A DNA stretch of 64,000 nucleotides. Origin: Takashimella koratensis. Its lineage: Eukaryota > Basidiomycota > Tremellomycetes > Trichosporonales > Tetragoniomycetaceae. The translations under genes were made by a program, and so were the position numbers. Every line of letters begins with the position of its first letter. The first letter of the stretch is position 1. Below are positions 1 through 64,000 of the stretch, one piece after another. The stretch covers positions 127,143 through 191,142 of the forward strand of contig BCKT01000003.1 in assembly GCA_003116875.1 (NCBI GenBank), read 5' to 3'. The notes beneath the pieces are model-generated. The model saw only the letters and a program-made list of their open reading frames with translations. It ran no database searches and was not told where the DNA came from.

Positions 1-108
1 ACCACCCTGCTGCTGTTCCAGACCAGGCGATGAAGACTTTGACTGCTAGATAGCACACGCAAAATGCTATGATTCATGCCCGAGGTCACGTGCCTTCCCT
101 CATGACTC

Positions 109-2248
109 ATGTTTGTCTTTATTTTTGGAGATTTCGGCGACTTCGACTCGGTCTGCACAGTCCCCTATAAGATGCCCACCCCCGGTCCTGCCCCGCCCGC
201 CATGGACAAGAGCAAGAGCAGAGACAGAAGCAGAGGGCGGGGGACCAACGACAAGGCTGACCGCTCTTCTACCACCGACATGACCGACCGATTCTCCAAC
301 CTCCTCCGTGGGGCGTCGTCCACTCGTCGATCAGGTCCGCAGCTCTCGCTCCACGTTAGCGGGAGAGGAACAGTCATCATGCCTCACCCTATCCTCGACG
401 CCATCAACGGACACCCAAACACAGAGCTATCAGGAGAATTAGAGATTGAGTTGCCCAAAGGGTCGGGGAAGAAGAGGTGTCGAAGTATATCAGTGGGACT
501 CAAGTCGGTATCGAGGTTATTCATGGGTCCTGAACGAGGGTGGGAGGAGGATGTCCTGTTTGACAGGAAGATTGATCTTCGCGGAGCAATTGTGTTGGAA
601 GAGGGCACGCAAAGGTGGGTGCATCTCGAAAGACTTTGCTTGAGATTGAGCTGCGTGCCCAACACTCACACCGCATGACTTTTGTTCCCAGATTCGGTTG
701 GAACATCATCATCCCCTTCCACCTCGGCCCACACGACTTTCACCCTAAAGGCAATGTGATCCTCACCATCTACGCCGAAGTCGACGGGCTGCCATCGAAG
801 ACTTCCTCGGGCTGGTTCACACCTCGATCGTCCAGCCCCGACGGCGAGCGCGACCACACCCATAGCCACAGCCGTAGCCGAACCCGCAAATCGTCTACTC
901 AGATCTCACCCGCCCACTCGGGCTCAACCACACCAACGGGCAACGCTCCAGGGTCTTCGGGGATGTTACCTCACTCCTGGGCGCAGGATATCTCGGAACC
1001 GCCCCAGGACCGTGGGATAGCACACCAGATGCTTGTCTCGTGGCGAGAACCAATCGATGCCCATTCGGAGGGCAAGGTCGATTGGTTGTATGGGACGCAC
1101 ACATGTGATCGAAGGTTGTGGTTGATATATAACCCGAACATTGAGGGAGAAGTGAATAAGTTGGATCTCACGGCCAAGGTTGACCTCCCTTCGGTCGGTG
1201 TGGTAAATGTTCGATGGACGTCACATCTCGTGAGTCCTCGTTAGCTTCTTCTTTGTACAGGTTAGCTAACAACTCGATCTCAGTGGACTGTATGCGCGAC
1301 ACTCAACACACTCGTCTCTGTCACTTGCGTTCCCACCGCTCAAATATACTTTGTCGCCGTCGTCCTCACTCAAAAAGCACTCATTCGATCACCAAGAGAA
1401 CTTCCTGAAACTCCGCCGCTTGAACAAACTCGCCGGTTTGTTATCTGGACAAGTGGGAAGCGACCAGAGCAAGGCGAGCCGCTCACGGCTTCCACGCCAA
1501 CGCTTTGGAAAGGTGCGGGGGAGCTGGTACTGAAGGGTACCCACAAGTTGCCGGACCACACCAAGCTGCGACCATCGACGGTAGAGGGGTGAGCAAGGTC
1601 CAGCTAGCGATTTCAGGACTTGGCTGACTTTTTGTCCAGCGTCATGACGCCAATCCAAGTAACACACACATTGTCGGTAGAGCTGTGGTTCGCGCTCGAC
1701 GGAGAGCTACAGATGCTGGTCGCGAAGAAAGATGTTGATGTTCCTTCGGTGAGCAGATCACCCCCCCCCCCCCCCCCTTTCCCCGCCTTGTCAAATCTGA
1801 CCGCTAACATCCGCAGTGCGACTTGATCCCTAAAATCATCGCTTTGCCATCATGTAAGCTTCCACCTCTTCTCCTCGTCTACGCCGTTCACCTCGCTAAC
1901 GACGCAGACGGGACATCCCCTCTTGACCCATGCCCACTGTGCGGTCTACCCCCTAACGAACAATTCTGCGTCACTTGTCCCCGCTCCATTGTCCCTCACG
2001 CGCGACACGACCTCTCCCCCTCAATCACGAAATCCTCTGAGCGCACTTGCCGCCTGTGCCTCGAACGTATCAACGAGCGGTTCGCTTCGACAGCTGCGGA
2101 TACACTGCAGGATGTGTCGGGTTGCGCGTGTGGGCTGCCGCCTGATACGGGTGAGAACGAATTATTGGACGCGGCGATGGAACAGGCGGAAGAGACGCAG
2201 AGAGGGCGGTCAAAGCGCGTTGAAGCTGGTCGAGCGGTAGAAATGTGA
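109..2248 (+). CDS. Arrestin-like protein with C-terminal Cys-rich region
   Basis: Probable adaptor of the fungal arrestin family, which links ubiquitin ligases to membrane cargo. Six exons can be joined in frame, with introns at about 616-691, 1230-1283, 1589-1639, 1749-1816 and 1854-1907. The first splice gives the junction EEGTQR/FGWN, followed by NIIIPFHLGPHDF and a beta-strand segment typical of an arrestin N-lobe. The later segment TPIQVTHTLSVELWF resembles the arrestin C-lobe. A Ser/Arg-rich, probably disordered insert lies between the lobes. The last exon carries CPLC, CVTC, CRLC and CAC pairs that may bind a metal; this is inference. An ATG at 172 gives a shorter protein and could be the true start. 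The family call rests on the strand pattern; LDB19/ART1-like is the nearest type I would suggest. Confidence 0.6.
1761..1777 (+). repeat. Homopolymer of 17 C
   Basis: An uninterrupted run of 17 C lies inside intron 4 of the arrestin-like gene, between the GTGAGC donor and the CCGCAG acceptor. Its length may vary between strains or be misread in assembly. It does not affect the reading frame. Confidence 0.95.
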
Positions 2249-2422
2249 GTGGTGGGTAACTCGGGTCCGCCGATCACCCAGAGAGACAAAGCTGCATAGA
2301 AGCGTAGACGATGTTGTTTGTTGTACACTAGTTCAATACATGGGTCTGGACAACGCCCAATCTTGTTGTCCAAAATATCTACGAGCATGTCACGGGGTAT
2401 CTCGCTCCACCTTGAGACCAAC

Positions 2423-4740
2423 CTATATCCTTCCTCCCTGCTGTCTACTCCTCGATGCCGTGCTCGCCTCGCTAGGCCTCCTCTCCCCTTCTCTCCCACT
2501 CGACGCGGTACTCGCACTTCCATTCCTCCCCCTCTCCGCCGTCCTCGAGACGCTCGCCTTGTCCGTAGCCCCGGTTGGGAGCTCAGGCGGGTCAGAAAAA
2601 TACGTTGAATTGAGACCGTAGTAACTTTGTGTCCCGTCGATAGGTATCGACGACTTCCTGATCGTCAACGGTCTGGTAGAGCCGGTTCCTAAAGAGTCGT
2701 GTGATTCGCGAGACGCCGCGCGGGAAGGTCGACGAGGAGGTGAATCGGTATTTGATGGGTTAGCCTTTTGAACGGATTTGGGAGTGGTCTTTGACGAGGG
2801 AATGGCGGCTGGTTTGGGTTTCGGAAGCACGCTAACAGGAGGAAACGCGTCCGGGTCGTCCGAATCTGCAGCTTCGTCAGAATCATCGGTCTCGTCGCTG
2901 TCCGAGTCGTCGTCGCTGGTAGTATCCACGCGAGCGGCGAGCTTGGGCGTTGGGGGACGTTTAGCCTCGACGCGTTTGGGAGCGGGCGTCGCTGGCGTCG
3001 TCTTGGCAGGAGTCGACGGGGGTTTCGTTACTTTCGGCGGCTGGGACGCAGTGGCAGAGGGAACTTGTTTCGGTGCTTCCTTGGACTTGGGGCTCGGTGT
3101 GTCTTTGAGCTTGGAAGTTTGTGCATTTTTGGGCTTAGGGCTCGGCGTCTCCTTAGGCTTGGAGCTCGGTAACTCTTTGGGTTTCTGTGTAGGTGTGGCG
3201 GTGGTCGATTCGGGTTTGGGCGAGGCGGTCGGCGTTGCCTTCGGACTTGGTTTCAATTTCGGTGGCGAAGATGATGGCTGGCTAGCTGCTTGTCTGCCGG
3301 CCGGCTCTTGTGAAGCAGTTTCAGCGGGGACGGTGCCGACCTGTGTTGGTGGTTTGGGCTGTTGCGCCTGAGTCGGAGCCTTCTTCACTTCCTTATCAGT
3401 CGAACCTGCCCTTGTCGTGCGTTTGGGACCTTGAGCCTCAACCTTGGGCACGCTCTGCACGTTCGGCACGTTTGGCACAGCCGGCACACTCGGAACGGGG
3501 GGGAGCTGTTTCTCACCCCCAGAAACCTCAGGGAACACTCTACTCTCCACCCTTCTCGACCCCGGTGGTTGGCGGACAGAGGCCATGGAGAGCCTGTGTT
3601 GTAGGTGACGAGGGTCCGGACTGGGGTTGGATGGGTACAGGTCTCGAGGAGGTTCGAGGTCGGTTGGTGTGCCAAGAGAAGACTGGGAGGGGACGTGAGT
3701 TGAGATTCGAGGGTGAAGGGAGCGCGTTTGGGGGTGATTGGACTGGGGAACGTGGCCGTGTGAGTGTGGGTGTCCGTGAGAGCCTTGCGAGGTGTGAGCG
3801 CCGTGAGCACCGTGAGCGCCGTGAGCACCGTGAGTACCGTGAGTACCGTGAGTACCGTGAGTACCGTTAGTACCGTGAGTACCGTGAGCGCCATGGGAGC
3901 CATGAGGCGGGTGGGCGTAGGAAGCATTTGGATTAGAGTGACCACCATGGGTGTTATCGCCATGAGCAGGATATCCACCATGACCTTCATGTCCCCCTTG
4001 TCCACCGTGACCGCCGTGTCTGCCGTGTCCGTTCTGCCCGCCATGAGACCCGTGCCCGTGCGGCTCTTTCGTATCTCCCACTGGCTGCCCATGCATCGTC
4101 GGCGGTCTGGACGGATCGCTGTCATAGTCTGGAGGAGGGGGTCTCGGTCGTCTCCCTCCTGTAATACTTGGTGCATACGACGCTCTGTTTACTCCCGTTT
4201 GAGGTCTTCCTTGTCCCGATGGCGAACCGGTCTGTTTGTCCCTGTGTTGAGCCTGGGCCTGGTCGGGTTTAGGCCTCGGGTTGTTTCCCAGTTCCGCCCA
4301 GTCTTTCTTAGTTGGAATCGAGTCGGCGCGGTCGGTACGTCCGGCATTGGGTTGGGAGGTGGACGAACCAGGCTCGTCCCCTGGCGTAGCAGCTTTTCGA
4401 CGACGAGCACGTTGAATAGTGAAAAGAATGAGGAAAGCGACACCAAAGATGCCGGCAGTGACGCTGATGCCGGCAATGATGAGGGTGCTGGTTGAGACCG
4501 AATTTTTCTCGCACTCGAGGTATTGGCTAAGAAGGAGTCAGGTCGCTTTAGCCGCGAGGTGGAATGAAGAAGAGGGTGAGTGGGTGGCTGGAGAACGTAC
4601 GTGACTGAGCCGTCGTAAGAACATGTGGTGTTGGAAGAGCCGCTGGCAGATAACGTTGCTGAAGAAGTGCCCGAGCCGGAAACGGTCTGAGCCATGACAG
4701 TCCCGCCGAATGCCACCAGGGCCAGAGCGACAGCCAACAT
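2423..4740 (-). CDS. Single-pass membrane protein with His/Gly repeat tail
   Basis: Secreted-then-anchored protein of unknown role. From the ATG at 4740 a signal peptide (MLAVALALVAFGGTVMAQ) leads into a short Ser/Thr-rich outer region. An intron (4527-4600, donor GTACGT) joins to TQYLECEKNSVST. One membrane segment follows (LIIAGISVTAGIFGVAFLIL), then a basic stop-transfer QRARRRK. The cytoplasmic tail has a Pro-rich stretch, a long His-Gly region with HGT/HGA triplets, a Pro/Lys/Ser/Thr region with repeated 'PSPKPK'-like units, an Asp/Ser acidic block and a Ser/Arg-rich end. This layout resembles fungal cell-wall sensors of the Mid2/Wsc type, but no Cys-rich WSC domain is visible. The frame extends upstream to 4944 with an earlier ATG at 4890; I chose 4740 because it starts a clean signal peptide. 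Confidence 0.65.
3780..3900 (-). repeat. In-frame triplet-codon repeat coding His-Gly-Thr/Ala
   Basis: A 9-nt unit (plus strand GTACCGTGA or GCACCGTGA) is repeated about ten times with one interruption (GTACCGTTA). On the minus strand it codes HGT then HGA units inside the cytoplasmic tail of the membrane protein. Near-identical adjacent units suggest recent expansion and probable length variation between strains. Confidence 0.85.
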
Positions 4741-5126
4741 TGCGCTGGCCGCGAGCTTGGCCGGAAGAGATGCTAGGTCGACTTGTGCTCCGATGGGGGT
4801 TACAGAGAGGTTAAGCAATATCGAGAAGCGAATACAGTATTCGGCTGGAGCAGAATTGGGTAGAGTGCGAGTAGAACAGGCGATGGTCATTGTTGAACGC
4901 GCTGGTATCACTGCGAGAGGGGCGACGCGTTTGAGCGACGTCAAAGGATATGACAGGAGACGAGGAGGGAGTCTACAAAGGACCGGTGGGTGGTCGTACG
5001 GCTATCGTGATACATATGAGACAGCTCGAACACGACGCATACTCTGTCTACAAACTACGGGTGGCGTATATGCAATATTCGGACAGACAAGCCAAGTACA
5101 ACGATGGGGTATGTCATTCATACTCC

Positions 5127-8100
5127 CTAGTCCGAGATCGAGCGTAGAATCACGTCCAACCCCCTGATAACCGCCAACGAATTCCCATTCCTGATTGTAT
5201 CCGACATTGCCTCTGCTGAATCTGACCAATACTGTTTCAACCAAACCGGGGAGACATTCAACATTGCCGATAAGAGGAGTACCAGCAGTGCCACCGATTT
5301 CTTGTTATCTTTCTGACTGATGAGGGAGGAATTCATCTGAGCGATGGTGGTTGTGCCGACAGGAGGTGAACTACCTCCGTTAGTCATTGCGGCGAGGTCG
5401 TCGAAAAGTAATTGCGGCAAATCAGGAAGGAGAGCGGTGATGTATTTAGGTTGGAGAACACCTAGGGCTGCCATGGTTTCGAGAAGAGTAGCGCGGTCGT
5501 CAGATGACATGTGAGTAGAAGAAGCGGTGTGCCAAAGAGTCTTGGAGACGAGGGTATTGATGTGTGTTTGGGAAAGGGCACCGTGAGCGTAACGGCAATC
5601 GGCGACTTGTGCCCGGAGTCGGGTTTCGTCGTTGTAGTGTAGCATTTCACGATTGATTGCTGCTTTCGAGTCCTGGGAGAGAAGTCAGTGAGAAGTATGG
5701 TGAAATAATACCACAGAGTCGTGAAGGAACCTACTCTGTTGATCACGGGCTATTTGATACACAACGTCAGCATGTATCTCTTGAATTGTTGCCTCCTTGG
5801 CGGTCGTCACTCACGTTACGTTCCACCGTCCCGACATGCCCATAAATCGCAGAAACCAATGCCTTGACATCGGGATCCAATTTCAAATTCCCGCCAAAAG
5901 TTGAATGCACATTCAACAGAATCTCATAACCGTCCAGACCTTCTTGAGGGACTGACAGCAGCCTGGAAACCGCATTCAGTGCCGCATGTTGTGAATCCTT
6001 GGGGAGTTCACGAGCCATCTCGAGTAGGTCGATAGCGAGTTGAGATTGTTGAGCGCTACCCCAGCCTTCGAATTTGGCTAGGTTGGCGAGGCCTTGGAAG
6101 ATGAGAGACAGGGAGTGACCTTCTTTAGGTTGTTTGAGACCAGCGAGGATCAGGTCTTTCACGGGTCCGACGTACTTTCGGTGAAGACTAGGCTACATCA
6201 GTGGTGGTACTGGTCGTATTACAGTCTCAGTACATACCTTGGTGGAAGAGCCGGCCTGGGAGCCCGTCAGCAACAATTCACTTCTCATAACTCAAACACT
6301 TACAGCAAGTTGCTAATGATGCACGCCTCGACAGTCGCTCTCGCCGGATCAACTTTTGTCAAGAAATCCATCAAGCTCAATGACTGGCGAATATGGCTCC
6401 ACGCCAACGGCTGAACAATCGCGCGGTGTCCTAATGTCAAGTGAGTAAGCAGCTTGGCGGCGACGATCTGGATAGATGGTTCAAGAGTTTGGTGTAAGGC
6501 AAGGAGGATCATGTTGCAGCTTCTCTCATCAAGTTTGTCGGCCATGGCGGGGTTGGAGAGGACGCTTAATGCCACTAGGACAATCCGGGAGTCTGGACAT
6601 GTCAGATGGGTTGGGGGCTACTTGGAGGTTACAAAACTCACCACTGGCAAGAAGAAGTTGAGCGGCTTTGTAAGTAATGTTACGCATACTCTGCGGACTA
6701 ACGACCCCAGGGATAATGGCCAACTTGAGCGCGGCAGTGACGATGGTCTGACCTCGCTCTTCGTCCAGGCTCCACATGATGAGTCTTTGCGCAAGTGACG
6801 CCAGCTCGTCGTCTGGGACAGTCAGCGAGACACACTGCCACGAAAACCGAAAAGGTACGACGCTGTCAGCACACTACTCACCTTGCAGGGGGGAAACGCT
6901 CAGCGCACCAAGGACCGCTTGCACATCCGATACCGACTTTGTCCCACCCATGATTTCTTGAATGATATCCGAGAGACACTCTGTGATCCTACTGCTCAAA
7001 ATCGGCAACAACGTCGCAATGGAGACAAGAAGGTCGGTATCAGATAACAAGATCTCGGGAGCACAGTGGAGGTATCGAATCATCAGGTCTTGTGCGACAG
7101 GACCCATGCTGACGAGTAAAGATGCGAGGAGATGTTGCGCCGCTGAAGAGGGGAGAAGGTCGATTGCGAGTTGGCCGACGGGGTCGATGAACGGCTCGAA
7201 GCTAACCACAAACTTCAGCCCGCTAACAACAGTTTTCCCAAACATGATAACCCGACGATGATACTCACCGGTCCAGGATGACCCGAGCGAGCTGCGCAAG
7301 CCCCCTCATAGCTTGATCAGGCAACACCCCTGCGGCCTGTAACAGAAAGTCTACAGTCTGATCCACCTCTCCGTTCTCGCAAAACTCCATCGTCTCCCAA
7401 GTCGTCAAGATTGGCAAAGCCCCGCAGATCGCAGTCTTCTCACGGATGCCGCTGGTTCCGAAAGTGGAAGAGAGGGTGCGGAAGACTTCTTGCGGGGTGA
7501 TGCTGTAATCGCGACAAATGTCTAAGCGGAGCTCCTAGGTTTTGTTAGGGAGTTTCAATTGTGATACTCATTCTACTCAGGACTTACGAGAGGCAAGTGT
7601 TCGACGATAAGGCAACACCACAGAACAGCCTCTTCGTTGACCGGGCATAGCTTGAGAGAAGCTTGAAGCAACGCGTGGGTATTGGTCATGATGAGTCGAC
7701 AGACATCGGGTCGCTCGCTGTGCGTGTACCTCTTCATCGCCTGTAACAGCGCTTCTTTCGCCACGTCGTTCTATTCATATCAACGATTGTCAGCCGAGTT
7801 TTGTATACGGTGAAGATGTGGAAGGACAGAATCGTCTACAAGATGGCTACCCACATCCTTCTCAAACGCAATGTGAGAGACTTGTTGGTACAGCGCCGCC
7901 AAGTGAGTTTCGAACAAGCTAGAATTGGAGTGTTCGACACCAAGCAAGATCGCCAAACTGAGCCGACCCGGGTTGGTCCGAATGGCGCTAGCATCCCCGT
8001 CAGCTCGTATTCTTAGAACACCGAGGTTTAACTGACATGTTGTCGATGGCCATGGTGATTGCCGACTCGGTAAGCGTAGACATAGCCATAACTCTTCCTG

Positions 8101-8721
8101 TGGCTGTGTAAACACAATCCCAACGCCTTTGCCACCACCACTTACCGTACAGGAAGGCCGCAGCGCTTGCGAGCTTCCTCTCTATCCCGTGATCAAACAC
8201 CAGCTTCTCGAGCTGGGAGCATACGAACGCGTGCACTTCTTGTAGGCCTTTCAAGCTGGGAGCGTACATCTCGAGGAGATCCACGACGTTCGCTGGATCA
8301 TGTCTCAGCGCAGACTCACGACTCAAGATGTATGGCCAATGGAATGGACCACTTACAAATCGCTTTCAACGCTCGACCGAGACTCTCGGGTGTACGCTGG
8401 TCGATGAGTTGTGTTATCCTTGCTCGTTCGGCCGCCCACTTGTTCGAATCAGTGTCGGATGGGAAACTACCCAGAGTCGCCTAGAGCAATTAGCAGGTGA
8501 TTTGGAGGAAGATATCGCTTAGGATATTTACCCCAGAAGCTTGTTGGTTGAGGACGGTGGAAATATCCGGGGTGGGGCTTCCAGGACTGTTCAAGCATTA
8601 GCGATGTCTTCGACCCGTACGACCTGGCTGCTTACTCTTGATCATGAGCCTCGTCACCTCGTTTCAGCACCTCGAGAAACATCTTGTTCTTCGACTTGGT
8701 CTCTTTGAGGAATGAGTACAT
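5127..8721 (-). CDS. ARM/HEAT-like helical repeat protein, function unknown
   Basis: Not recognised. About a dozen short exons on the minus strand each code amphipathic helix pairs, e.g. SQLAIDLLEMARELPKDSQ, ATLLETMAALGVLQPKY and DLLVSIATLLPILSSRI, the texture of an ARM/HEAT solenoid. The last exon opens at an acceptor CTCTCCCAG before DSKAAINREMLHYN and ends at 5127. The first exon likely begins at 8721 (MYSFLKETKSKNKMFLEVL); an ATG at 8892 in the same frame is also possible. A very small exon near 5738-5752 is needed between two introns, so exact joins there are uncertain. No transmembrane segment or catalytic motif is visible. Solenoids of this kind usually act as scaffolds or transport receptors, but I cannot name a partner. 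Confidence 0.55.
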
Positions 8722-8995
8722 GTTGAAACTCCCCGAGTCGAGAAAGTGAAGGTGAGTGGACAACACCACGAGCAGTCGACCAGCTGCAGCCTTCAACCAT
8801 CGGGGAGTGGGGCTAGCTCTCCTTTCACTCCCAGTAAGTGAAAGGAGTGACACAGATCGACGTCGTGAGGCATAGACGAAAGTCAAGGACATGCATGTAC
8901 GCGTACATTTCAGTAATCAAAAATCAGTCTCGCTCGTGGCTGCCACGCCTTCGCTGGTCGTATCACTTGTCTTTCTGAATTCTCCAACCAAGCCA

Positions 8996-10616
8996 TCACG
9001 CAAGCTGCCACCCCTCCTGCTGCTCCGCGTCCGTGGCGGCATTGTCGATGACCTTTGGCATGTTGACGACAATACGTCGAACTTTGCCCTCTTTCTCAAG
9101 TTTGACAAGGTGTGCAAGCGTCCCCTTGCCCGCAGCCGCAATGATCCCCTCCTTGTCGGTCTTGTAGATGAGCCGGCAAAGAAGCGGGACGGTAATTGCA
9201 TTCGCAGCGGTGGACGACTCCGTCGGGAAGACTGTCGGGTCGAGGGGGATGTGCTTGGGCGCTTCGGTGTACTCGGGTCCCATTCGTTCCTTGGTCTTGT
9301 CAGACCACTGGTAAAAGCCGTCGTTGCGTTGAGCTTCTGCTGCGCGCTTGCCAGCGGTCAGCGCATCGACTTCGGCGAGGCGGGAACCGAGTGAGCCAGG
9401 GTTGGCAGAGAGATCAGAGAGGATTGTGACGATCTGGTCTTCGCGCTCTTGGCGGTGCGTGATGTAGTTGTTGATGTGCTCGCGGCACGCGTCGGGGGTG
9501 GTGATGTGTGGTCCATGAGCAGGGTAGAGGACACTGGGCTTGAGAGCGAGGAGGGTCTTGAGTGAGATCAGGTCTGGGTATGTCAGCGAAGTAAACACGC
9601 AAAGCAGAATCGACCTACAAGCGGCGAGGTCGGTAAAGACCGTGGTGCCCTGGCCCAGTACGGTGTCGCCGGTGAAGATACCCCTCTCTCCTTCCAGCAT
9701 GACGAGCGAGACCGAGTCGGCGGTGTGTCCGGGGGTGCGCAGACACCTGAGACTGACGCGTGCCACCTCGGGGACATCGGCCCACTTGGGCTTCCCTTCC
9801 TTGTCGTGCTTCAGCAGGTGGCGGTAATTGGGGTCGATGATGGAGATCATGAGACCGGGCATGATCGGGTGAAACGGTTGGAGAGGGGAGAACGATGTGT
9901 ACGTCCCCGGGGGGAGGGTACCCCAGAGAGCGGCGTCGGTGGTCTCTCTGTCTCGTTCATTGAGAGCGAGTTCGGCCTCGTCCGGGGAAGGGTACTTCCA
10001 CAGCTTTGGAGGGGGGAGTCCGTTCTCCTTGAGCGTGGTGAGCAAGAGCGGCAACGCACCGACGTGGTCGAGATGACGATGAGTGAGGATGATGTGCTCG
10101 ATCGCTGGGAGTCGCCTTTCTTTGGTCGAGTTGGGCGCCCACTGCGCGCCAGGACCGTACTCAACCAACTCAACGGGGTTGATCTTCGGGTCGTCTTTCC
10201 TCTCCGCGATGATCTGGGCCTTGACTTCTTCGTGTCTCTCCGGATCAATGTTCTTCAATTTGGACTGGGCGGCAGCAGACTCGAAGTGTGTCTCGCGCAC
10301 CCCAGATTCGAGACCCAGGTGGTGCAGGTGGACGAGGAAGAGGTCGACGTATTGTTTGGCAGTGTGAGGGGAGCTCGTGTCGATGAGGATGAGAGGAGCA
10401 AGAGGGTTGGAAGGCGGTTGGAGGAGGTAAGAGTTGGTCCCCTGCAGAGTCATGAGTCCGGGGTTCTGCCCGAGGACGCGGGTGACATGCGCCGAGAGCT
10501 GCAGGATAGGTCATATGTTAGTTAGGACTGATTGGAAGCTGTTCAAAATCGGCCGGGGAGCAGCTATTCACCTTGAGCACATCGCTCAAGCGCTCGAGGT
10601 CGGTGTTCATCGCCAT
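8996..10616 (-). CDS. Metallo-beta-lactamase-fold hydrolase, LACTB2-like
   Basis: Zinc-dependent hydrolase of the LACTB2/PksA-TE group; members act as endoribonucleases or thioesterases. Three exons: 10616-10572 (MAMNTDLERLSDVLK), 10498-9619 and 9573-8996. The second exon opens with LSAHVTRVLGQNPG and MTLQGTNSYLL, the family's N-terminal signature. Metal-binding motifs are visible: THRHLDH, RTPGHTADS, FTGDTVLGQGT and YPAHGP. The helical C-terminal part matches the winged-helix tail of LACTB2. Intron 2 is only 45 nt and keeps the frame open, so it is easy to mistake for coding sequence; splicing turns DLAAC... into DLAAYLISLKTLLALKP. The gene is divergent from the MCT-like transporter. Substrate cannot be told from sequence. 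Confidence 0.85.
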
Positions 10617-11325
10617 GGTGGAAGAGGTGCTGGTGGGTAGGGGGGAGTGGGTGAAGCGAACGTTGTGGATGGGCTGTACCCTCGCAGCGGTCTCTACGAC
10701 CTGTAAACGAGTTGCTCGTCGGTGTGTATAGGCGTGGAAAGACCTAGAATATCTCGCCAGACGAGGATTGGTAAGAGCGAGCGATACCAGGCTTGTGCAA
10801 GGCGGAGATGACCCAATGGACAACATCCAAGGCCGCCTGGGCGCTACGCCTTGTCCTCCTAGTCACGCATCGAAACGGGCGTGAGGAAAGGCAGTCCGAC
10901 AGCAAGCCTTTGTTCGTGAACAAGGGAGGGTAGGGTGGATGGGCTGAGGCGGGGCGGGGTTGGGGGATGGAGGATGTGACAGAGTGGAAAGGAGAGTCGG
11001 ACAAAGGAGAGTCAAGTGAGCGGGAAACGCGGCGGTTAGCACAAACACCGACGCCGACGCCGAGTAGCACCGCAACCGCGACTGACTTTGAGACAAGGCG
11101 AGACCTGCATCTGGCAAGGACGGTATCAGACTTGCTTACCCTTGCTGGGTGCCATGCATGGTGACTGAGTCGACCCCGGAGGGTCCAGAGGTGACCTTGC
11201 CGACAGACCAACTAAGCGCGCGCTTACCGATGAGATGTAAGGTGCTACACCCGAGTCAATGATTCTTTCTCTCTCTCTTATCTCAACCCCCTATACCTCA
11301 CCTGTGTATAGCCTCTCTCTACACC
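10617..11325. other. Divergent intergenic region
   Basis: Shared 5' region between the metallo-hydrolase (-) and the MCT-like carrier (+), 709 nt. It has a CT-rich stretch before the transporter start (about 11266-11285). Open frames on the minus strand here have no recognisable protein character. No motif is claimed. Confidence 0.5.
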
Positions 11326-13232
11326 ATGTCGACTCCAGGTGACCCCGTAATGGAGACAGCAAGCACCCCGGCACCATCCGTGGAAGGCGCTGAAACCATC
11401 GCTACTGCGCCCTCGGTCGATGCCGTCGAAAGCACGACGGAGAGAGAACTGCCGTCTCTCCCTGCTGTCGATACCAGTAAACAAGCATGGACTTTTGTAC
11501 TCGCGTCTTTCTTGGTGGAAATGCTGCTCTGGGGTCCGCTAGTCACTTCAGGTGTCTTCCTCAAGTATTATTCGGCGCTGCCAGAGTTTGCGACCTCGTC
11601 CGAGACAAAGATCTCGTTAATCGGAACGTTGTCGTTGTTCTTCGCCTGTAAGCTGTCGCCCTAGCGTCTTTTCGGTGGTGCAATCAACTGACACCGCGCA
11701 GATTCGGCAGGATTCCCTCTCTTGTACTTGTTCAACAGATACTCGAGGTACATGGAGTTTGCGCTTTGGGTCGGACTCATCATCTGCTCGACATCGTTAC
11801 TCATCGCGAGCTTTGCCAAGACCGTCGAGCTCCTCATCTTCTTCCAGGGAGTTCTTCCTGGTGAGTGATGACTGATCACAGCTACTATGAATATCCCAGT
11901 GTATCTAACACTTGTTCAGGTATTGCCGCTGCGCTCTGTGCCTTCCCAATCATTCGCTGGATTCCAGAGTAAGTCCTTGAACCGTTCTGCATCTTTTTAG
12001 TCGGTCCCCAAGCTAATCGCTCACAGGTGGTTTGACAAGCGCAAGGGCTCTGCGGCTGGCGTCATCTTCTCAGGCGGTGGAGTTGGTGGAGTCGTGAGTG
12101 ATTCCTCAGACACCTCTCCAATACCAGGTACTGACCTCTTCTCACCGCAGTACATGCCAATCCTGTTCCAATTTCTCCTCGACCGATTGGGGTACCAGTG
12201 GACTCTGCGCATCTTGGCCATCACAACTGCTGCCGTTGCCGTGAGTCGCGAACAATGATTCGCGACTTGATGTAAGACCATTTTCTGACATACTTGCGAT
12301 CCAGGGCGTTGCCATCTGCTTCGTTCACCCTCGTATCCCAATTGGTCCCAGAGCTCAAGTTATCAACATGCCTATGCCCTCCTTCCTCGATACGTTCTTG
12401 GGATATGGATTCTTTGGATGTTTCTTGAGCTCCCTCTTGCAAGCCTTTGGCTTCTTGTAAGTTTCAGCGATACATCCGGTAACCGCAAGTACTGAGAACT
12501 ACTAGCAATGTCGGACTGTTCCTTCCTCGGTTCTCGGACACACTCGAGTCTAGTGCTGGTGCTGGGTTGCTGTCAGCTTTCAACGTCAGCTGCATTGGAG
12601 CGGCGCTACTTTGGGGTAACCTCAGTGACGTGAGTGTACCCTTAGCTTGCGACCGACTTGTGCGTCTGCTGATCACTTGCGCAGCGTCTCAAACCAGCAT
12701 TCACGATGGCCGCGAGCTCGCTACTCGGCTGCCTCCTCGTTTTAACAATGTGGGGATTCGGCGGCGGCATCGGTCTACCTGTCCTCGCGCCTTTCGCCAT
12801 TACATTTGGACTCATGACAGGCGGTTTCACATCGATGCTTCCTCAGAGTGCATTCATCATCGTCGGTAACGACAAGCAGAAGCAGAACATGGTCTTCCAA
12901 GGTAAGTCCGGGCGCTGTTCTTCGAGAACTTTCACGTGTCTGATCGTGTCTGCGCAGGCTTTTCTGTCGCTCGTGGTCTCGGTGCAGTGCTAGGGCCGAC
13001 TGCGGGTGCAGAATTATACCGCATGCCCTCTGCATTCGGGGCAAACCGATGGGGCGCCGCAGGGTCTCCAGGTATGGTCGGTCTGGTCGCTGCCAGTCTA
13101 GCCGGCAGTGCTCTCGTCGGGTTACTCTTCGCCCACGCTACCGACGTCTTCAAGTGGCTTACTAGTCATATCAAAGTCGGATCGGGTGTCCGTTCGGAAC
13201 AGTTTGAGATGTCAGTCCGCCCGAGAGAGTAG
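11326..13232 (+). CDS. MFS transporter, monocarboxylate-transporter-like
   Basis: Predicted plasma-membrane carrier of the MCT/MCH branch of the major facilitator superfamily. Multiple exons join in frame. A Ser/Thr/Pro-rich N-terminal tail of about 55 residues precedes the first membrane helix (TFVLASFLVEMLLWGPLVTS). Further landmarks are FFQGVLPGIAAALCAFPIIR, the interdomain WFDKRKGSAAGVIFSGGGVG (a typical MCT 'W F x K R R' loop), and helices to LVGLLFAHATDVFK. The last exon ends at TAG 13230-13232. Fungal members move monocarboxylates, riboflavin or other small organic acids; the substrate is not readable here. Confidence 0.85.
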
Positions 13233-13337
13233 AAGAAGCTGCGTGAATGACGGCCTGTATCGCTGGATGTACTGCGTATACTTGACATCGCGGAGGAAAC
13301 GCTACGTGTCTCGGTATGGGCATACTGAGTACTTCTC

Positions 13338-14828
13338 TTAGAACTCGAACTTTTCTCCGATCACCTGCTCAGAAAGCGCCCACATCCTGTCCTCGAGCTC
13401 CTGCAAGTGGAGGAGAGGAGGCCCCGCGTCAGCTAAGGGTCGAGGAAATCAGAAACGAGCGACTTACAACACCCTGGGCAAAGTCGGCGAGGCCATCGGG
13501 CTTCTTCTCAGCGTGGTCGTCAACGTATCCGCCGTTGTACGCTAGACTCGTCAGCTTGGTTAACGGGAGCAAGTTCAGACTGAGTCTCGACTTACTCTTA
13601 GGAAGCTCTGGGTCGAAGCTGGTGACGATGTATCTGCGACTGAGTCAACAAAGACTCCAACGTAGATGTCAATGGAGGGACGTACGGTGCAACACCGTTC
13701 TGGAGGGTGGCCATCGCCTCGGACCGAATGCGCCCCGTCTCGTCGGTGAAGCCTGGGGAATATCAGCATCATAATGGTACCCGAACCTCGGCACAGACTT
13801 CACATACCCATACGCTGCTTCTGCTCCGCAGAGAGGTGTCGAGACAGACCGGTGTAGATCCCTGTCTCTCGTCAGTCCTTAGTCTCTTTGAATGAATGAC
13901 TATCGATGCTACTCACATCCCGGCGAAAGACTAAAAGCATGGACTTTCCCACCCGACTTGCGTGCCAACGCCGCCGCGAAGAGATGGTTATAAGTCTTCG
14001 AAGCAGGGTAGACGCCCGGTGAGTACGATTCGGGGTTGTTGTAGTGTGGGTCATCCCAGTTGATTCCTTTGCCCATCTTGTGTGCGCCCGAACCGACGAC
14101 GACGATTCGAGGGGGTTGAGGAGCGGTGAACATCTTAGGAAGGAGGAGTCTGCACCAGGTCAGTGACGATGCGTTGGCAATGAGGAGGTGGGGGCGTACT
14201 TGGTGAAGAGGAAAGGGCCAAAGTGGTTGGTGGCGCTGGTCAGTTCGAGTCCGTCTTCGGTGTGAGTCAAGGGCACTCCCGCGACACCCGCGTTATGGAT
14301 GAGTACCTGGACTTTAGTCAGCCAAGGGTCGGAAGTCGAGACATATGAAGTCGAAACACATAGTCAACTCACATCAATGGTCTCGGGCCAGCTGTTGACC
14401 TCAGCTGCAGCCTTTCGAACGCTAGCGAGAGAGCTGATGTCGACAATCAACGACTTGAGTGGAGCGCCAGGGGTCTCTTTCTTGATTGATTCAAGGGTCT
14501 CGTCCATCCTGCGAACAACAGGTCAGTCCGAGGTCAGCGATGGGGATGGCGTGTATCTTTTCTGCGGTGGTTGTCGGTGGAACTCACTTGGACTGGGAGC
14601 GGGCGGTGAGGATCACCAGCGCGGGGTCGAACTTGACCAGCGTCGAGGCACATTCAGCACCAATACCACCCATCGACGCCCCGGTGATAAGAACTGTAGG
14701 TGAGGATCAGTCATTGTCAGACATTTGGGAACAAACAGAAGCACAGACTCACCAGTCTTGCCCTTGATGTAGCTAGCCAGGGACTGAGCGATCTCCAGTC
14801 CGATCTTTGGGGTCGTAGCAGTTGCCAT
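13338..14828 (-). CDS. Short-chain dehydrogenase/reductase (retinol-dehydrogenase-like)
   Basis: NAD(P)-dependent oxidoreductase of the classical SDR family with many short exons. The N-terminus (MATATTPKIGLEIAQ) splices to VLITGASMGGIG, the cofactor-binding TGxxxGIG motif. Next come ARSQSK, VDISSL, an NAG active-site strand (VLIHNAGVAG), VVVGSGAHKMG and the catalytic YPASK. The C-terminal exon ends QVIGEKFEF with TAA at 13338-13340. The order and spacing match the WWOX/retinol dehydrogenase type common in fungal secondary metabolism and detoxification. Substrate unknown. About 440 nt upstream of its start holds no other gene. Confidence 0.8.
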
Positions 14829-15268
14829 CTTCTGTTCTGTTTTATTTTGATTCGTGCAAGTCAAGCGGATACTTGCTCAGCGATCCCGAGATCCACGGGT
14901 AATTTATACCCACCAGCAAGGGATCGTCGCGGCTCGGCGAAACAAATAAAACGTCACGTGAGACCCCGAAGACCGAGGTCTCCGGCGCCCGTACGTATCG
15001 GTGGCGTTCGGGCGAGTCTGAAACGCGTCGGCGATCGTGAGGTAGGAACACAAGTGGGATATTGTGCCAATTATGTAATTGAGTAGCCCCCTGGGTAGGT
15101 TTCTGGGAAGTGTGTCTGCTGACACATCACTCGAACGGCATAACATGGGACCGTCGTGGTGCCAGAAACTCTCACTGTTTGGAAGCCCTGGCCATACCCG
15201 CCAGAAATCCGTGACGTGGATCAAGCTGAAAACTGGGACACCCAATGACATTGCAAGTCTTGAACATC

Positions 15269-16629
15269 TTACTCGAACAGCAGGGTCTTGCCAGCATCGG
15301 CACTAGCCCTAGCCAATTCGATTATCCTAATACAATCCCTCGACTGTTCCGCTTTCACTTTAACCTCCATCTCACCTCTGATCGCTTTTGCCAAATCGGT
15401 ATAATACTTCCCCAACTCGCCTCGCTTGGTCTCGACTTTCCCGACCCACAGACCCCGATTCTCGGTTTGCGAAGGGAGGACTTGCGTCTTGGTTGTGAGA
15501 ACACCAGAGTCGGAGGGGTCTTCAAACCCGAAACTTGGGTCGGTGATTGCCATTCCAGCCCCGATTTGGTCTTCTTGAGGGTCCACTCCGAATTTCAGGA
15601 ACGAGCCCTCTGTCCCGCGTGCAAAATATTTCAAGTTGGGTCGCCTATCAATGGAGAGCCTGTTAGCAGATGAATAGACGAATGGGTATGAGGAGAGAAC
15701 GCAGATAGGTATGGAGTCACTTACATGAACGACTCCATCATGTTTTTGATGGTCACCACCAGATCCGCCTTGTCACCGCTGTACTGAAGGATGACAGTGT
15801 ACCAAACATCCGTGGTGGTACTACCTCCTTGTGGTGCGCGATAGAACCCCGTCACACTCGCCGGGCGCCCAAAGAGAGTGAGCGCTTGGTCAACTGGGCA
15901 CAAGGTCAGCTTTTGACCTCTGTTAGGTAGACACGACGTACTGGTGTGACTCCCAAGGCCGAAGAGAAGACCGTCACCGGGCTGGTACGGCTTTGTCGGT
16001 GTCCCAAAGGATATATCCCAATCGTAGTGCATCTGACACTCGCGGACTTGTCCCAGAGCGCCTGAGAGGATCAGTTCCTCCAGAGTTGTAAAGTCGGAGT
16101 CGTATCGGCGACCTGGTGGTTAAGCTTGGTCAGCAACTAACTGGTCGCGTAGGAGAAAAAGACTATAAACTTACTCTGGAAGACGGTGAGGATCTTGCCC
16201 GATTGTTTCTGAAGCGCAAGAAGCTCGTCTGCTTCCTTCGAGGTCGCGGTGAACGGCTTCTCAACCACCACTACGATCCCCTATCAGCCCTCCAAGCCCT
16301 TCCACTTCCACTTCATACCCCTGAGCAAACTCACCATTCATACCTGCTTTCAAAGCCAACTTTGCCATCTCCGCATGTGTCCCTACTCCGGTCGTCACCA
16401 CCACCACCTCAGTCTCTTTATCGCCAAAGAACCCCTCGGCGTTGCTGTACCTCTTCGCGGCCGGGTAATCCACCTCACACGAACTTCCTGGTTTCCCACG
16501 GACAGTAGGCGCATCAGAACGCTGCAAGAACGCATGGATGACGTAGGATGGATCGGAAGCGATGAAGGGTAGGTGGAAAGTACGTGCTGAGAAACCGTAG
16601 CCTACGATACCGACTTTAATGGGTGACAT
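15269..16629 (-). CDS. Gfo/Idh/MocA family oxidoreductase
   Basis: NAD(P)-dependent oxidoreductase acting on a sugar or sugar-derivative. The first exon shows the Rossmann start KVGIVGYGFSARTFHLPF and VVVTTGVGTHAEMAKLAL. After a short intron comes VVVEKPFTATSKEADEL, the EKP signature whose Lys is catalytic in the family. MHYDWDISFGTP and GDGLLFGLGSHT follow, the latter being the G-x-G-x-H substrate-site motif. The C-terminal exon continues as a beta-rich Gfo domain and stops at 15269. The ATG at 16629 is preferred because it directly precedes the Rossmann strand. The nearby 3-hydroxyisobutyrate dehydrogenase-like gene and SDR suggest a carbohydrate or acid catabolic neighbourhood, which is inference. 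Confidence 0.85.
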
Positions 16630-17618
16630 GATGAAGTGGGCGATGCGAAAGTCTGAGCGAGAGAACGGGGGCGGTTAAACCGTGGTAGAGAGCATGTGCC
16701 AAGGCGGGCTACGATGGCCGGCGGCGGATATACCCGGTCCCTCCACCTCAGTCGTCCTTGGCCAGCGAGGAAGTCAAGTTGCACCTCCACATCGCGTTGA
16801 AGCCAGGTGAATGGCGCCTTTGATAAGAAAGAGGAACACTTTGTGAAGCGCAAGTCATCGAACTCCAACTCTCGCGTTGAACTTGTCTGTCAAGGCGAAA
16901 ATAACTTCGTAGAGCAAAGGTAATCTGAAAATCACGGACCCCCGCGGTCAAATCACTCGACCGAAGTATTGCGGCGCAGACTATGAATAACGCATACCTA
17001 CCCTAGGTTTTGTCGTGACTCCCAGAGTTCTAAGTGCTCCCACGCAGCAATGTCCTATCCACACTACTCCGCAACGTGGTCGGAACGCTTTCCGAGCGGT
17101 CCGTCAACGCCCCGAACCTTTTAGATCCCCCGGCAACGCTACCCGAACCGTATTTACGCTTGTCTTTTCGGACGAGATCGACGGTTCAGCGTTCTCCTGA
17201 ACCCTTGGATTCCAGCCGACTCTTGCGTCACATTGGCACAAGTCTTGCTTTTTGAACCTCCTCGGTCGGTTCACAGAGGAGCATCCGATTCAAACTACCC
17301 ACAGGGTCCGGAACGATACATGGAGTGACGAGATAGCCGCGGGTATGGTAGTTTGCCGAAACGGTCGCTGGGATCGAGACCATGCCCCGAGCTTAGACAA
17401 CACATGGTGACTTGACGATGTAGTAAACATATCCGGAACGATGTTGGATGGGCATTACGTTAGGTTGGAAGAGACGGCAATTGCAGGTAATGGGTGAGTC
17501 CAACGGGTGGGCGCAAAGTCGCTCTCCTCCATGATGTTGATCCATATCTTGCGCGGTTGAATCGTCTTCCTCAATAGCTATTAACAGCAACGCTCAGCCC
17601 TATTGAACCAGCAGGATA
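16630..17618. other. Divergent intergenic region, about 1 kb
   Basis: Lies between the Gfo/Idh/MocA gene (-) and the two-domain dehydrogenase (+). No coding frame here resembles a protein. In particular I looked for an upstream Rossmann exon that could complete the neighbouring dehydrogenase and found none with a GxGxxG pattern. Confidence 0.5.
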
Positions 17619-19713
17619 ATGAACATGGAGAGGGTCTTGAAAGTCAGTCAACGATATGGACTGCAAAGACCACAGGCTGACTCATGCAGGAGCTGGATAT
17701 TGCAGGTATCACAAGCCCAGCGTCTGTGCAGGCTGCATCGGTAAGCACGGAAACACAGACACTGCTCTTTCCAAACTGACTTGTATCTCAGACTATTAAG
17801 GACCTCGTTGAACCCGCGGTTCTTGTCGGCGATGTCGATTCGCAGATTTTGGCGTCTCTTAACAAGGCGAACCCCGCGTTGGTGGTCGGTATCATCACCC
17901 CGCTACGCGCCTCTCAACCTGGCACCCCCCGTGCCGTCGCCGCAGGGACTTTCAACGCGGAGACACTCTCCATTCTCGCGGCTAGCAAACACGTGACGGT
18001 TCTCGGTACGGACCCAGCTTTCGCACCGTCCTATGCTCTTGTCGAGAACTCGGCCTGCGCAACTCTCACAGCAATCGCTGGGTACGTCACAGCTCTCGAG
18101 AATGGATCATGTTGTTCTGACCTGCTGCTAGAGAAGCATACAGATTGGGATCTAAAACAGGTCTGGACCTGTCGCTTCTGTACCGAGCTCTTTCAGGGGG
18201 CGCTGGTTCTTCCTGGTGAGCCTTTTCTAGTTTTTGAGGTATATCCAATTCTTCTTACGCGTCGCAGGCCGTTTCGCGAACTTGTCCCCGAGTTGCTGAG
18301 GGCTGACAAGACTGCCTCTCCCAATGGCCTTACCTTACGAGAAGCGAAACTAGCAGTCGTGAGTCGACATTTTCCAGTTCTCAACATTTAGCAATTGTTA
18401 AACCGATTCAGTCAAAAGCGCTTGCTGTTGCCGCTCAGGAATCGTGCTTTTCACCTCTCACATCCCTCGCGTTGCAAGCATACCAAGCTGCAGAAGACGG
18501 TACCGCCGACCAGTCTGCGATGGCTGCTGCTGGAGACGTTCCCTCTGCACCTCTTGCCAACGGTGATACTAAACCCATATCTGTCGTCCCGGCTACCCCG
18601 AGCAAAGTCGGATTCATCGGCCTCGGAGCCATGGGTAGCCGCATGGCAAACGGTAAGAACGCCCACACTTCTCAAGTTTCACCCAGATCCTAACAATTCA
18701 TAGTCCTCACGGTCGAAGGTATTCCGACTTGGGGGTATGACGTGTGGGAACCTTCACGCGTCGCTCATTCCCAGACCGGAGGTCAGGTCGCCGACACTCT
18801 GGTTGGCTGTTCACAGGACGCCGATATCTTGTTGCTCATGGTGATCAACGCTGCTCAGGTTGAGAGTGTCCTCCTCGCTCCGGGAGTCTTGCAAAGTAGG
18901 CTTGGTCGAAGATCCAATGTCACTTCCAGTACTCCCTGACACGTACAGGTATGGCTCCTAACTCTGTCGTGCTCGTGATGAGCACCATCCCACCCACCGA
19001 GGCGATCCGTATCACAAATGCCATACAAGCCATTCGCAGTGACGTCCATCTCATCGACTGCCCTGTGTCTGGTGGTACACCCCGAGCTGCCACTGGTGAT
19101 CTCATGATCCTGGCGGGAGGGTTTGAGGACGCTGGACCCAACAGTGGAAAGGCGCTCAAGGTGTTACAGCTCTTGAGTGGGCGTCAAGGTAACTCTGAAA
19201 ACTTGGTACTGGTACCAGGCGGAGTGGGGAAAGGTTCCGCGGTCAAGCTTGTCAATCAACACCTAGCAGGTATGTCTGGTAGTTTTCCGGCTTTCACCCC
19301 AACTTTCTAATCTCTTGGTCCACCTTAACTGACATCGTTCAGGGACACACCTCTGCACAGTCATGGAGACTTTGGCATTCGCCACCAAACTTGGACTTCC
19401 CAGCTACCCAACACACGCACTCCTTATGACTGGCCCCGCTTGGTCCTGGATGTTGGGCCACCGAGGTCTCAACATGCTCAAGGGTCTCATTCAGCCGCCG
19501 ACCTCCGCAGTCAACATCTTCGTGAAAGACGCAACCATTGTCGTGACCGAAGCAGCGACGTTGAAGGTCTCGATCCCGATTGCGGCGATGACCCAGCAGT
19601 TGTTCATATGGGGGAAGAGTCTTGGTTGGGGATTGGACGATGATTCGAGTTTGGTTAGGTTGTGGAATCCGTCAGGGGTTGATGTGGCTGGGTTTGCTGC
19701 ACAGTCGGCTTGA
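17619..19713 (+). CDS. Two-domain 6PGDH/3-hydroxyisobutyrate dehydrogenase-like protein
   Basis: Probable NAD-linked beta-hydroxyacid dehydrogenase. The second half is a full family member: KVGFIGLGAMGSRMAN (dinucleotide motif), DCPVSGGTPRAATGDL (substrate motif), GKGSAVKLVNQHLAG (catalytic Lys region) and a helical C-terminal domain. The first half resembles only the later part of another 6PGDH unit (LDIAGITSPASVQAAS, EAYRLGSKTGLDLSLLYRALSGGAGSSW) and lacks a GxGxxG strand. A start at 17619 (MNMERVLK, then an intron) makes the first domain short. Fused dehydrogenases of this sort occur in fungal threonate/erythronate-type catabolism. Introns joined in frame include 18082-18132 and 18216-18267 (approximate). 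The start is uncertain; the C-terminal half is secure. Confidence 0.7.
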
Positions 19714-19950
19714 AGACACAGAACAAACAAGATGGAAGTGCAATGAAACAATTGGTACTTCTCATCGATCGACAGAGCTGTGACACAGGCCACAACAAAT
19801 TTGACTTTTTTTGACTTGGGGACACGTAGTGTCTCCCTACCTTCAACAAAACTGTGTGTCTTGAAAAAGCAATAAACGAACATGGGTTGCATCTGATAAC
19901 ATATCCTTCTTCATTCATTGTTTATATTCAAAGCCTACCAAAATGTGATT

Positions 19951-21800
19951 TTACTTTGCGACTTGGGTTTGATAGCTAACACCAAGCTCCATACCCGGCT
20001 GAGCGTTGTGGTGTTCCTCGACTTCTGGCATTGCCGGGTACGGGTACTTCATGATTAGAAGCTTCATGATGATCGCGCCAACCGAGATAGCAACCAGGAA
20101 CGCACTACGCAAGGTCAGCCCGGTTTTCTTTCACAAACGTTCAAAACCTACAGAGTTGTGCCAAATCCGGGGAAGTAACGTGGGGCATCGGTGGAAGGCC
20201 ACAGAAATGCTCCATAGATTGAAGCCGCATTACCTGCAGCATTGACTGCGGCCTGAGCTATAGCTCGTTTCTCAGGTGGCCAAACGACGACGTTCGATAC
20301 CCAAATGAGGACAAGCGGACAACAACACCAGATCCCAGCTGCTGCGAAGCAAAGGAAGACATATTGGACGATGTGGTTGGTCGTTCCCATGATGACTGCG
20401 AAACTAACTGCGGAGACCATACCGCATGCGGCGAGATGATAGCCGCGCTCGTTGCGGATATCCGAGAGGAAACAGACAGGTAGGATGCAGACGACGCAAG
20501 TCATGTCTGAAGGCCGTCAGTAGAACTGGAAAAAGAAGTACTTACAGATAGGGACTGTCATATACTGCACAGTCGTGCCCTTGTACCCAAGTGAACCGAC
20601 CAGGGTGGGGATGAAATAAGTAATGGTGAGAGCACCAGTCGCCATGGTGTACAGAAACGTGAACACCTTTTGGCTCGTTAGCTACTTGACTTGGTTCTTC
20701 TCGTAACATGACCTACATATGTGCGCCAGTCCTTCATCGCAGCTTTGAACGACTCCCAATGACCCATGTGCTCTCGAGAAACATCTTGAGAGAGACCCAT
20801 ACCGCCTTCCATCACACGATAAATGGCGTTTCTCCTCTTCGGTGAGCCAGGTGGTCGTAGCGGGGAAATCAGGAAGCACCATGAACGCCAAGCAAGCCGC
20901 ACAGACTGTAGCCAGTCCTTCAATCTTAATATGTTAACACAAATCGCATTGTTATCTCTCTCGACTCACGATGAATAGCCATTGCCATCCGTGCAAGCCT
21001 CGAACTCCATTTAAATTACCGATGATTGCGCCTGCCAAGATACCGCCGATGGCTCCTGACATTGGTGATCCAAGCCACCAAAGACAAAATCGACGTGCAA
21101 GTTCATTGGGCTTGTACCCTGTGGTCAAGTCGATGAGCACAAATTGCCACAAGTTGGAAGTCAAACGCATGCTTACAGGAAGATAAAAAGAAGATGACAC
21201 CGGGTGAGAAGCCGCTCTCAGCGAGTCCAAGCACAGCTCGAATACCGGCGAGAGACTGGTAGTTTTTACTGGCTGCAAGAGCCATCGCAACACAGCCCCA
21301 GACGAAAATAATGCTCGGCAAGTAGATAGAAGGGCGCACACGAGAAAGGACCATGTTACTGGGAATCTCCCCCAGGCAGTACCCTGAGGCAGCTGTCAGC
21401 GATTGCTGACGTGCCGTGACTTTGGAAACTTACCGATGAAAAACACGAGCAGCGCAACAGAGTACTGAGTCGAGGTCATGTGGAGGTCGGCCATCATCCC
21501 TCCGGAGTAGGCGTTACCAATGTTGCTTCCTGTCTACTGTGAGTCTCGTGGCATCTGACAGCGTGCAGCAGGTATTACTCACGGTCCAAGTTGGAAAACA
21601 TAAACATGAGCCACACCGCAGGCTGTCGACTTGTTTAGCAACTTTCCTGATCCCTGCAAGTGAAATGGAGTACTGACCACAATGCGAAAGTCGATCTTCC
21701 TGACTAGCCTACGCTCCGCCTCGGGACTGATGGCGGTGGGATCGTTTGCGAGTGCCTCTTCAATGTGGCGAGAGTCGCCCAGGACTTTGTCTGCCTCCAT
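19951..21800 (-). CDS. Dal5-type MFS transporter with apparent frameshift
   Basis: Anion:cation symporter branch of MFS (allantoate, nicotinate or other organic acid uptake). The N-terminus MEADKVLGDSRHIEEAL is followed by spliced exons with LASRVRPS-type loops, FLSS, WYKPNELARRFCLWW, GLHGWQWLFIIEGLATV, LPDFPATTTWLTEEEK, EGGMGLSQDVSREHMGHW and the C-terminal half ending SYQTQVAK. The reading frame breaks near 20828: TTTWLTEEEK and AIYRVMEGGMG are in different frames, separated by one surplus base, with no plausible intron that keeps both conserved segments. A 43-nt GT-AG excision would restore frame only by deleting the conserved LPDFPATTTWLTE. So the gene is either a recent pseudogene or carries a sequence error. 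It is divergent from the second SDR. Confidence 0.75.
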
Positions 21801-22669
21801 GGTGATGTTGTAGGGGTGGGTAAAGACTGGGTGGATCTCGACCTGGCTTCACACTCAGCTGTCTTATCATTGACTGCAGACATGCCTCGTTTCCAAGTTC
21901 CTGCGTGCCACCAACTAGCTCCGAGTGTTGTGGGGCGACCCCGGGTATGCTGTTGGCCCCGGACCGATACCTCCAACGTCCCCAGGGCCCCGAGCTATTT
22001 TCAACCTTGCACAGTCGTCGATCCGGGTTGAAGTTCAGGTCGTGGATCTCGATCGTGCATCGTCAGAGGAGGAGCTAGCATGGACCGCATGGGACCGCAT
22101 GTCAGGTTGAACGTTTAGCAGAGGATTGGTCCGGCGGTCTGGAGTCAGCCGCCGATCCGAGCTAGTCAGGTAGCTCGATAGCCGTTGAGTGCCGCCAACT
22201 GCCTCGAAACCTAGCCCGAGCTCCACCGCAAGGCTCGCCCGCCTTCGGCAAGTTTTACTGACATTGACACATATTTCAATTTCGCGGCGTCCCTCGGGCA
22301 ACTAGGCTCCGAGGGGGCCGAAGACTTCGGGTCGGCTTGTTGTGGAGCGACTCCCAGCAACTGTCGACCAAGTCGTGAGCTTCACCAGCGGGCCCTCGAC
22401 GGAGAGAGCAAGTCCATATCACGCTCATCCTGCGTGGATGTAGCAGACGCACTCAAGTGGGTATCTCTCACGTCTAGGTCAATGGCAGCTCTTCCATCTT
22501 GGGACATGTTTCCACCCTTGCCTGTAAATGTGTGGTGGTCATCTTCTGTAGGGTCGGGGTCGGCCATGCTAGGCTCGGGCATACAACTGATCGCCCACGG
22601 CCAGCCCTCTTCATATATGACCTCTGCTTTGCTGCCGCAAATCGGTACCGGTAGTAGCGTTAAGCCAAC
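21801..22669. other. Divergent intergenic region, 869 nt
   Basis: Shared upstream region of the Dal5-type carrier (-) and the second SDR (+). No frame here has protein character. I saw no repeat or RNA gene. Confidence 0.5.
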
Positions 22670-23656
22670 ATGCCAAGTTACGAACGCAGTGTTGTGATCA
22701 CGGGCGGCAGTAGCGGCATCGGCCAATTCTGCGCATATCACCTCGCATCCGCTCGTCCAGACTTGCTTGTGATCATCGCTAGTAGGGTGAGTATCCTGTG
22801 GGCTGGCGCCGTCAGACCCTGACACCTTACATGCCCAGACCCCGCCGACGGCCAAGTCGCCCGAGAACGTTGAGTACCGCGAGCTCGACCTCGCCTCTCG
22901 CAACTCTGTGCGCTCCTTTGCATCCACTTGCACTCTCCCCATCCAGGCTCTCATCCTCAACGCCGGTCTAGCCACGGGCTTCAGCCTAACTTATACCCCT
23001 GACGGCATCGAGACCGGTTTCGCAGTCAACCACGTCGGCCACGCGCTTCTTTTTTTCCTTCTGAAGGACAAGCTGCTCGACGACGCCTCTATCGTCTCGG
23101 TATCATCGGCAACGCACGACCCAAAACATTATGGGAAGAACTCGGCAGTGTGGTCGACCACCGACGAAGTTGCCAGAGCCATCTCACCAGAGATGCAGAA
23201 CCCGAGGATCCGATATCCAACCAGCAAGTTGGCCAATATAATGTTCGCCTATGCTCTAGATCGCCGGGCTATCGAAGCCGGGCATCATTGGAAGGTCAAT
23301 GCGTACACCCCTGGTTTCGCACCGGGCACTAACCTCTCTAGGGGTGAGTCAATGTGCAGCCTTGTTACAGATGCTCATCATACATAGACGCCCCGTGGGT
23401 GTTCCGCATGCTCGTCGGATACGTCTTACCCCGTATCCTCTGGCTGTTCCGCCTATTCGGTCGCACCGTCTACAAACCCAACGAGTCGGGTGCGGCTCTG
23501 GCCGACCTCGTTCTCAACAAGCAGATGTCCGGCAAGTACATTTCGGTGCATACCGTCAAGGCGTCAAGCGATGTCAGCTACGACGTGGGCAAGCAAGACG
23601 AGTTGTGGGACTGGACGGTCAAGGAGCTTGCCATCCCCAATGCTGGGGCCCTCTAG
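22670..23656 (+). CDS. Short-chain dehydrogenase/reductase
   Basis: NAD(P)-dependent SDR. The start MPSYERSVVITGGSSGIGQ gives the TGxxxGIG cofactor motif at residues 11-18. An intron (about 22789-22838) joins ASR to TPPTAKSPENVEYRELDL, where the D-L pair binds adenine. LILNAG, VSSATHD (catalytic Ser), YPTSK (catalytic Tyr/Lys) and VNAYTPGFAPGTNLSR follow. A second intron leads to a C-terminal exon with a hydrophobic helix (VFRMLVGYVLPRILWLFRLF), which may associate with membrane, and the end PNAGAL. The overall type resembles protochlorophyllide-reductase/retinol-dehydrogenase-like SDRs. Substrate unknown. Confidence 0.85.
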
Positions 23657-24600
23657 CTAGCTTGTTACCGATGTTCGAGAGATGCTTATTTCCAGTACTT
23701 CAGCTGATCCACCTTGTGGTTTGTGGGATGCCCACTTCCTCCCTTGCCCGTACCAATGCGCCTTCGGTAAAAAGCCAAGTGTTTCGGGAGGACGCCATCT
23801 GCTTATTTTGTCAGGCGGGCAGACCCAAATCCGCGGCCCCGGACGCAGCCCCTGCGTTCCCGATGAAACACCACGTCATCTCTCGCTCTCCTCCGCCCGG
23901 GTGGCACCACACCCGAGCTAATTTTACCAACTCGTCAAAATTTTCCCTGTTCGCCTGTTGCTTCTCTCGGACATGTCCGAAGTCGAGCCGTATCCCATCG
24001 CTCTCCCCTTCACTCCTACCCCACCGGTCTTCTCTGACGTTCTGCCCCTGCGCCCCGTTGATTCAACCCCTCTCCGTGCGGCCCGGACGCCGCGTCCCAA
24101 TGACGCTCCGACGCTGCGCCCTGTCCAAGACTCTGCCTGCCTTCCTTTACCTCGCCGGCAAGACCGGTCCCCATCGCCCTCCCACCTCTCTGCCTCCATT
24201 CTTCTCGTAACTCTCCTTTTTTTCCTAGCCCTGACCGAAATCCAAGCTGGGCTCGTCTGAGACCAGAGTAGCAGCGGCACTGGACAAGCTAATCATCAAA
24301 AGAAAAGGTTCCACTCGCGCGATCTGAGGAGAATACCCCTTGATCACTGGGCGGATCTCGACTTACTCCTTTCTCGATTCGAAAGGCATTTTTTCTCTTG
24401 TTCACGTTCAACATCTCTCATCATTCGATTCGTGCTTGCGGCCTCCTTTCAACATTTGCTAAGCGAGGTTCTCACACACCTCTAGAGATCGTATCACAGA
24501 CGCAGAACGCTGCAACCACTGCATTGAACCAACGTCGGCGGCACGGCATGCCAGCCGTCTTGTCTATTCCATTCCTCATTCCACGCGTCTCTTGTCCATC
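23657..24600. other. Intergenic region with one doubtful ORF
   Basis: 944 nt between the SDR and the ZIFL-like carrier. A 96-codon frame from the ATG at 23973 to 24260 codes a Pro-rich segment with a hydrophobic C-terminus. It may be part of the carrier's long leader or chance; I do not call it a gene. Nothing else is visible. Confidence 0.4.
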
Positions 24601-26776
24601 ATGCTCCCACGATCCAGCCGATACGCAACGCCTCTCCCAACATCGCAGGTTGCGGTGCTCATGGGCGTCCGGCTCGCCGAGCCAAGTGAGTTCAATGCTA
24701 CAGCCAACAAATACAGCGCTGACCACTTGCAGTCGCCTACACCGTCATCTTCCCATTCATCAACCAGATGGTAGAGGAGCTCAAAGTCACCGATAACCCA
24801 GACAAGATTGGCTTCTACTCTGGTCTGATCGTATGTTCCTTGCATATGGGCTGAACCTCCTGCTGACCTTCTCAAAGGAGAGCGTCTTCGCCCTTGTGCA
24901 GTTCTTCACCGTTTACCACTGGGCCAAGCTATCCGAGTGAGCACCCTCATCGCGCCTCCCAAGCCACCGCTAACAAATTTGCAGCCGAGTGGGTCGACGA
25001 CCGGTTGTTTTAATCGGGCTGCTGGGAGTCGCCATCTCTGGAACGCTTTTGTACGTCGCTCCACAATCCTCAATCGAACTACCTGCTTACATCCCTCAGC
25101 GGTCTTTCGACATCGTTCTGGATGATGCTTGTCTTCCGATGTCTCTCTGGTGCATTAAACGGCAACGTCGCTGTCATCAAGGCTTCGCTTGGAGACATCA
25201 CCGACGACACCAACTCGACTGAAGCGTTCGCGATGTATGGCCTCACGTGGACCGTGGGCGCTATCATTGGAAACGCGATCGGCGGATACCTCGCCCACCC
25301 AGCCGAGCGATTTCCAGAGCTGTTTGGCAAAGTTCAGCTCTTCGTTGCACATCCCTTCCTCTTGCGTAAGTGTAGTCTAGCTATGGTCATGTTTTGGGCT
25401 GCTCACTGTCGTCTAGCATGCCTCGTCACTGCATGTTGCACTTTGGTCGGCATCTTGTTCGCGCTCTTTGTCTACCGCGAGTCCCTCCCTTCACTACAAA
25501 ACGTAATGCCCTCGACACCTCGCCAGGCGCCTCGCGTTCGATTGGGCAAGCATAAGCGCAATGCGTCGTCGATCTCGACCGACATGTCGGAGGACGACAC
25601 GCTTATGAGTCCCATGAGTCCGGCGACTCCGGACAAGGCACGCGCGCCCGCCGATTTTAGGGGTCCATCAAGGGGTCAGGAGTGGGGATTCTGGCAGCTC
25701 ATTGCGTTGAAAGAGGTCCGAATCATGAGCGTCACTTTGTTTCTAAACTCGTGAGTGATTCTCATAGAAGATGAGCTGAACTATCAGATTTGTGAGCGGT
25801 GCTTGGGGTGCAGCGTCGTTGCTCTTCTTCTTCGACAAGAACAAGTGAGTTTGTCGGGCGTTGAGATGGAGAACTTCTGCTGACTTACAAACAGTGGCTT
25901 GAGCATGACTGTGAGTTGAGCAGCTGTACTGACTCTATCTCAACCCAGAGACGCAACTAATTCTGTTCAGGCTCCAGCGATTGGCGCAGCCCTCTCACTC
26001 AACGGATTCTGGACCATCGTCTGCCAATTGGTCTTCCTCACCCGAATTCGAAACGCCTTGGGCATCTCCCGCGCGTACAAGCTCCTCTCGTTTGGATGGA
26101 TTCCGGTCTGGTTTCTCCTCCCTCACCTTCGTAACGTCCTTGAGTGGGCTGAGACACCTATCCCGACGGTCCCGACTGCTCACCAGGCCGCAATCACTGC
26201 TGTTCGATACGCTGAGACTAGGAGCTGGACCGTTTCAATCGCGGTGAACATGTTGCTCAGCTTTGTCACGTTTGTCGGCATGGCCAACAGTTTGCTCATG
26301 GTGCTTGTCAACCAGAGTGCACCAGATCGCTCAGCCCTTGGCGCTGTGAACGGCATTTCGACCGCTGTTGGGGTGAGTTGTCTCTACACGCTTTACAAAC
26401 ACAGGAATTGACGAGTGTTTCAGTGTATGGCAAGAGTAATTGGCCCTTCCCTGGTCAGCGCGGTGAGTATAGCCTCCTCTATATGGTCAGAGCTGCTGAG
26501 CTGACCTTTTTGCAGCTCTTCGCCATCTCGATGGATGAGAAAATTCTAAATGGCCGACTATGGTGGATCGTCATGGTCATCCTCGCCTGCATCAACTTCA
26601 CCACTGCCCTCTTCGTCGCACCAGAACATTCGACTGGAGGGCTGTCGTCTATCCCTGAGGAAGAGGAAGAGGAAGCGCTCGTTGGGGAGGAAGGTCGAGA
26701 CTCATGGGATGGCGCAACCCCCATCTCTAGCCCCATCGCTCCCATCGCCACAACTGCTCGAATCGGCATGGCATAA
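24601..26776 (+). CDS. MFS transporter, ZIFL (zinc-induced facilitator-like) type
   Basis: Twelve-helix MFS carrier of the tetracycline-resistance/ZIFL branch, whose fungal members are mostly vacuolar or plasma-membrane exporters of unknown cargo. The start MLPRSSRYATPLPTSQ runs into VAVLMGVRLAEP, then splices to IAYTVIFPFINQMVEEL. Motif A is intact: WAKLSDRVGRRPVVLIGLLG. RCLSGALNGNVAVIKASLGD is the antiporter-type helix 4-5 segment. A Ser/Thr/Pro-rich central loop has MSPMSPATPDK, probably phosphorylated. The second half ends with an acidic tail (PEEEEEEALVGEE) and RIGMA. Many short introns; I joined most in frame. Neighbouring aldolase and TDT genes run in the opposite direction. Confidence 0.82.
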
Positions 26777-26981
26777 TTTAAAAGCCGTTCCACAGGGTGG
26801 ACCTTGCCTCACGATACGAATCTGTACACGTTCTGTGTTCTTAAGTCTGTGCCTCATGTTCACGATCATATACGGCTGCGATAATCTGTAGCACTTTATA
26901 GCAGGTAGACCCTGCTCTACAATGCATGTTGTTCTTCTACCCGAGTTGTCCACGTACAGGACTCGTGCGCTTCAAACTGTA

Positions 26982-27996
26982 TCAGGCCCTTGCGGCTTTG
27001 AGCTGCTCCGCAAACCAAAAGCCGATGGCCTTGACATCTCCTCCGATTGCAACCAAGTCGAAACGTTTCGAGAACTCGGCCGCCTGGACACCGTCGGTGA
27101 CAAGGATGCCCACCTTCTTGTTGTGCTTTTTGCATGCGGCGACGACGGCATCGATGGAGGAGATGTACTCAGGCTCTGTCCACTTGGCGGGGACGTAGCC
27201 AAGGATAGAGAAAGCGAGATCGTTGGGGCCAATGAACAGCATATCTAGTCCGCGTCAATCGAGGATCCTACCAAAAACGCTCTACCAGAGTGACTTACCG
27301 ACACCGGGGACCTGGGCAATGGCATCTACATTGCCAACGGCCTCCTTTGTCTCGATTTGCACCATGGTTATGAGCGTCGAGTTGGCCGTCTTAAGGTACT
27401 CGGGGGTAGTGATACCGTGGTTGATGGCAGAGAATGGCGAGCCCTGGCCGCGAATACCCAATGGAGGAAACTTGGAGCGGGAGACGACGGCAGCAGCCTC
27501 GGCGGCGGTGTTGATCATCGGGACCATGATTCCGCTGGACATTCGTCAGCATTGTTCCCGACGCTGTCCACGCTGTAGGGCTACTCACTGTGCTCCAGTG
27601 TCGAGGGCACGCTTGATGAGGTCGATTTCTGGGCCTCGGATTCGCACAACAGGGGAGACGCCGGCAGCTGCAACAGCACTGACACTGTCGTGCATGTCTC
27701 TGTCCCCGATGTTGCCTGTGAATTGTGCAGCAGGTCAGCTCTAGCCACAACAGACCTCGCGACACGACGTACCATGCTCGCAGTCGATGATGACCATCTA
27801 CAATGTCAAGTTAGTCAGCCATGACCCTCGTTTCTCGCCGGGAACAGATGCAGCTCACATCGAGTCCTGTCGATGCGACGACCTGGGCAGTGCGTGTACT
27901 GGGCAACATCATGAACGTCCCAAACATCGGCTTGTCGGCGCGCAAGCCGTTCAGGAGGTGCAGCCGAGGGTTTGAGATCACACTGTCGCCGGTCAT
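26982..27996 (-). CDS. HpcH/HpaI-family aldolase (paralog 1)
   Basis: Class II pyruvate-type aldolase, cleaving 2-keto-3-deoxy or 4-hydroxy-2-oxo acids to pyruvate or an analogue plus an aldehyde. The start MTGDSVISNPRLHLLNGL is followed by the exon joins TGLD/MVIIDCEHGNIGD, DTGAQ/GIMVPMINTA, QVPGV/DMLFIGPNDLAFS. Family landmarks: VRIRGPE, GIRGQGSPFSAINHG, MVQIETKEAV (metal-ligand Glu) and FIGPNDLA (metal-ligand Asp). The three intron positions match those of the second aldolase at 52511-53575, so the two are duplicates within this window. The C-terminal exon here (KKVGILVTDGVQAAEF) follows the standard family; the paralog differs there. Confidence 0.88.
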
Positions 27997-28356
27997 GTTA
28001 CTAAACTTGTCTGTATACCTGGGTAGGGTTCTGAAGGAGGGTGCTGGGAGGGAGATGGGCGTCGCGGCGTCTTCATCTCGTCGTTTATATGGTCGTGCTG
28101 TTGTCCAGTCGCGGTTAAACGGTCCGGTTGGAGGGTCATGTGTGGGCCGGGCAAAGTATGATCGGGATGCTCGGGATTTACAAATGCGCCTTTTGCGCGT
28201 CGGCGGTGTTGCGTCGGGATTCAAAATGAATCAAGAATCGGGTACGCAAAGGTCCATGCTTGTGCGAGGATATTACAGGTCAACGAATCATGCTACGACT
28301 ATGTTACAGAATGCAATGCTACTTGTTGATGTTATGCTAAAATGCTAGATGGATAG
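27997..28356. other. Intergenic region, promoter side of aldolase 1
   Basis: 360 nt between the TDT-type carrier stop and the aldolase start, both on the minus strand. No palindrome like that of the aldolase-2 promoter is present. Confidence 0.45.
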
Positions 28357-29830
28357 TTACACTTTCTCGACAGCGTCACTGGCACCGGCCCAACGCCGGA
28401 CTGGAGTGAACCCGTCGAGCTCGGGCGCGGCAAACCAAGTGCCTTGCCAGCACTTCCACAGCGTCATCGTGGACACGTAGAGCCAATGGAGGCAGACTTG
28501 GGCAGCGATGATGGCGCCAAACACACGGAAGGCGGGAGAGTCAATAGTATGTGCAAGGGCAATAGTTGCGGTTCCAAAGACACTGAAACAGGGCGGTCAG
28601 CTTCACGAACTCTCCACTTGGTTCCTTCCCATCATAGCTAAATCTGGCTGAAGACACTACTCACCCGATAGGAAAGGTGAGCGCCCAGAAGCTGACGGTA
28701 AAGCCGGTGGTGAAGATGGTCCAGTCCTTCCTTGCGGTGTCGAGCATCATCGCAAATGCGAGGATGTACCAGACGAGCCCCAATCCCCACAGCACCAGAC
28801 CAGCCACAAGACCTCCAGCATACACTGCGTCGGCGACGGCGCGGATCGACTCTGTCCCGAACCCGACGTCATAATCGTAGGCAAGAGTGCGAACGATGGT
28901 GCCGAGCGTAATGATGCCGTAGCTCCCTTGTCCACATGGTCCGAGAGGCAGGAACGCCGATGCGATCGCTGCGCCGAGCGGTGGACCGTGTAGCGCGAAT
29001 CGAAGCATTACTAGGGCAATGACGAGAAGGGCAGAAGGGACACCCGTACCCCATACGACATAGGCGGCGATGGCGGTGGAGCGGGCGAGAGCGGGGTCGA
29101 AGGGAGCCAGGGCCGTCGCGACGACCGCACCGGAAGCAGAAGCGACGACCGAGGTGACGATGGGGAGTAGCCAGTTGGGCGAGACGGATTGTAGGGTATG
29201 AGCGTGTCGAGTGAACCTGGGCGTCAGCTGATTTCCAACGAGAATACTTACAGGACGAAGACCATTCCGAGATTAATAACCATGCTCAACACGACGTTGA
29301 TCCACCATAAGCCAAGAGCCAGCCGAGCCCAGTGCAGACCCCACGCTGGAACACAAACAAACGCCACCATGTTCTGCAAAGGTCAAACAAAGAATCTGAC
29401 GGAATTCCCTCATGAGTGTACTCACGACGATAGTGGTCATTCCCATTGGAAGGCAGCCCCAGAATAAACCGGCCATGAAGTGATCCCTCACCGCCGAGAA
29501 AACCCCTCTCCATCGCACATAGCGGATCACCGTAGCCGCGAGCAACACCAGGAAGACGACCACGTTGAGGACGAAGACGATGATACCGAGGATCCGGAGC
29601 CAATGCGCCTGGTAAGGGTAGTTGTAAAGGAGGATTGAGACGACTCCGGTGCCCATGTTTATTGAGAAGAAGCTCGGTGGGAGATGGAGACAAGCTGTGT
29701 TAAGACGTTGTGCCAGGGTCCGATGGGGTTTGACGGCTGAGCAGTCATGCGAGGTAGTGTCGGATGGCTCTGGGGTTATCTCGTGCACGCCCATGGCGGT
29801 GAGCGTGCCGTCGACTTCGGCGGAGGCCAT
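28357..29830 (-). CDS. TDT-family transporter, Ssu1/Mae1-like
   Basis: Ten-helix tellurite-resistance/dicarboxylate transporter family protein; fungal members export sulfite (Ssu1) or take up malate (Mae1). A hydrophilic N-terminal tail leads to LPPSFFSINMGTGVVSILL, the conserved first-helix signature (P-x-x-x-F-x-x-x-M-G-T-G). WGCLPMGMTTIV, PNWLLPIVTSVVASASGAV, LPLGPCGQGSYGIITLG and the last exon TFPIG/VFGTATIALAHTI follow. GPCGQGSYG is close to the Ssu1 type. Introns near 29402-29425 and 28583-28664 join in frame. The C-terminus ends GASDAVEKV. I favour sulfite export over malate, at moderate certainty. Confidence 0.82.
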
Positions 29831-30482
29831 GGTGTGGACAAGGATTCAGCGCGATGGGAGGCTAAAGCTGGTGGGGGGTCCCATGCTACGATTAAATAGA
29901 AACGTGGGGCTCGAGGCTACGTTGCGAGGGGCAGCCGCTTCACCGAGTCGGCATTGGAGTGATAGGTTGGTACGAGAGTAGAGTGGTTCGTAAGTAAAGA
30001 TGTTCAGCTGACAGATTGCTGTGACTCGAGAGACTGACACCGAGGCCCGCTCCCTCTCGTTCCAGTGGCCAACACCAGACAAGCGATTCCAATGCAGAAA
30101 AATTCGTAAACAAGCTAGAAGAAGAAAGTTACGTAAAGCAGAGATCTGCTTGGGGACTGGGCAGCCGGAGCCGCGGGTGAGACGGCTCGGAGGTTGCGGT
30201 CCAGCTAGGCAGCAGTGGCAGGAAGGAAAGTACAGCACAGGAATGTCACGGGAGATGGAGCTATGCAAAGTATGGGGGGGAAATATACATGAAGGACGAA
30301 ACGAAGTAAAGCGGTATAGGTGTACGCCGCTGAACACGAGAAAGTCAGAAGTGTTGTCGTTCGTGTGAACATCGTTACGGTCGTTATCAGTCCAGCAATC
30401 CATCCTGTCGTCCCTCGTCCTCGTCGTTCATTCGTGATAATCGAACCATCGTAATCATCGTCGTTTGTACTCGACCACCGAC
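29831..30482. other. Intergenic region
   Basis: 652 nt upstream of the TDT-type gene and downstream of CHAT1. I see no gene or repeat. Confidence 0.5.
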
Positions 30483-31797
30483 CTACGCACCCACACATGT
30501 CCAACACGACCAAAATACAGGATCCTCGAAAGGGAACGAACCGTCGCAGAAGGGGAAATTCTCCTTGACGAGCTGGCGAACCAGTTCCTTCACTCGAAGT
30601 CGCTCTTTGCAATAGTGGTCCCGCTCAAAGAATGCGTCGCTGTTTTCGATGTCCCTTAGCCACAGCTGGGCCTTCTGCGAAGCCAGAGGAGGCGCCATCC
30701 CCTGAATCATTGAAACTCGAAGAAGCGTTGAGTGAATAGGCACGCGACGATGTCGAATACCGGCCACAGCGCTGTCACAACGCTGGCGGCACCCGCCTGG
30801 ATGAACGCGGTCTGAACGGTTAAAGGTTCGTCGGGGTGGAAAAGGTTCGCGGCGCCCACGCTGCACGCACTCAGAACGACACATCGTACTAGTCGAGTTT
30901 AGCGATATCTCGAGCTCCAAGCTGTCCGTCCATAAGGAGAAGGTAACTTCCTCCCCGCGACAAAACATCGCTCTTACCATGAGCCGCGATGAGGACATGG
31001 GTCGTTCCAAGGGGTAGATCGCGCAAATGTAGCGAGACTGCTTGCTTGGCGAGATGGATTCTGTGATCACGGAATCCGATGGAGGCCGCAATGAGGCACT
31101 CTTCTTTGGCAAATGGGAGGTGTGAAACGCCAATGGCAAGGAGCTTGTGTCCTTGTGCGACGCCGCTGTCATCTGCAGCTGCCGCCGCAGCTCGACAACC
31201 GGCATCAACAAGTCCGCTCGGGCTTTCGGTGACCTCGAATGAATTCAGCAGCCCTTTTGCGTCCCCTTCTTCATTCCATCTTGCCAAGGAAATGGGTATG
31301 CCTCGGAGCCGCCCGTGAAGGACAAGCGTGATCCCCTCGATTTGCACATGTTTTGCCGTTTTTAGCTCAACAAGAAAGTCGTTGAGAGGTTGCGAGACGT
31401 TCCTTCCAATCGACGACATCATGGCCGCAACGTCATGGCAAAACCGTCGATAATTGTCGTTTCCCCCCATTCGTTGAGATCGAAAAGACGCAATGTCTGA
31501 AAAAGCAGCGCCATCGGTGTGGGGTAGGTGTAGGGCAAAACTTCGGAAAAGACTTTTTTGACCGCCCCGAACGCATATGTCGATTGCTGGTGCATTCGCG
31601 ACAATTGCGTACGTCCCAGTTACGGTACTCATCAGAGAGACCGTCGGCCAACCCGAATCGAGCTGGAGCAACGCCTTGTCGAAGAGGTCGAAAAGCCGCT
31701 CGAAATGATTGTTGCTCGTGCTGCTGGACATGAAGGGTGGGAGTAAGGGTGAGTGTTGACTTGCCTGTCTGCAATGGACCACGATAGTGTACACCAT
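30483..31797 (-). pseudogene. CHAT1: truncated, frameshifted CHAT-domain gene
   Basis: Third copy of the locus's CHAT (caspase-like, HetF-associated with TPRs) protease domain. It corresponds only to the second exon of CHAT2 and CHAT3; the TPR exon is absent. The frame is open from 31797 through the His region (GTTHVLIAAHGKSDVLSRG) to a TAG at 30889-30891 just after ARDIAKLD. Comparison with CHAT2 (AREIVKFNYAGVRCVVLSACHVG) shows 7 nt missing there; the Cys region (VRCVVLSACSVGAANLFHPDEP) is intact but in another frame. One more base is missing near 30709, after FEF, before MIQGMAPPLASQKAQ. The conserved end (DGSFPFEDPVFWSCWTCVGA) remains. With the 7+1 nt counted, 1315 nt becomes a multiple of three. 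It is a relic, or makes only an N-terminal fragment. Confidence 0.85.
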
Positions 31798-32442
31798 TTA
31801 GCGTACAGCCCCCATGAGAGGAGAAAAACCCAAGACGTACAGGAAAGGAGGGAGAGAAGGATGACCGAAGATATGGCGAGAGCTGTTGCTAGAGACAGAG
31901 TAACAGCGTCGAGGATGGCAACATGCGATCCGAGGAGTCGGATTGGACTCGGTTCCACAAGGCCGTGTGCTTCAAGTGAGGCTGATTAGGCGCCTTTCCT
32001 ACGATGTCATGGAAATGGCCAGCCCGATGTAGTTATATGAGCTGGCGGATTCGTAAACGTGTATAGGGAAACTGTGGGCGGAAGTTGCCTGTCCTTGGAG
32101 CTGCCCGGATCGAGGAATTAGTTGACGATTGATTCTGATCCTTGGGACTGGCCGGGATGTCGGGGAGTGACTGCGCTTCTCCTATGTTGCTTTGCCGGTG
32201 GAAAGGATGGATGCGGACCAGCGGTTGGAAGAGGATGGGGAGTGGGGGATGGGATGAAGTGGAAGTATGATGAGAAACGAGATGAAACGATTCAAGACAA
32301 TGTCGTTCTTCACCTCTCACGTGTCTCTGGATCCAGGTTGCTTTGAGCTTTGACTCGCTCGCACCGCATCACCGTTGACAACGTCCTCATCTCGAGGTCT
32401 ATTCCATCATACTGTCTCGTCACTGTTCAAGCAGTCGCAACG
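31798..32442. other. Divergent intergenic region CHAT1/companion A
   Basis: 645 nt head-to-head spacer. No remnant of a TPR exon is recognisable on the minus strand; a hydrophobic minus frame at about 31958-31800 looks like chance. Confidence 0.5.
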
Positions 32443-33509
32443 ATGGTCTACGCCAACCACCAGGCCGAGCATAGAGCTACATTGCACTCTATTTCCGTTG
32501 AGGAGGCTGCGGAAATCGAGGCAGGGCGGGCTCGTCCCCAAACACGACTCGAAGATGTCCACGACAGCGCACAGCCCATTTTGGAGTCTCCTACCGAGGA
32601 CGCCATACCGTCTCATACAATGGAAGCCAAGAAGCTGAAGCAACTTGTTACGAGGGTATGTCTGCTATCTTGAGCCACATCTCCAGCTACACTGACCAAC
32701 TACTAAGCTCTGCAAAATACAGTTCCCGGACACAGCTTCACCGTCCGTCCTGGTCGACTTCATCAACTCCCGACTCCGTGCGATAATCCGCTTTGATGTG
32801 GACCGTCAACGCTGCGAAGACACGTGGTTATGGGCGGGAACAGACAAAGCATCGCTTGAACAGTTTAACAACTGCTACTTCAGCTTGATGGAAGACTGGT
32901 GCAACCTGATCGGTGGGGTCGATGATGCCATCCAGCCGGACGAGTCGAACGCGCCCGTTGACAACCCCGAGCTCACCTTCTTCGGGAAAGGAGTCACCGC
33001 ATTTGTTCGAAATCAAGTGCAAGCTTTCACAGTTCTTCGACAAGGGGACGCGCCGAGTCTTCGGCAGTGGTTCAAGAACTTTGCACATGTCGTCTCGCTT
33101 CCTTGGCGCCTGGGGTCAAGGGAGGAGATAAGGGATGAGGTCTGGATGCCGCTGGCTTGGGTCGTTCTTGCGTTCTACGATTTGGGGACGGAGAAAGAGC
33201 TGGGTGGTATTGCTGGTGAGTCCTCTGGCTGAGCTCTGATATCCTAGCTGGTGTCTGACCGAGAGGGTAGTCATCCGGAACGGGCTCTATGTCGTTCGGC
33301 ATCTCGTCATCATCGGCGCATTCAACGACGCCACGTGGAACGAGCTGAAGGCCACGCTAAAGTCGATCGACATGAACGACGAAATTAGCAGGATCAAAGC
33401 GGCAATGCTGGAGTGTCGCGCTCCCAAGAACACAGGCGGGGATGCCAGAGCCAAAGACTTTGACAGCAAGTTCCAGAAAGCCGAAACTTCCTCAATCTTC
33501 CGGATGTAG
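32443..33509 (+). CDS. Companion A: unrecognised protein paired with CHAT genes
   Basis: Not a family I recognise; 314 residues. Exons are 32443-32655, 32723-33215 and 33271-33509, with introns in phase 0 and phase 1. An acidic, Ser/Thr-containing N-terminal segment of about 65 residues (SISVEEAAEIEAG ... KLKQLVTR) is probably disordered. A largely helical body follows with FPDTASPSVLVDFINSR, SLMEDWCNLIGG, FGKGVTAFVRNQVQAF, LRQWFKNFAHVVSLPWRLG, WVVLAFYDLGTEKELGG and VIRNGLYVVRHLVIIGAFND. It ends FQKAETSSIFRM. It aligns end to end with companion B at 37676-38783, including intron phases. No signal peptide, membrane helix or catalytic motif is visible. Position between two CHAT genes suggests a substrate, inhibitor or regulator of the CHAT protease; that is inference. 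Confidence 0.75.
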
Positions 33510-34061
33510 GCGGTCGCACTTCGATTGATGGGATCAAGACAGGGGCTAGGCTGGCCAAATCGCTGGGCGTGTCCGATACCATTGGGTTTCTTCTAGGTGA
33601 CTGCTGTTGGTATTCTCTCTCGGCTCACAGGTATGGCGTTGTACATGCACATGGATATAGTCAAGGCACTCGTTGTACTTGTATATATGCACTTCCCTAT
33701 GATTGCGCCCTGTTCACGATCTCTTCCACCTGTCACAGCCTGTCTCGACCCTCGAGCCTCCCCAACCCTCATTGTCATTAACACCGTCGATGTCCCCACT
33801 GTTACCGCTGTTCCCGTCATCGTGTTCCGTAGTATCAATCATCCAATGGTATTCCTACGTCTTACTTGGACGCGGGTGTATGTCGATGTATATGAAGCTG
33901 CTGTTTCCGTCTCCAACGTCGGCTATAACCTCCTCCTCGTGTGCGTTCGCCAATGCATGCTTGTCCGATCCCCTTGGTCTCCTCCGGTATCCTCCGTATC
34001 TCCTGTCGTTCGTGTGACTCCCTCTCGTTCATCCAACCGCATGTACTCGCTCGCTTAGTCC
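33510..34061. other. Tail-to-tail spacer companion A/CHAT2
   Basis: 552 nt between convergent 3' ends. No gene recognised. Confidence 0.5.
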
Positions 34062-37000
34062 TTACGCGCCCAAACACGTCCAACAAGCCCAGAAGAACGG
34101 GTGCTCAAAAGGGAACGATCCATCGCAAAACGGTGACATCTGTTCCACTTGCTCCTCCACCAACTCCTGCACTCGAGGTCGGGCCTTGCAATACTCGTCG
34201 TGGTCGAAGTACTCGTCGTCGTTCTCGATATCCCGAAGCCAGAGTTGAGCTCTCTGAGTTGCGAGGGGGGGTGGAAGACCTTGAACCATATGAAATTCAA
34301 AAAAGCGTTGCGTGAACAAACAAGCGGCAATGTCCATGACGGGCCAAAGACTGGCAACAACGCTGGCAGCACCAGCGCCGAGGAAAGCTGTTTGAGCGCT
34401 CAACGGCTCGTCTGGGTGAATGAGATGAGCGGCACCGACGTGACACGCACTGAGTACCACGCAGCGTACTCCAGCGTAATTGAATTTGACAATCTCTCGA
34501 GCGCCCAGCCGGCAATCAGAAAGACGAAGCCCGCTAGCCCCTCGAGAAAGCACGTTCGTGTAACCGTGGACCGCCGCCATGACATGAGTCGTCCCAGTTG
34601 GTAGGTATCGCAAACGAGATGACTCGGCGGATTTGCCGAAGAACAATGTTGCGTCTTTGAACCCCATCGGAAGTATAGTCTTACACTCCTCTGCCGCCAT
34701 GGGCAACTCCTTTGTATCACCCACTGCAAGAAGTTTGAAACCATTCACCTTGCCCATGTCGTCCGCTCGGTCGGCACAGATAGCACACCCCGCAGCGATA
34801 ACACAGCTGGGACTCATGTTGATGCGGAAAACGTCGAGCAATGTATGACCTGCTCCGTTTTCTCTCCAGGGCGAGGCGGAGAGAGGGAGACCTCGAAGTT
34901 AGCCACGCAGGACTAGTACTAGCCCCTCCACTGGTACATCTTTGTTGGTTTTCAGAAAGGTTAGAAAGTCTTTCAACGACTTGGCGACGTTTTCGCCCAC
35001 TGAAGCTGTCATCGTCTGCACAGCTCGGAGGAACAGTCGACACTGCCTTCCAGTTCTTCCTACTCGAGTCGACGGAACGGACACAATGTCTTCCTGCGCT
35101 TCTTCGGAGGTATACGACGGGAGGTGTAGAGCGAAAATTTGATAATGGCAGGTGTAAGAAAGCTGTGGAGGTGTCGAGTCATCACCATGCAGTGCTGCGT
35201 ATACAGTGATATTCGTGCCTGTCTCCGTACCGATTAGGGAGACAAGTGGCCAACCAGGTCGAATAGCTTGCTGAACAATGCCGATATTGGCAGACAAAGT
35301 TCGCGTCCCAACTGCAAGGGTCCCACGGTATGCGATCGTTTTGGGATCGACTCGAGCAGGAGGCCATAACGAGGGCTGTATGTGTCAGTCTCCAGTGCAG
35401 TGCCGATGTGGGGTGATAACATGGCGAAAGCACTCACGTGTGGAATGCGTAGACGTTGTGCCCTTCGCAGGTCTCTGGTCTCGTTCTTCTCTACTAGAGA
35501 CAAGGCATCTTCATGTCGCCCTACTTCTCCCAATGCTGTTCCTCCTTGATTCCAGTCCGTCCAAGCGCAGAGTGAATGGATGTACTCTTGAACCCATGGG
35601 TCGGGCTCTTCGTCAAACAGTCGGTTGACAGCCTTGTCGACAACATCACAATATCCTGCCGCTGTCTTGTGATCTTGTCTCGAGTAATGGTGAAACGCGA
35701 TCAAACTCCCGAGGAAAGCCTGCGCACGCGGGGATGACCAAATCGACCGGTGAGACAGACGACGGACTCGTTGCGCAAAATCTTCGTCGCTGGCAATAGA
35801 CGGAATGGCCCGAAGCAGTGTCAATATGAAATGCTCACAAGAAAGGGCGAGCATATTGTCATTGTCATCATCCATGAGAGATTCTGCCTCCTTCAACATG
35901 GCAAAAGAGTCGACAGCTCGTTGAAGCCATGCCCGGGATGTTATCGGTGACGCGCTGCTGTGCTTAAGGACTACCAGCTGTACCAAAGCCCAAGCTCGAT
36001 GCTCCGCTTGAGTTTCCGAGAATTTGAGAATCTCTTCGAGTACCGTCTGCGCTCGGTTTGATATTGCATGTTGAGAATTTGTCCCCAACGCCGCATGATA
36101 GCGTCGAATCCACTGCGCAACTTCAACCGCTCTTAACTGGACGGGCGAGCGCATGAGCGGCTCGGCGACTTTGAAAGACGTATAAGGGCGCAGAATGTCG
36201 CACATCGCCAATACAAGGTTTTGAGTCGACGACAATGGTGCTAGCCTGATTTCAAGAATTGGCGCCAAAGCCTCAACGAGCTCGAATCCTGCCGAATCGA
36301 GAAGGTCTGAATGAAATCTCACATCCTTTGCGAGGAGCCTATAAGCATGGATAAGGTGAAGCGAGGCAGTAATCAGAACCGTACCCGTACCCTCATCGTT
36401 CTGAGAATATTGAAACTTCTTTCGGCCCAGGTCGTGATAGAGTCGAGGACCGTGCCACATGTCGTCGATGCAATCACAGTTCTGGAAGAAGGTGACGAGG
36501 CGGGACGTTTCGAAGTGATGAACAGCGGCAATGTGAGTAGCTTTTCCCCCACGGGTGTTTTGAGATGCGGTGATGCTCGCGTTCAACATGTAGCTTGAGT
36601 AGAGTACGTTCGTCCATATCATTCCATCGCAGTCGATAACCCGGGAGGCGGATTTACGCAATGCCGTCGCTTTGATTCTGCTTGACGCTTGTATCCGATC
36701 ACGATCTTCGATACAATCGTAGAAATACTGTCTCAAAACGGGGAGAGCTTCCGAGCGTTGAAGTCGCATTTTCATGGTCAGATGCTAAGCCCGTCGTGTA
36801 TTTGCATTCTCAATGCACGCAAGAATACGTCGGTGTTCTCGGCAAGCGTAACGGCGAACGGGGGGAGCCGAGTTATTTGGGTAAAATAGTTGAATCATCT
36901 GATCAATTGTCTGAATGTGGTTGAACGATGTGCAGATATACTCGAACTGTTCGAAAGTTTCGGCCTCGTGAAGATGCTGCAACAAATGGTGGCAAAACAT

Positions 37001-37201
37001 GTGGTCCATTGCGCTTGGACTGGGTCGAATCGGGCATTCGACTGGCGTCAGCTCTTGTAGCTCGTCAAAGGCTTTGTCGAACAGATCGGAGAGCTCCAGG
37101 AGTTGATCACGAAGCGAAGGTTCTCGGAGTACCTCGAGAATGTCGCGAGCCTCTGAGTCCTGTTCGAGCCAAGCAGCCGGGATTGCGATCTCGGTATCCA
37201 T
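34062..37201 (-). pseudogene. CHAT2: TPR-CHAT gene with two in-frame stop codons
   Basis: Copy of the TPR-CHAT protease gene. Exon 1 runs 37201-35438 (588 codons, helical TPR-like region) and exon 2 35375-34062 (438 codons, CHAT domain); the intron has a GTGAGT donor and CATACAG acceptor, phase 0. The reading frame is continuous over 1025 residues except for TAG at 36785-36787 (codon 139) and TAA at 34899-34901 (codon 747). The TAA replaces the Pro of LVLRGPLRG seen in CHAT3. The presumed catalytic His (THVMAAVHGYTN, codon 858) and Cys (VVLSACHVG, codon 899) have the same numbers as in CHAT3. The C-terminus (FPFEHPFFWACWTCLGA) matches the usual CHAT end (HPxxWAxFxLxG). Length is fully kept, so decay is recent, or the stops are read through. 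Confidence 0.85.
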
Positions 37202-37675
37202 GTTGGCGAAGGAGAAATGGACTTCCTGTGACAAAATCAGGCATATGAAGGGATTGACGGAAAAGAAGAAGGGCTGGGGCCGTGTGCGGTTCACATCTAC
37301 CTACAATCAACTAAGGTCAAGAACGAAGCGAGGCGACGGCGCAGCCCGAGGGAAGAAGACGAGTCGAGAACACGCTATGTTGATGGCGTGAAGCTAGCCG
37401 TCAAGAGCAGTCAAACCAAAGAGTGAAAGGAGCGTTGAGAGCCGGTGAGCCAGAGAGCGAGCGGCGAGCAAGTGAATGGTGTCGAGTGCGATGTGTAGAG
37501 GGGTGGATGGAGAGGTAGGTAGCCTAATGAGGTGAGGAGCAAAGGCAAGGTTTTGAGATCGACAAGGCGGTTCTACCCGAAGCCAAGGGGCTAACCCTCC
37601 TTTGGTTAAGATCTCTCTCATTTTGCTATCATCCATCCTCCATCCTCAACCTCTTCATCCTCATTCACAAGCCCC
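37202..37675. other. Divergent intergenic region CHAT2/companion B
   Basis: 474 nt head-to-head spacer, presumably a shared promoter. CT-rich just before the companion start (about 37610-37665). No repeat shared with the CHAT1/companion A spacer was obvious. Confidence 0.5.
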
Positions 37676-38783
37676 ATGTCCTCTGCTGAACACTCTCCCC
37701 CGCTACACACGTCGCTACCACCACAAGGGGCCTCTCTCCAGTTCATCTCCGACGACGAAGCCATCGCCATCGAAACAGCCAAGCTTTCCCTCCAGCCAGA
37801 GGACCAAGAGGGTGTGAACAGCGCTGATGCTCAGTCTGCTTTGAGTACGGTCGACTCATCGTCGGAGCAAGAGCAATCCGAGAGACTTAGACAGCTCGTG
37901 TCATCCGTACGTCAGCACCGTGCTACCATCGTCTCTCTCTGAGCTGCGTGCTGACCAACGAGTCAGCTCTCCCACGCCATATTCGCCGACACTGCCGCCC
38001 CATCTGTTCTCATCAAAGTCGTCCAGAACCGATACGTGGTAACTATCCATTACAACATCGACAGCAAGCGTCCCTCCGAGACCTGGTCGTGGGCGAGAAC
38101 CAATACCGCTCCTCTCTCCGACTTCACAACATACTACCTGACACTGATCGAAGAGTGGATCAAGCTTCTTCGCCAGCTCCAGCTCCCCCATGACGCATCC
38201 CAAATCGACCCTTCTTCGCCTCACGACACCCACAACGAGTCCGAAGCGGTTTCCTCCCAAGGGAAGGTCACGGTGTTTCTGGAGAAGCAGGTGGCGGAGT
38301 TCAAGAAGTTACGACAGCGCGACGCATCGAGTCTCCGTGACTGGTTCAACAACTTTGCCCATATCGTTTCGCTCCCATACAGAGTCGGACTGGCGGAGAA
38401 AAGAATCGGGGAGGTAGCAAGCGCGCTGAAGTGGGTCGTGGTCGCCTTCTTCGAGCTGGGGTGTAAGAAGGGCAGTAGTGCCGCAGGTGAGTTGTTCTCT
38501 ATGCGGTTTGGAGTATCGGTATCCGCTCTAACAAGGTATAGTGACTCGAAACGGACTGGACGTCGTTCGGCACCTCGTTACCCTCAGCGCGTTCAATGAC
38601 CCGACCTGGGAACTACTCAGGAACACTCTCAAAGCGATCAAGATCAGCGACGACTCGATCATCCGCATCAGGACCGCGGTGTTGAGCACTCGGGCGTCGA
38701 ATGTCTCTGTTGGAGAAGAAGACGCCAATAATTTCCACTACAAGCTCAACGCAGCTGAAGCCTCGTCGATATATCACATGTAG
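37676..38783 (+). CDS. Companion B: paralog of companion A
   Basis: 330 residues in three exons (37676-37906, 37967-38486, 38542-38783), introns in phase 0 and phase 1 as in companion A. The N-terminal acidic tail has FISDDEAIAIETA (compare SISVEEAAEIEAG) and RLRQLVSS (compare KLKQLVTR). The body matches by segment: IFADTAAPSVLIKVVQNRY, TLIEEWIKLLRQ, VTVFLEKQVAEFKKLRQRDA, LRDWFNNFAHIVSLPYRVG, WVVVAFFELGCKKG and VTRNGLDVVRHLVTLSAFND. The C-terminus is HYKLNAAEASSIYHM, matching FQKAETSSIFRM. It is head-to-head with CHAT2 and tail-to-tail with CHAT3. Function unknown. The intact state of both companions beside broken CHAT genes suggests they are kept by selection. Confidence 0.75.
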
Positions 38784-39271
38784 GACGAGTCCGTGGGTTC
38801 ATGAGAAGTTCGTGATTGATGAGTGGGTGTGACGGCGTGGCTTTTGGGTTTTGTTTTGGGTTTGGGTTGCTCGTTTGACCCGCTAGTCACATTCATGAAA
38901 TGGTGCATGTACAAATGGTATGGGCTAGGTCCAAACTCAACAATCATGCGTGTCGACTCGCCGTTTTGTGCTTTCATCATGCACCTTCTCGAGTAATGGT
39001 CTAAGGTGATTGGCAACGATGACAAAGCGCGCTGTGGTCGCCGTCTTTGCCGTCGTCGCTGTGTTCATTGTACCGGTACTGGCTGCGATTGTGTCGTTCG
39101 TTGATGGTATTACCGTGTCTTTGTGATCATGCTGCCAACGCGTTTGTGGTGCGACGCCGCATCTTTCATCATAACTAACTGTCGTCGAAAGCCCGTCTTC
39201 GTATAAGTCCGTTGTTACCCCCCACCGCCACCTGGGCTCGTCGGCTCTCCCTGGCGACGGCCCTCGCCAAT
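38784..39271. other. Tail-to-tail spacer companion B/CHAT3
   Basis: 488 nt between convergent 3' ends; no gene recognised. Confidence 0.5.
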
Positions 39272-42200
39272 TCACGCGCCCGTGCATGTCCAACACGCCC
39301 AGAACAGAGGGTTTTCGAAAGGAAACGTACCACGACACCACGTTCTCGTCTCCGGCGCATTTGCAAAATCCTCGACGATGTCCTTGACGTCGGGATGCAT
39401 TTTGCAGAAGTCGTCGTTGTTGAAGTAGTCCTCGCTGTTCTCAATGTCACGAAGCCAGAGTTGGGAGCGTCGCAGAGCCTCGGGTGGCTCGAAGCTGCCC
39501 TTGACATGGTAATCCATGAAGCGCATACTGAAGACATACGCCACGAAATCGAAGACCCGCCAACAGGGACCTATAACGCAGGCTGCTCCCGCGATGAGGA
39601 AAGCCGCCTGGATGGTGAGCGGTTCGTCAGGGTGAACGAGGTGCGCCACACCAACATCGCACGCAGTGAGGAAAACGCAGCGAAGGTGTTTGTATCGACA
39701 CTTGGCGATCTCAGTGGCAGTGAATGTTTTATCAACCAGTTTGATCCCACTCGATCCTCGAATCGTGACTTTGGTCGTTCCGTGCATCGAGCAAAGAATG
39801 AAAGTTGTGTCTTCGGGTGGCGTCGACAAGAGCTGGGACCTCGCTTTGTGGTCGAAAGCCAGGGTGTTCCTGCCAGGGAACAAGCTTGCCGCGCTGATGC
39901 ATTCCTTCGCCGACATGTGGAGTCGCTTTCTGCGGTCGGGCCACTCGGCGGTCGGGTAGGCCAATGCCAACAAACTGCTTGCTTTTTTGCTGATGTAACC
40001 CTCCGCGTTCTGCACCCGATCGAAAACCCCGCCAGCGATGAAGGCACCCGGCATCTCGCGAACGGTGTAGAAGTCAAGCAGGCATCGTTTGACCCCGTTC
40101 TCATGCCACATCGCGGAGAGTAGAGGGGCACCACGAAGGGGTCCACGGAGAACGAGAGTGATGCCTTCGATTTGAAAGTGGTCCGGGAATTTGCAGTTTT
40201 CTTTCTCGAGAAAGTCTCGTAGCCGTTTAGCAAGGACTACGCCAATCATCGCGTCGAGGTTGGCGAAGGTTTCGTCCATCAAAGCAAACTCTTTCGATTC
40301 TCGACCCGCATGAAACCTGCTATTGACTGCTTTTACCGACGACAGATCAAATTCATGTATTCTCAGCTTGGTGGTGTGGTATTGTTCCATGTTTGACAAA
40401 GGCGAAGTCGTGTTTGTTGGCTTGGTCGCAAAAATGATGGTGATATCAGTACCCTTTGGGAAGACGTTGATGGACACGAGAGGCCAGCCCGGTCTGGCTG
40501 CTTGTTTGATCTTCGGGATCGTGACATCCACCGTGCCCATGACGTTGGCGAAAACGGAGGAGACGTATTGGACTTCGCCTGGTGCTGTTTGAACTTGTGG
40601 CTGAAGGTCCCAAGTCGCTTCAGCAAGAGCTGCGCTGCATATACAGAGACGATCGTCAAACTTACCTGTTTGAGCATCTTGGCAAAGTGGAGGCTCAGTA
40701 GCCTAGCCTGATTTGCTTCCAGATACAGCAATGAGTCGTCGAACTGGTCCAAATTGACATAGACGGCGCCGCACCACGCCCACTCTCGCAGAGTTCCGGC
40801 GTAGATCATACTAACCGCCCAGCCTAGAGTGTCGACGCGAAGAAGTTGCTCGAATTTCTCATGTAGCCGCTTGAATCGAGATGCGGCTAAATCCCAATCT
40901 TCCTCATGGACGCTTGTGCTTGCGAGCGCGAACAACTTTGTGCACTGATAGTCTAGCGGTCCTTGAAGTAGGTCGCTACCCGAGGCTTCTAATCCATCTG
41001 CCGTGGGATCAAGTCCGAGGAGACCGCGAGCGATCATCTCGAGTGGTTCGCACTGATACGAAAGACCGTATCTGTCCAAGTGTTGAGCCGCCCGGGCAAG
41101 CACCTCCATCGCTTCGTGGAGCTGCTGCACCTCACTATCCGACAGCTGTTTGATACCCTGAAGAGCTGAAGTCGCATTCAGATATGGAAGGACGAGTTCG
41201 AAGATCTTGGAAGAGGCGATATTCAGAAGGGCCATACCGAGACTCCTCGCGTCGATAAACTCGTTGGTTCGGCGTTCCATCTGCTGAGTTGTCAAGATTG
41301 CGTGTCTCAACAAGACCGATCTGGCTCGGGGTAGAAGCAAAGAGAAGTTGACAAGCATTTGAGAAGCGTTGACTTCGAACTGAGCGTCATACCCGCTCCA
41401 TCGACGAGCAAATCTGAGCAAAGCCAGTCCAAGTCGTACGACGATTTGGTCGACGTAAGGGAAAATCCCCGACTGGGTCAGGTCGCTGAACACCACGATA
41501 AATGACTTTGTACGCGTTGTAAGGCCATCAAGATCGAAGACCGAACCTTCACTCGCTTGAACTGTGATTGCTCGAAGCATCAAGCGAATACCTGCCGCAA
41601 TGTCCAACGGGGTTGTTTGATGATTGGAAGTTTTGACGAGACAACCGCCGAGATCGAACATGATGGCGACGTAACTATACAACTCGTCTTCTTGTTCCTT
41701 CGTAGAGAAAAGTAGCCTCCAGAATACTTCAGCGTGTTGTTGCGCGCGCGAGAAGCAAGTGACGAGATACGGATCTTTTGGAGCTTGGAGATCGCCGGCA
41801 TCTGCCATCACCTTCCCTTCCAACCAGAAAGGGAAGACAATGTTCTCGTATGTAGCTCCAAACCGAGACATCCGTTCACGCAACTCTGCGGCTTTCGCTT
41901 TGTCGCTCTCCATGTAGAATTCAGCGTTTAGAAGTCGGCTTTGTTCAGCGTTTACATCGTCAAGATCGCGCAAGTAGGCTAGTCGATCGGCCTGGCGGAG
42001 TCGATACAGCTCTTGCGCAAGCGAGGAACTTCTCGGCAAAGCGTCAAGGATGGCTTGGTCATCTGGGTGGCAATATCGTGTGATGGCTTCGTGGTCCTCT
42101 GGGTGTACCTTGGCGATCGCATCTTTCACGGCTTGCTGATAACCCGAAAGTTTTGAAACGCCCGAATCGTCGTGGGTTTCGTCCAATTCCACCAGCGTCC

Positions 42201-42420
42201 GTTGCGTGAGAACGAAATCGATCGCGCTGGGCGATGGACGTGTGTCGTACTCGGGGCCGAACTTTGAGAGAGACTCGTCGACCGCTTGAATCAAATCAAG
42301 AACATCGACAAACTCGGCCCTCATATCCTCGGCATTCCCGATCGTCAACGTGATATGCTCCTCATGTGTAGGAGCTAGGAAGTCCTCGATCCACCCAAAC
42401 TCGTTGTCGGCCGTCGACAT
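39272..42420 (-). CDS. CHAT3: intact TPR-CHAT caspase-like protein
   Basis: 1027 residues in two exons: 42420-40666 (585 codons) and 40600-39272 (443 codons with stop), joined KMLKQ/PQVQTAPG by a phase-0 intron. Exon 1 codes a long helical region of TPR type, with ETHD-rich N-terminus and repeated helix pairs. Exon 2 codes the CHAT domain, a cysteine-peptidase fold related to caspases and separase. The catalytic pair is visible: His858 in TTFILCSMHGTTKV and Cys899 in VFLTACDVGVAHLVHPDEP. The C-terminal FPFENPLFWACWTCTGA is the standard CHAT end. Known CHAT proteins process target proteins in bacterial defence and in fungal death-related systems. This is the only intact CHAT copy in the window, and the only one without a head-to-head companion. 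Target unknown. Confidence 0.88.
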
Positions 42421-43497
42421 GGTGGGGCAATTGATCGAGTGTCGAGTGGGTCCTGCGCTTTCTAACCTGACTCGACGTTGGCTTTTGTCATTCGCTGCTA
42501 AACACTGAATGCAGTGGCTACTCACCAGCAGGACCACGGTAGGCTAGATACTATCAGCGTTGGAGGATGAGGAAGGCTGATATTACAGTTCGTCTAGACG
42601 GGTGGAGTTGGTGGATTTGCTGTGTGAGAAGAGAATGATGGATAGGTCGAAATCGACGGTGTGATACCGGCTCGACCGGAGGGTGGCAAACCCAGCACGT
42701 GGCAGGTAGGCCGACGTCCTTTTCGATATCAGAGGAGGCCCCTCACATTGCTGAACAGTGCGAGGATAGACTGACCAGGCGTTCATTTAGTTCCTGCTGC
42801 CATTCTAGCTGACATGACGATGGTGGGGAGGAACGTCATACCTCTTGGTGGATATGATGGTTGTTGACACTTGGAGGCCACCGGAGCACGCACTCAGCAC
42901 TCGCAAAGACTTCAAGTACAAGACTGCATCTACCCCACTGCCATGTCGCCGGTCTGGCCCCTCTTCACTCCAGCTCATCGACCTACGCTAACAGGTCAAG
43001 GTAAAGTCCCAGCTCAGATCATAGGTGAGGCAGACAAGTCTGACCTCGCAAGCAGACTGCTTTTCGGGAATTTCCAGATTTCGGCTTGTTGTCAGATAGA
43101 TCGGGAAATAGGTTGTTTCGGGTTTTGATTTGATTCCGCCTGGCTGTGGCACACTGCGCCAGTCAAGTTCAGCCATGTTACAGTCTGGAGTGTCTCTCTG
43201 CACTCAGTTTTCAAGCACACTGCTCTCCTCATCCTATTTCATGAAGCATACCCATGCATACCCTTTCCTCTTATACTGGATACTGATGACGCAGAATAGA
43301 CACACCCAAGCTAACAACTGCGCTATGTACGTGTGATGAATCCAGCCACGTAGACACCTACAACTACGTTTTCGATGACTGCTTTTTGACTTAGATATGT
43401 GTGCGATGACTATGGCAATGACTAGTAGCGATGACTTGTGCGATGACTAAATGTGATATGAATGGTGGCAATGTCACTGATGGTGAGAGAATGTCGC
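42421..43497. other. Intergenic region, about 1.1 kb
   Basis: 5' side of CHAT3 and 3' side of the Dal5-type carrier. No gene of the companion family is present here on either strand. The part at 43373-43448 holds a short imperfect repeat. Confidence 0.55.
43373..43448. repeat. Imperfect CGATGACT repeats
   Basis: The octamer CGATGACT occurs at 43373, 43404, 43429 and 43441, with a degenerate copy (CAATGACT) between. It lies just beyond the stop of the minus-strand MFS gene, so within its likely 3' untranslated region. Confidence 0.7.
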
Positions 43498-45497
43498 TTA
43501 GAACATCTCGTAGCGCCAACCAAGGTCGACCATCTCCTGAGTAACACCGCCACGCATGACGGAAGCGATCTTGGCCGGGTCACCAGAGTCGAGCTTCTTG
43601 TTCTCGTTGAGGACGTAGAAGCGGTAGGCGGTGATAGTGGCGGCGAAGAGAAGAGCGCAGCCGATCACTGAGGAAGGCAGTCAATACGTGGTCTCAGGTA
43701 ACGAAGAGAAGCGATAGGAGAAAGACACTTACAGCAACCGAAAGCGGCAAAGTAGTGGGGAGGAGCGTAGTAGAGGTAGCTAGCCCAGATGTTGGAGGTA
43801 CCACCGATAGCGTTGACGAGCGCAGATGCGGCGGCACGTTTGGGGATAGGACGAGCAAGATGCAAGTTGATGGTCTTGTACAAGAGAATCTGAGGACCGA
43901 CTGAGGAAGAGTCAGCTCGAAGATTGTGACCAGGCGTAAAGCTGTTTTACTTACCACTGCTAACGGGGAGGAGCATCATGGCAAAGTAGCGAGCACCAAT
44001 GTTGGTCGTGCCCATGGGGATGGCGTACATGACACAAGCGATGGAAATACAGAGCAAGATGATCGGGTAGATGGTGTTCTTCCTGTCAGACCAGTAGGAG
44101 ATGAGGAAGTAGAGAGGTGCGGCGAGGACTGTAGATGACGCAGGTCAGCAAAAGTCAGATTGGAGGAGGGAGGTGGTAAAGCCGAAGACGCACTGTAAGG
44201 AGGGGCAGTGAGGACAAGAGAGATGGTGGAGTTGAAGCCGAGCGAGTTGACAATCGAAGGGAAGAAGTTGGCGATCGATCCCTGCCCCTGAGACATCATG
44301 TTGCAGAAGATGAGCATGTAGAGCTGTTCAATGTCAGCTTATTAAACTTCCCTCTCAAAGCTGCGTGAACAAAAATGACATACCTTGACATCGGTAAGAG
44401 CCTCGCCGAACGCCTTGAGAGTGTTGACGTCCTCGTGACCCTCGGCAGCACCAGACTCGGACTCGATACGCCACACAGCGAGGTCACGCTCAATGGGTTT
44501 GAGGATGCGGGCGTTGTGGGGGTACTCGGGCATGAGAAGGGCGGAGATGGCGCCGATACCGACGGTAGCAGAGCCCTCACTGCGGAATGTTAGTCGAGTC
44601 CTGAAAGTGCGGAACTCAAACGAAACCCGATTCAAAGACGTTAAACTTACATGATGAAGAGCCATCGCCAACCAGCAATACCGTGCAACCCGGCCATCTG
44701 GAGAATCGCAGCGGCGAAAAGACCACCAAAGGCGTTACCGACCTGCTGAGCCATGTAAAGACCAGCGAAACGCTTGCCGAGTTCCTGCTTGGTGTACCAG
44801 GCAGAGAGGTAGTAGATGGCACCGGGGAAGAAAACGGCCTCGACAATGCCGAGAATGGCACGGACGGCAAGGAGTTGCTGGTATGACTGAACGGCGGCGG
44901 TGGCGGCGCTGATAGCGCCCCAGATAACGACGGCACAGCAGATGTCTAGGAGTGTCAGTTTGGATGTAGACGCGATTAAAGGCAAAAAAAAAGGAACAAG
45001 AATGTTTGTAGAGGCACTCACACATTCCGGGTCGGGGGATACGGGTGATGATCAAGTTGGACGGGATTTGGAATGGCAAGTACCCAACTGGGAAGAGTTA
45101 GTACGGGGCTCCTTCGCTGAAGCAAGTGAGCGACTCACCGAAGAGGATAGAGACGGCGGTGGCGAACTGCTGAGTAGACATGTTGAGGTCGGTCATGATA
45201 CCCTGCAACTTGGCCGAGCTCAAGTTCTGCCTGTCGATGTCTAGTTTTGGTTAGTATATTGTCGCAACAACTATGTATTTCCATGACCCGTGTCGACTTA
45301 CAGTTGAGAATGTAAAGGATACCGACGATGGGCATGATGATCAAGTCCATCTTACGGACGAGCTTCTTGGTCATGTGGCCAAGTTCATCCTCGCTCAGGC
45401 CTCGGAGGGACTCGGGCATACGAGAAGTGACCTCGTCGACGCGGGAGTCGTCGCCGACCTTGAGCTCCTCGGACTTGGAGAACTCGGTCTCGGACAT
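43498..45497 (-). CDS. Dal5-type MFS transporter (cluster carrier)
   Basis: Plasma-membrane anion:cation symporter of the Dal5 branch (allantoate, ureidosuccinate, nicotinate and similar acids). Start MSETEFSKSEELKVGDD; then MDLIIMPIVGILYILN/YIDRQNLSSAKLQG, the family's helix-1 signature across a splice. Also PSNLIITRIPRPGM, GIVEAVFFPGAIYYLSAWY, AGLHGIAGWRWLFIIEGSATV and the C-terminal DLGWRYEMF with TAA at 43498-43500. All exons join in frame, unlike the homologue at 19951. A perfect palindrome sits 344 nt upstream at 45841. It is the first gene of the presumed catabolic cluster. Confidence 0.88.
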
Positions 45498-46546
45498 ATT
45501 GTCGTGTGGATTGGGATAAGGCGGTGGGGTAGAGTAGGTATATAGCTGGGGGAAGTGGTGTTGTGGAAAGCCTTTGGTCTGGCTGGGTGGGTTGGTGGTG
45601 TGGACTCGAGACGAGCGGGTTGTTGGATCGTGGAGAGTCACCACATCTCGAAGGGTTATATGTGATTTCCAGCGCCGCTGTTTTCCACTGTGTCAGAACG
45701 ATATCGGCCCGCCGCACGACGTTCAGTGCGGTGTCTCGATTACGGCTATCAACGGTGAGCGAATGGTAAGTGGTCGATTGGTTGCGGTCGTGCGGGGAGG
45801 TTTACCAAGAGGAGTGGAGAGTGGAGGGAGAGAGAGTTTAGGAGGAGCTCCTCCCTTCCTCTTCTTTTTTTTATGGAACAAGGAGATTTTTTTTCGACGA
45901 ATTGGTGGACTGAAACCCTTACGCACTCCCTATCTCTCGTGGGGACCCAGCCCGACTCCGCTTAACCCGCCCTGGATTATCGGTCCGTTTGCGTCCGGTG
46001 CACGCGAGGGCGAGGTTGAGATCTGTAGGAAGCGCTTATTGGTCACGCGGTGAAAGTCAGGGAAATAAAGTCAGCTGACACCGATAAGCTCTGGCGAGCT
46101 CCTCTTGCCTCCAAGAGGCGGGGGACAGATCTGGCCTGCTCGAAAATGGACAAGAGCTCCTCTGTGTACGTCCATTAATTAGCGGTGCGAGTACTACGCA
46201 CGGACACGTGGGGACTGGAGGAGTGAGGAGAGTACAGAGAGGGAGAGCAGGTCAAGAGGTGTACAGTGTGGAGTGTGGACAAAGAGGAGCACCAATACAA
46301 GCCACATCATGCATGGCGGATGCAATTAGGTATGACAGTACAACATGGAGCCTTCGTACAGAATGGACAAATCATCGTACAGTAGAACATGGGCGTGTGG
46401 GCGTGCCGGTAGCCGTGAGCTGACACAACACCACTTAGATCTCGACACTGTGGCACTCGGTCCGACCTCCTTGACGGCCTCGCCTGGACTGTTCGTCCGA
46501 AGAGGTCCAGAACCAGTACAGGACTGAGACCCTCTCCCTCCTCCGC
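45498..46546. other. Intergenic region upstream of cluster carrier
   Basis: 1.05 kb between the carrier start and the regulator stop, both minus strand. It contains the 14-bp palindrome at 45841-45854 and two related half-site-like GAGCTCCTC sequences near 46096 and 46154. No gene is visible. Confidence 0.6.
45841..45854. promoter_or_regulatory. Palindrome GGAGGAGCTCCTCC, copy 1
   Basis: Perfect 14-bp inverted repeat 344 nt before the start of the Dal5-type carrier. Identical copies stand in two other promoters of the same cluster (50943 and 52175). Confidence 0.7.
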
Positions 46547-48781
46547 CTAGCTCTCCAACGAGGCGAGGCTCTTCGTGATGAGGCTACCCACTCCCCACCG
46601 CTCTCTCCTCCCAAACACCCCTTTCCCCCACTCCACCAGCGCCTGCGGCTCCTCCACCCCTATTGAGTTGAGCCTCGCCAGTGACCCGGCACGTAACAGC
46701 TGCCACGCGATCAGGAAGGCTTTAAACGCAAAGACCACGATCCAGGGAGGTTCACGAGTGATGTCGGTTGTCTCGTTGAGGTAACTCAGGAACCAACCAA
46801 TGTGGGGTTCGAGGGTCTCGGCAACAGGGGTGTACACACCCGACGCTTGGGTAGTCACCAAATAGGTTCTGTGATGTATCAATATGTGCTGCTCGGTTTG
46901 TAGAGCGTTGAGAAACCTACGCTGTTGCCAGCGCGCCGTCCAAACTAGATTCAACAATCCCGCTAGTATGTGATGGAGACCACATCAAAAGATCGATCAT
47001 AGCCATCTCCCATGTCGCCTCGACATTGAGGTAGTTGTTGCGGTCACCGGAGCGGGGTCGGATATCAGGTTCCATGAGTTTCAGCGACGCCTCAAGTGCC
47101 TGTAAGAGCACGAGTCAGGTCGCAACAACCCTGCTGTTGGTGAAGCTAACTCACCTCGCAGCGTTCTAGACACAGCCTCCCAGTCATTGTCGACCACCCC
47201 GACATCTCTCTTATACTTGACAGGAGGAAGTGCATGATATTATGCGATCCGGACGGTTCGAGGGAGATCGCCGGCTGACTAGGCGAGGGCGACAAGACCC
47301 CCCGTATCGCAGCAAAGTACCGCACGGATGGCTCTGTCCCCTTCGAAACGAGGTTACGGTGCGCCCATTCAGAGGCGGTGGGGATCGACCATAGTGCATC
47401 GGAGCAGGGCATGTCGTGTTTGATTTCAAGGTGGGACAGGGCGCGAGGGATAGAGAGGATGTGGTACCATGATGCGTCGAGCTGGTACATGGCCCACAGC
47501 GTTCTGAAATGATTAGTCGTGTTAGAAAAGTATGGGGCCTACCTCTTGTGCGACTCGGCCTTGACGAATTCTCGCCATAGCGAGTCCAGGTCGGACGTCG
47601 CTTTTGGGTTTGTGGGCAGCGGTTCTAGCAGACCTCCATATCTTGCAAGCTGGAAGTGTATCAGCATGGCTTGACATGTAAAACATTAGCCAACCCACTT
47701 CGATCGCCTTGGTGTGCATCCTCAGCCCGTAGACCGAATCACTCCCGCATCGGAACATGATAGAGTACGTCTGCAAGAGCAAATACGACTGAATCACAAC
47801 CAAGTTCCTCCCCGAATCCGCTGTGCTTCCATCATGGTTCATGACCATCTTCCTCGCTCGATGGAAACACTGCCAAGAGAATTCGTTGTCGTGTTTCGTA
47901 TCGTCCCCGTACTGGCATGCCACGCAGAGGATGCTGAGGAGAAGGTGGGCGGGGATATGGTCCGCGTCGAAGCTGGGTTTGTGGATGAACGGGAAGAGGT
48001 GGTTGATACGCGAGAAGAAGAGGTCGAGGCCGTGTGCGATCTCAGAGGGGGAGGGCCACCAATCTTGACGTGGTGAGAACGCTTCACTGGGTGTACTGGC
48101 GGTATAAGGAATAGAGTGAAACGCTGAAAAGGACAATGTCAGCTCTGATATCACATCTCGAAGAATGAAGAGCTGACCGTTGCTCAAGATGTCGTCCATG
48201 ACCGACGCGGCTGACATGATGTTCTCTGCCATCACCATCGTTTCCTTCATCGTTAGCGAGGCATTGGGGCAGCTATCTCACCTGTTGCGAATGCGTGGAC
48301 AACACAGAGGGTCCAGTTTGTTGAGCGAAGCTCGAGTTCCAACCTCCCGTCGGCATTGGCATCCTCTGATTAGATGTCGGGTCGAGTGTTGTTGATTGCG
48401 GTGACTTCTTCTCCCTCTCGGCGCCCGTTCCATCTGCTTCGTCTACAGCCCCACCCGAGATCTCTGGGTGCTTTCGCTTCACATGTCGCCGCCGAAGATC
48501 AGGTCGCGAGAAGGTGGTCGGACAGTGATGACATGGGAAGGTACTTGCTGACTCGACAGTCGTGTGTAATGCAGAGTGTCGCTTGAGGTTTTCCTAGAAT
48601 TGAGAACCGAGGAAGAGGTTAGTTTGATGCCAAGACGCAGGCGTGATGAGATACGTACATGCCGTGTGAATCGTTTCTGGCAGACGAGACACTGGAATGG
48701 CTGAAGTCCCTGTGCGGCAGTAATGTCTTCGCTAGACGTCGGGAGGCCCGTCTGATACAGCTCGACGCGAACGGCGGGCAT
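46547..48781 (-). CDS. C2H2 zinc-finger transcription factor with fungal_trans domain
   Basis: Probable pathway-specific regulator acting in the nucleus. The N-terminal part has two C2H2 fingers: FQCLVCQKRFTRH spliced to ENLKRHSALH, and FPCHHCPTTFSRPDLRRRH. A basic stretch (VKRKHPEI) and a Ser/Pro/Gln-rich linker follow. The body is the fungal-specific 'fungal_trans' helical domain: GLDLFFSRINHLFPFIHKPSF (its signature), LLSILCVACQYGDD, YLLLQTYSIMFRCGSDSVYGLRM, TLWAMYQLDASW and a helical C-terminus ending SLASLES. The exons I joined are in frame. Its place between carrier and enzymes makes it the likely regulator of the cluster; no palindrome is seen in its own promoter. Confidence 0.82.
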
Positions 48782-49173
48782 AGTGGGTTGTTTTGAGAGC
48801 GGCGTAGGAAGATGAGATATGTGGAAGAAGGTGAAGCGGGGAAAAGGGCCAAGGGGAGAAAAAGGGCAGAGTCAGATGTCCAGGGTCAGTCAGTCTGTGG
48901 CTTACTCAAAATGCAGTGGTTAACCGGGGCCGATCTGGGGCGGGCACCAATCACGCTGCTTGTTTCTCTGTAACATCATTCGTATGCAAAGGTGAGAACA
49001 TGCCATCACGGTCAACATCTCACCGCCGCCAAAGTCAGATTGAACGTCATGCATGAAGAAAAGTTGTATACAGCAAGAGAAAACAAAACCGGTGCTCCGC
49101 ATACAAAAACAACTACGACCACTACCAACTGAGATATCCCAATCTAACTTTGTCATTCATTCCAAGAGCCGAA
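48782..49173. other. Intergenic region upstream of regulator
   Basis: 392 nt between the dioxygenase stop and the regulator start. Nothing recognised. Confidence 0.45.
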
Positions 49174-50645
49174 CTAAACGGGGAGGAGAACCTTGACGCC
49201 AAAGTACTCGCGCTGCTGCATGAGCTTTCCGTTGACGATGACTTGGTCAGCGCCGATTCGGTTACGCTCCTGGTCGGTCGGGTCGGTGGCCTCGGCGATC
49301 TGGATCTCACGCCACTGCTGGTTGGTCGGAACCTGGAAAAGTCAGCCAGGGATTATGGATGATGCGCAAAGTAAAGACTCACGGGCATGCCACGGTCCAT
49401 TTGTGCCTTGAACTCCTTGTAGACACCCTGCTCCTCAACGCAACCTTCTCGCTGGATAAGAGGTGATGCTGAGGTCTCTGTCAGTAACGTGTCCGCATCG
49501 CAGAGGTACTGATACTGTTTGTACTCACCGGCTGCTGGGGTCATGCGGAGGTCACCGACACTGCTGTTGAAAAGAACCAACGAGAGACGCTCCTCGTGGA
49601 GCTGGTCCGCTGGGGGCTTGTAGACACGGTGACGAGTAGCCTTGAAGTGACCACCCGAGACGATCTCGAGCGTCTCGCCAATGTTGATAACCAACGCTCC
49701 GGGGCGGTAAGGGACGTAGTGCCAAGCCTCGTCCCTGCCCCAGATCTGGAGACAAGAGATGGGGACGGAGAAGAGGAGAGTGGTCATGCCAAAGTCGGTG
49801 TGACCGTGCATACGAAGACCCTTGGACGCCTCCTCGGTCTTCTTCTCAACGGGTCGGAAAAGAGCGTGGCGGAAATAGCCCTCGCCAGTCGGGGTGCCGT
49901 GGGACTGGACGTGCTGGTAGAGGTAGTCGTCGGGGAGCTCGAGTACGCGAGAGAAGAGGGTGAGGAGTCGGCGGTTGACCGATTGAGTGAGGTACTGCGG
50001 TGGAGTCAGTGATGTGGCCTGGAGGTAAGAAGGGAGAAACTAACGTTGCAGAACGCCTCGATCTCGTCCATGAAGGGGTGCATACAGGTGGGGATGAAAG
50101 AGGCGTCGTTCCACTCGCGTGGGTACCAGTTGAACTGCTCAATGCCGTCAGGCTGGCCACGGAAGCGCTGTGATTTGGTCAGCAATGTTACTAGGCTAAG
50201 TTCTTTATGGACTCACCTTGAAGCCGTAGGGGTGCTTGTAGCCAGACCAGCGACCAGTGTCCGGGTCGAAGAGAAGACGCTCCTTGTCTTCCTCGGTGAT
50301 GTTATTGTACAAGTACTGAGCGAGGGAGAACTGCCTGTGGAGCTAGGGTCGGAGTCAGCAACTCTGCCACCCCTAAACGGCTGGACGCCAAGTGCTCACC
50401 TGCTCAAGAGAGATACCGTAGTTCTCGAGGAACAAGAATCCGTCATCTCGGATCGCAGTCTTGACCATGGCGACGAGGTCAGCGATGACCTTGGGATCGT
50501 CCGAGTCAAGAAGAGAGAGGTCGATCGTGCGGAGGTCGGCAAAGTTGTGCTTCTCCTTGGTGGCAGGAGGAGGAACCCAGTCGGCAACGAAGGGCTTACC
50601 CTCGAGCGTTGGTGCAGGTGGGTTGAACAAGGGAGTCTGGGTCAT
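49174..50645 (-). CDS. Isopenicillin-N-synthase-like 2OG-Fe(II) dioxygenase
   Basis: Iron- and 2-oxoglutarate-dependent oxygenase of the IPNS/flavonol-synthase fold. The N-terminal DIOX_N region begins MTQTPLFNPPAPTLEG and includes TIDLSLLDSDDP and AIRDDGFLFLENYGISLEQ. The catalytic core has the iron triad in RMHGHTDFGMTTLL (His-x-Asp) and FKATRHRVYKP (distal His), then RLSLVLF, whose Arg holds the 2OG carboxylate. The last exon ends REYFGVKVLLPV with TAG at 49174. Five or so short introns join in frame. Fungal relatives include thymine hydroxylase-type and secondary-metabolism enzymes; the substrate is not readable. It shares its promoter with the RidA gene. Confidence 0.87.
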
Positions 50646-50942
50646 GTTGAGTATGGGAGTTGGATAGGAGGAGGCAGGAGTAACGTGGTGGGAGGCAAAG
50701 TGGTGGTTATGTCGATAAAGTGGTTGACATTTATACAGCTCTCGCGAAATGGACTTGTCTTGCGATTGGACTTCGGGTCTCGCCGCGGCTGACCTAGACT
50801 GCACCCGAGTTTGTAGCGTGTCGACATGCATGCTCACTCCTCCTGTCATATGTCGAGCTGTCCGGGGCCCTCGAGGTCTGCTCCGCCTCTTGAGACCCGG
50901 TTAAGTTGGGAACAATGGGGTCTGCTCACCGGCGACTAAACG

Positions 50943-50956
50943 GGAGGAGCTCCTCC
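50943..50956. promoter_or_regulatory. Palindrome GGAGGAGCTCCTCC, copy 2
   Basis: Perfect 14-bp inverted repeat in the 566-nt divergent promoter, 298 nt from the dioxygenase start and about 256 nt from the RidA start. CTCC-rich sequence continues to about 51030. Confidence 0.7.
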
Positions 50957-51211
50957 GATTCCCTTTCCCCACCAGCCCTGACCACTCCTCCGACACCCTC
51001 CTCCTAGTTGGCCTCCTCCTCCGCTTCGAAATCTTTGCATTGTCAGTGGACGACGGTCGACCTCGATGTCGCTTGGACAAGAGCGATCGTGAAAGTCCAG
51101 GACGACGTGGTTGTGGAAGTATAAGAACCGCAGGGATGACTTGACGCGTGCATTAGATCCCCAAACCGCTTCACTGTCTCAATCAAACCAACTCAACTCT
51201 CCAACGCCAAA

Positions 51212-51745
51212 ATGTCCCGCCAACTCGTCAGCAGCGAAAAGTTCCCCACCAAGCCGCACAACTGTGAGTAAATGCCTAAGGAGAGTTGCTTGACGTGGAG
51301 AGCTGTGCTGACCAGTGCAGGCCCGGCTGTCAAGGTCCCCGGCCTCGTCTTCTGCGCTGGCCAGACCGCTACCGGCGAGATCCGCCAGGCGACCCGCACC
51401 GTCCTCCAGAACCTCAAGGAGGTCCTCGAGCTCTCTGGCTCGTCCCTTGACAAGGTCGTCAAGTACAACGGTGAGTATCAACACGGGCCTCGGAAGCTGT
51501 CACGGTTGATATTGACCTCATCGCAGTCTACCTCGCCGACATGGCCGACTTTGCCGCCATGAACGAGGAGTACATTGCTGTAAGTGTCTTCCCAGGGCCA
51601 GCCGGACCATTGAGACCCTCCGGCAGCAACGACTGACAACCTACAGTTCCTTCCCTCGGCTATGCCCTCGCGCACCTGCATCCAGGCTGGCCAGCTCCCT
51701 GGTGCCGGCACCGTCATCGAGATCGAGTGCATTGCCCAGGCCTAA
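51212..51745 (+). CDS. RidA/YjgF-family enamine/imine deaminase
   Basis: Small protein of the RidA family, which hydrolyses reactive 2-imino or enamino acids to 2-oxo acids. MSRQLVSSEKFPTKPHN leads through an intron to PAVKVPGLVFCAGQTATGEI, then LKEVLELSGSSLDKVVKYN, VYLADMADFAAMNEEYIA and FLPSAMPSRTCIQAGQLPGAGTVIEIECIAQA. The Arg of SRTC is the conserved substrate-carboxylate Arg of the family. Length (about 120 residues) is normal. Divergent from the dioxygenase and next to an aldolase; an imine intermediate in the cluster's pathway would explain its presence (inference). Confidence 0.9.
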
Positions 51746-52510
51746 AAGCTTGACGCTCCGCTGAGACTCGTCTCGTCCAAAATCAACCCATTCATAGAGC
51801 CTGAGCCCATTCGTACCATACCATCTGCATGCATGTGTGTCTCCTGTATCTCCAAAGCTACATGCCAGTCCGTGACAGAGCAGTGCGGACGGTGACCGTT
51901 CTCATTGAATTGTACCGGACGAGAAGCGGCAGCCTTGGTCGCCTCGGACTTGTCATTTCGCAGCGATTGTCCTCCGCCGCCATTCTCAAACTCAGACAAG
52001 TTCCATCGTCTTCCTCAACCTTCATCTCGTCTAGCCCTTCGTCATTGCCCCATCCCTTCCCTCATCCTCCTCTCCCGGCGTCGACGCTAGACGACGGTCG
52101 GTTCGGCGCCATCCCCAACCTGCATTCTCCGGTTAAAAGTCTCGACGGACCAACGACCTACCGAGAAACAAGAGGGAGGAGCTCCTCCCACTCTCCCCTT
52201 CTCCCTCGGACCGTCGACTCCGACCCTGGCTCTCCCAAATCGCAACTCTCTCATTCGGCAACTCTTAGCCTGACTTCACCGCTCAACACCGACGCATGAG
52301 GAGCTCCCGGTGTTCACGACCCCGCGACGACGGCATGTCGGCACCTGACCCATCTGCAAAGCCGGCGTACGCCGAGCGAGACGTGTTTAAAGTCGGTCGG
52401 CGAGACAGCTGGTCGCTGTTGTCTTCCCCTCATCACTATCTCTCCCATCACTCCCAGCTCCACTCCACCTTCTCCACCACCACCACCAACACCACCTTCT
52501 CTAGCCCAAC
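51746..52510. other. Intergenic region upstream of aldolase 2
   Basis: 765 nt between RidA and aldolase 2. It holds palindrome copy 3 at 52174-52189 and a CT/CCA-rich stretch just before the aldolase start. No gene is visible. Confidence 0.55.
52174..52189. promoter_or_regulatory. Palindrome GGGAGGAGCTCCTCCC, copy 3
   Basis: Perfect 16-bp inverted repeat containing the 14-bp core (52175-52188), about 336 nt before the aldolase 2 start. Confidence 0.7.
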
Positions 52511-53575
52511 ATGACTGTCACCAACGGAACCAGCGAGTGGCCTACTGCCCACACCACCACCATCCAGAACTCGCGTCTCAAGATGCTCAACGCGCTCAAG
52601 GCGGGCGAGAAGCCGATGATGACCTTCATGGCCATCCCCTCGGTTCGCCAGGCCCAAATCGTCGCTCTCACTGGTCTCGACGTGAGTTGGTTCGAGATCA
52701 AGCAGCTACCTCAACCCTTCCTCTAGCTGAGAATGGTGCTGACTCCTCTCCCAGGGCATCATCATTGACTGCGAGCACGGGCACATCGGCGACGACTCGA
52801 TGCACAACTCGGTCTCTGCCATCGCCGCCCTCGGTGTCAGCCCCATCATCCGTATTCGTGGCCCTCTCCCCGACCTCATCAAGCGCGCTCTCGACACTGG
52901 TGCCCAGTGAGTAGCTCCGTCTAGTCCTTGTTCTAGATTTCCTCACATCCCGAGCCAGCGGACTGTGCTGACTCTTCCAGCGGCATCATGGTCCCTCAGA
53001 TCAACAACGCCGAGGAGGCCCGCACCGTCGTCAACTACTCCAAATTCCCCCCCCAGGGTCTCCGTGGTCAGGGCTCTGCTTTCCCCGCTATCGCTCACGG
53101 TCTCACTATCCCCGAGTACATGAAGTCGGCCAACCAGACGCTCTTGACTATGGTCCAGATCGAGACCCGAGCGGGTGTTGAGAACGTTGAGGAGATCTGC
53201 GCTGTCCCGGGTGTTGGTGAGTACCTCTTCTAACCACCCACCTCCTTCCGTCTTCTTTCTCAGTCTCCCAAGTCTCCTCCTAGTCATCCTAGCGACGTAC
53301 TGACGGACTCAGACGTCGTCTTCATCGGCCCCAACGACCTCGCCCAGTCCCTTCTTGGTTACGTCCCTGCCCGGGGCGACGAGCCCGAGTTTGTCGCTGC
53401 TATCGACAAGATCGTCGCCGCTGCACGGAAAAACGGCAAGTGGGTCAGCCGACTGGTCAACAACGGTACTCTCGCCAAGGAGGCTAAGAAGACTTTCGAC
53501 ACCCTCGCGATCACCGGGGACACCAAGGCCATTCAGAACTGGTACATTGGCGAACTTGACATTGCTCGATCGTAA
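52511..53575 (+). CDS. HpcH/HpaI-family aldolase (paralog 2)
   Basis: Class II pyruvate-type aldolase, paralog of the minus-strand gene at 26982-27996, with the same three intron sites. MTVTNGTSEWPTAHTTTIQ precedes ALKAGEKPMMTFMAIPSV, TGLD/GIIIDCEHGHIGD, VSPIIRIRGP, GIMVPQINNAEEA, LRGQGSAFPAIAHGLTIPEY, MVQIETRAGVENVE (metal Glu) and VFIGPNDLAQSLLGYVPA (metal Asp). Its C-terminal part (KWVSRLVNNGTLAKEAKK) diverges from paralog 1 (KVGILVTDGVQAAEFSK), so the substrate end may differ. It stops at 53575. A perfect palindrome lies upstream, linking it to the carrier, dioxygenase and RidA genes. Confidence 0.9.
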
Positions 53576-54008
53576 ACATGGAGCAGACTGTGCTCCTGTC
53601 TTCTCGGTGCTGCCTGATAGATATTCCCGTCCGTGTACCAGCTGTATGCATACCTTGGTTTGAACTCGCTCCGAACCGTCCTCGTCGCTAACAATATGAC
53701 TGTCCTCGCGGGCTCGCCCTCGTCGGTCAACGAAGACATCAGCTGGCGTGCACTCGCCCCGCCCCCTGTTGACATGACTTGACTCCAAACGATCCGCGTG
53801 TGGGTGGACGACGACAATCACTAGGCTCATCGCCCATGCCTCGCCATCAATAGGTTCCACACTCCGAGTTTCCCCAGTTCCGAGTCTTGCCGCCCAGCCA
53901 ACAGCCATGCTTGAGATCCGCTCTCGTCTTCATCCTCACCATCCTTCCCACTTCCTCTTCCAGTCGGGATAGCTCCACCAATCAATCTATCGACCCTCCG
54001 AATCGGAG
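53576..54008. other. Intergenic region
   Basis: 433 nt between aldolase 2 and the APH-like array. The minus-strand open frame here has no protein character. Confidence 0.45.
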
Positions 54009-55418
54009 ATGACGATGGCGATCAACATTCTTCGTCGTCACTCAACGAGAGAGATGGTGCCGTTTTGCAGCTCTGCCAACCTCGCTTCAACTGCAGCCCT
54101 CCTTCGCCCTGGTGATGGTCACACCGCCACCATGTCCGAGGTTCCTTTTCTGCAGACATTGACAGGCAGCCACCAAATCCACAAATCGATAGATTTGGAG
54201 GATGGGATGAGCTGCCTGGCAAGAGTCCGCAACACTGCAAGAGATGACGAGTCAGAGGGAGTGTTGACCGAGCTCGTCACAGTCAAGTCATTGCGCTCGG
54301 CGAAGTCTGTGTCCCGGAGATCTTCAGTCATGTTCCTGGTAAATCTCAGTCTAGTCAGTCTAGTCATGTGCTCTCGTCTCCAGTGATCTTACTCGAGCCA
54401 GTTATAGCTGACGTCCACAGTGGCGAACAGATGTGAATACTTCTTCCTCGAGAAGATCGAAATGTTCCGTCTCGGGGTTACTACCGTGACAACCCGAAGC
54501 TCAAGTCGACAACCTCCTCGATGGCTACCCAGACTACATGATCCAAGTCTCTACTGTAAACTTTTCGCTCACCGGATGTCTGCGTCGGAACCAGGATTAT
54601 AGCGCCCAAGATATTGGCCCTTTGGATAGCATATCTTCTACTCGTCGCTCCAACTTCCATTATAGGATAGTTCAAGTCGTACAGGGACCGGATTACCGCG
54701 TTGGAGACCTGGCAAGCCGAAACAGCTCCCTCGGCAGGCCATTACCTGGCGCGCCTGGAGTATCTCGACCTTCTGCAATATCCCATTTTCGATGACGACG
54801 GTCGATCCTACGTCATTCACGGAAATCCGAAACATGACACATTTTTGATCAAACCTGAGACTTGTTCTTTGGTCTCCATAATTGATTGGGAGCGGTAAGT
54901 AGGGGTGACTTTGCTGTGACCTTCCGACCTTTTACTGACATGACTCCAGGTCATTTGTTACAAGCATGGGCTAAGCGTTTGCTGATTCCCACTGCTTCAG
55001 GACACGATGATATGGTGGACAGGCGACAACACTCTCAGCCGGGAAGAACAAACCCTCGCCAGGATTTTGGACGCCACGCGCCAGCCGCAGCTCGCCAACT
55101 GCATTCGTAGCGGGAAAGCATTTCAACGCATGCACCATGCTATCCGAAATTTGCCGACTACCGACTCAAATCGATGGTTTGCGTCACCCTGTCACGGGTG
55201 AGGTATCGAATCCGGACGAGACGCGAATAGATTGGTTCATGCGTATGGCGGACAAAAACAAGGACGATGAGATGTTGAAAAAGTTATTAAAGGCTGAAGG
55301 TCGGCCTAAGCCCCGAGAGCTGGCGAGGAAGAAGAAGAACAAGACCCGTGTCTCCGCGGCTCCACTCGCACAGGTATACCTTGTAGGCGATGCAGAAACG
55401 ACTCAGAAGGCCGTGTAG
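54009..55418 (+). pseudogene. APH-like copy 1, multiply frameshifted relic
   Basis: Degenerate member of the tandem APH-fold family. Recognisable pieces in changing frames are ALLRPGDGHTATMSEVPF, DLEDGMSCLARVRN, VCVPEIFSHVP, ANRCEYFFLEKIEMFR, QVDNLLDGYPDYMIQVS, FDDDGRSYVIHGNPKHDTFL, SIIDWER, DNTLSREEQTLARILDATRQ and MADKNKDDEMLKKLL. Frame changes are needed near 54300, 54490, 54680 and 55130. The catalytic loop is altered further (HGN-P-K-H-D-T). Splice sites at the family positions are partly kept. It is not expected to make a working protein. Confidence 0.8.
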
Positions 55419-55573
55419 AGATCTTGTGTAGTCCCGACAACGAGTCCCAAAGGATGGAGAGTTGGAGGGCGCACGTTGACAAGTTTTTTCTCGTCACCAC
55501 CAAACACCATGGCCACCTGATTCAACTTGTTTTCAAGATCCTCACTTCTCCCTCACTCGCCACCGTGAACAGA

Positions 55574-56855
55574 ATGCCCGCTGACGCTTTTGGTCGAATC
55601 CCCGTCCCCGAGCTGCTTGAGAATATTATCGATTCTGACATCCCGAAACGCGCCGCACGCCTGCGCCCAGGACACGGTGCTCGTTTTGGTGACCTACCAA
55701 GCCCGAGAGATCACACTATGATGAGCGGCATGAACATCCACATCCCCATCGAGTTTGGCGATGGTATCACTTGGTTGGCTAGGGTTCACCAACTGAATGA
55801 CACGTCGGCGGAGGCGGTGATGAAGAGCGAAGTCGAGACGATGAAAGTTATGCTCACAGCCGGTCTGCGTGTACCCCAGGTGTATGGCAAAGTGTTCAAG
55901 TGTGAGTTGGACGAACTTAGCTTTACTGAATGAGTTGAGAATGCTAACGCGCCTGGTAGTGAACAACGGGTGCCCTTACGTCTTTCTAGAAAAGATCAAC
56001 AACGTGCAAGCATGCCCAGCTCCCATCCATACGGGGTCGCTCAGCGAGGCTCAAATCGACGAGGTCATCGATGACATCGCCGATTTCCAAATCAAGCTGT
56101 CCTCTCTCTCGTTCCCCATGATCGGTTGCATTCAAGCCGCGGGCCCGCCGGCTGTCGTCGGACCTCTTTTGGTCCTTCCCAAAGGCTGTCCCGACGCCGT
56201 TGCGGGGCCTTTCAAGACATTCCGAGAGTGCTGGTTTGCGCGCATCGATTGGCACCTCTCCACCGAGGACCGCATTCCCGAGTATCTGTCATACCTCGAG
56301 CTTCGCGGGCTCATTCGCCACCCTGCCTACGATGACGCCTCTGACCGATTCTACATCCCTCACGGAGAATCCAAGGGCGACCACCTTCTCGTCCGACTGC
56401 CCGAAGGTTCCCTCGAAGCAGTGATCGACTGGGAATTGTGAGTTGCCACCAACTTACCTGCGCAATCGACCACGCTCTAACTCTCTACTCTTTTGCTTAG
56501 CTCCGAAGTTCGCACCCTCGGCGAAGCATTCGCGTCCCCTCTCGGCCTCTGGGGAGACTTACGCAAGGGTTTCTTCGGAGGCGTCAACATTCTCAGTCCT
56601 CAGGAGGAAAAGCTCGCGACCGCTTACGAGACCAAGGGCCGATCTGACCTCGCGAAATGCGTTCGTGAAGGCCGCAAGTACCAACGACTTCCTTATTGCC
56701 TGAGCGAGAAGTTGGACCTTGCCATGTTCAACGCCCTCGTCGAGGCCGTCACCGGTGGCAAACCGCCGACCGAGTCCGAGGAGGAGGAGTGGATCGCAAG
56801 GATGTCAATCAAGCACGCTGGCGACGAGAAACTTCAGAGTTTGCTGGGTGCCTAA
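55574..56855 (+). CDS. APH-fold phosphotransferase-like protein, copy 2
   Basis: Intact member, 386 residues; exons 55574-55901, 55960-56437 and 56501-56855. N-lobe: MMSGMNIHIPIEFGDGITW followed by LARVHQ and SEVETMKVMLTAGLRVPQVY. Linker: NNGCPYVFLEKI. C-lobe: FPMIGCIQAAGPP, AGPFKTFRECWFARIDWHL, RFYIPHGESKGDHLLV (catalytic loop, His244-Gly-Glu246...Asp250-His251) and VIDWE (Asp266, the Mg-binding aspartate). Canonical APH/choline-kinase loops read HGDxxxxN, so the catalytic Asp is Glu and the Asn is His. The C-terminal helical part is REGRKYQRLPYCLSEK ... KLQSLLGA. It could be an active variant kinase or a pseudokinase. Confidence 0.85.
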
Positions 56856-57048
56856 GATGATGATGCTCGGGCAGCAATGGCAGCCGCTGCGTAAAGTCCC
56901 TCCTTCCTTAGTTCACCTTTGTATATCATGCAAACCGGTCTCATGCCTCGAAGTGTACTCTGGCTCCATTTACTCTACTGTCCATTGCTCCTCGCTGGCA
57001 AGGGTGAGACTCATCCTCTTTGCGTGCTGACTCCTACACGCCCCATCT

Positions 57049-57058
57049 AAAGGACCCC
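57049..57058 (+). promoter_or_regulatory. AAAGGACCCC element upstream of APH copy 3
   Basis: Ten-base element 219 nt before the start codon; the same string lies upstream of copies 4 (eight bases), 5 and 6 at similar distance. Confidence 0.45.
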
Positions 57059-57267
57059 TCTGAGAGCACGTTGAAAATTTTCTCGACAAGAATCACCGCG
57101 CCGTCGCCATCGTCACCATCCTCAACATCATCACTCGGGACATTGACTTTAGCATCCTCTTCGAGACCATCTCTAGCTCGTTCTTTCAATCGCCCCTTCA
57201 CCACAGAAGAGTCTGAATAGCCTTCTGCCGATCCTTGCACTTGATTCACACCTCCACGCAGACCATC

Positions 57268-58611
57268 ATGCCCGCCGACTTCAACGGTCAATTTTCGCTG
57301 GTCGAGCTGTTCGACCACATCGCATCCTCCGGCCTGGCTCATAAAGCCGAGCTGCTGCCTCCCGGTCGCAATGCAAGGCTTGGAGAGCTCCCCAAGAGAG
57401 GCGACTACCCCATGATGGGCGGGTCCAACGTCCACGTTCCCATACACTTTGATGACGGCGTCACCTGGCTGGCAAGGGTTCACCAGTTCATCCCTTCGGA
57501 GTGGTGCAATTGGTTCAAGTGCAGGGAAAGCGAGATTGAGACGATGAAGGTACTGCGCGCTGCCGGGCTTCGCGTCCCACAGGTCTTCAGCAACGAAGTG
57601 AAGAAACGTGAGTCTGGGCTGAGTGATCCATCGCAAGTGAAGGTGACGTTAACACCCTTCCCACGGCGTTAGTGGACAACGGTTGCGCGTACATCTTCAT
57701 CGAGAAGATCGAAAACGCTATACCGTACGAAGCGCCTCCATCGAGCATCCCTTGGACTCGAGAGCAGGTCGACACGCTTATCGAAGATTTCGCCGACTTT
57801 CAAATTCAGCTCTCGACGCTCACTTTTCCGTCCATCGGGTGGCTGTACGAAGGTCAAGGCAACGAGGGACCTGTTATTGGACCTATTCAGCGAGGGATCC
57901 ACACGAGCGAGCCTGCTGCGTTGCGAGGACCATTCAAGTCGTTCAGAGAGCGTAGCTTGGCCCGGATTGACTGGTACCTGTCACAAGCCACAGTCGTCGT
58001 CGACTACCTCGTACATCTCGAGCTACGGGAACTTGTCTGCCATCCAGCATTTGACGACAGCGAATCCGATCGTTTTTTCATACGACACGGAGAGCCTAGG
58101 GGCGACCATTTCCTGCTTACCAGGCCCGGAGGATCGCTGGCGTCTATCATCGATTGGGAGTTGCAAGTCAATGGCAGACTTAGATTCCGAAACGCGATCA
58201 ATGGTTGAAAAGCTGATAGTGCTGCTCGTCAGTTCCCAGACAATGTGCTTTGCCGAGGCATTCACCGCTCCTCCAGGACTCTGGAACGTCGACGCGTTCC
58301 TCGACGGAAACAACGCTTTGAGTCGTGAAGAGCAGAAACTCGCGAGCACATTCGAGCTCAAAGGCCGTCCCGACTTGGCTAAGTGTGTACGAGAAGGGCA
58401 CAAGTACCACCGCCTGTCATATTGCATCGAAGCGACTTTGAACATCCTTGACTTTCACGCTCTGGTAGAAGCTGTGACAGGAGAAAGCCCTCCATTAAAA
58501 GAGTGCAAGGACGATTGGGTGGCAAGGATGACGACCAAGCACGCCATAGACACCAAACTTCAGAGTTTGCTCAGCTTAAGAAGAGAGCGGGATGCGCGCC
58601 AAGAAAAATAG
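57268..58611 (+). CDS. APH-fold phosphotransferase-like protein, copy 3 (GC-AG intron)
   Basis: 402 residues; exons 57268-57607, 57673-58162 and 58233-58611. The first part reads GGSNVHVPIHFDDGVTWLAR, SEIETMKVLRAAGLRVPQVF, then LDNGCAYIFIEKIEN, FADFQIQLSTLTFPSIGWLY, RGPFKSFRERSLARIDWYL, RFFIRHGEPRGDHFLL and IIDWEF. The second intron begins GCAAGT, not GT. Using it gives EFSQTMCFAEAF, exactly where the other copies have EFSEVRTLGEAF or EFSKTRSFEDAF, and makes the total a multiple of three. Reading through instead hits a stop at 58206-58208. The C-terminus is longer and basic (SLRRERDARQEK). Same altered catalytic loop as copy 2. Confidence 0.83.
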
Positions 58612-58780
58612 AAGTAAAACGCAGATCACAGCGTTGTCACCCTTGCTATCTATGAAATACCAATAGGGATACTGCCCCACTCTACTCGACCAAAAGTGTC
58701 AGAGATCCGAGCAGTGTTCACTCCCTGTTAGCTCTTGAAAGATACTGATGCCGTTCACGTGCTTGAATCGCTCGTGATTC

Positions 58781-58788
58781 AAAGGACC
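58781..58788 (+). promoter_or_regulatory. AAAGGACC element upstream of APH copy 4
   Basis: Eight bases of the shared element, 234 nt before the start codon, here followed by AT rather than CC. Confidence 0.35.
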
Positions 58789-59014
58789 ATGGGAGGGCGC
58801 TTCGCAAATTTGCCTTGCCGTGCGGAGACGTCTCGTGCACATCATTCATGCTCTTCAGTAACTTTCTCGCTTTCGACGTCAACCTTGGCATTCATCATCA
58901 ACCAGATCGCGCTCACTCGCCACTCCGCCTCATCCCTTAGATCGACCTGAGTCGCTTCGACGACCACCACCCCGAGCTTGATCCTCCACAGACAATCTGT
59001 CGCCACCCCACAGG

Positions 59015-60335
59015 ATGCCGGCAGACTGTTACGGCTACGTCCCCCTCGACGAGCTTCTCGAGCACATTGCCTCTTCCGACATCGCTAAGGAAGCCCAAGA
59101 GCTTCGTCCTGGTCACATCGCCACGCTCGTGGTACCCAAGGCTGAGGACTATGTTCTCAAAGGTGCATCCAACGTCCACATTCCCATCCACTTTGATGAC
59201 GGCGTCGTTTGGCTTGCAAGAATTGGACGCAAGATCAACTACGACAAATGTGATTACGAGGCGTTGAAGTCGAGCGAGATGGAGACAATGAGAGCTCTAC
59301 ATGCTGCAGGGCTTCCAGTTCCCCAGGTGTTCAGCACAAGTGTCAAGAAACGTGGGTCCTGGAGGTATCTGCGAGACTTTTTCCAAAAGCACAACGATGC
59401 TGATGATTGCGGTCTTAGTTGGCAACGGCTGCACCTACTTTTTCGTCGAGATGATCGATAATGTGGAAGCGTCCAATCTCCCGGCTGCAGAGTCGGATTG
59501 GAGCCAGTCGCAGATTGACATGCTCATTGACGGTTTTGCCGACTTCCAAATCAAACTTGCCAACATCTCGTTCCTTGCCATCGGTTGTATCTACAAAGGC
59601 GTGGATGGACCCGTGATTGGCCCGTCTTTCACACGCAAACACCGGATGCACTCCGCGGGCCATTCAACTCGTTCAGAGGATACTACTTGACTCGCATTGA
59701 CTGGCATTTGTCCAAGGCTACGAGAGTCGTCGACTACTTGTTCTACCTCGAGCTTCGCCGACTTGTCTGCCATCCTGCATTTGACGACACTCCGAATCGC
59801 TTTTACATTCGTCACGGCGAGCCCAAAGGTGACCATTTCCTGGCGGAGCTACCACAATGCTCTCTCAAAGCGGTCATTGACTGGGAAGCGTACGTCCACT
59901 AACATATTCCTCTTTCTGTTCAGTCCACGCAGAACGTTGGTTTCCCACTGCTAACGGTGTCGTAGCTCACAAACCGGCTTTTTCGGAGAGGTTTTCGCCG
60001 CTCCGCCTGCCTTTTGGGACTTGAAGAGGTTCTTCTGCGATGGAGACAACACTTTGAGCAGGGAGGCAGAAGAACTCGCCAAGGCATTTACAAGAAAAGG
60101 CCGTCCAGACCTGGAGCAATGTGTTCGCAATGGGCGCAAGTACCAACGTCTTCCATACTGCATCGGCAGACCGTTGGAGCCCGCCAACTTCAACGCGCTC
60201 GTCGAAGCCGTTACAGGAGAGCAGTTCTCACTCACCGAAACGAAGACGGAGTGGGTGGCTAGAATGAGCGAGAAGTACAAAGATGACGAAGGGTTCAGGG
60301 TGTTGCTCCGAAAGTGCAAAAAAGTTCTTGACTAG
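59015..60335 (+). pseudogene. APH-like copy 4 with single-base frameshift
   Basis: Exons 59015-59351, 59419-59889 and 59966-60335 with the family's splice sites. The start MPADCYGYVPLDELLEHIAS is close to copies 2, 3 and 5. The frame breaks in exon 2 near 59627: GPVIGPSF is in one frame and HTQTPDALRGPFNSFRGYY in the next. One missing base explains it; total exon length (1178 nt) is one short of a multiple of three. Downstream the loop RFYIRHGEPKGDHFL, VIDWEA and the C-terminal helical part are intact. The break truncates the protein before the catalytic loop. A sequencing error would give the same picture. Confidence 0.8.
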
Positions 60336-61559
60336 CTGCCGTGATACAGGCGGTTTGCCAATCATGCAAGGATAACGAAGTGTCAAGAGTTGTCTCATAT
60401 AGTCAGATCGAGTATTGGTCGAGGTGTTATCACAAATCGCAGTCTGCATACCATCCAAAGTCGAACACAGATATTATAGAGTCAACAAGCCAATGCTTCA
60501 CTTCATCTCCGTTCTCAGTCAATTCTTGATCGTCGGTCATTTCGACTCGTTGAAAGACCCACGTCACTCGGCTGATGGGAAGCTAACACGTGTTGTAGTG
60601 GTAGTTCCCCGTAATGTCTAACCACACCGTGTAAGTGAGCGAAAGAATGCCTTTGTCCAATAACAAGGACTCACGGGTTCCGCAGAAGTTAGCTGAGTGG
60701 AAAAGTGTTGGTGGAGGTAATGGAGCGCGAGAAAGAGGGAATAAAAAGGATGGGGTTTTGACCAATTTCACTCTGGCAGAATTCAGATCCCTACGAAACA
60801 TGTGACACAAAAAGTATTGGGGCGCGGGTGTCTGTACAGAAACTGAAGGCGATGCACCTCAAGGACATAGCGCTCTTTGTGTGGATGCGTCTCGGGGGAT
60901 TTCGGAGGTGGAGTGTGAGAAAACACAACGATCCGCGGTGTTCAACAGATTCGGTCACGCTATTCAACCCCCCTTTGGCTCGCTTAAGTCAAGCGGGTTT
61001 TGGGATGGCAGTGAGTACAGGCCGCCGGGATGGGGACAACTTTGCTGAACCTATGATTTTCGGTAACGGTGAAGCTGGTGTGTGTGTGTATCGGGAAGCC
61101 GAGTTCGAGCAATGCCCGCCTCATAAACTCGTGATACTGTACTTCTTCGGACAACAACTCCTCGGTGCTCATGCAGACAGACCGTACGAACACATCGTTC
61201 GCTCTTTTGCTTCAAGAAACATTGCGTCTTTGACAATGTCGAGAATCACCGAGTCCCCGCTTCTCTGCATACCGAGTGAGTTCCCACGTGCCTCTTGACC
61301 CGTGCGAGCGGCTTGTGCCACATGCTGTCCAAAGGACCCCTCATCAAAAATTTGTCCTCACATTAAAGCGGATGTGACCCCGACCATCCATTGTCACTCT
61401 CCCACCTTGGCCAAAATCTCAGCCGCAAGAGCTCTGAACCTTCGCCGTAACCTCGCAACAAGAGCGCCATATCAAGGAAATACAGGCCAATCCTTTCCGC
61501 TTCTAGGTCTCATTTCACTGTATCCTCCGCTGAACGCTCAGCCCAATATCGCCAACAAG
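60336..61559. other. Intergenic region, 1.2 kb
   Basis: The longest gap in the array. A plus-strand frame at about 60828-61298 shows no family resemblance and is not called. The AAAGGACCCC element lies at 61331. No APH fragment could be recognised. Confidence 0.5.
61331..61340 (+). promoter_or_regulatory. AAAGGACCCC element upstream of APH copy 5
   Basis: Ten-base element 229 nt before the start codon of copy 5. Confidence 0.45.
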
Positions 61560-62922
61560 ATGTCCCCAATGGAGGGAACTGGCGAGTGTCCACTCGAAGA
61601 GCTTCTCGAGCACATCGCTTCTTCCGACCTTGGAAAAGCCGCAGAAGACCTGTGACCAGGCCATGTCGCTACCATGGGACTCCTCCCCAAAACCGCCGCC
61701 GATTACAAACTGGGCGGTTGTTCACATGTCCACCTCCCCGTTCATTTCGACGACGGCGTGAAATGGCTTGTTAGAATTTGCCGAAGGATCACGAGCGACT
61801 GGCGCGATCGCGATGCCGATACTGAAAGCGAGATGGAGACCATGAAGGTGATGCACGCTGCGGGTCTCAAGGTCCCACAGGTGTACAGTGAAGAGATGGG
61901 GAAGTGTGAGTCTGGGAAAAGCTGGACGGCTGGTTATATTTGCAGCTGACCGCTGCGGCTGCAACAGTGGCGAACGGATGCCCATATTTTTTCTTGGAGA
62001 TGATCGAGAACGCCAAACCATTCGATTTCAGATGGGCCAATCCCAGCTGGACGCAGGCCCAAATCGATGCCGTCATTAACGAGCTTGCTGACTTTCAAAT
62101 CCAACTCTCAACGATTTCGTTCCCTGCCATCGGTTGTCTCTACAAAAGCGAATCTGGACCGATCGTTGGGCCGCTCTTGCGCAATGGAACCAAAGATCTT
62201 CCCGAGTCACTTCGAGGCCCTTTCAAATCGTTCAGAGAGGCGTGGTCAACTCGCATTGAATGGCATATGTCTCGGGCGAAGACAGTGGTGCCTTATCTGA
62301 GGCATCTCGCACTCCGCGAGCTCATCCGCCATCCCGTATACGATTCTACTTCAACCCGGTTTTACATCGCTCATGGAGAGCCCAAGGGCGACCATTTTCT
62401 TGCCAGCCTTCCTGACGGTACTCTCCAATCGGTAATCGACTGGGAGTTGTAAGTACAATTTCACAAGACGCACATTTGTCCGTAAAACGAGAGCTGACTC
62501 CTTCCCCCAGCTCCAAGACTCGTTCGTTTGAGGATGCGTTCGCGGCTCCTAGGGCGCTCCTCGATTTTCCCGCGTTTTCCGCGGGCTCCAATGCCTTGAG
62601 CCGCGAAGAGGAACAGCTCGCCCATGCGTACGAGAGCAAAGGTCGGCGGGACTTGGCAGCGTGCGTACGCGAAGGTCGGAAATACCAACGTATGATCGAC
62701 TGCGTGGAACATACGTGGGGTTTTAGCTCTCGGAAGTTGAATGCGCTAGTAGAGGCTGTTACTGGCGAGAGGTTCTCGTTCGATGAGTCGATGGAGGAGT
62801 GGATGGTCAGGATGAAACAGAAGTTTGTAGACGATGAGAAACTACAAGAGTTGGTCACCGCTGCTGAGAAACGGAGCGCTGCTTGGAACGCCCGTAAGGC
62901 AGAGAACGAGATGAAGAGTTAG
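61560..62922 (+). pseudogene. APH-like copy 5 with nonsense codon 32
   Basis: Exons 61560-61905, 61968-62448 and 62511-62922 give 413 codons in one frame. The only defect is TGA at 61653-61655 (codon 32), exactly where the other copies have Arg in L-R-P-G-H; a CGA-to-TGA change explains it. Everything else is complete: HVHLPVHFDDGVKWLVR, SEMETMKVMHAAGLKVPQVY, ANGCPYFFLEMIENAK, RGPFKSFREAWSTRIEW, RFYIAHGEPKGDHFLA, VIDWEF and a basic C-terminus. An ATG at 61671 shortly after the stop could restart translation and keep most of the N-lobe. Confidence 0.82.
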
Positions 62923-63047
62923 ATGAAGGGCACATTATGATCATGCTTGACCTTTTTGCTGTATGCACTTGGCTATTGTCTGGTTTTCTCTTCCTTGTGT
63001 TCAAAATCGTCTTTGTCCTTGAGCATAACGCCTCTCTGCCGCCATTC

Positions 63048-63057
63048 AAAGGACCCC
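63048..63057 (+). promoter_or_regulatory. AAAGGACCCC element upstream of APH copy 6
   Basis: Ten-base element 248 nt before the start codon of copy 6. Confidence 0.45.
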
Positions 63058-63295
63058 GCTTGGTGAACTCCGACCAAGTACGCGTTCGCCATCACTTAAG
63101 TCATCAACATCCACCGCTTCATCCTCTCCAAAGCTCACTTGATTTATCCCTCGCGGGTCTTGCCCTCAAAGCAGCGACGCAAGCATCGTTCTCATCCAAA
63201 GGTTGTCGAAGCCAACCATCGGTCCGCCAGACGATTCTTTGGCTCGTCAACTTGAGTAGTTCATCGATTTCCAGTCTCACCAATACCATCAACCA

Positions 63296-64000
63296 ATGGA
63301 CGGCTCGAACCGGCGGCGCAAGAAATGTACTCGTGGTTCCCGGGACTCTCCACCTCCGCATCCATTCATGGAGCTTTTCGCTTGCATCGCCGCGTCAGAC
63401 CTAGCCGCGGAAGCCGCCCTCCTCCGTCCCGGCCATTCAGCCAAGATGGGAGAGCTACCGCGTTTGGACTCTGAGAAATCGTGGGCTTTTGTGGGCGGCA
63501 ACAACGTTCACATCCACATCTTCTTCGACGATGGTGTCACATGGCTCGCCAGAATTTGCACGCGCGCATATCCTATCGGTGATTTGAGCAGGACGAGCGA
63601 GATGGAGACGATGAAGGTGATGCAAGCAGCTGGACTGAAAGTTCCAAAGGTCTACAGCCAGACTAGCAAGAGGCGTAAGTAGGCTCATGGTCCAAACTAC
63701 GAGTCATCACGATAGAGACATGGTACCTGGAGCTTACGCGTCATGACGTATATTCGGCAGTGAAAAACGGTTGCGAATACTACTTCATGCAGATCTTCAA
63801 ACATGTCCGAGCTTGCCATTCGCCTCTCGCAGCAACATTCATGTACGAACCTACCCCCTATCCCATCGACACGGTCATTGAGGGGCTTGCCGACCTCTTG
63901 ATTCCGCTCTACTCTTTGAGTTACGATTCGATCGGGAGCCTGCTCCCCGACCCACATGGGAGTAAAGGTGTGGTTGGCCCGCTCAATAGAAGCGTTCCAA
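63296..64000 (+). CDS. APH-fold phosphotransferase-like protein, copy 6 (partial)
   Basis: Runs off the window. Exon 1 is 63296-63674 and exon 2 begins at 63761. The N-terminus (MDGSNRRRKKCTRGSRDSPP) is longer and more basic than in the other copies. Then come ALLRPGHSAKMGEL, GGNNVHIHIFFDDGVTWLAR, SEMETMKVMQAAGLKVPKVY and, after the splice, KNGCEYYFMQIFKHV, DTVIEGLADLLIPLYSLSYDSIG and KGVVGPLNRSVP. It is open to the window end, and the catalytic loop is not included. It is the most divergent of the readable copies in exon 2. Confidence 0.8.

Follow-up and report, generated by a model that had tools for sequence, protein, structure and literature searches.

Three CHAT loci alternating with two companion genes

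Within the 64,000-nt stretch of Takashimella koratensis DNA analysed here (the window), three CHAT loci on the minus strand alternate with two genes on the plus strand, referred to here as companions A and B. Order, strands, coordinates and orientations all agreed with the first-pass annotation. Companion A (32443..33509) lies head-to-head with CHAT1 (30483..31797) across a gap of 645 bp and tail-to-tail with CHAT2 (34062..37201) across 552 bp, and companion B (37676..38783) is head-to-head with CHAT2 (474 bp) and tail-to-tail with CHAT3 (39272..42420; 488 bp). Companion and CHAT genes are separated by 474-645 bp on either side, with no extra gene modelled in the gaps, and a search of the window at E ≤ 1 found no third companion.

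All three CHAT loci exceeded the curated cut-off for PF12770 in a genome scan. The CHAT2 fragment matched this model with an E-value of 2.7e-27 (96.4 bits) and CHAT3 with 1.1e-20 (74.7 bits), where the cut-off is 24. CHAT3 is open, encodes 1,028 aa with a single intron (40665-40601), and has a predicted dyad of His858 and Cys899 (H273 and C314 of the exon), so that both the CHAT domain and the catalytic His and Cys expected of a CHAT protease were found. The two columns are invariant in a six-row alignment and are filled in 10 of 10 rows of a second one, and we take them to be the catalytic pair.

The first-pass annotation had listed three CHAT-domain genes, of which two are broken. CHAT1 is a dead fragment. 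It is without the N-terminal half, its similarity to CHAT2 begins only at the CHAT part and is spread over three frames (31653-30892, 30889-30698 and 30710-30486), a stop lies at 30889-30891, and the His and Cys are present but in different frames. Its PF12770 match in the genome scan spans model positions 190-247 only. CHAT2 has a canonical intron (35437-35376) and keeps the His and Cys motifs in its catalytic part (34062-34898), downstream of a stop; two stops interrupt its frame. The TAA (34899..34901, minus strand) falls within the CHAT region, ahead of the catalytic pair, and the residues flanking it match CHAT3 with no gap. The TAG (36785..36787, minus strand) falls in the N-terminal part, and because an ATG is the fourth codon downstream of it, a later start is possible. 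We considered whether the stops could be spliced out, using frame-keeping GT..AG segments of 40-150 bases with at most 160 bases on either side. There were 10 and 7 candidate segments for the two stops, none with the full GTRNGT donor that is present in all six introns modelled in the locus, and this explanation was rejected. By its sequence, CHAT3 looks like the only intact CHAT gene here, so the repeated pairing described in the first-pass annotation reduces to one possibly working pair together with relics.

Nor did the proposed TPR-CHAT architecture find support. TPR models (E ≤ 0.1), to which divergent repeats can escape, detected no repeats N-terminal to the CHAT domain in the scanned parts, namely the N-terminal half of CHAT3 (585 aa) and CHAT2 35237-36784; residues 1-138 of CHAT2 and the genes of a second CHAT array, described below, lay outside the scan. 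Craspase, of the type III-E CRISPR systems, combines Csx29, a TPR-CHAT protease, with its substrate Csx30. The catalytic part of CHAT3 resembles the Craspase CHAT chains both by profile (best E 4.6e-10 over about 100 positions) and by predicted model, whereas the N-terminal half, unlike that of Csx29, gave no TPR match.

A companion family of two members

Companion A encodes 319 aa in three exons (32443-32655, 32708-33215 and 33271-33509) and companion B 330 aa, also in three (37676-37906, 37967-38486 and 38542-38783). The two products share 132 of 315 aligned columns (42%; BLASTP E 4e-72), both introns are at identical places, and a shuffle test gave z 90 (43% identity). On these sequence comparisons they are paralogues, far beyond chance.

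That the companions form one unrecognised family, as first suggested, was borne out. No Pfam family matched A or B at E ≤ 1, nothing matched in NCBIfam or PADLOC, and against the sequences of the PDB companion B had one match at E ≤ 10, which was not a gasdermin, and a two-row A/B profile had none. With a protein database included, these sources gave no match to any known family. The possibility that the companions are copies of part of a CHAT N-terminus was rejected, with z from -1.0 to 2.3 in eight comparisons.

Neither companion B nor the A/B pair, used as query, retrieved a relative from the protein database, in which close fungal relatives seem poorly represented. Because a CHAT3 query of the same database recovered only four proteins (three from jgi and one from ena) at 25-27% identity, these companion searches are weak tests. 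Pattern searches gave 45 matches in viral contigs and 60 in prokaryote genome contigs, none of which was confirmed. The databases searched, which did not include a fungal genome collection, yielded no companion relative outside the source genome.

Among fungal genes the nearest precedent is the gasdermin. In fungi, about 19% of gasdermin genes have CHAT genes no more than 10 kb away (PMC10197012), and in Podospora anserina one two-gene cluster encodes both a gasdermin and the TPR-bearing CHAT protease that activates it (PMC12881547). In the portions available of these two papers and of a third, on hetB (PMC11138114), gasdermin is the only fungal CHAT client named. The T. koratensis locus is like the gasdermin clusters with CHAT or S8 proteases, as far as the first two sources describe them, in that a large CHAT protease gene adjoins a small partner gene. 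It is unlike them in its partner, which has no gasdermin match by sequence: Pfam, the PDB sequences and a genome scan with PF04598 (none at E ≤ 10, for a model whose power for fungal gasdermins is not established) gave no support for this identity. An AlphaFold2 model of the second exon of B, with A as the aligned row, reached a pLDDT of 43.4, too poor to judge the fold, and the companions could conceivably be a very divergent gasdermin. They also had no PDB-sequence match to Csx30, in a set from which the Csx30 chain of 8eey is possibly missing.

Probable duplication of a two-gene unit

In their catalytic parts, CHAT2 and CHAT3 are 44% identical (z 125), close to the 43% of the companions. 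Estimated by NG86, dS is 2.38 for the companions and 2.14 for the catalytic parts, and dN 0.52 and 0.57. These similar values suggest a like age, an argument made coarse by dS near saturation, and in both, replacement changes lag well behind silent ones. By blastn, the two intergenic regions are without mutual similarity and no unit boundary was seen; the DNA similarity that remains in the locus is confined to coding sequence. A tandem duplication of a single two-gene unit, in which a CHAT gene and a companion were probably copied jointly, best accounts for the alternation. It follows that the locus represents a single linkage and not a series of independent ones.

Neighbouring genes are copied in a tandem duplication whatever they do, and this weighs against reading the companion as a client of the protease. 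The companion might instead be an unrelated lineage-specific gene caught in the duplicated segment, with products that do not interact. All of the local linkage can be traced to the one duplicated unit, given the A/B paralogy and the coding similarity that is left. A second tandem array (C5) contains four CHAT genes and no companion, which makes four of the seven CHAT places found in the genome companion-free within the 30 kb covered around them, and companion A is intact beside two broken CHAT genes, having outlived them. Against this, both companions stayed open to a dS above 2 with dN well below it, and searches of the 25.1 Mb genome found just two copies of the family, both of them between CHAT genes and none elsewhere, which is also the point in favour of a client. 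We regard a chance passenger as somewhat unlikely.

The same data bear on a regulatory role, in which the companion would bind the protease as an inhibitor, chaperone or adaptor and not as a substrate, and head-to-head orientation would allow joint expression. CHAT1/A and CHAT2/B are divergent neighbours, 645 and 474 bp apart, and the companions keep pace in their change with the catalytic part and not with the variable middle region described next. However, a broken protease needs no inhibitor, yet companion A is intact, and the intergenic regions lack the similarity noted above. A regulator seems unlikely.

Between CHAT2 and CHAT3, the central stretch of about 440 residues in the N-terminal half is without similarity (z 0.2), as would be the case for a diversifying sensor. 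We rejected the idea that this divergence is unique to the pair. Shuffle tests of the N-terminal halves in C5, with C5c left out, gave z 93 for a/b, 40 for b/d and 1.3 for a/d; by tblastn, C5c matches C5b (E 1.2e-24) and C5a (4.9e-12). Fast N-terminal change thus also occurs in companion-free CHAT genes.

A candidate CHAT protease and client

One known trigger of regulated cell death in fungi is the CHAT protease. We propose, with a probability of roughly 0.4 and by analogy with gasdermins elsewhere, that the companion is a linked client of a fungal CHAT protease and probably a cleaved effector. In the model that we infer, the two genes would act jointly in immunity or self-recognition, in a locus whose building unit is one caspase-like CHAT protease and one companion. 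The fast-changing N-terminal half of the protease would be the sensor, and the companion its small soluble partner. Once triggered, the protease would cleave the companion and free an active fragment, with the cut most likely in the N-terminal tail of the companion or in a linker near residues 140-165, both of them poorly conserved. The unit would have been duplicated in tandem long ago, after which both companions survived while one protease died and a second acquired stops, leaving CHAT3 and companion B as the pair most likely to be still working. More specifically, the companions might be protease-activated effectors of death or defence in fungi, forming a new family that is not related to gasdermins and is under the control of a linked CHAT protease whose sensor half diversifies rapidly; this we consider unlikely.

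A further comparison is with hetB of Aspergillus fumigatus, where a CHAT protease of 1,327 residues is set against a 149-residue protein without predicted domains (PMC11138114). Compared by description, both loci have a large CHAT protease and a small domain-free protein, which in hetB are genetically opposed. By this analogy the CHAT and companion genes might be antagonists at a polymorphic incompatibility locus, the broken CHAT genes being null alleles, as their position beside an intact copy would allow. In hetB, though, the two forms are alternatives at one place, whereas here companion (319-330 residues) and CHAT genes coexist in the single genome at hand, and we find this reading highly improbable. 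A literature search on Tremellomycetes did not return "chat domain" among the matches listed, which is no claim of its absence from print.

The first-pass annotation had argued from repeated pairing that the two products cooperate. The confinement of both companions to CHAT neighbourhoods and their shared pace with the catalytic part speak for this, while a single duplication does not supply independent evidence, and the companion-free CHAT places and the two broken local genes speak against it. Its observation was partly confirmed and its interpretation is partly supported; as a lead to a new partner in cell defence the locus is plausible, but it is not proof of one. If the link fails, the locus would be an example of tandem duplication creating a false signal of functional pairing. 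If it is true, CHAT3 and companion B would offer a simple two-gene system in which to test cleavage, and a second family of CHAT clients would widen the fungal immune repertoire.

An alternating locus and an unrecognised gene family

Within the window (bases 127143-191142 of contig C3, in a genome of 25.1 Mb and 24 contigs), five loci on alternating strands follow the order CHAT1 (minus, 30483-31797), companion A (plus, 32443-33509), CHAT2 (minus, 34062-37201), companion B (plus, 37676-38783) and CHAT3 (minus, 39272-42420). The arrangement described in the first-pass annotation is real. The locus is flanked on the left by a SLAC1-type anion channel gene, found as pieces (PF03595) at 28664-29845, and on the right, at around 45 kb, by a gene for an MFS transporter. 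The SLAC1-type gene possibly encodes a sulfite exporter. Elsewhere in the window, a 704-aa frame (2426-4537) carries several tandem repeats and a collagen-like repeat signal under the cut-off, and a protein of the metallo-beta-lactamase superfamily (8999-10510), which also carries an associated winged-helix domain, is perhaps a LACTB2-like hydrolase. The genome looks fungal because the six modelled introns span 52-65 bases and have GTRNGT donors, and because a second, related CHAT cluster on contig C5 has a fungal Zn2-Cys6 domain about 6 kb away.

Both companion genes have three exons with matching intron places and canonical splice sites, and their products (319 and 330 aa) are 42% identical. 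Pfam, NCBIfam and PADLOC gave no match at E <= 1, and the companions stand as a real, unrecognised family, as had been proposed. Searching the genome with each protein (E <= 10, best candidates scored) returned five matches per companion, all of them exons of A and B, and no copies elsewhere. Among PDB sequences, companion B had a single match at chance level (E 0.74) and a two-row companion profile had none at E <= 10. Scanned viral and prokaryote contigs held no relatives, nor did a database of 5.8 billion proteins queried with B and with the A/B pair; these missing relatives are weak evidence, because CHAT3 itself retrieved only four proteins there (25-27% identity). Peak 19-residue mean hydropathy is low (1.5 in A, 1.4 in B), so a membrane span is not expected, and net charges are -9 and -8, respectively. 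A model of companion exon 2 alone, from the two-sequence alignment, was too poor for a fold call (pLDDT 43).

Integrity of the CHAT genes

One of the three local CHAT genes, CHAT3, appears whole. Its frame is open end to end (1,028 aa, one intron), the CHAT domain is matched at E 1.1e-20, and both His858 and Cys899 sit within the motifs expected for them. A six-row profile of CHAT3, the CHAT2 fragment and four database proteins matched Craspase CHAT chains in the PDB (E 4.6e-10, about 100 positions) as well as a chain named Csx29 (E 4.9e-4). The model of the CHAT3 CHAT exon, of medium confidence (pLDDT 56, pTM 0.54), matched 16 PDB structures at E <= 0.001, with low TM-scores (0.23-0.27 of the exon model). 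Fourteen are titled Craspase, TPR-CHAT, Csx29 or caspase-regulator, and the other two, titled only 'bacterial protein complex', contain the same CHAT chain. No TPR model matched the N-terminal half of CHAT3 or the scanned part of CHAT2. A 314-codon plus-strand open frame (39179-40123), antisense to the CHAT3 catalytic exon, is perhaps a by-product of composition.

The CHAT2 frame is open except for two in-frame stops. One of these (TAA, 34899-34901) falls midway through a stretch that aligns to CHAT3 without gaps, and it lies upstream of the catalytic His and Cys. Among introns that could splice out either stop, none with a proper donor was found; the stops may stem from assembly error. In CHAT1 the N-terminal half is missing, and what similarity to CHAT2 survives is spread over three frames interrupted by a stop. 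At its beginning (31645-31767), the CHAT1 remnant resembles the CHAT2 N-terminal cap weakly and not significantly (34% over 41 aa, E 0.15), the pattern that deletion of the intervening sensor half would leave.

Origin of the paired genes

The second cluster (C5:1400322-1412665, loci L009 and L010 of genome G000) comprises four tandem CHAT genes, all on the minus strand, whose catalytic parts share 38-57% identity. In a ten-row tree of catalytic halves, with CHAT1 left out as broken, CHAT2 and CHAT3 fell together (support 96/97), apart from the C5 genes (grouping 91/90). CHAT1 is closer to CHAT2 (48%, 140 aa) than to CHAT3 (33%, 188 aa). Identity is much alike between the companions (43%) and between the catalytic parts of CHAT2 and CHAT3 (44%), and NG86 estimates gave dS of 2.38 versus 2.14 and dN of 0.52 versus 0.57, an agreement that is coarse because dS is close to saturation. 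Tandem duplication of a CHAT-companion unit is the simplest history; DNA similarity beyond coding sequence that might mark the unit's ends was not found in the locus.

The first-pass annotation had taken the duplicated pairs as a sign that the two products work together. The pairs exist, but this claim is weakened because a single origin most likely lies behind them and because two of the three local proteases are broken. CHAT genes in this genome also multiply without a companion, as none was found near the C5 array at E <= 0.1 within the 30 kb fetched there. That the companion is a passenger gene is a possible, if rather doubtful, explanation.

Divergence and the role of the companion

In its layout the locus resembles the two-gene gasdermin-protease clusters described in parts of the fungal literature. 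One review puts about 80% of fungal gasdermin genes close to a protease gene (63% to an S8 gene, 19% to a CHAT gene; PMC10197012), and in Podospora anserina a gasdermin is described as activated by the TPR-bearing CHAT protease of its two-gene cluster (PMC12881547). At an Aspergillus fumigatus incompatibility locus, the opposing forms are described as a 1,327-residue CHAT protease and a 149-residue protein with no predicted domain (PMC11138114). Membership of the present locus in the gasdermin clusters is not established, since its sequence gave no gasdermin signature.

Between CHAT2 and CHAT3, shuffle tests gave weak similarity over the first 140 residues (z 6.6), none over the following 440 (z 0.2), clear similarity in the part ahead of the TAA (z 24.6) and strong similarity in the catalytic part (z 125). 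The C5 N-terminal halves likewise change much faster than the protease part (z 93, 40 and 1.3 in three pairs), and because those genes are companion-less, a variable N-terminal half appears general to these CHAT genes. Companion divergence follows the catalytic rather than the variable part, a pace that argues against a diversifying recognition element. In a sensor-protease acting on a client, the client's contact with the protease would have to be kept, and the companion's pace fits such a client, a match in rate that does not prove contact. The best single reading, to which we give a probability of roughly 0.4, is that the companions may be CHAT clients of a new family.
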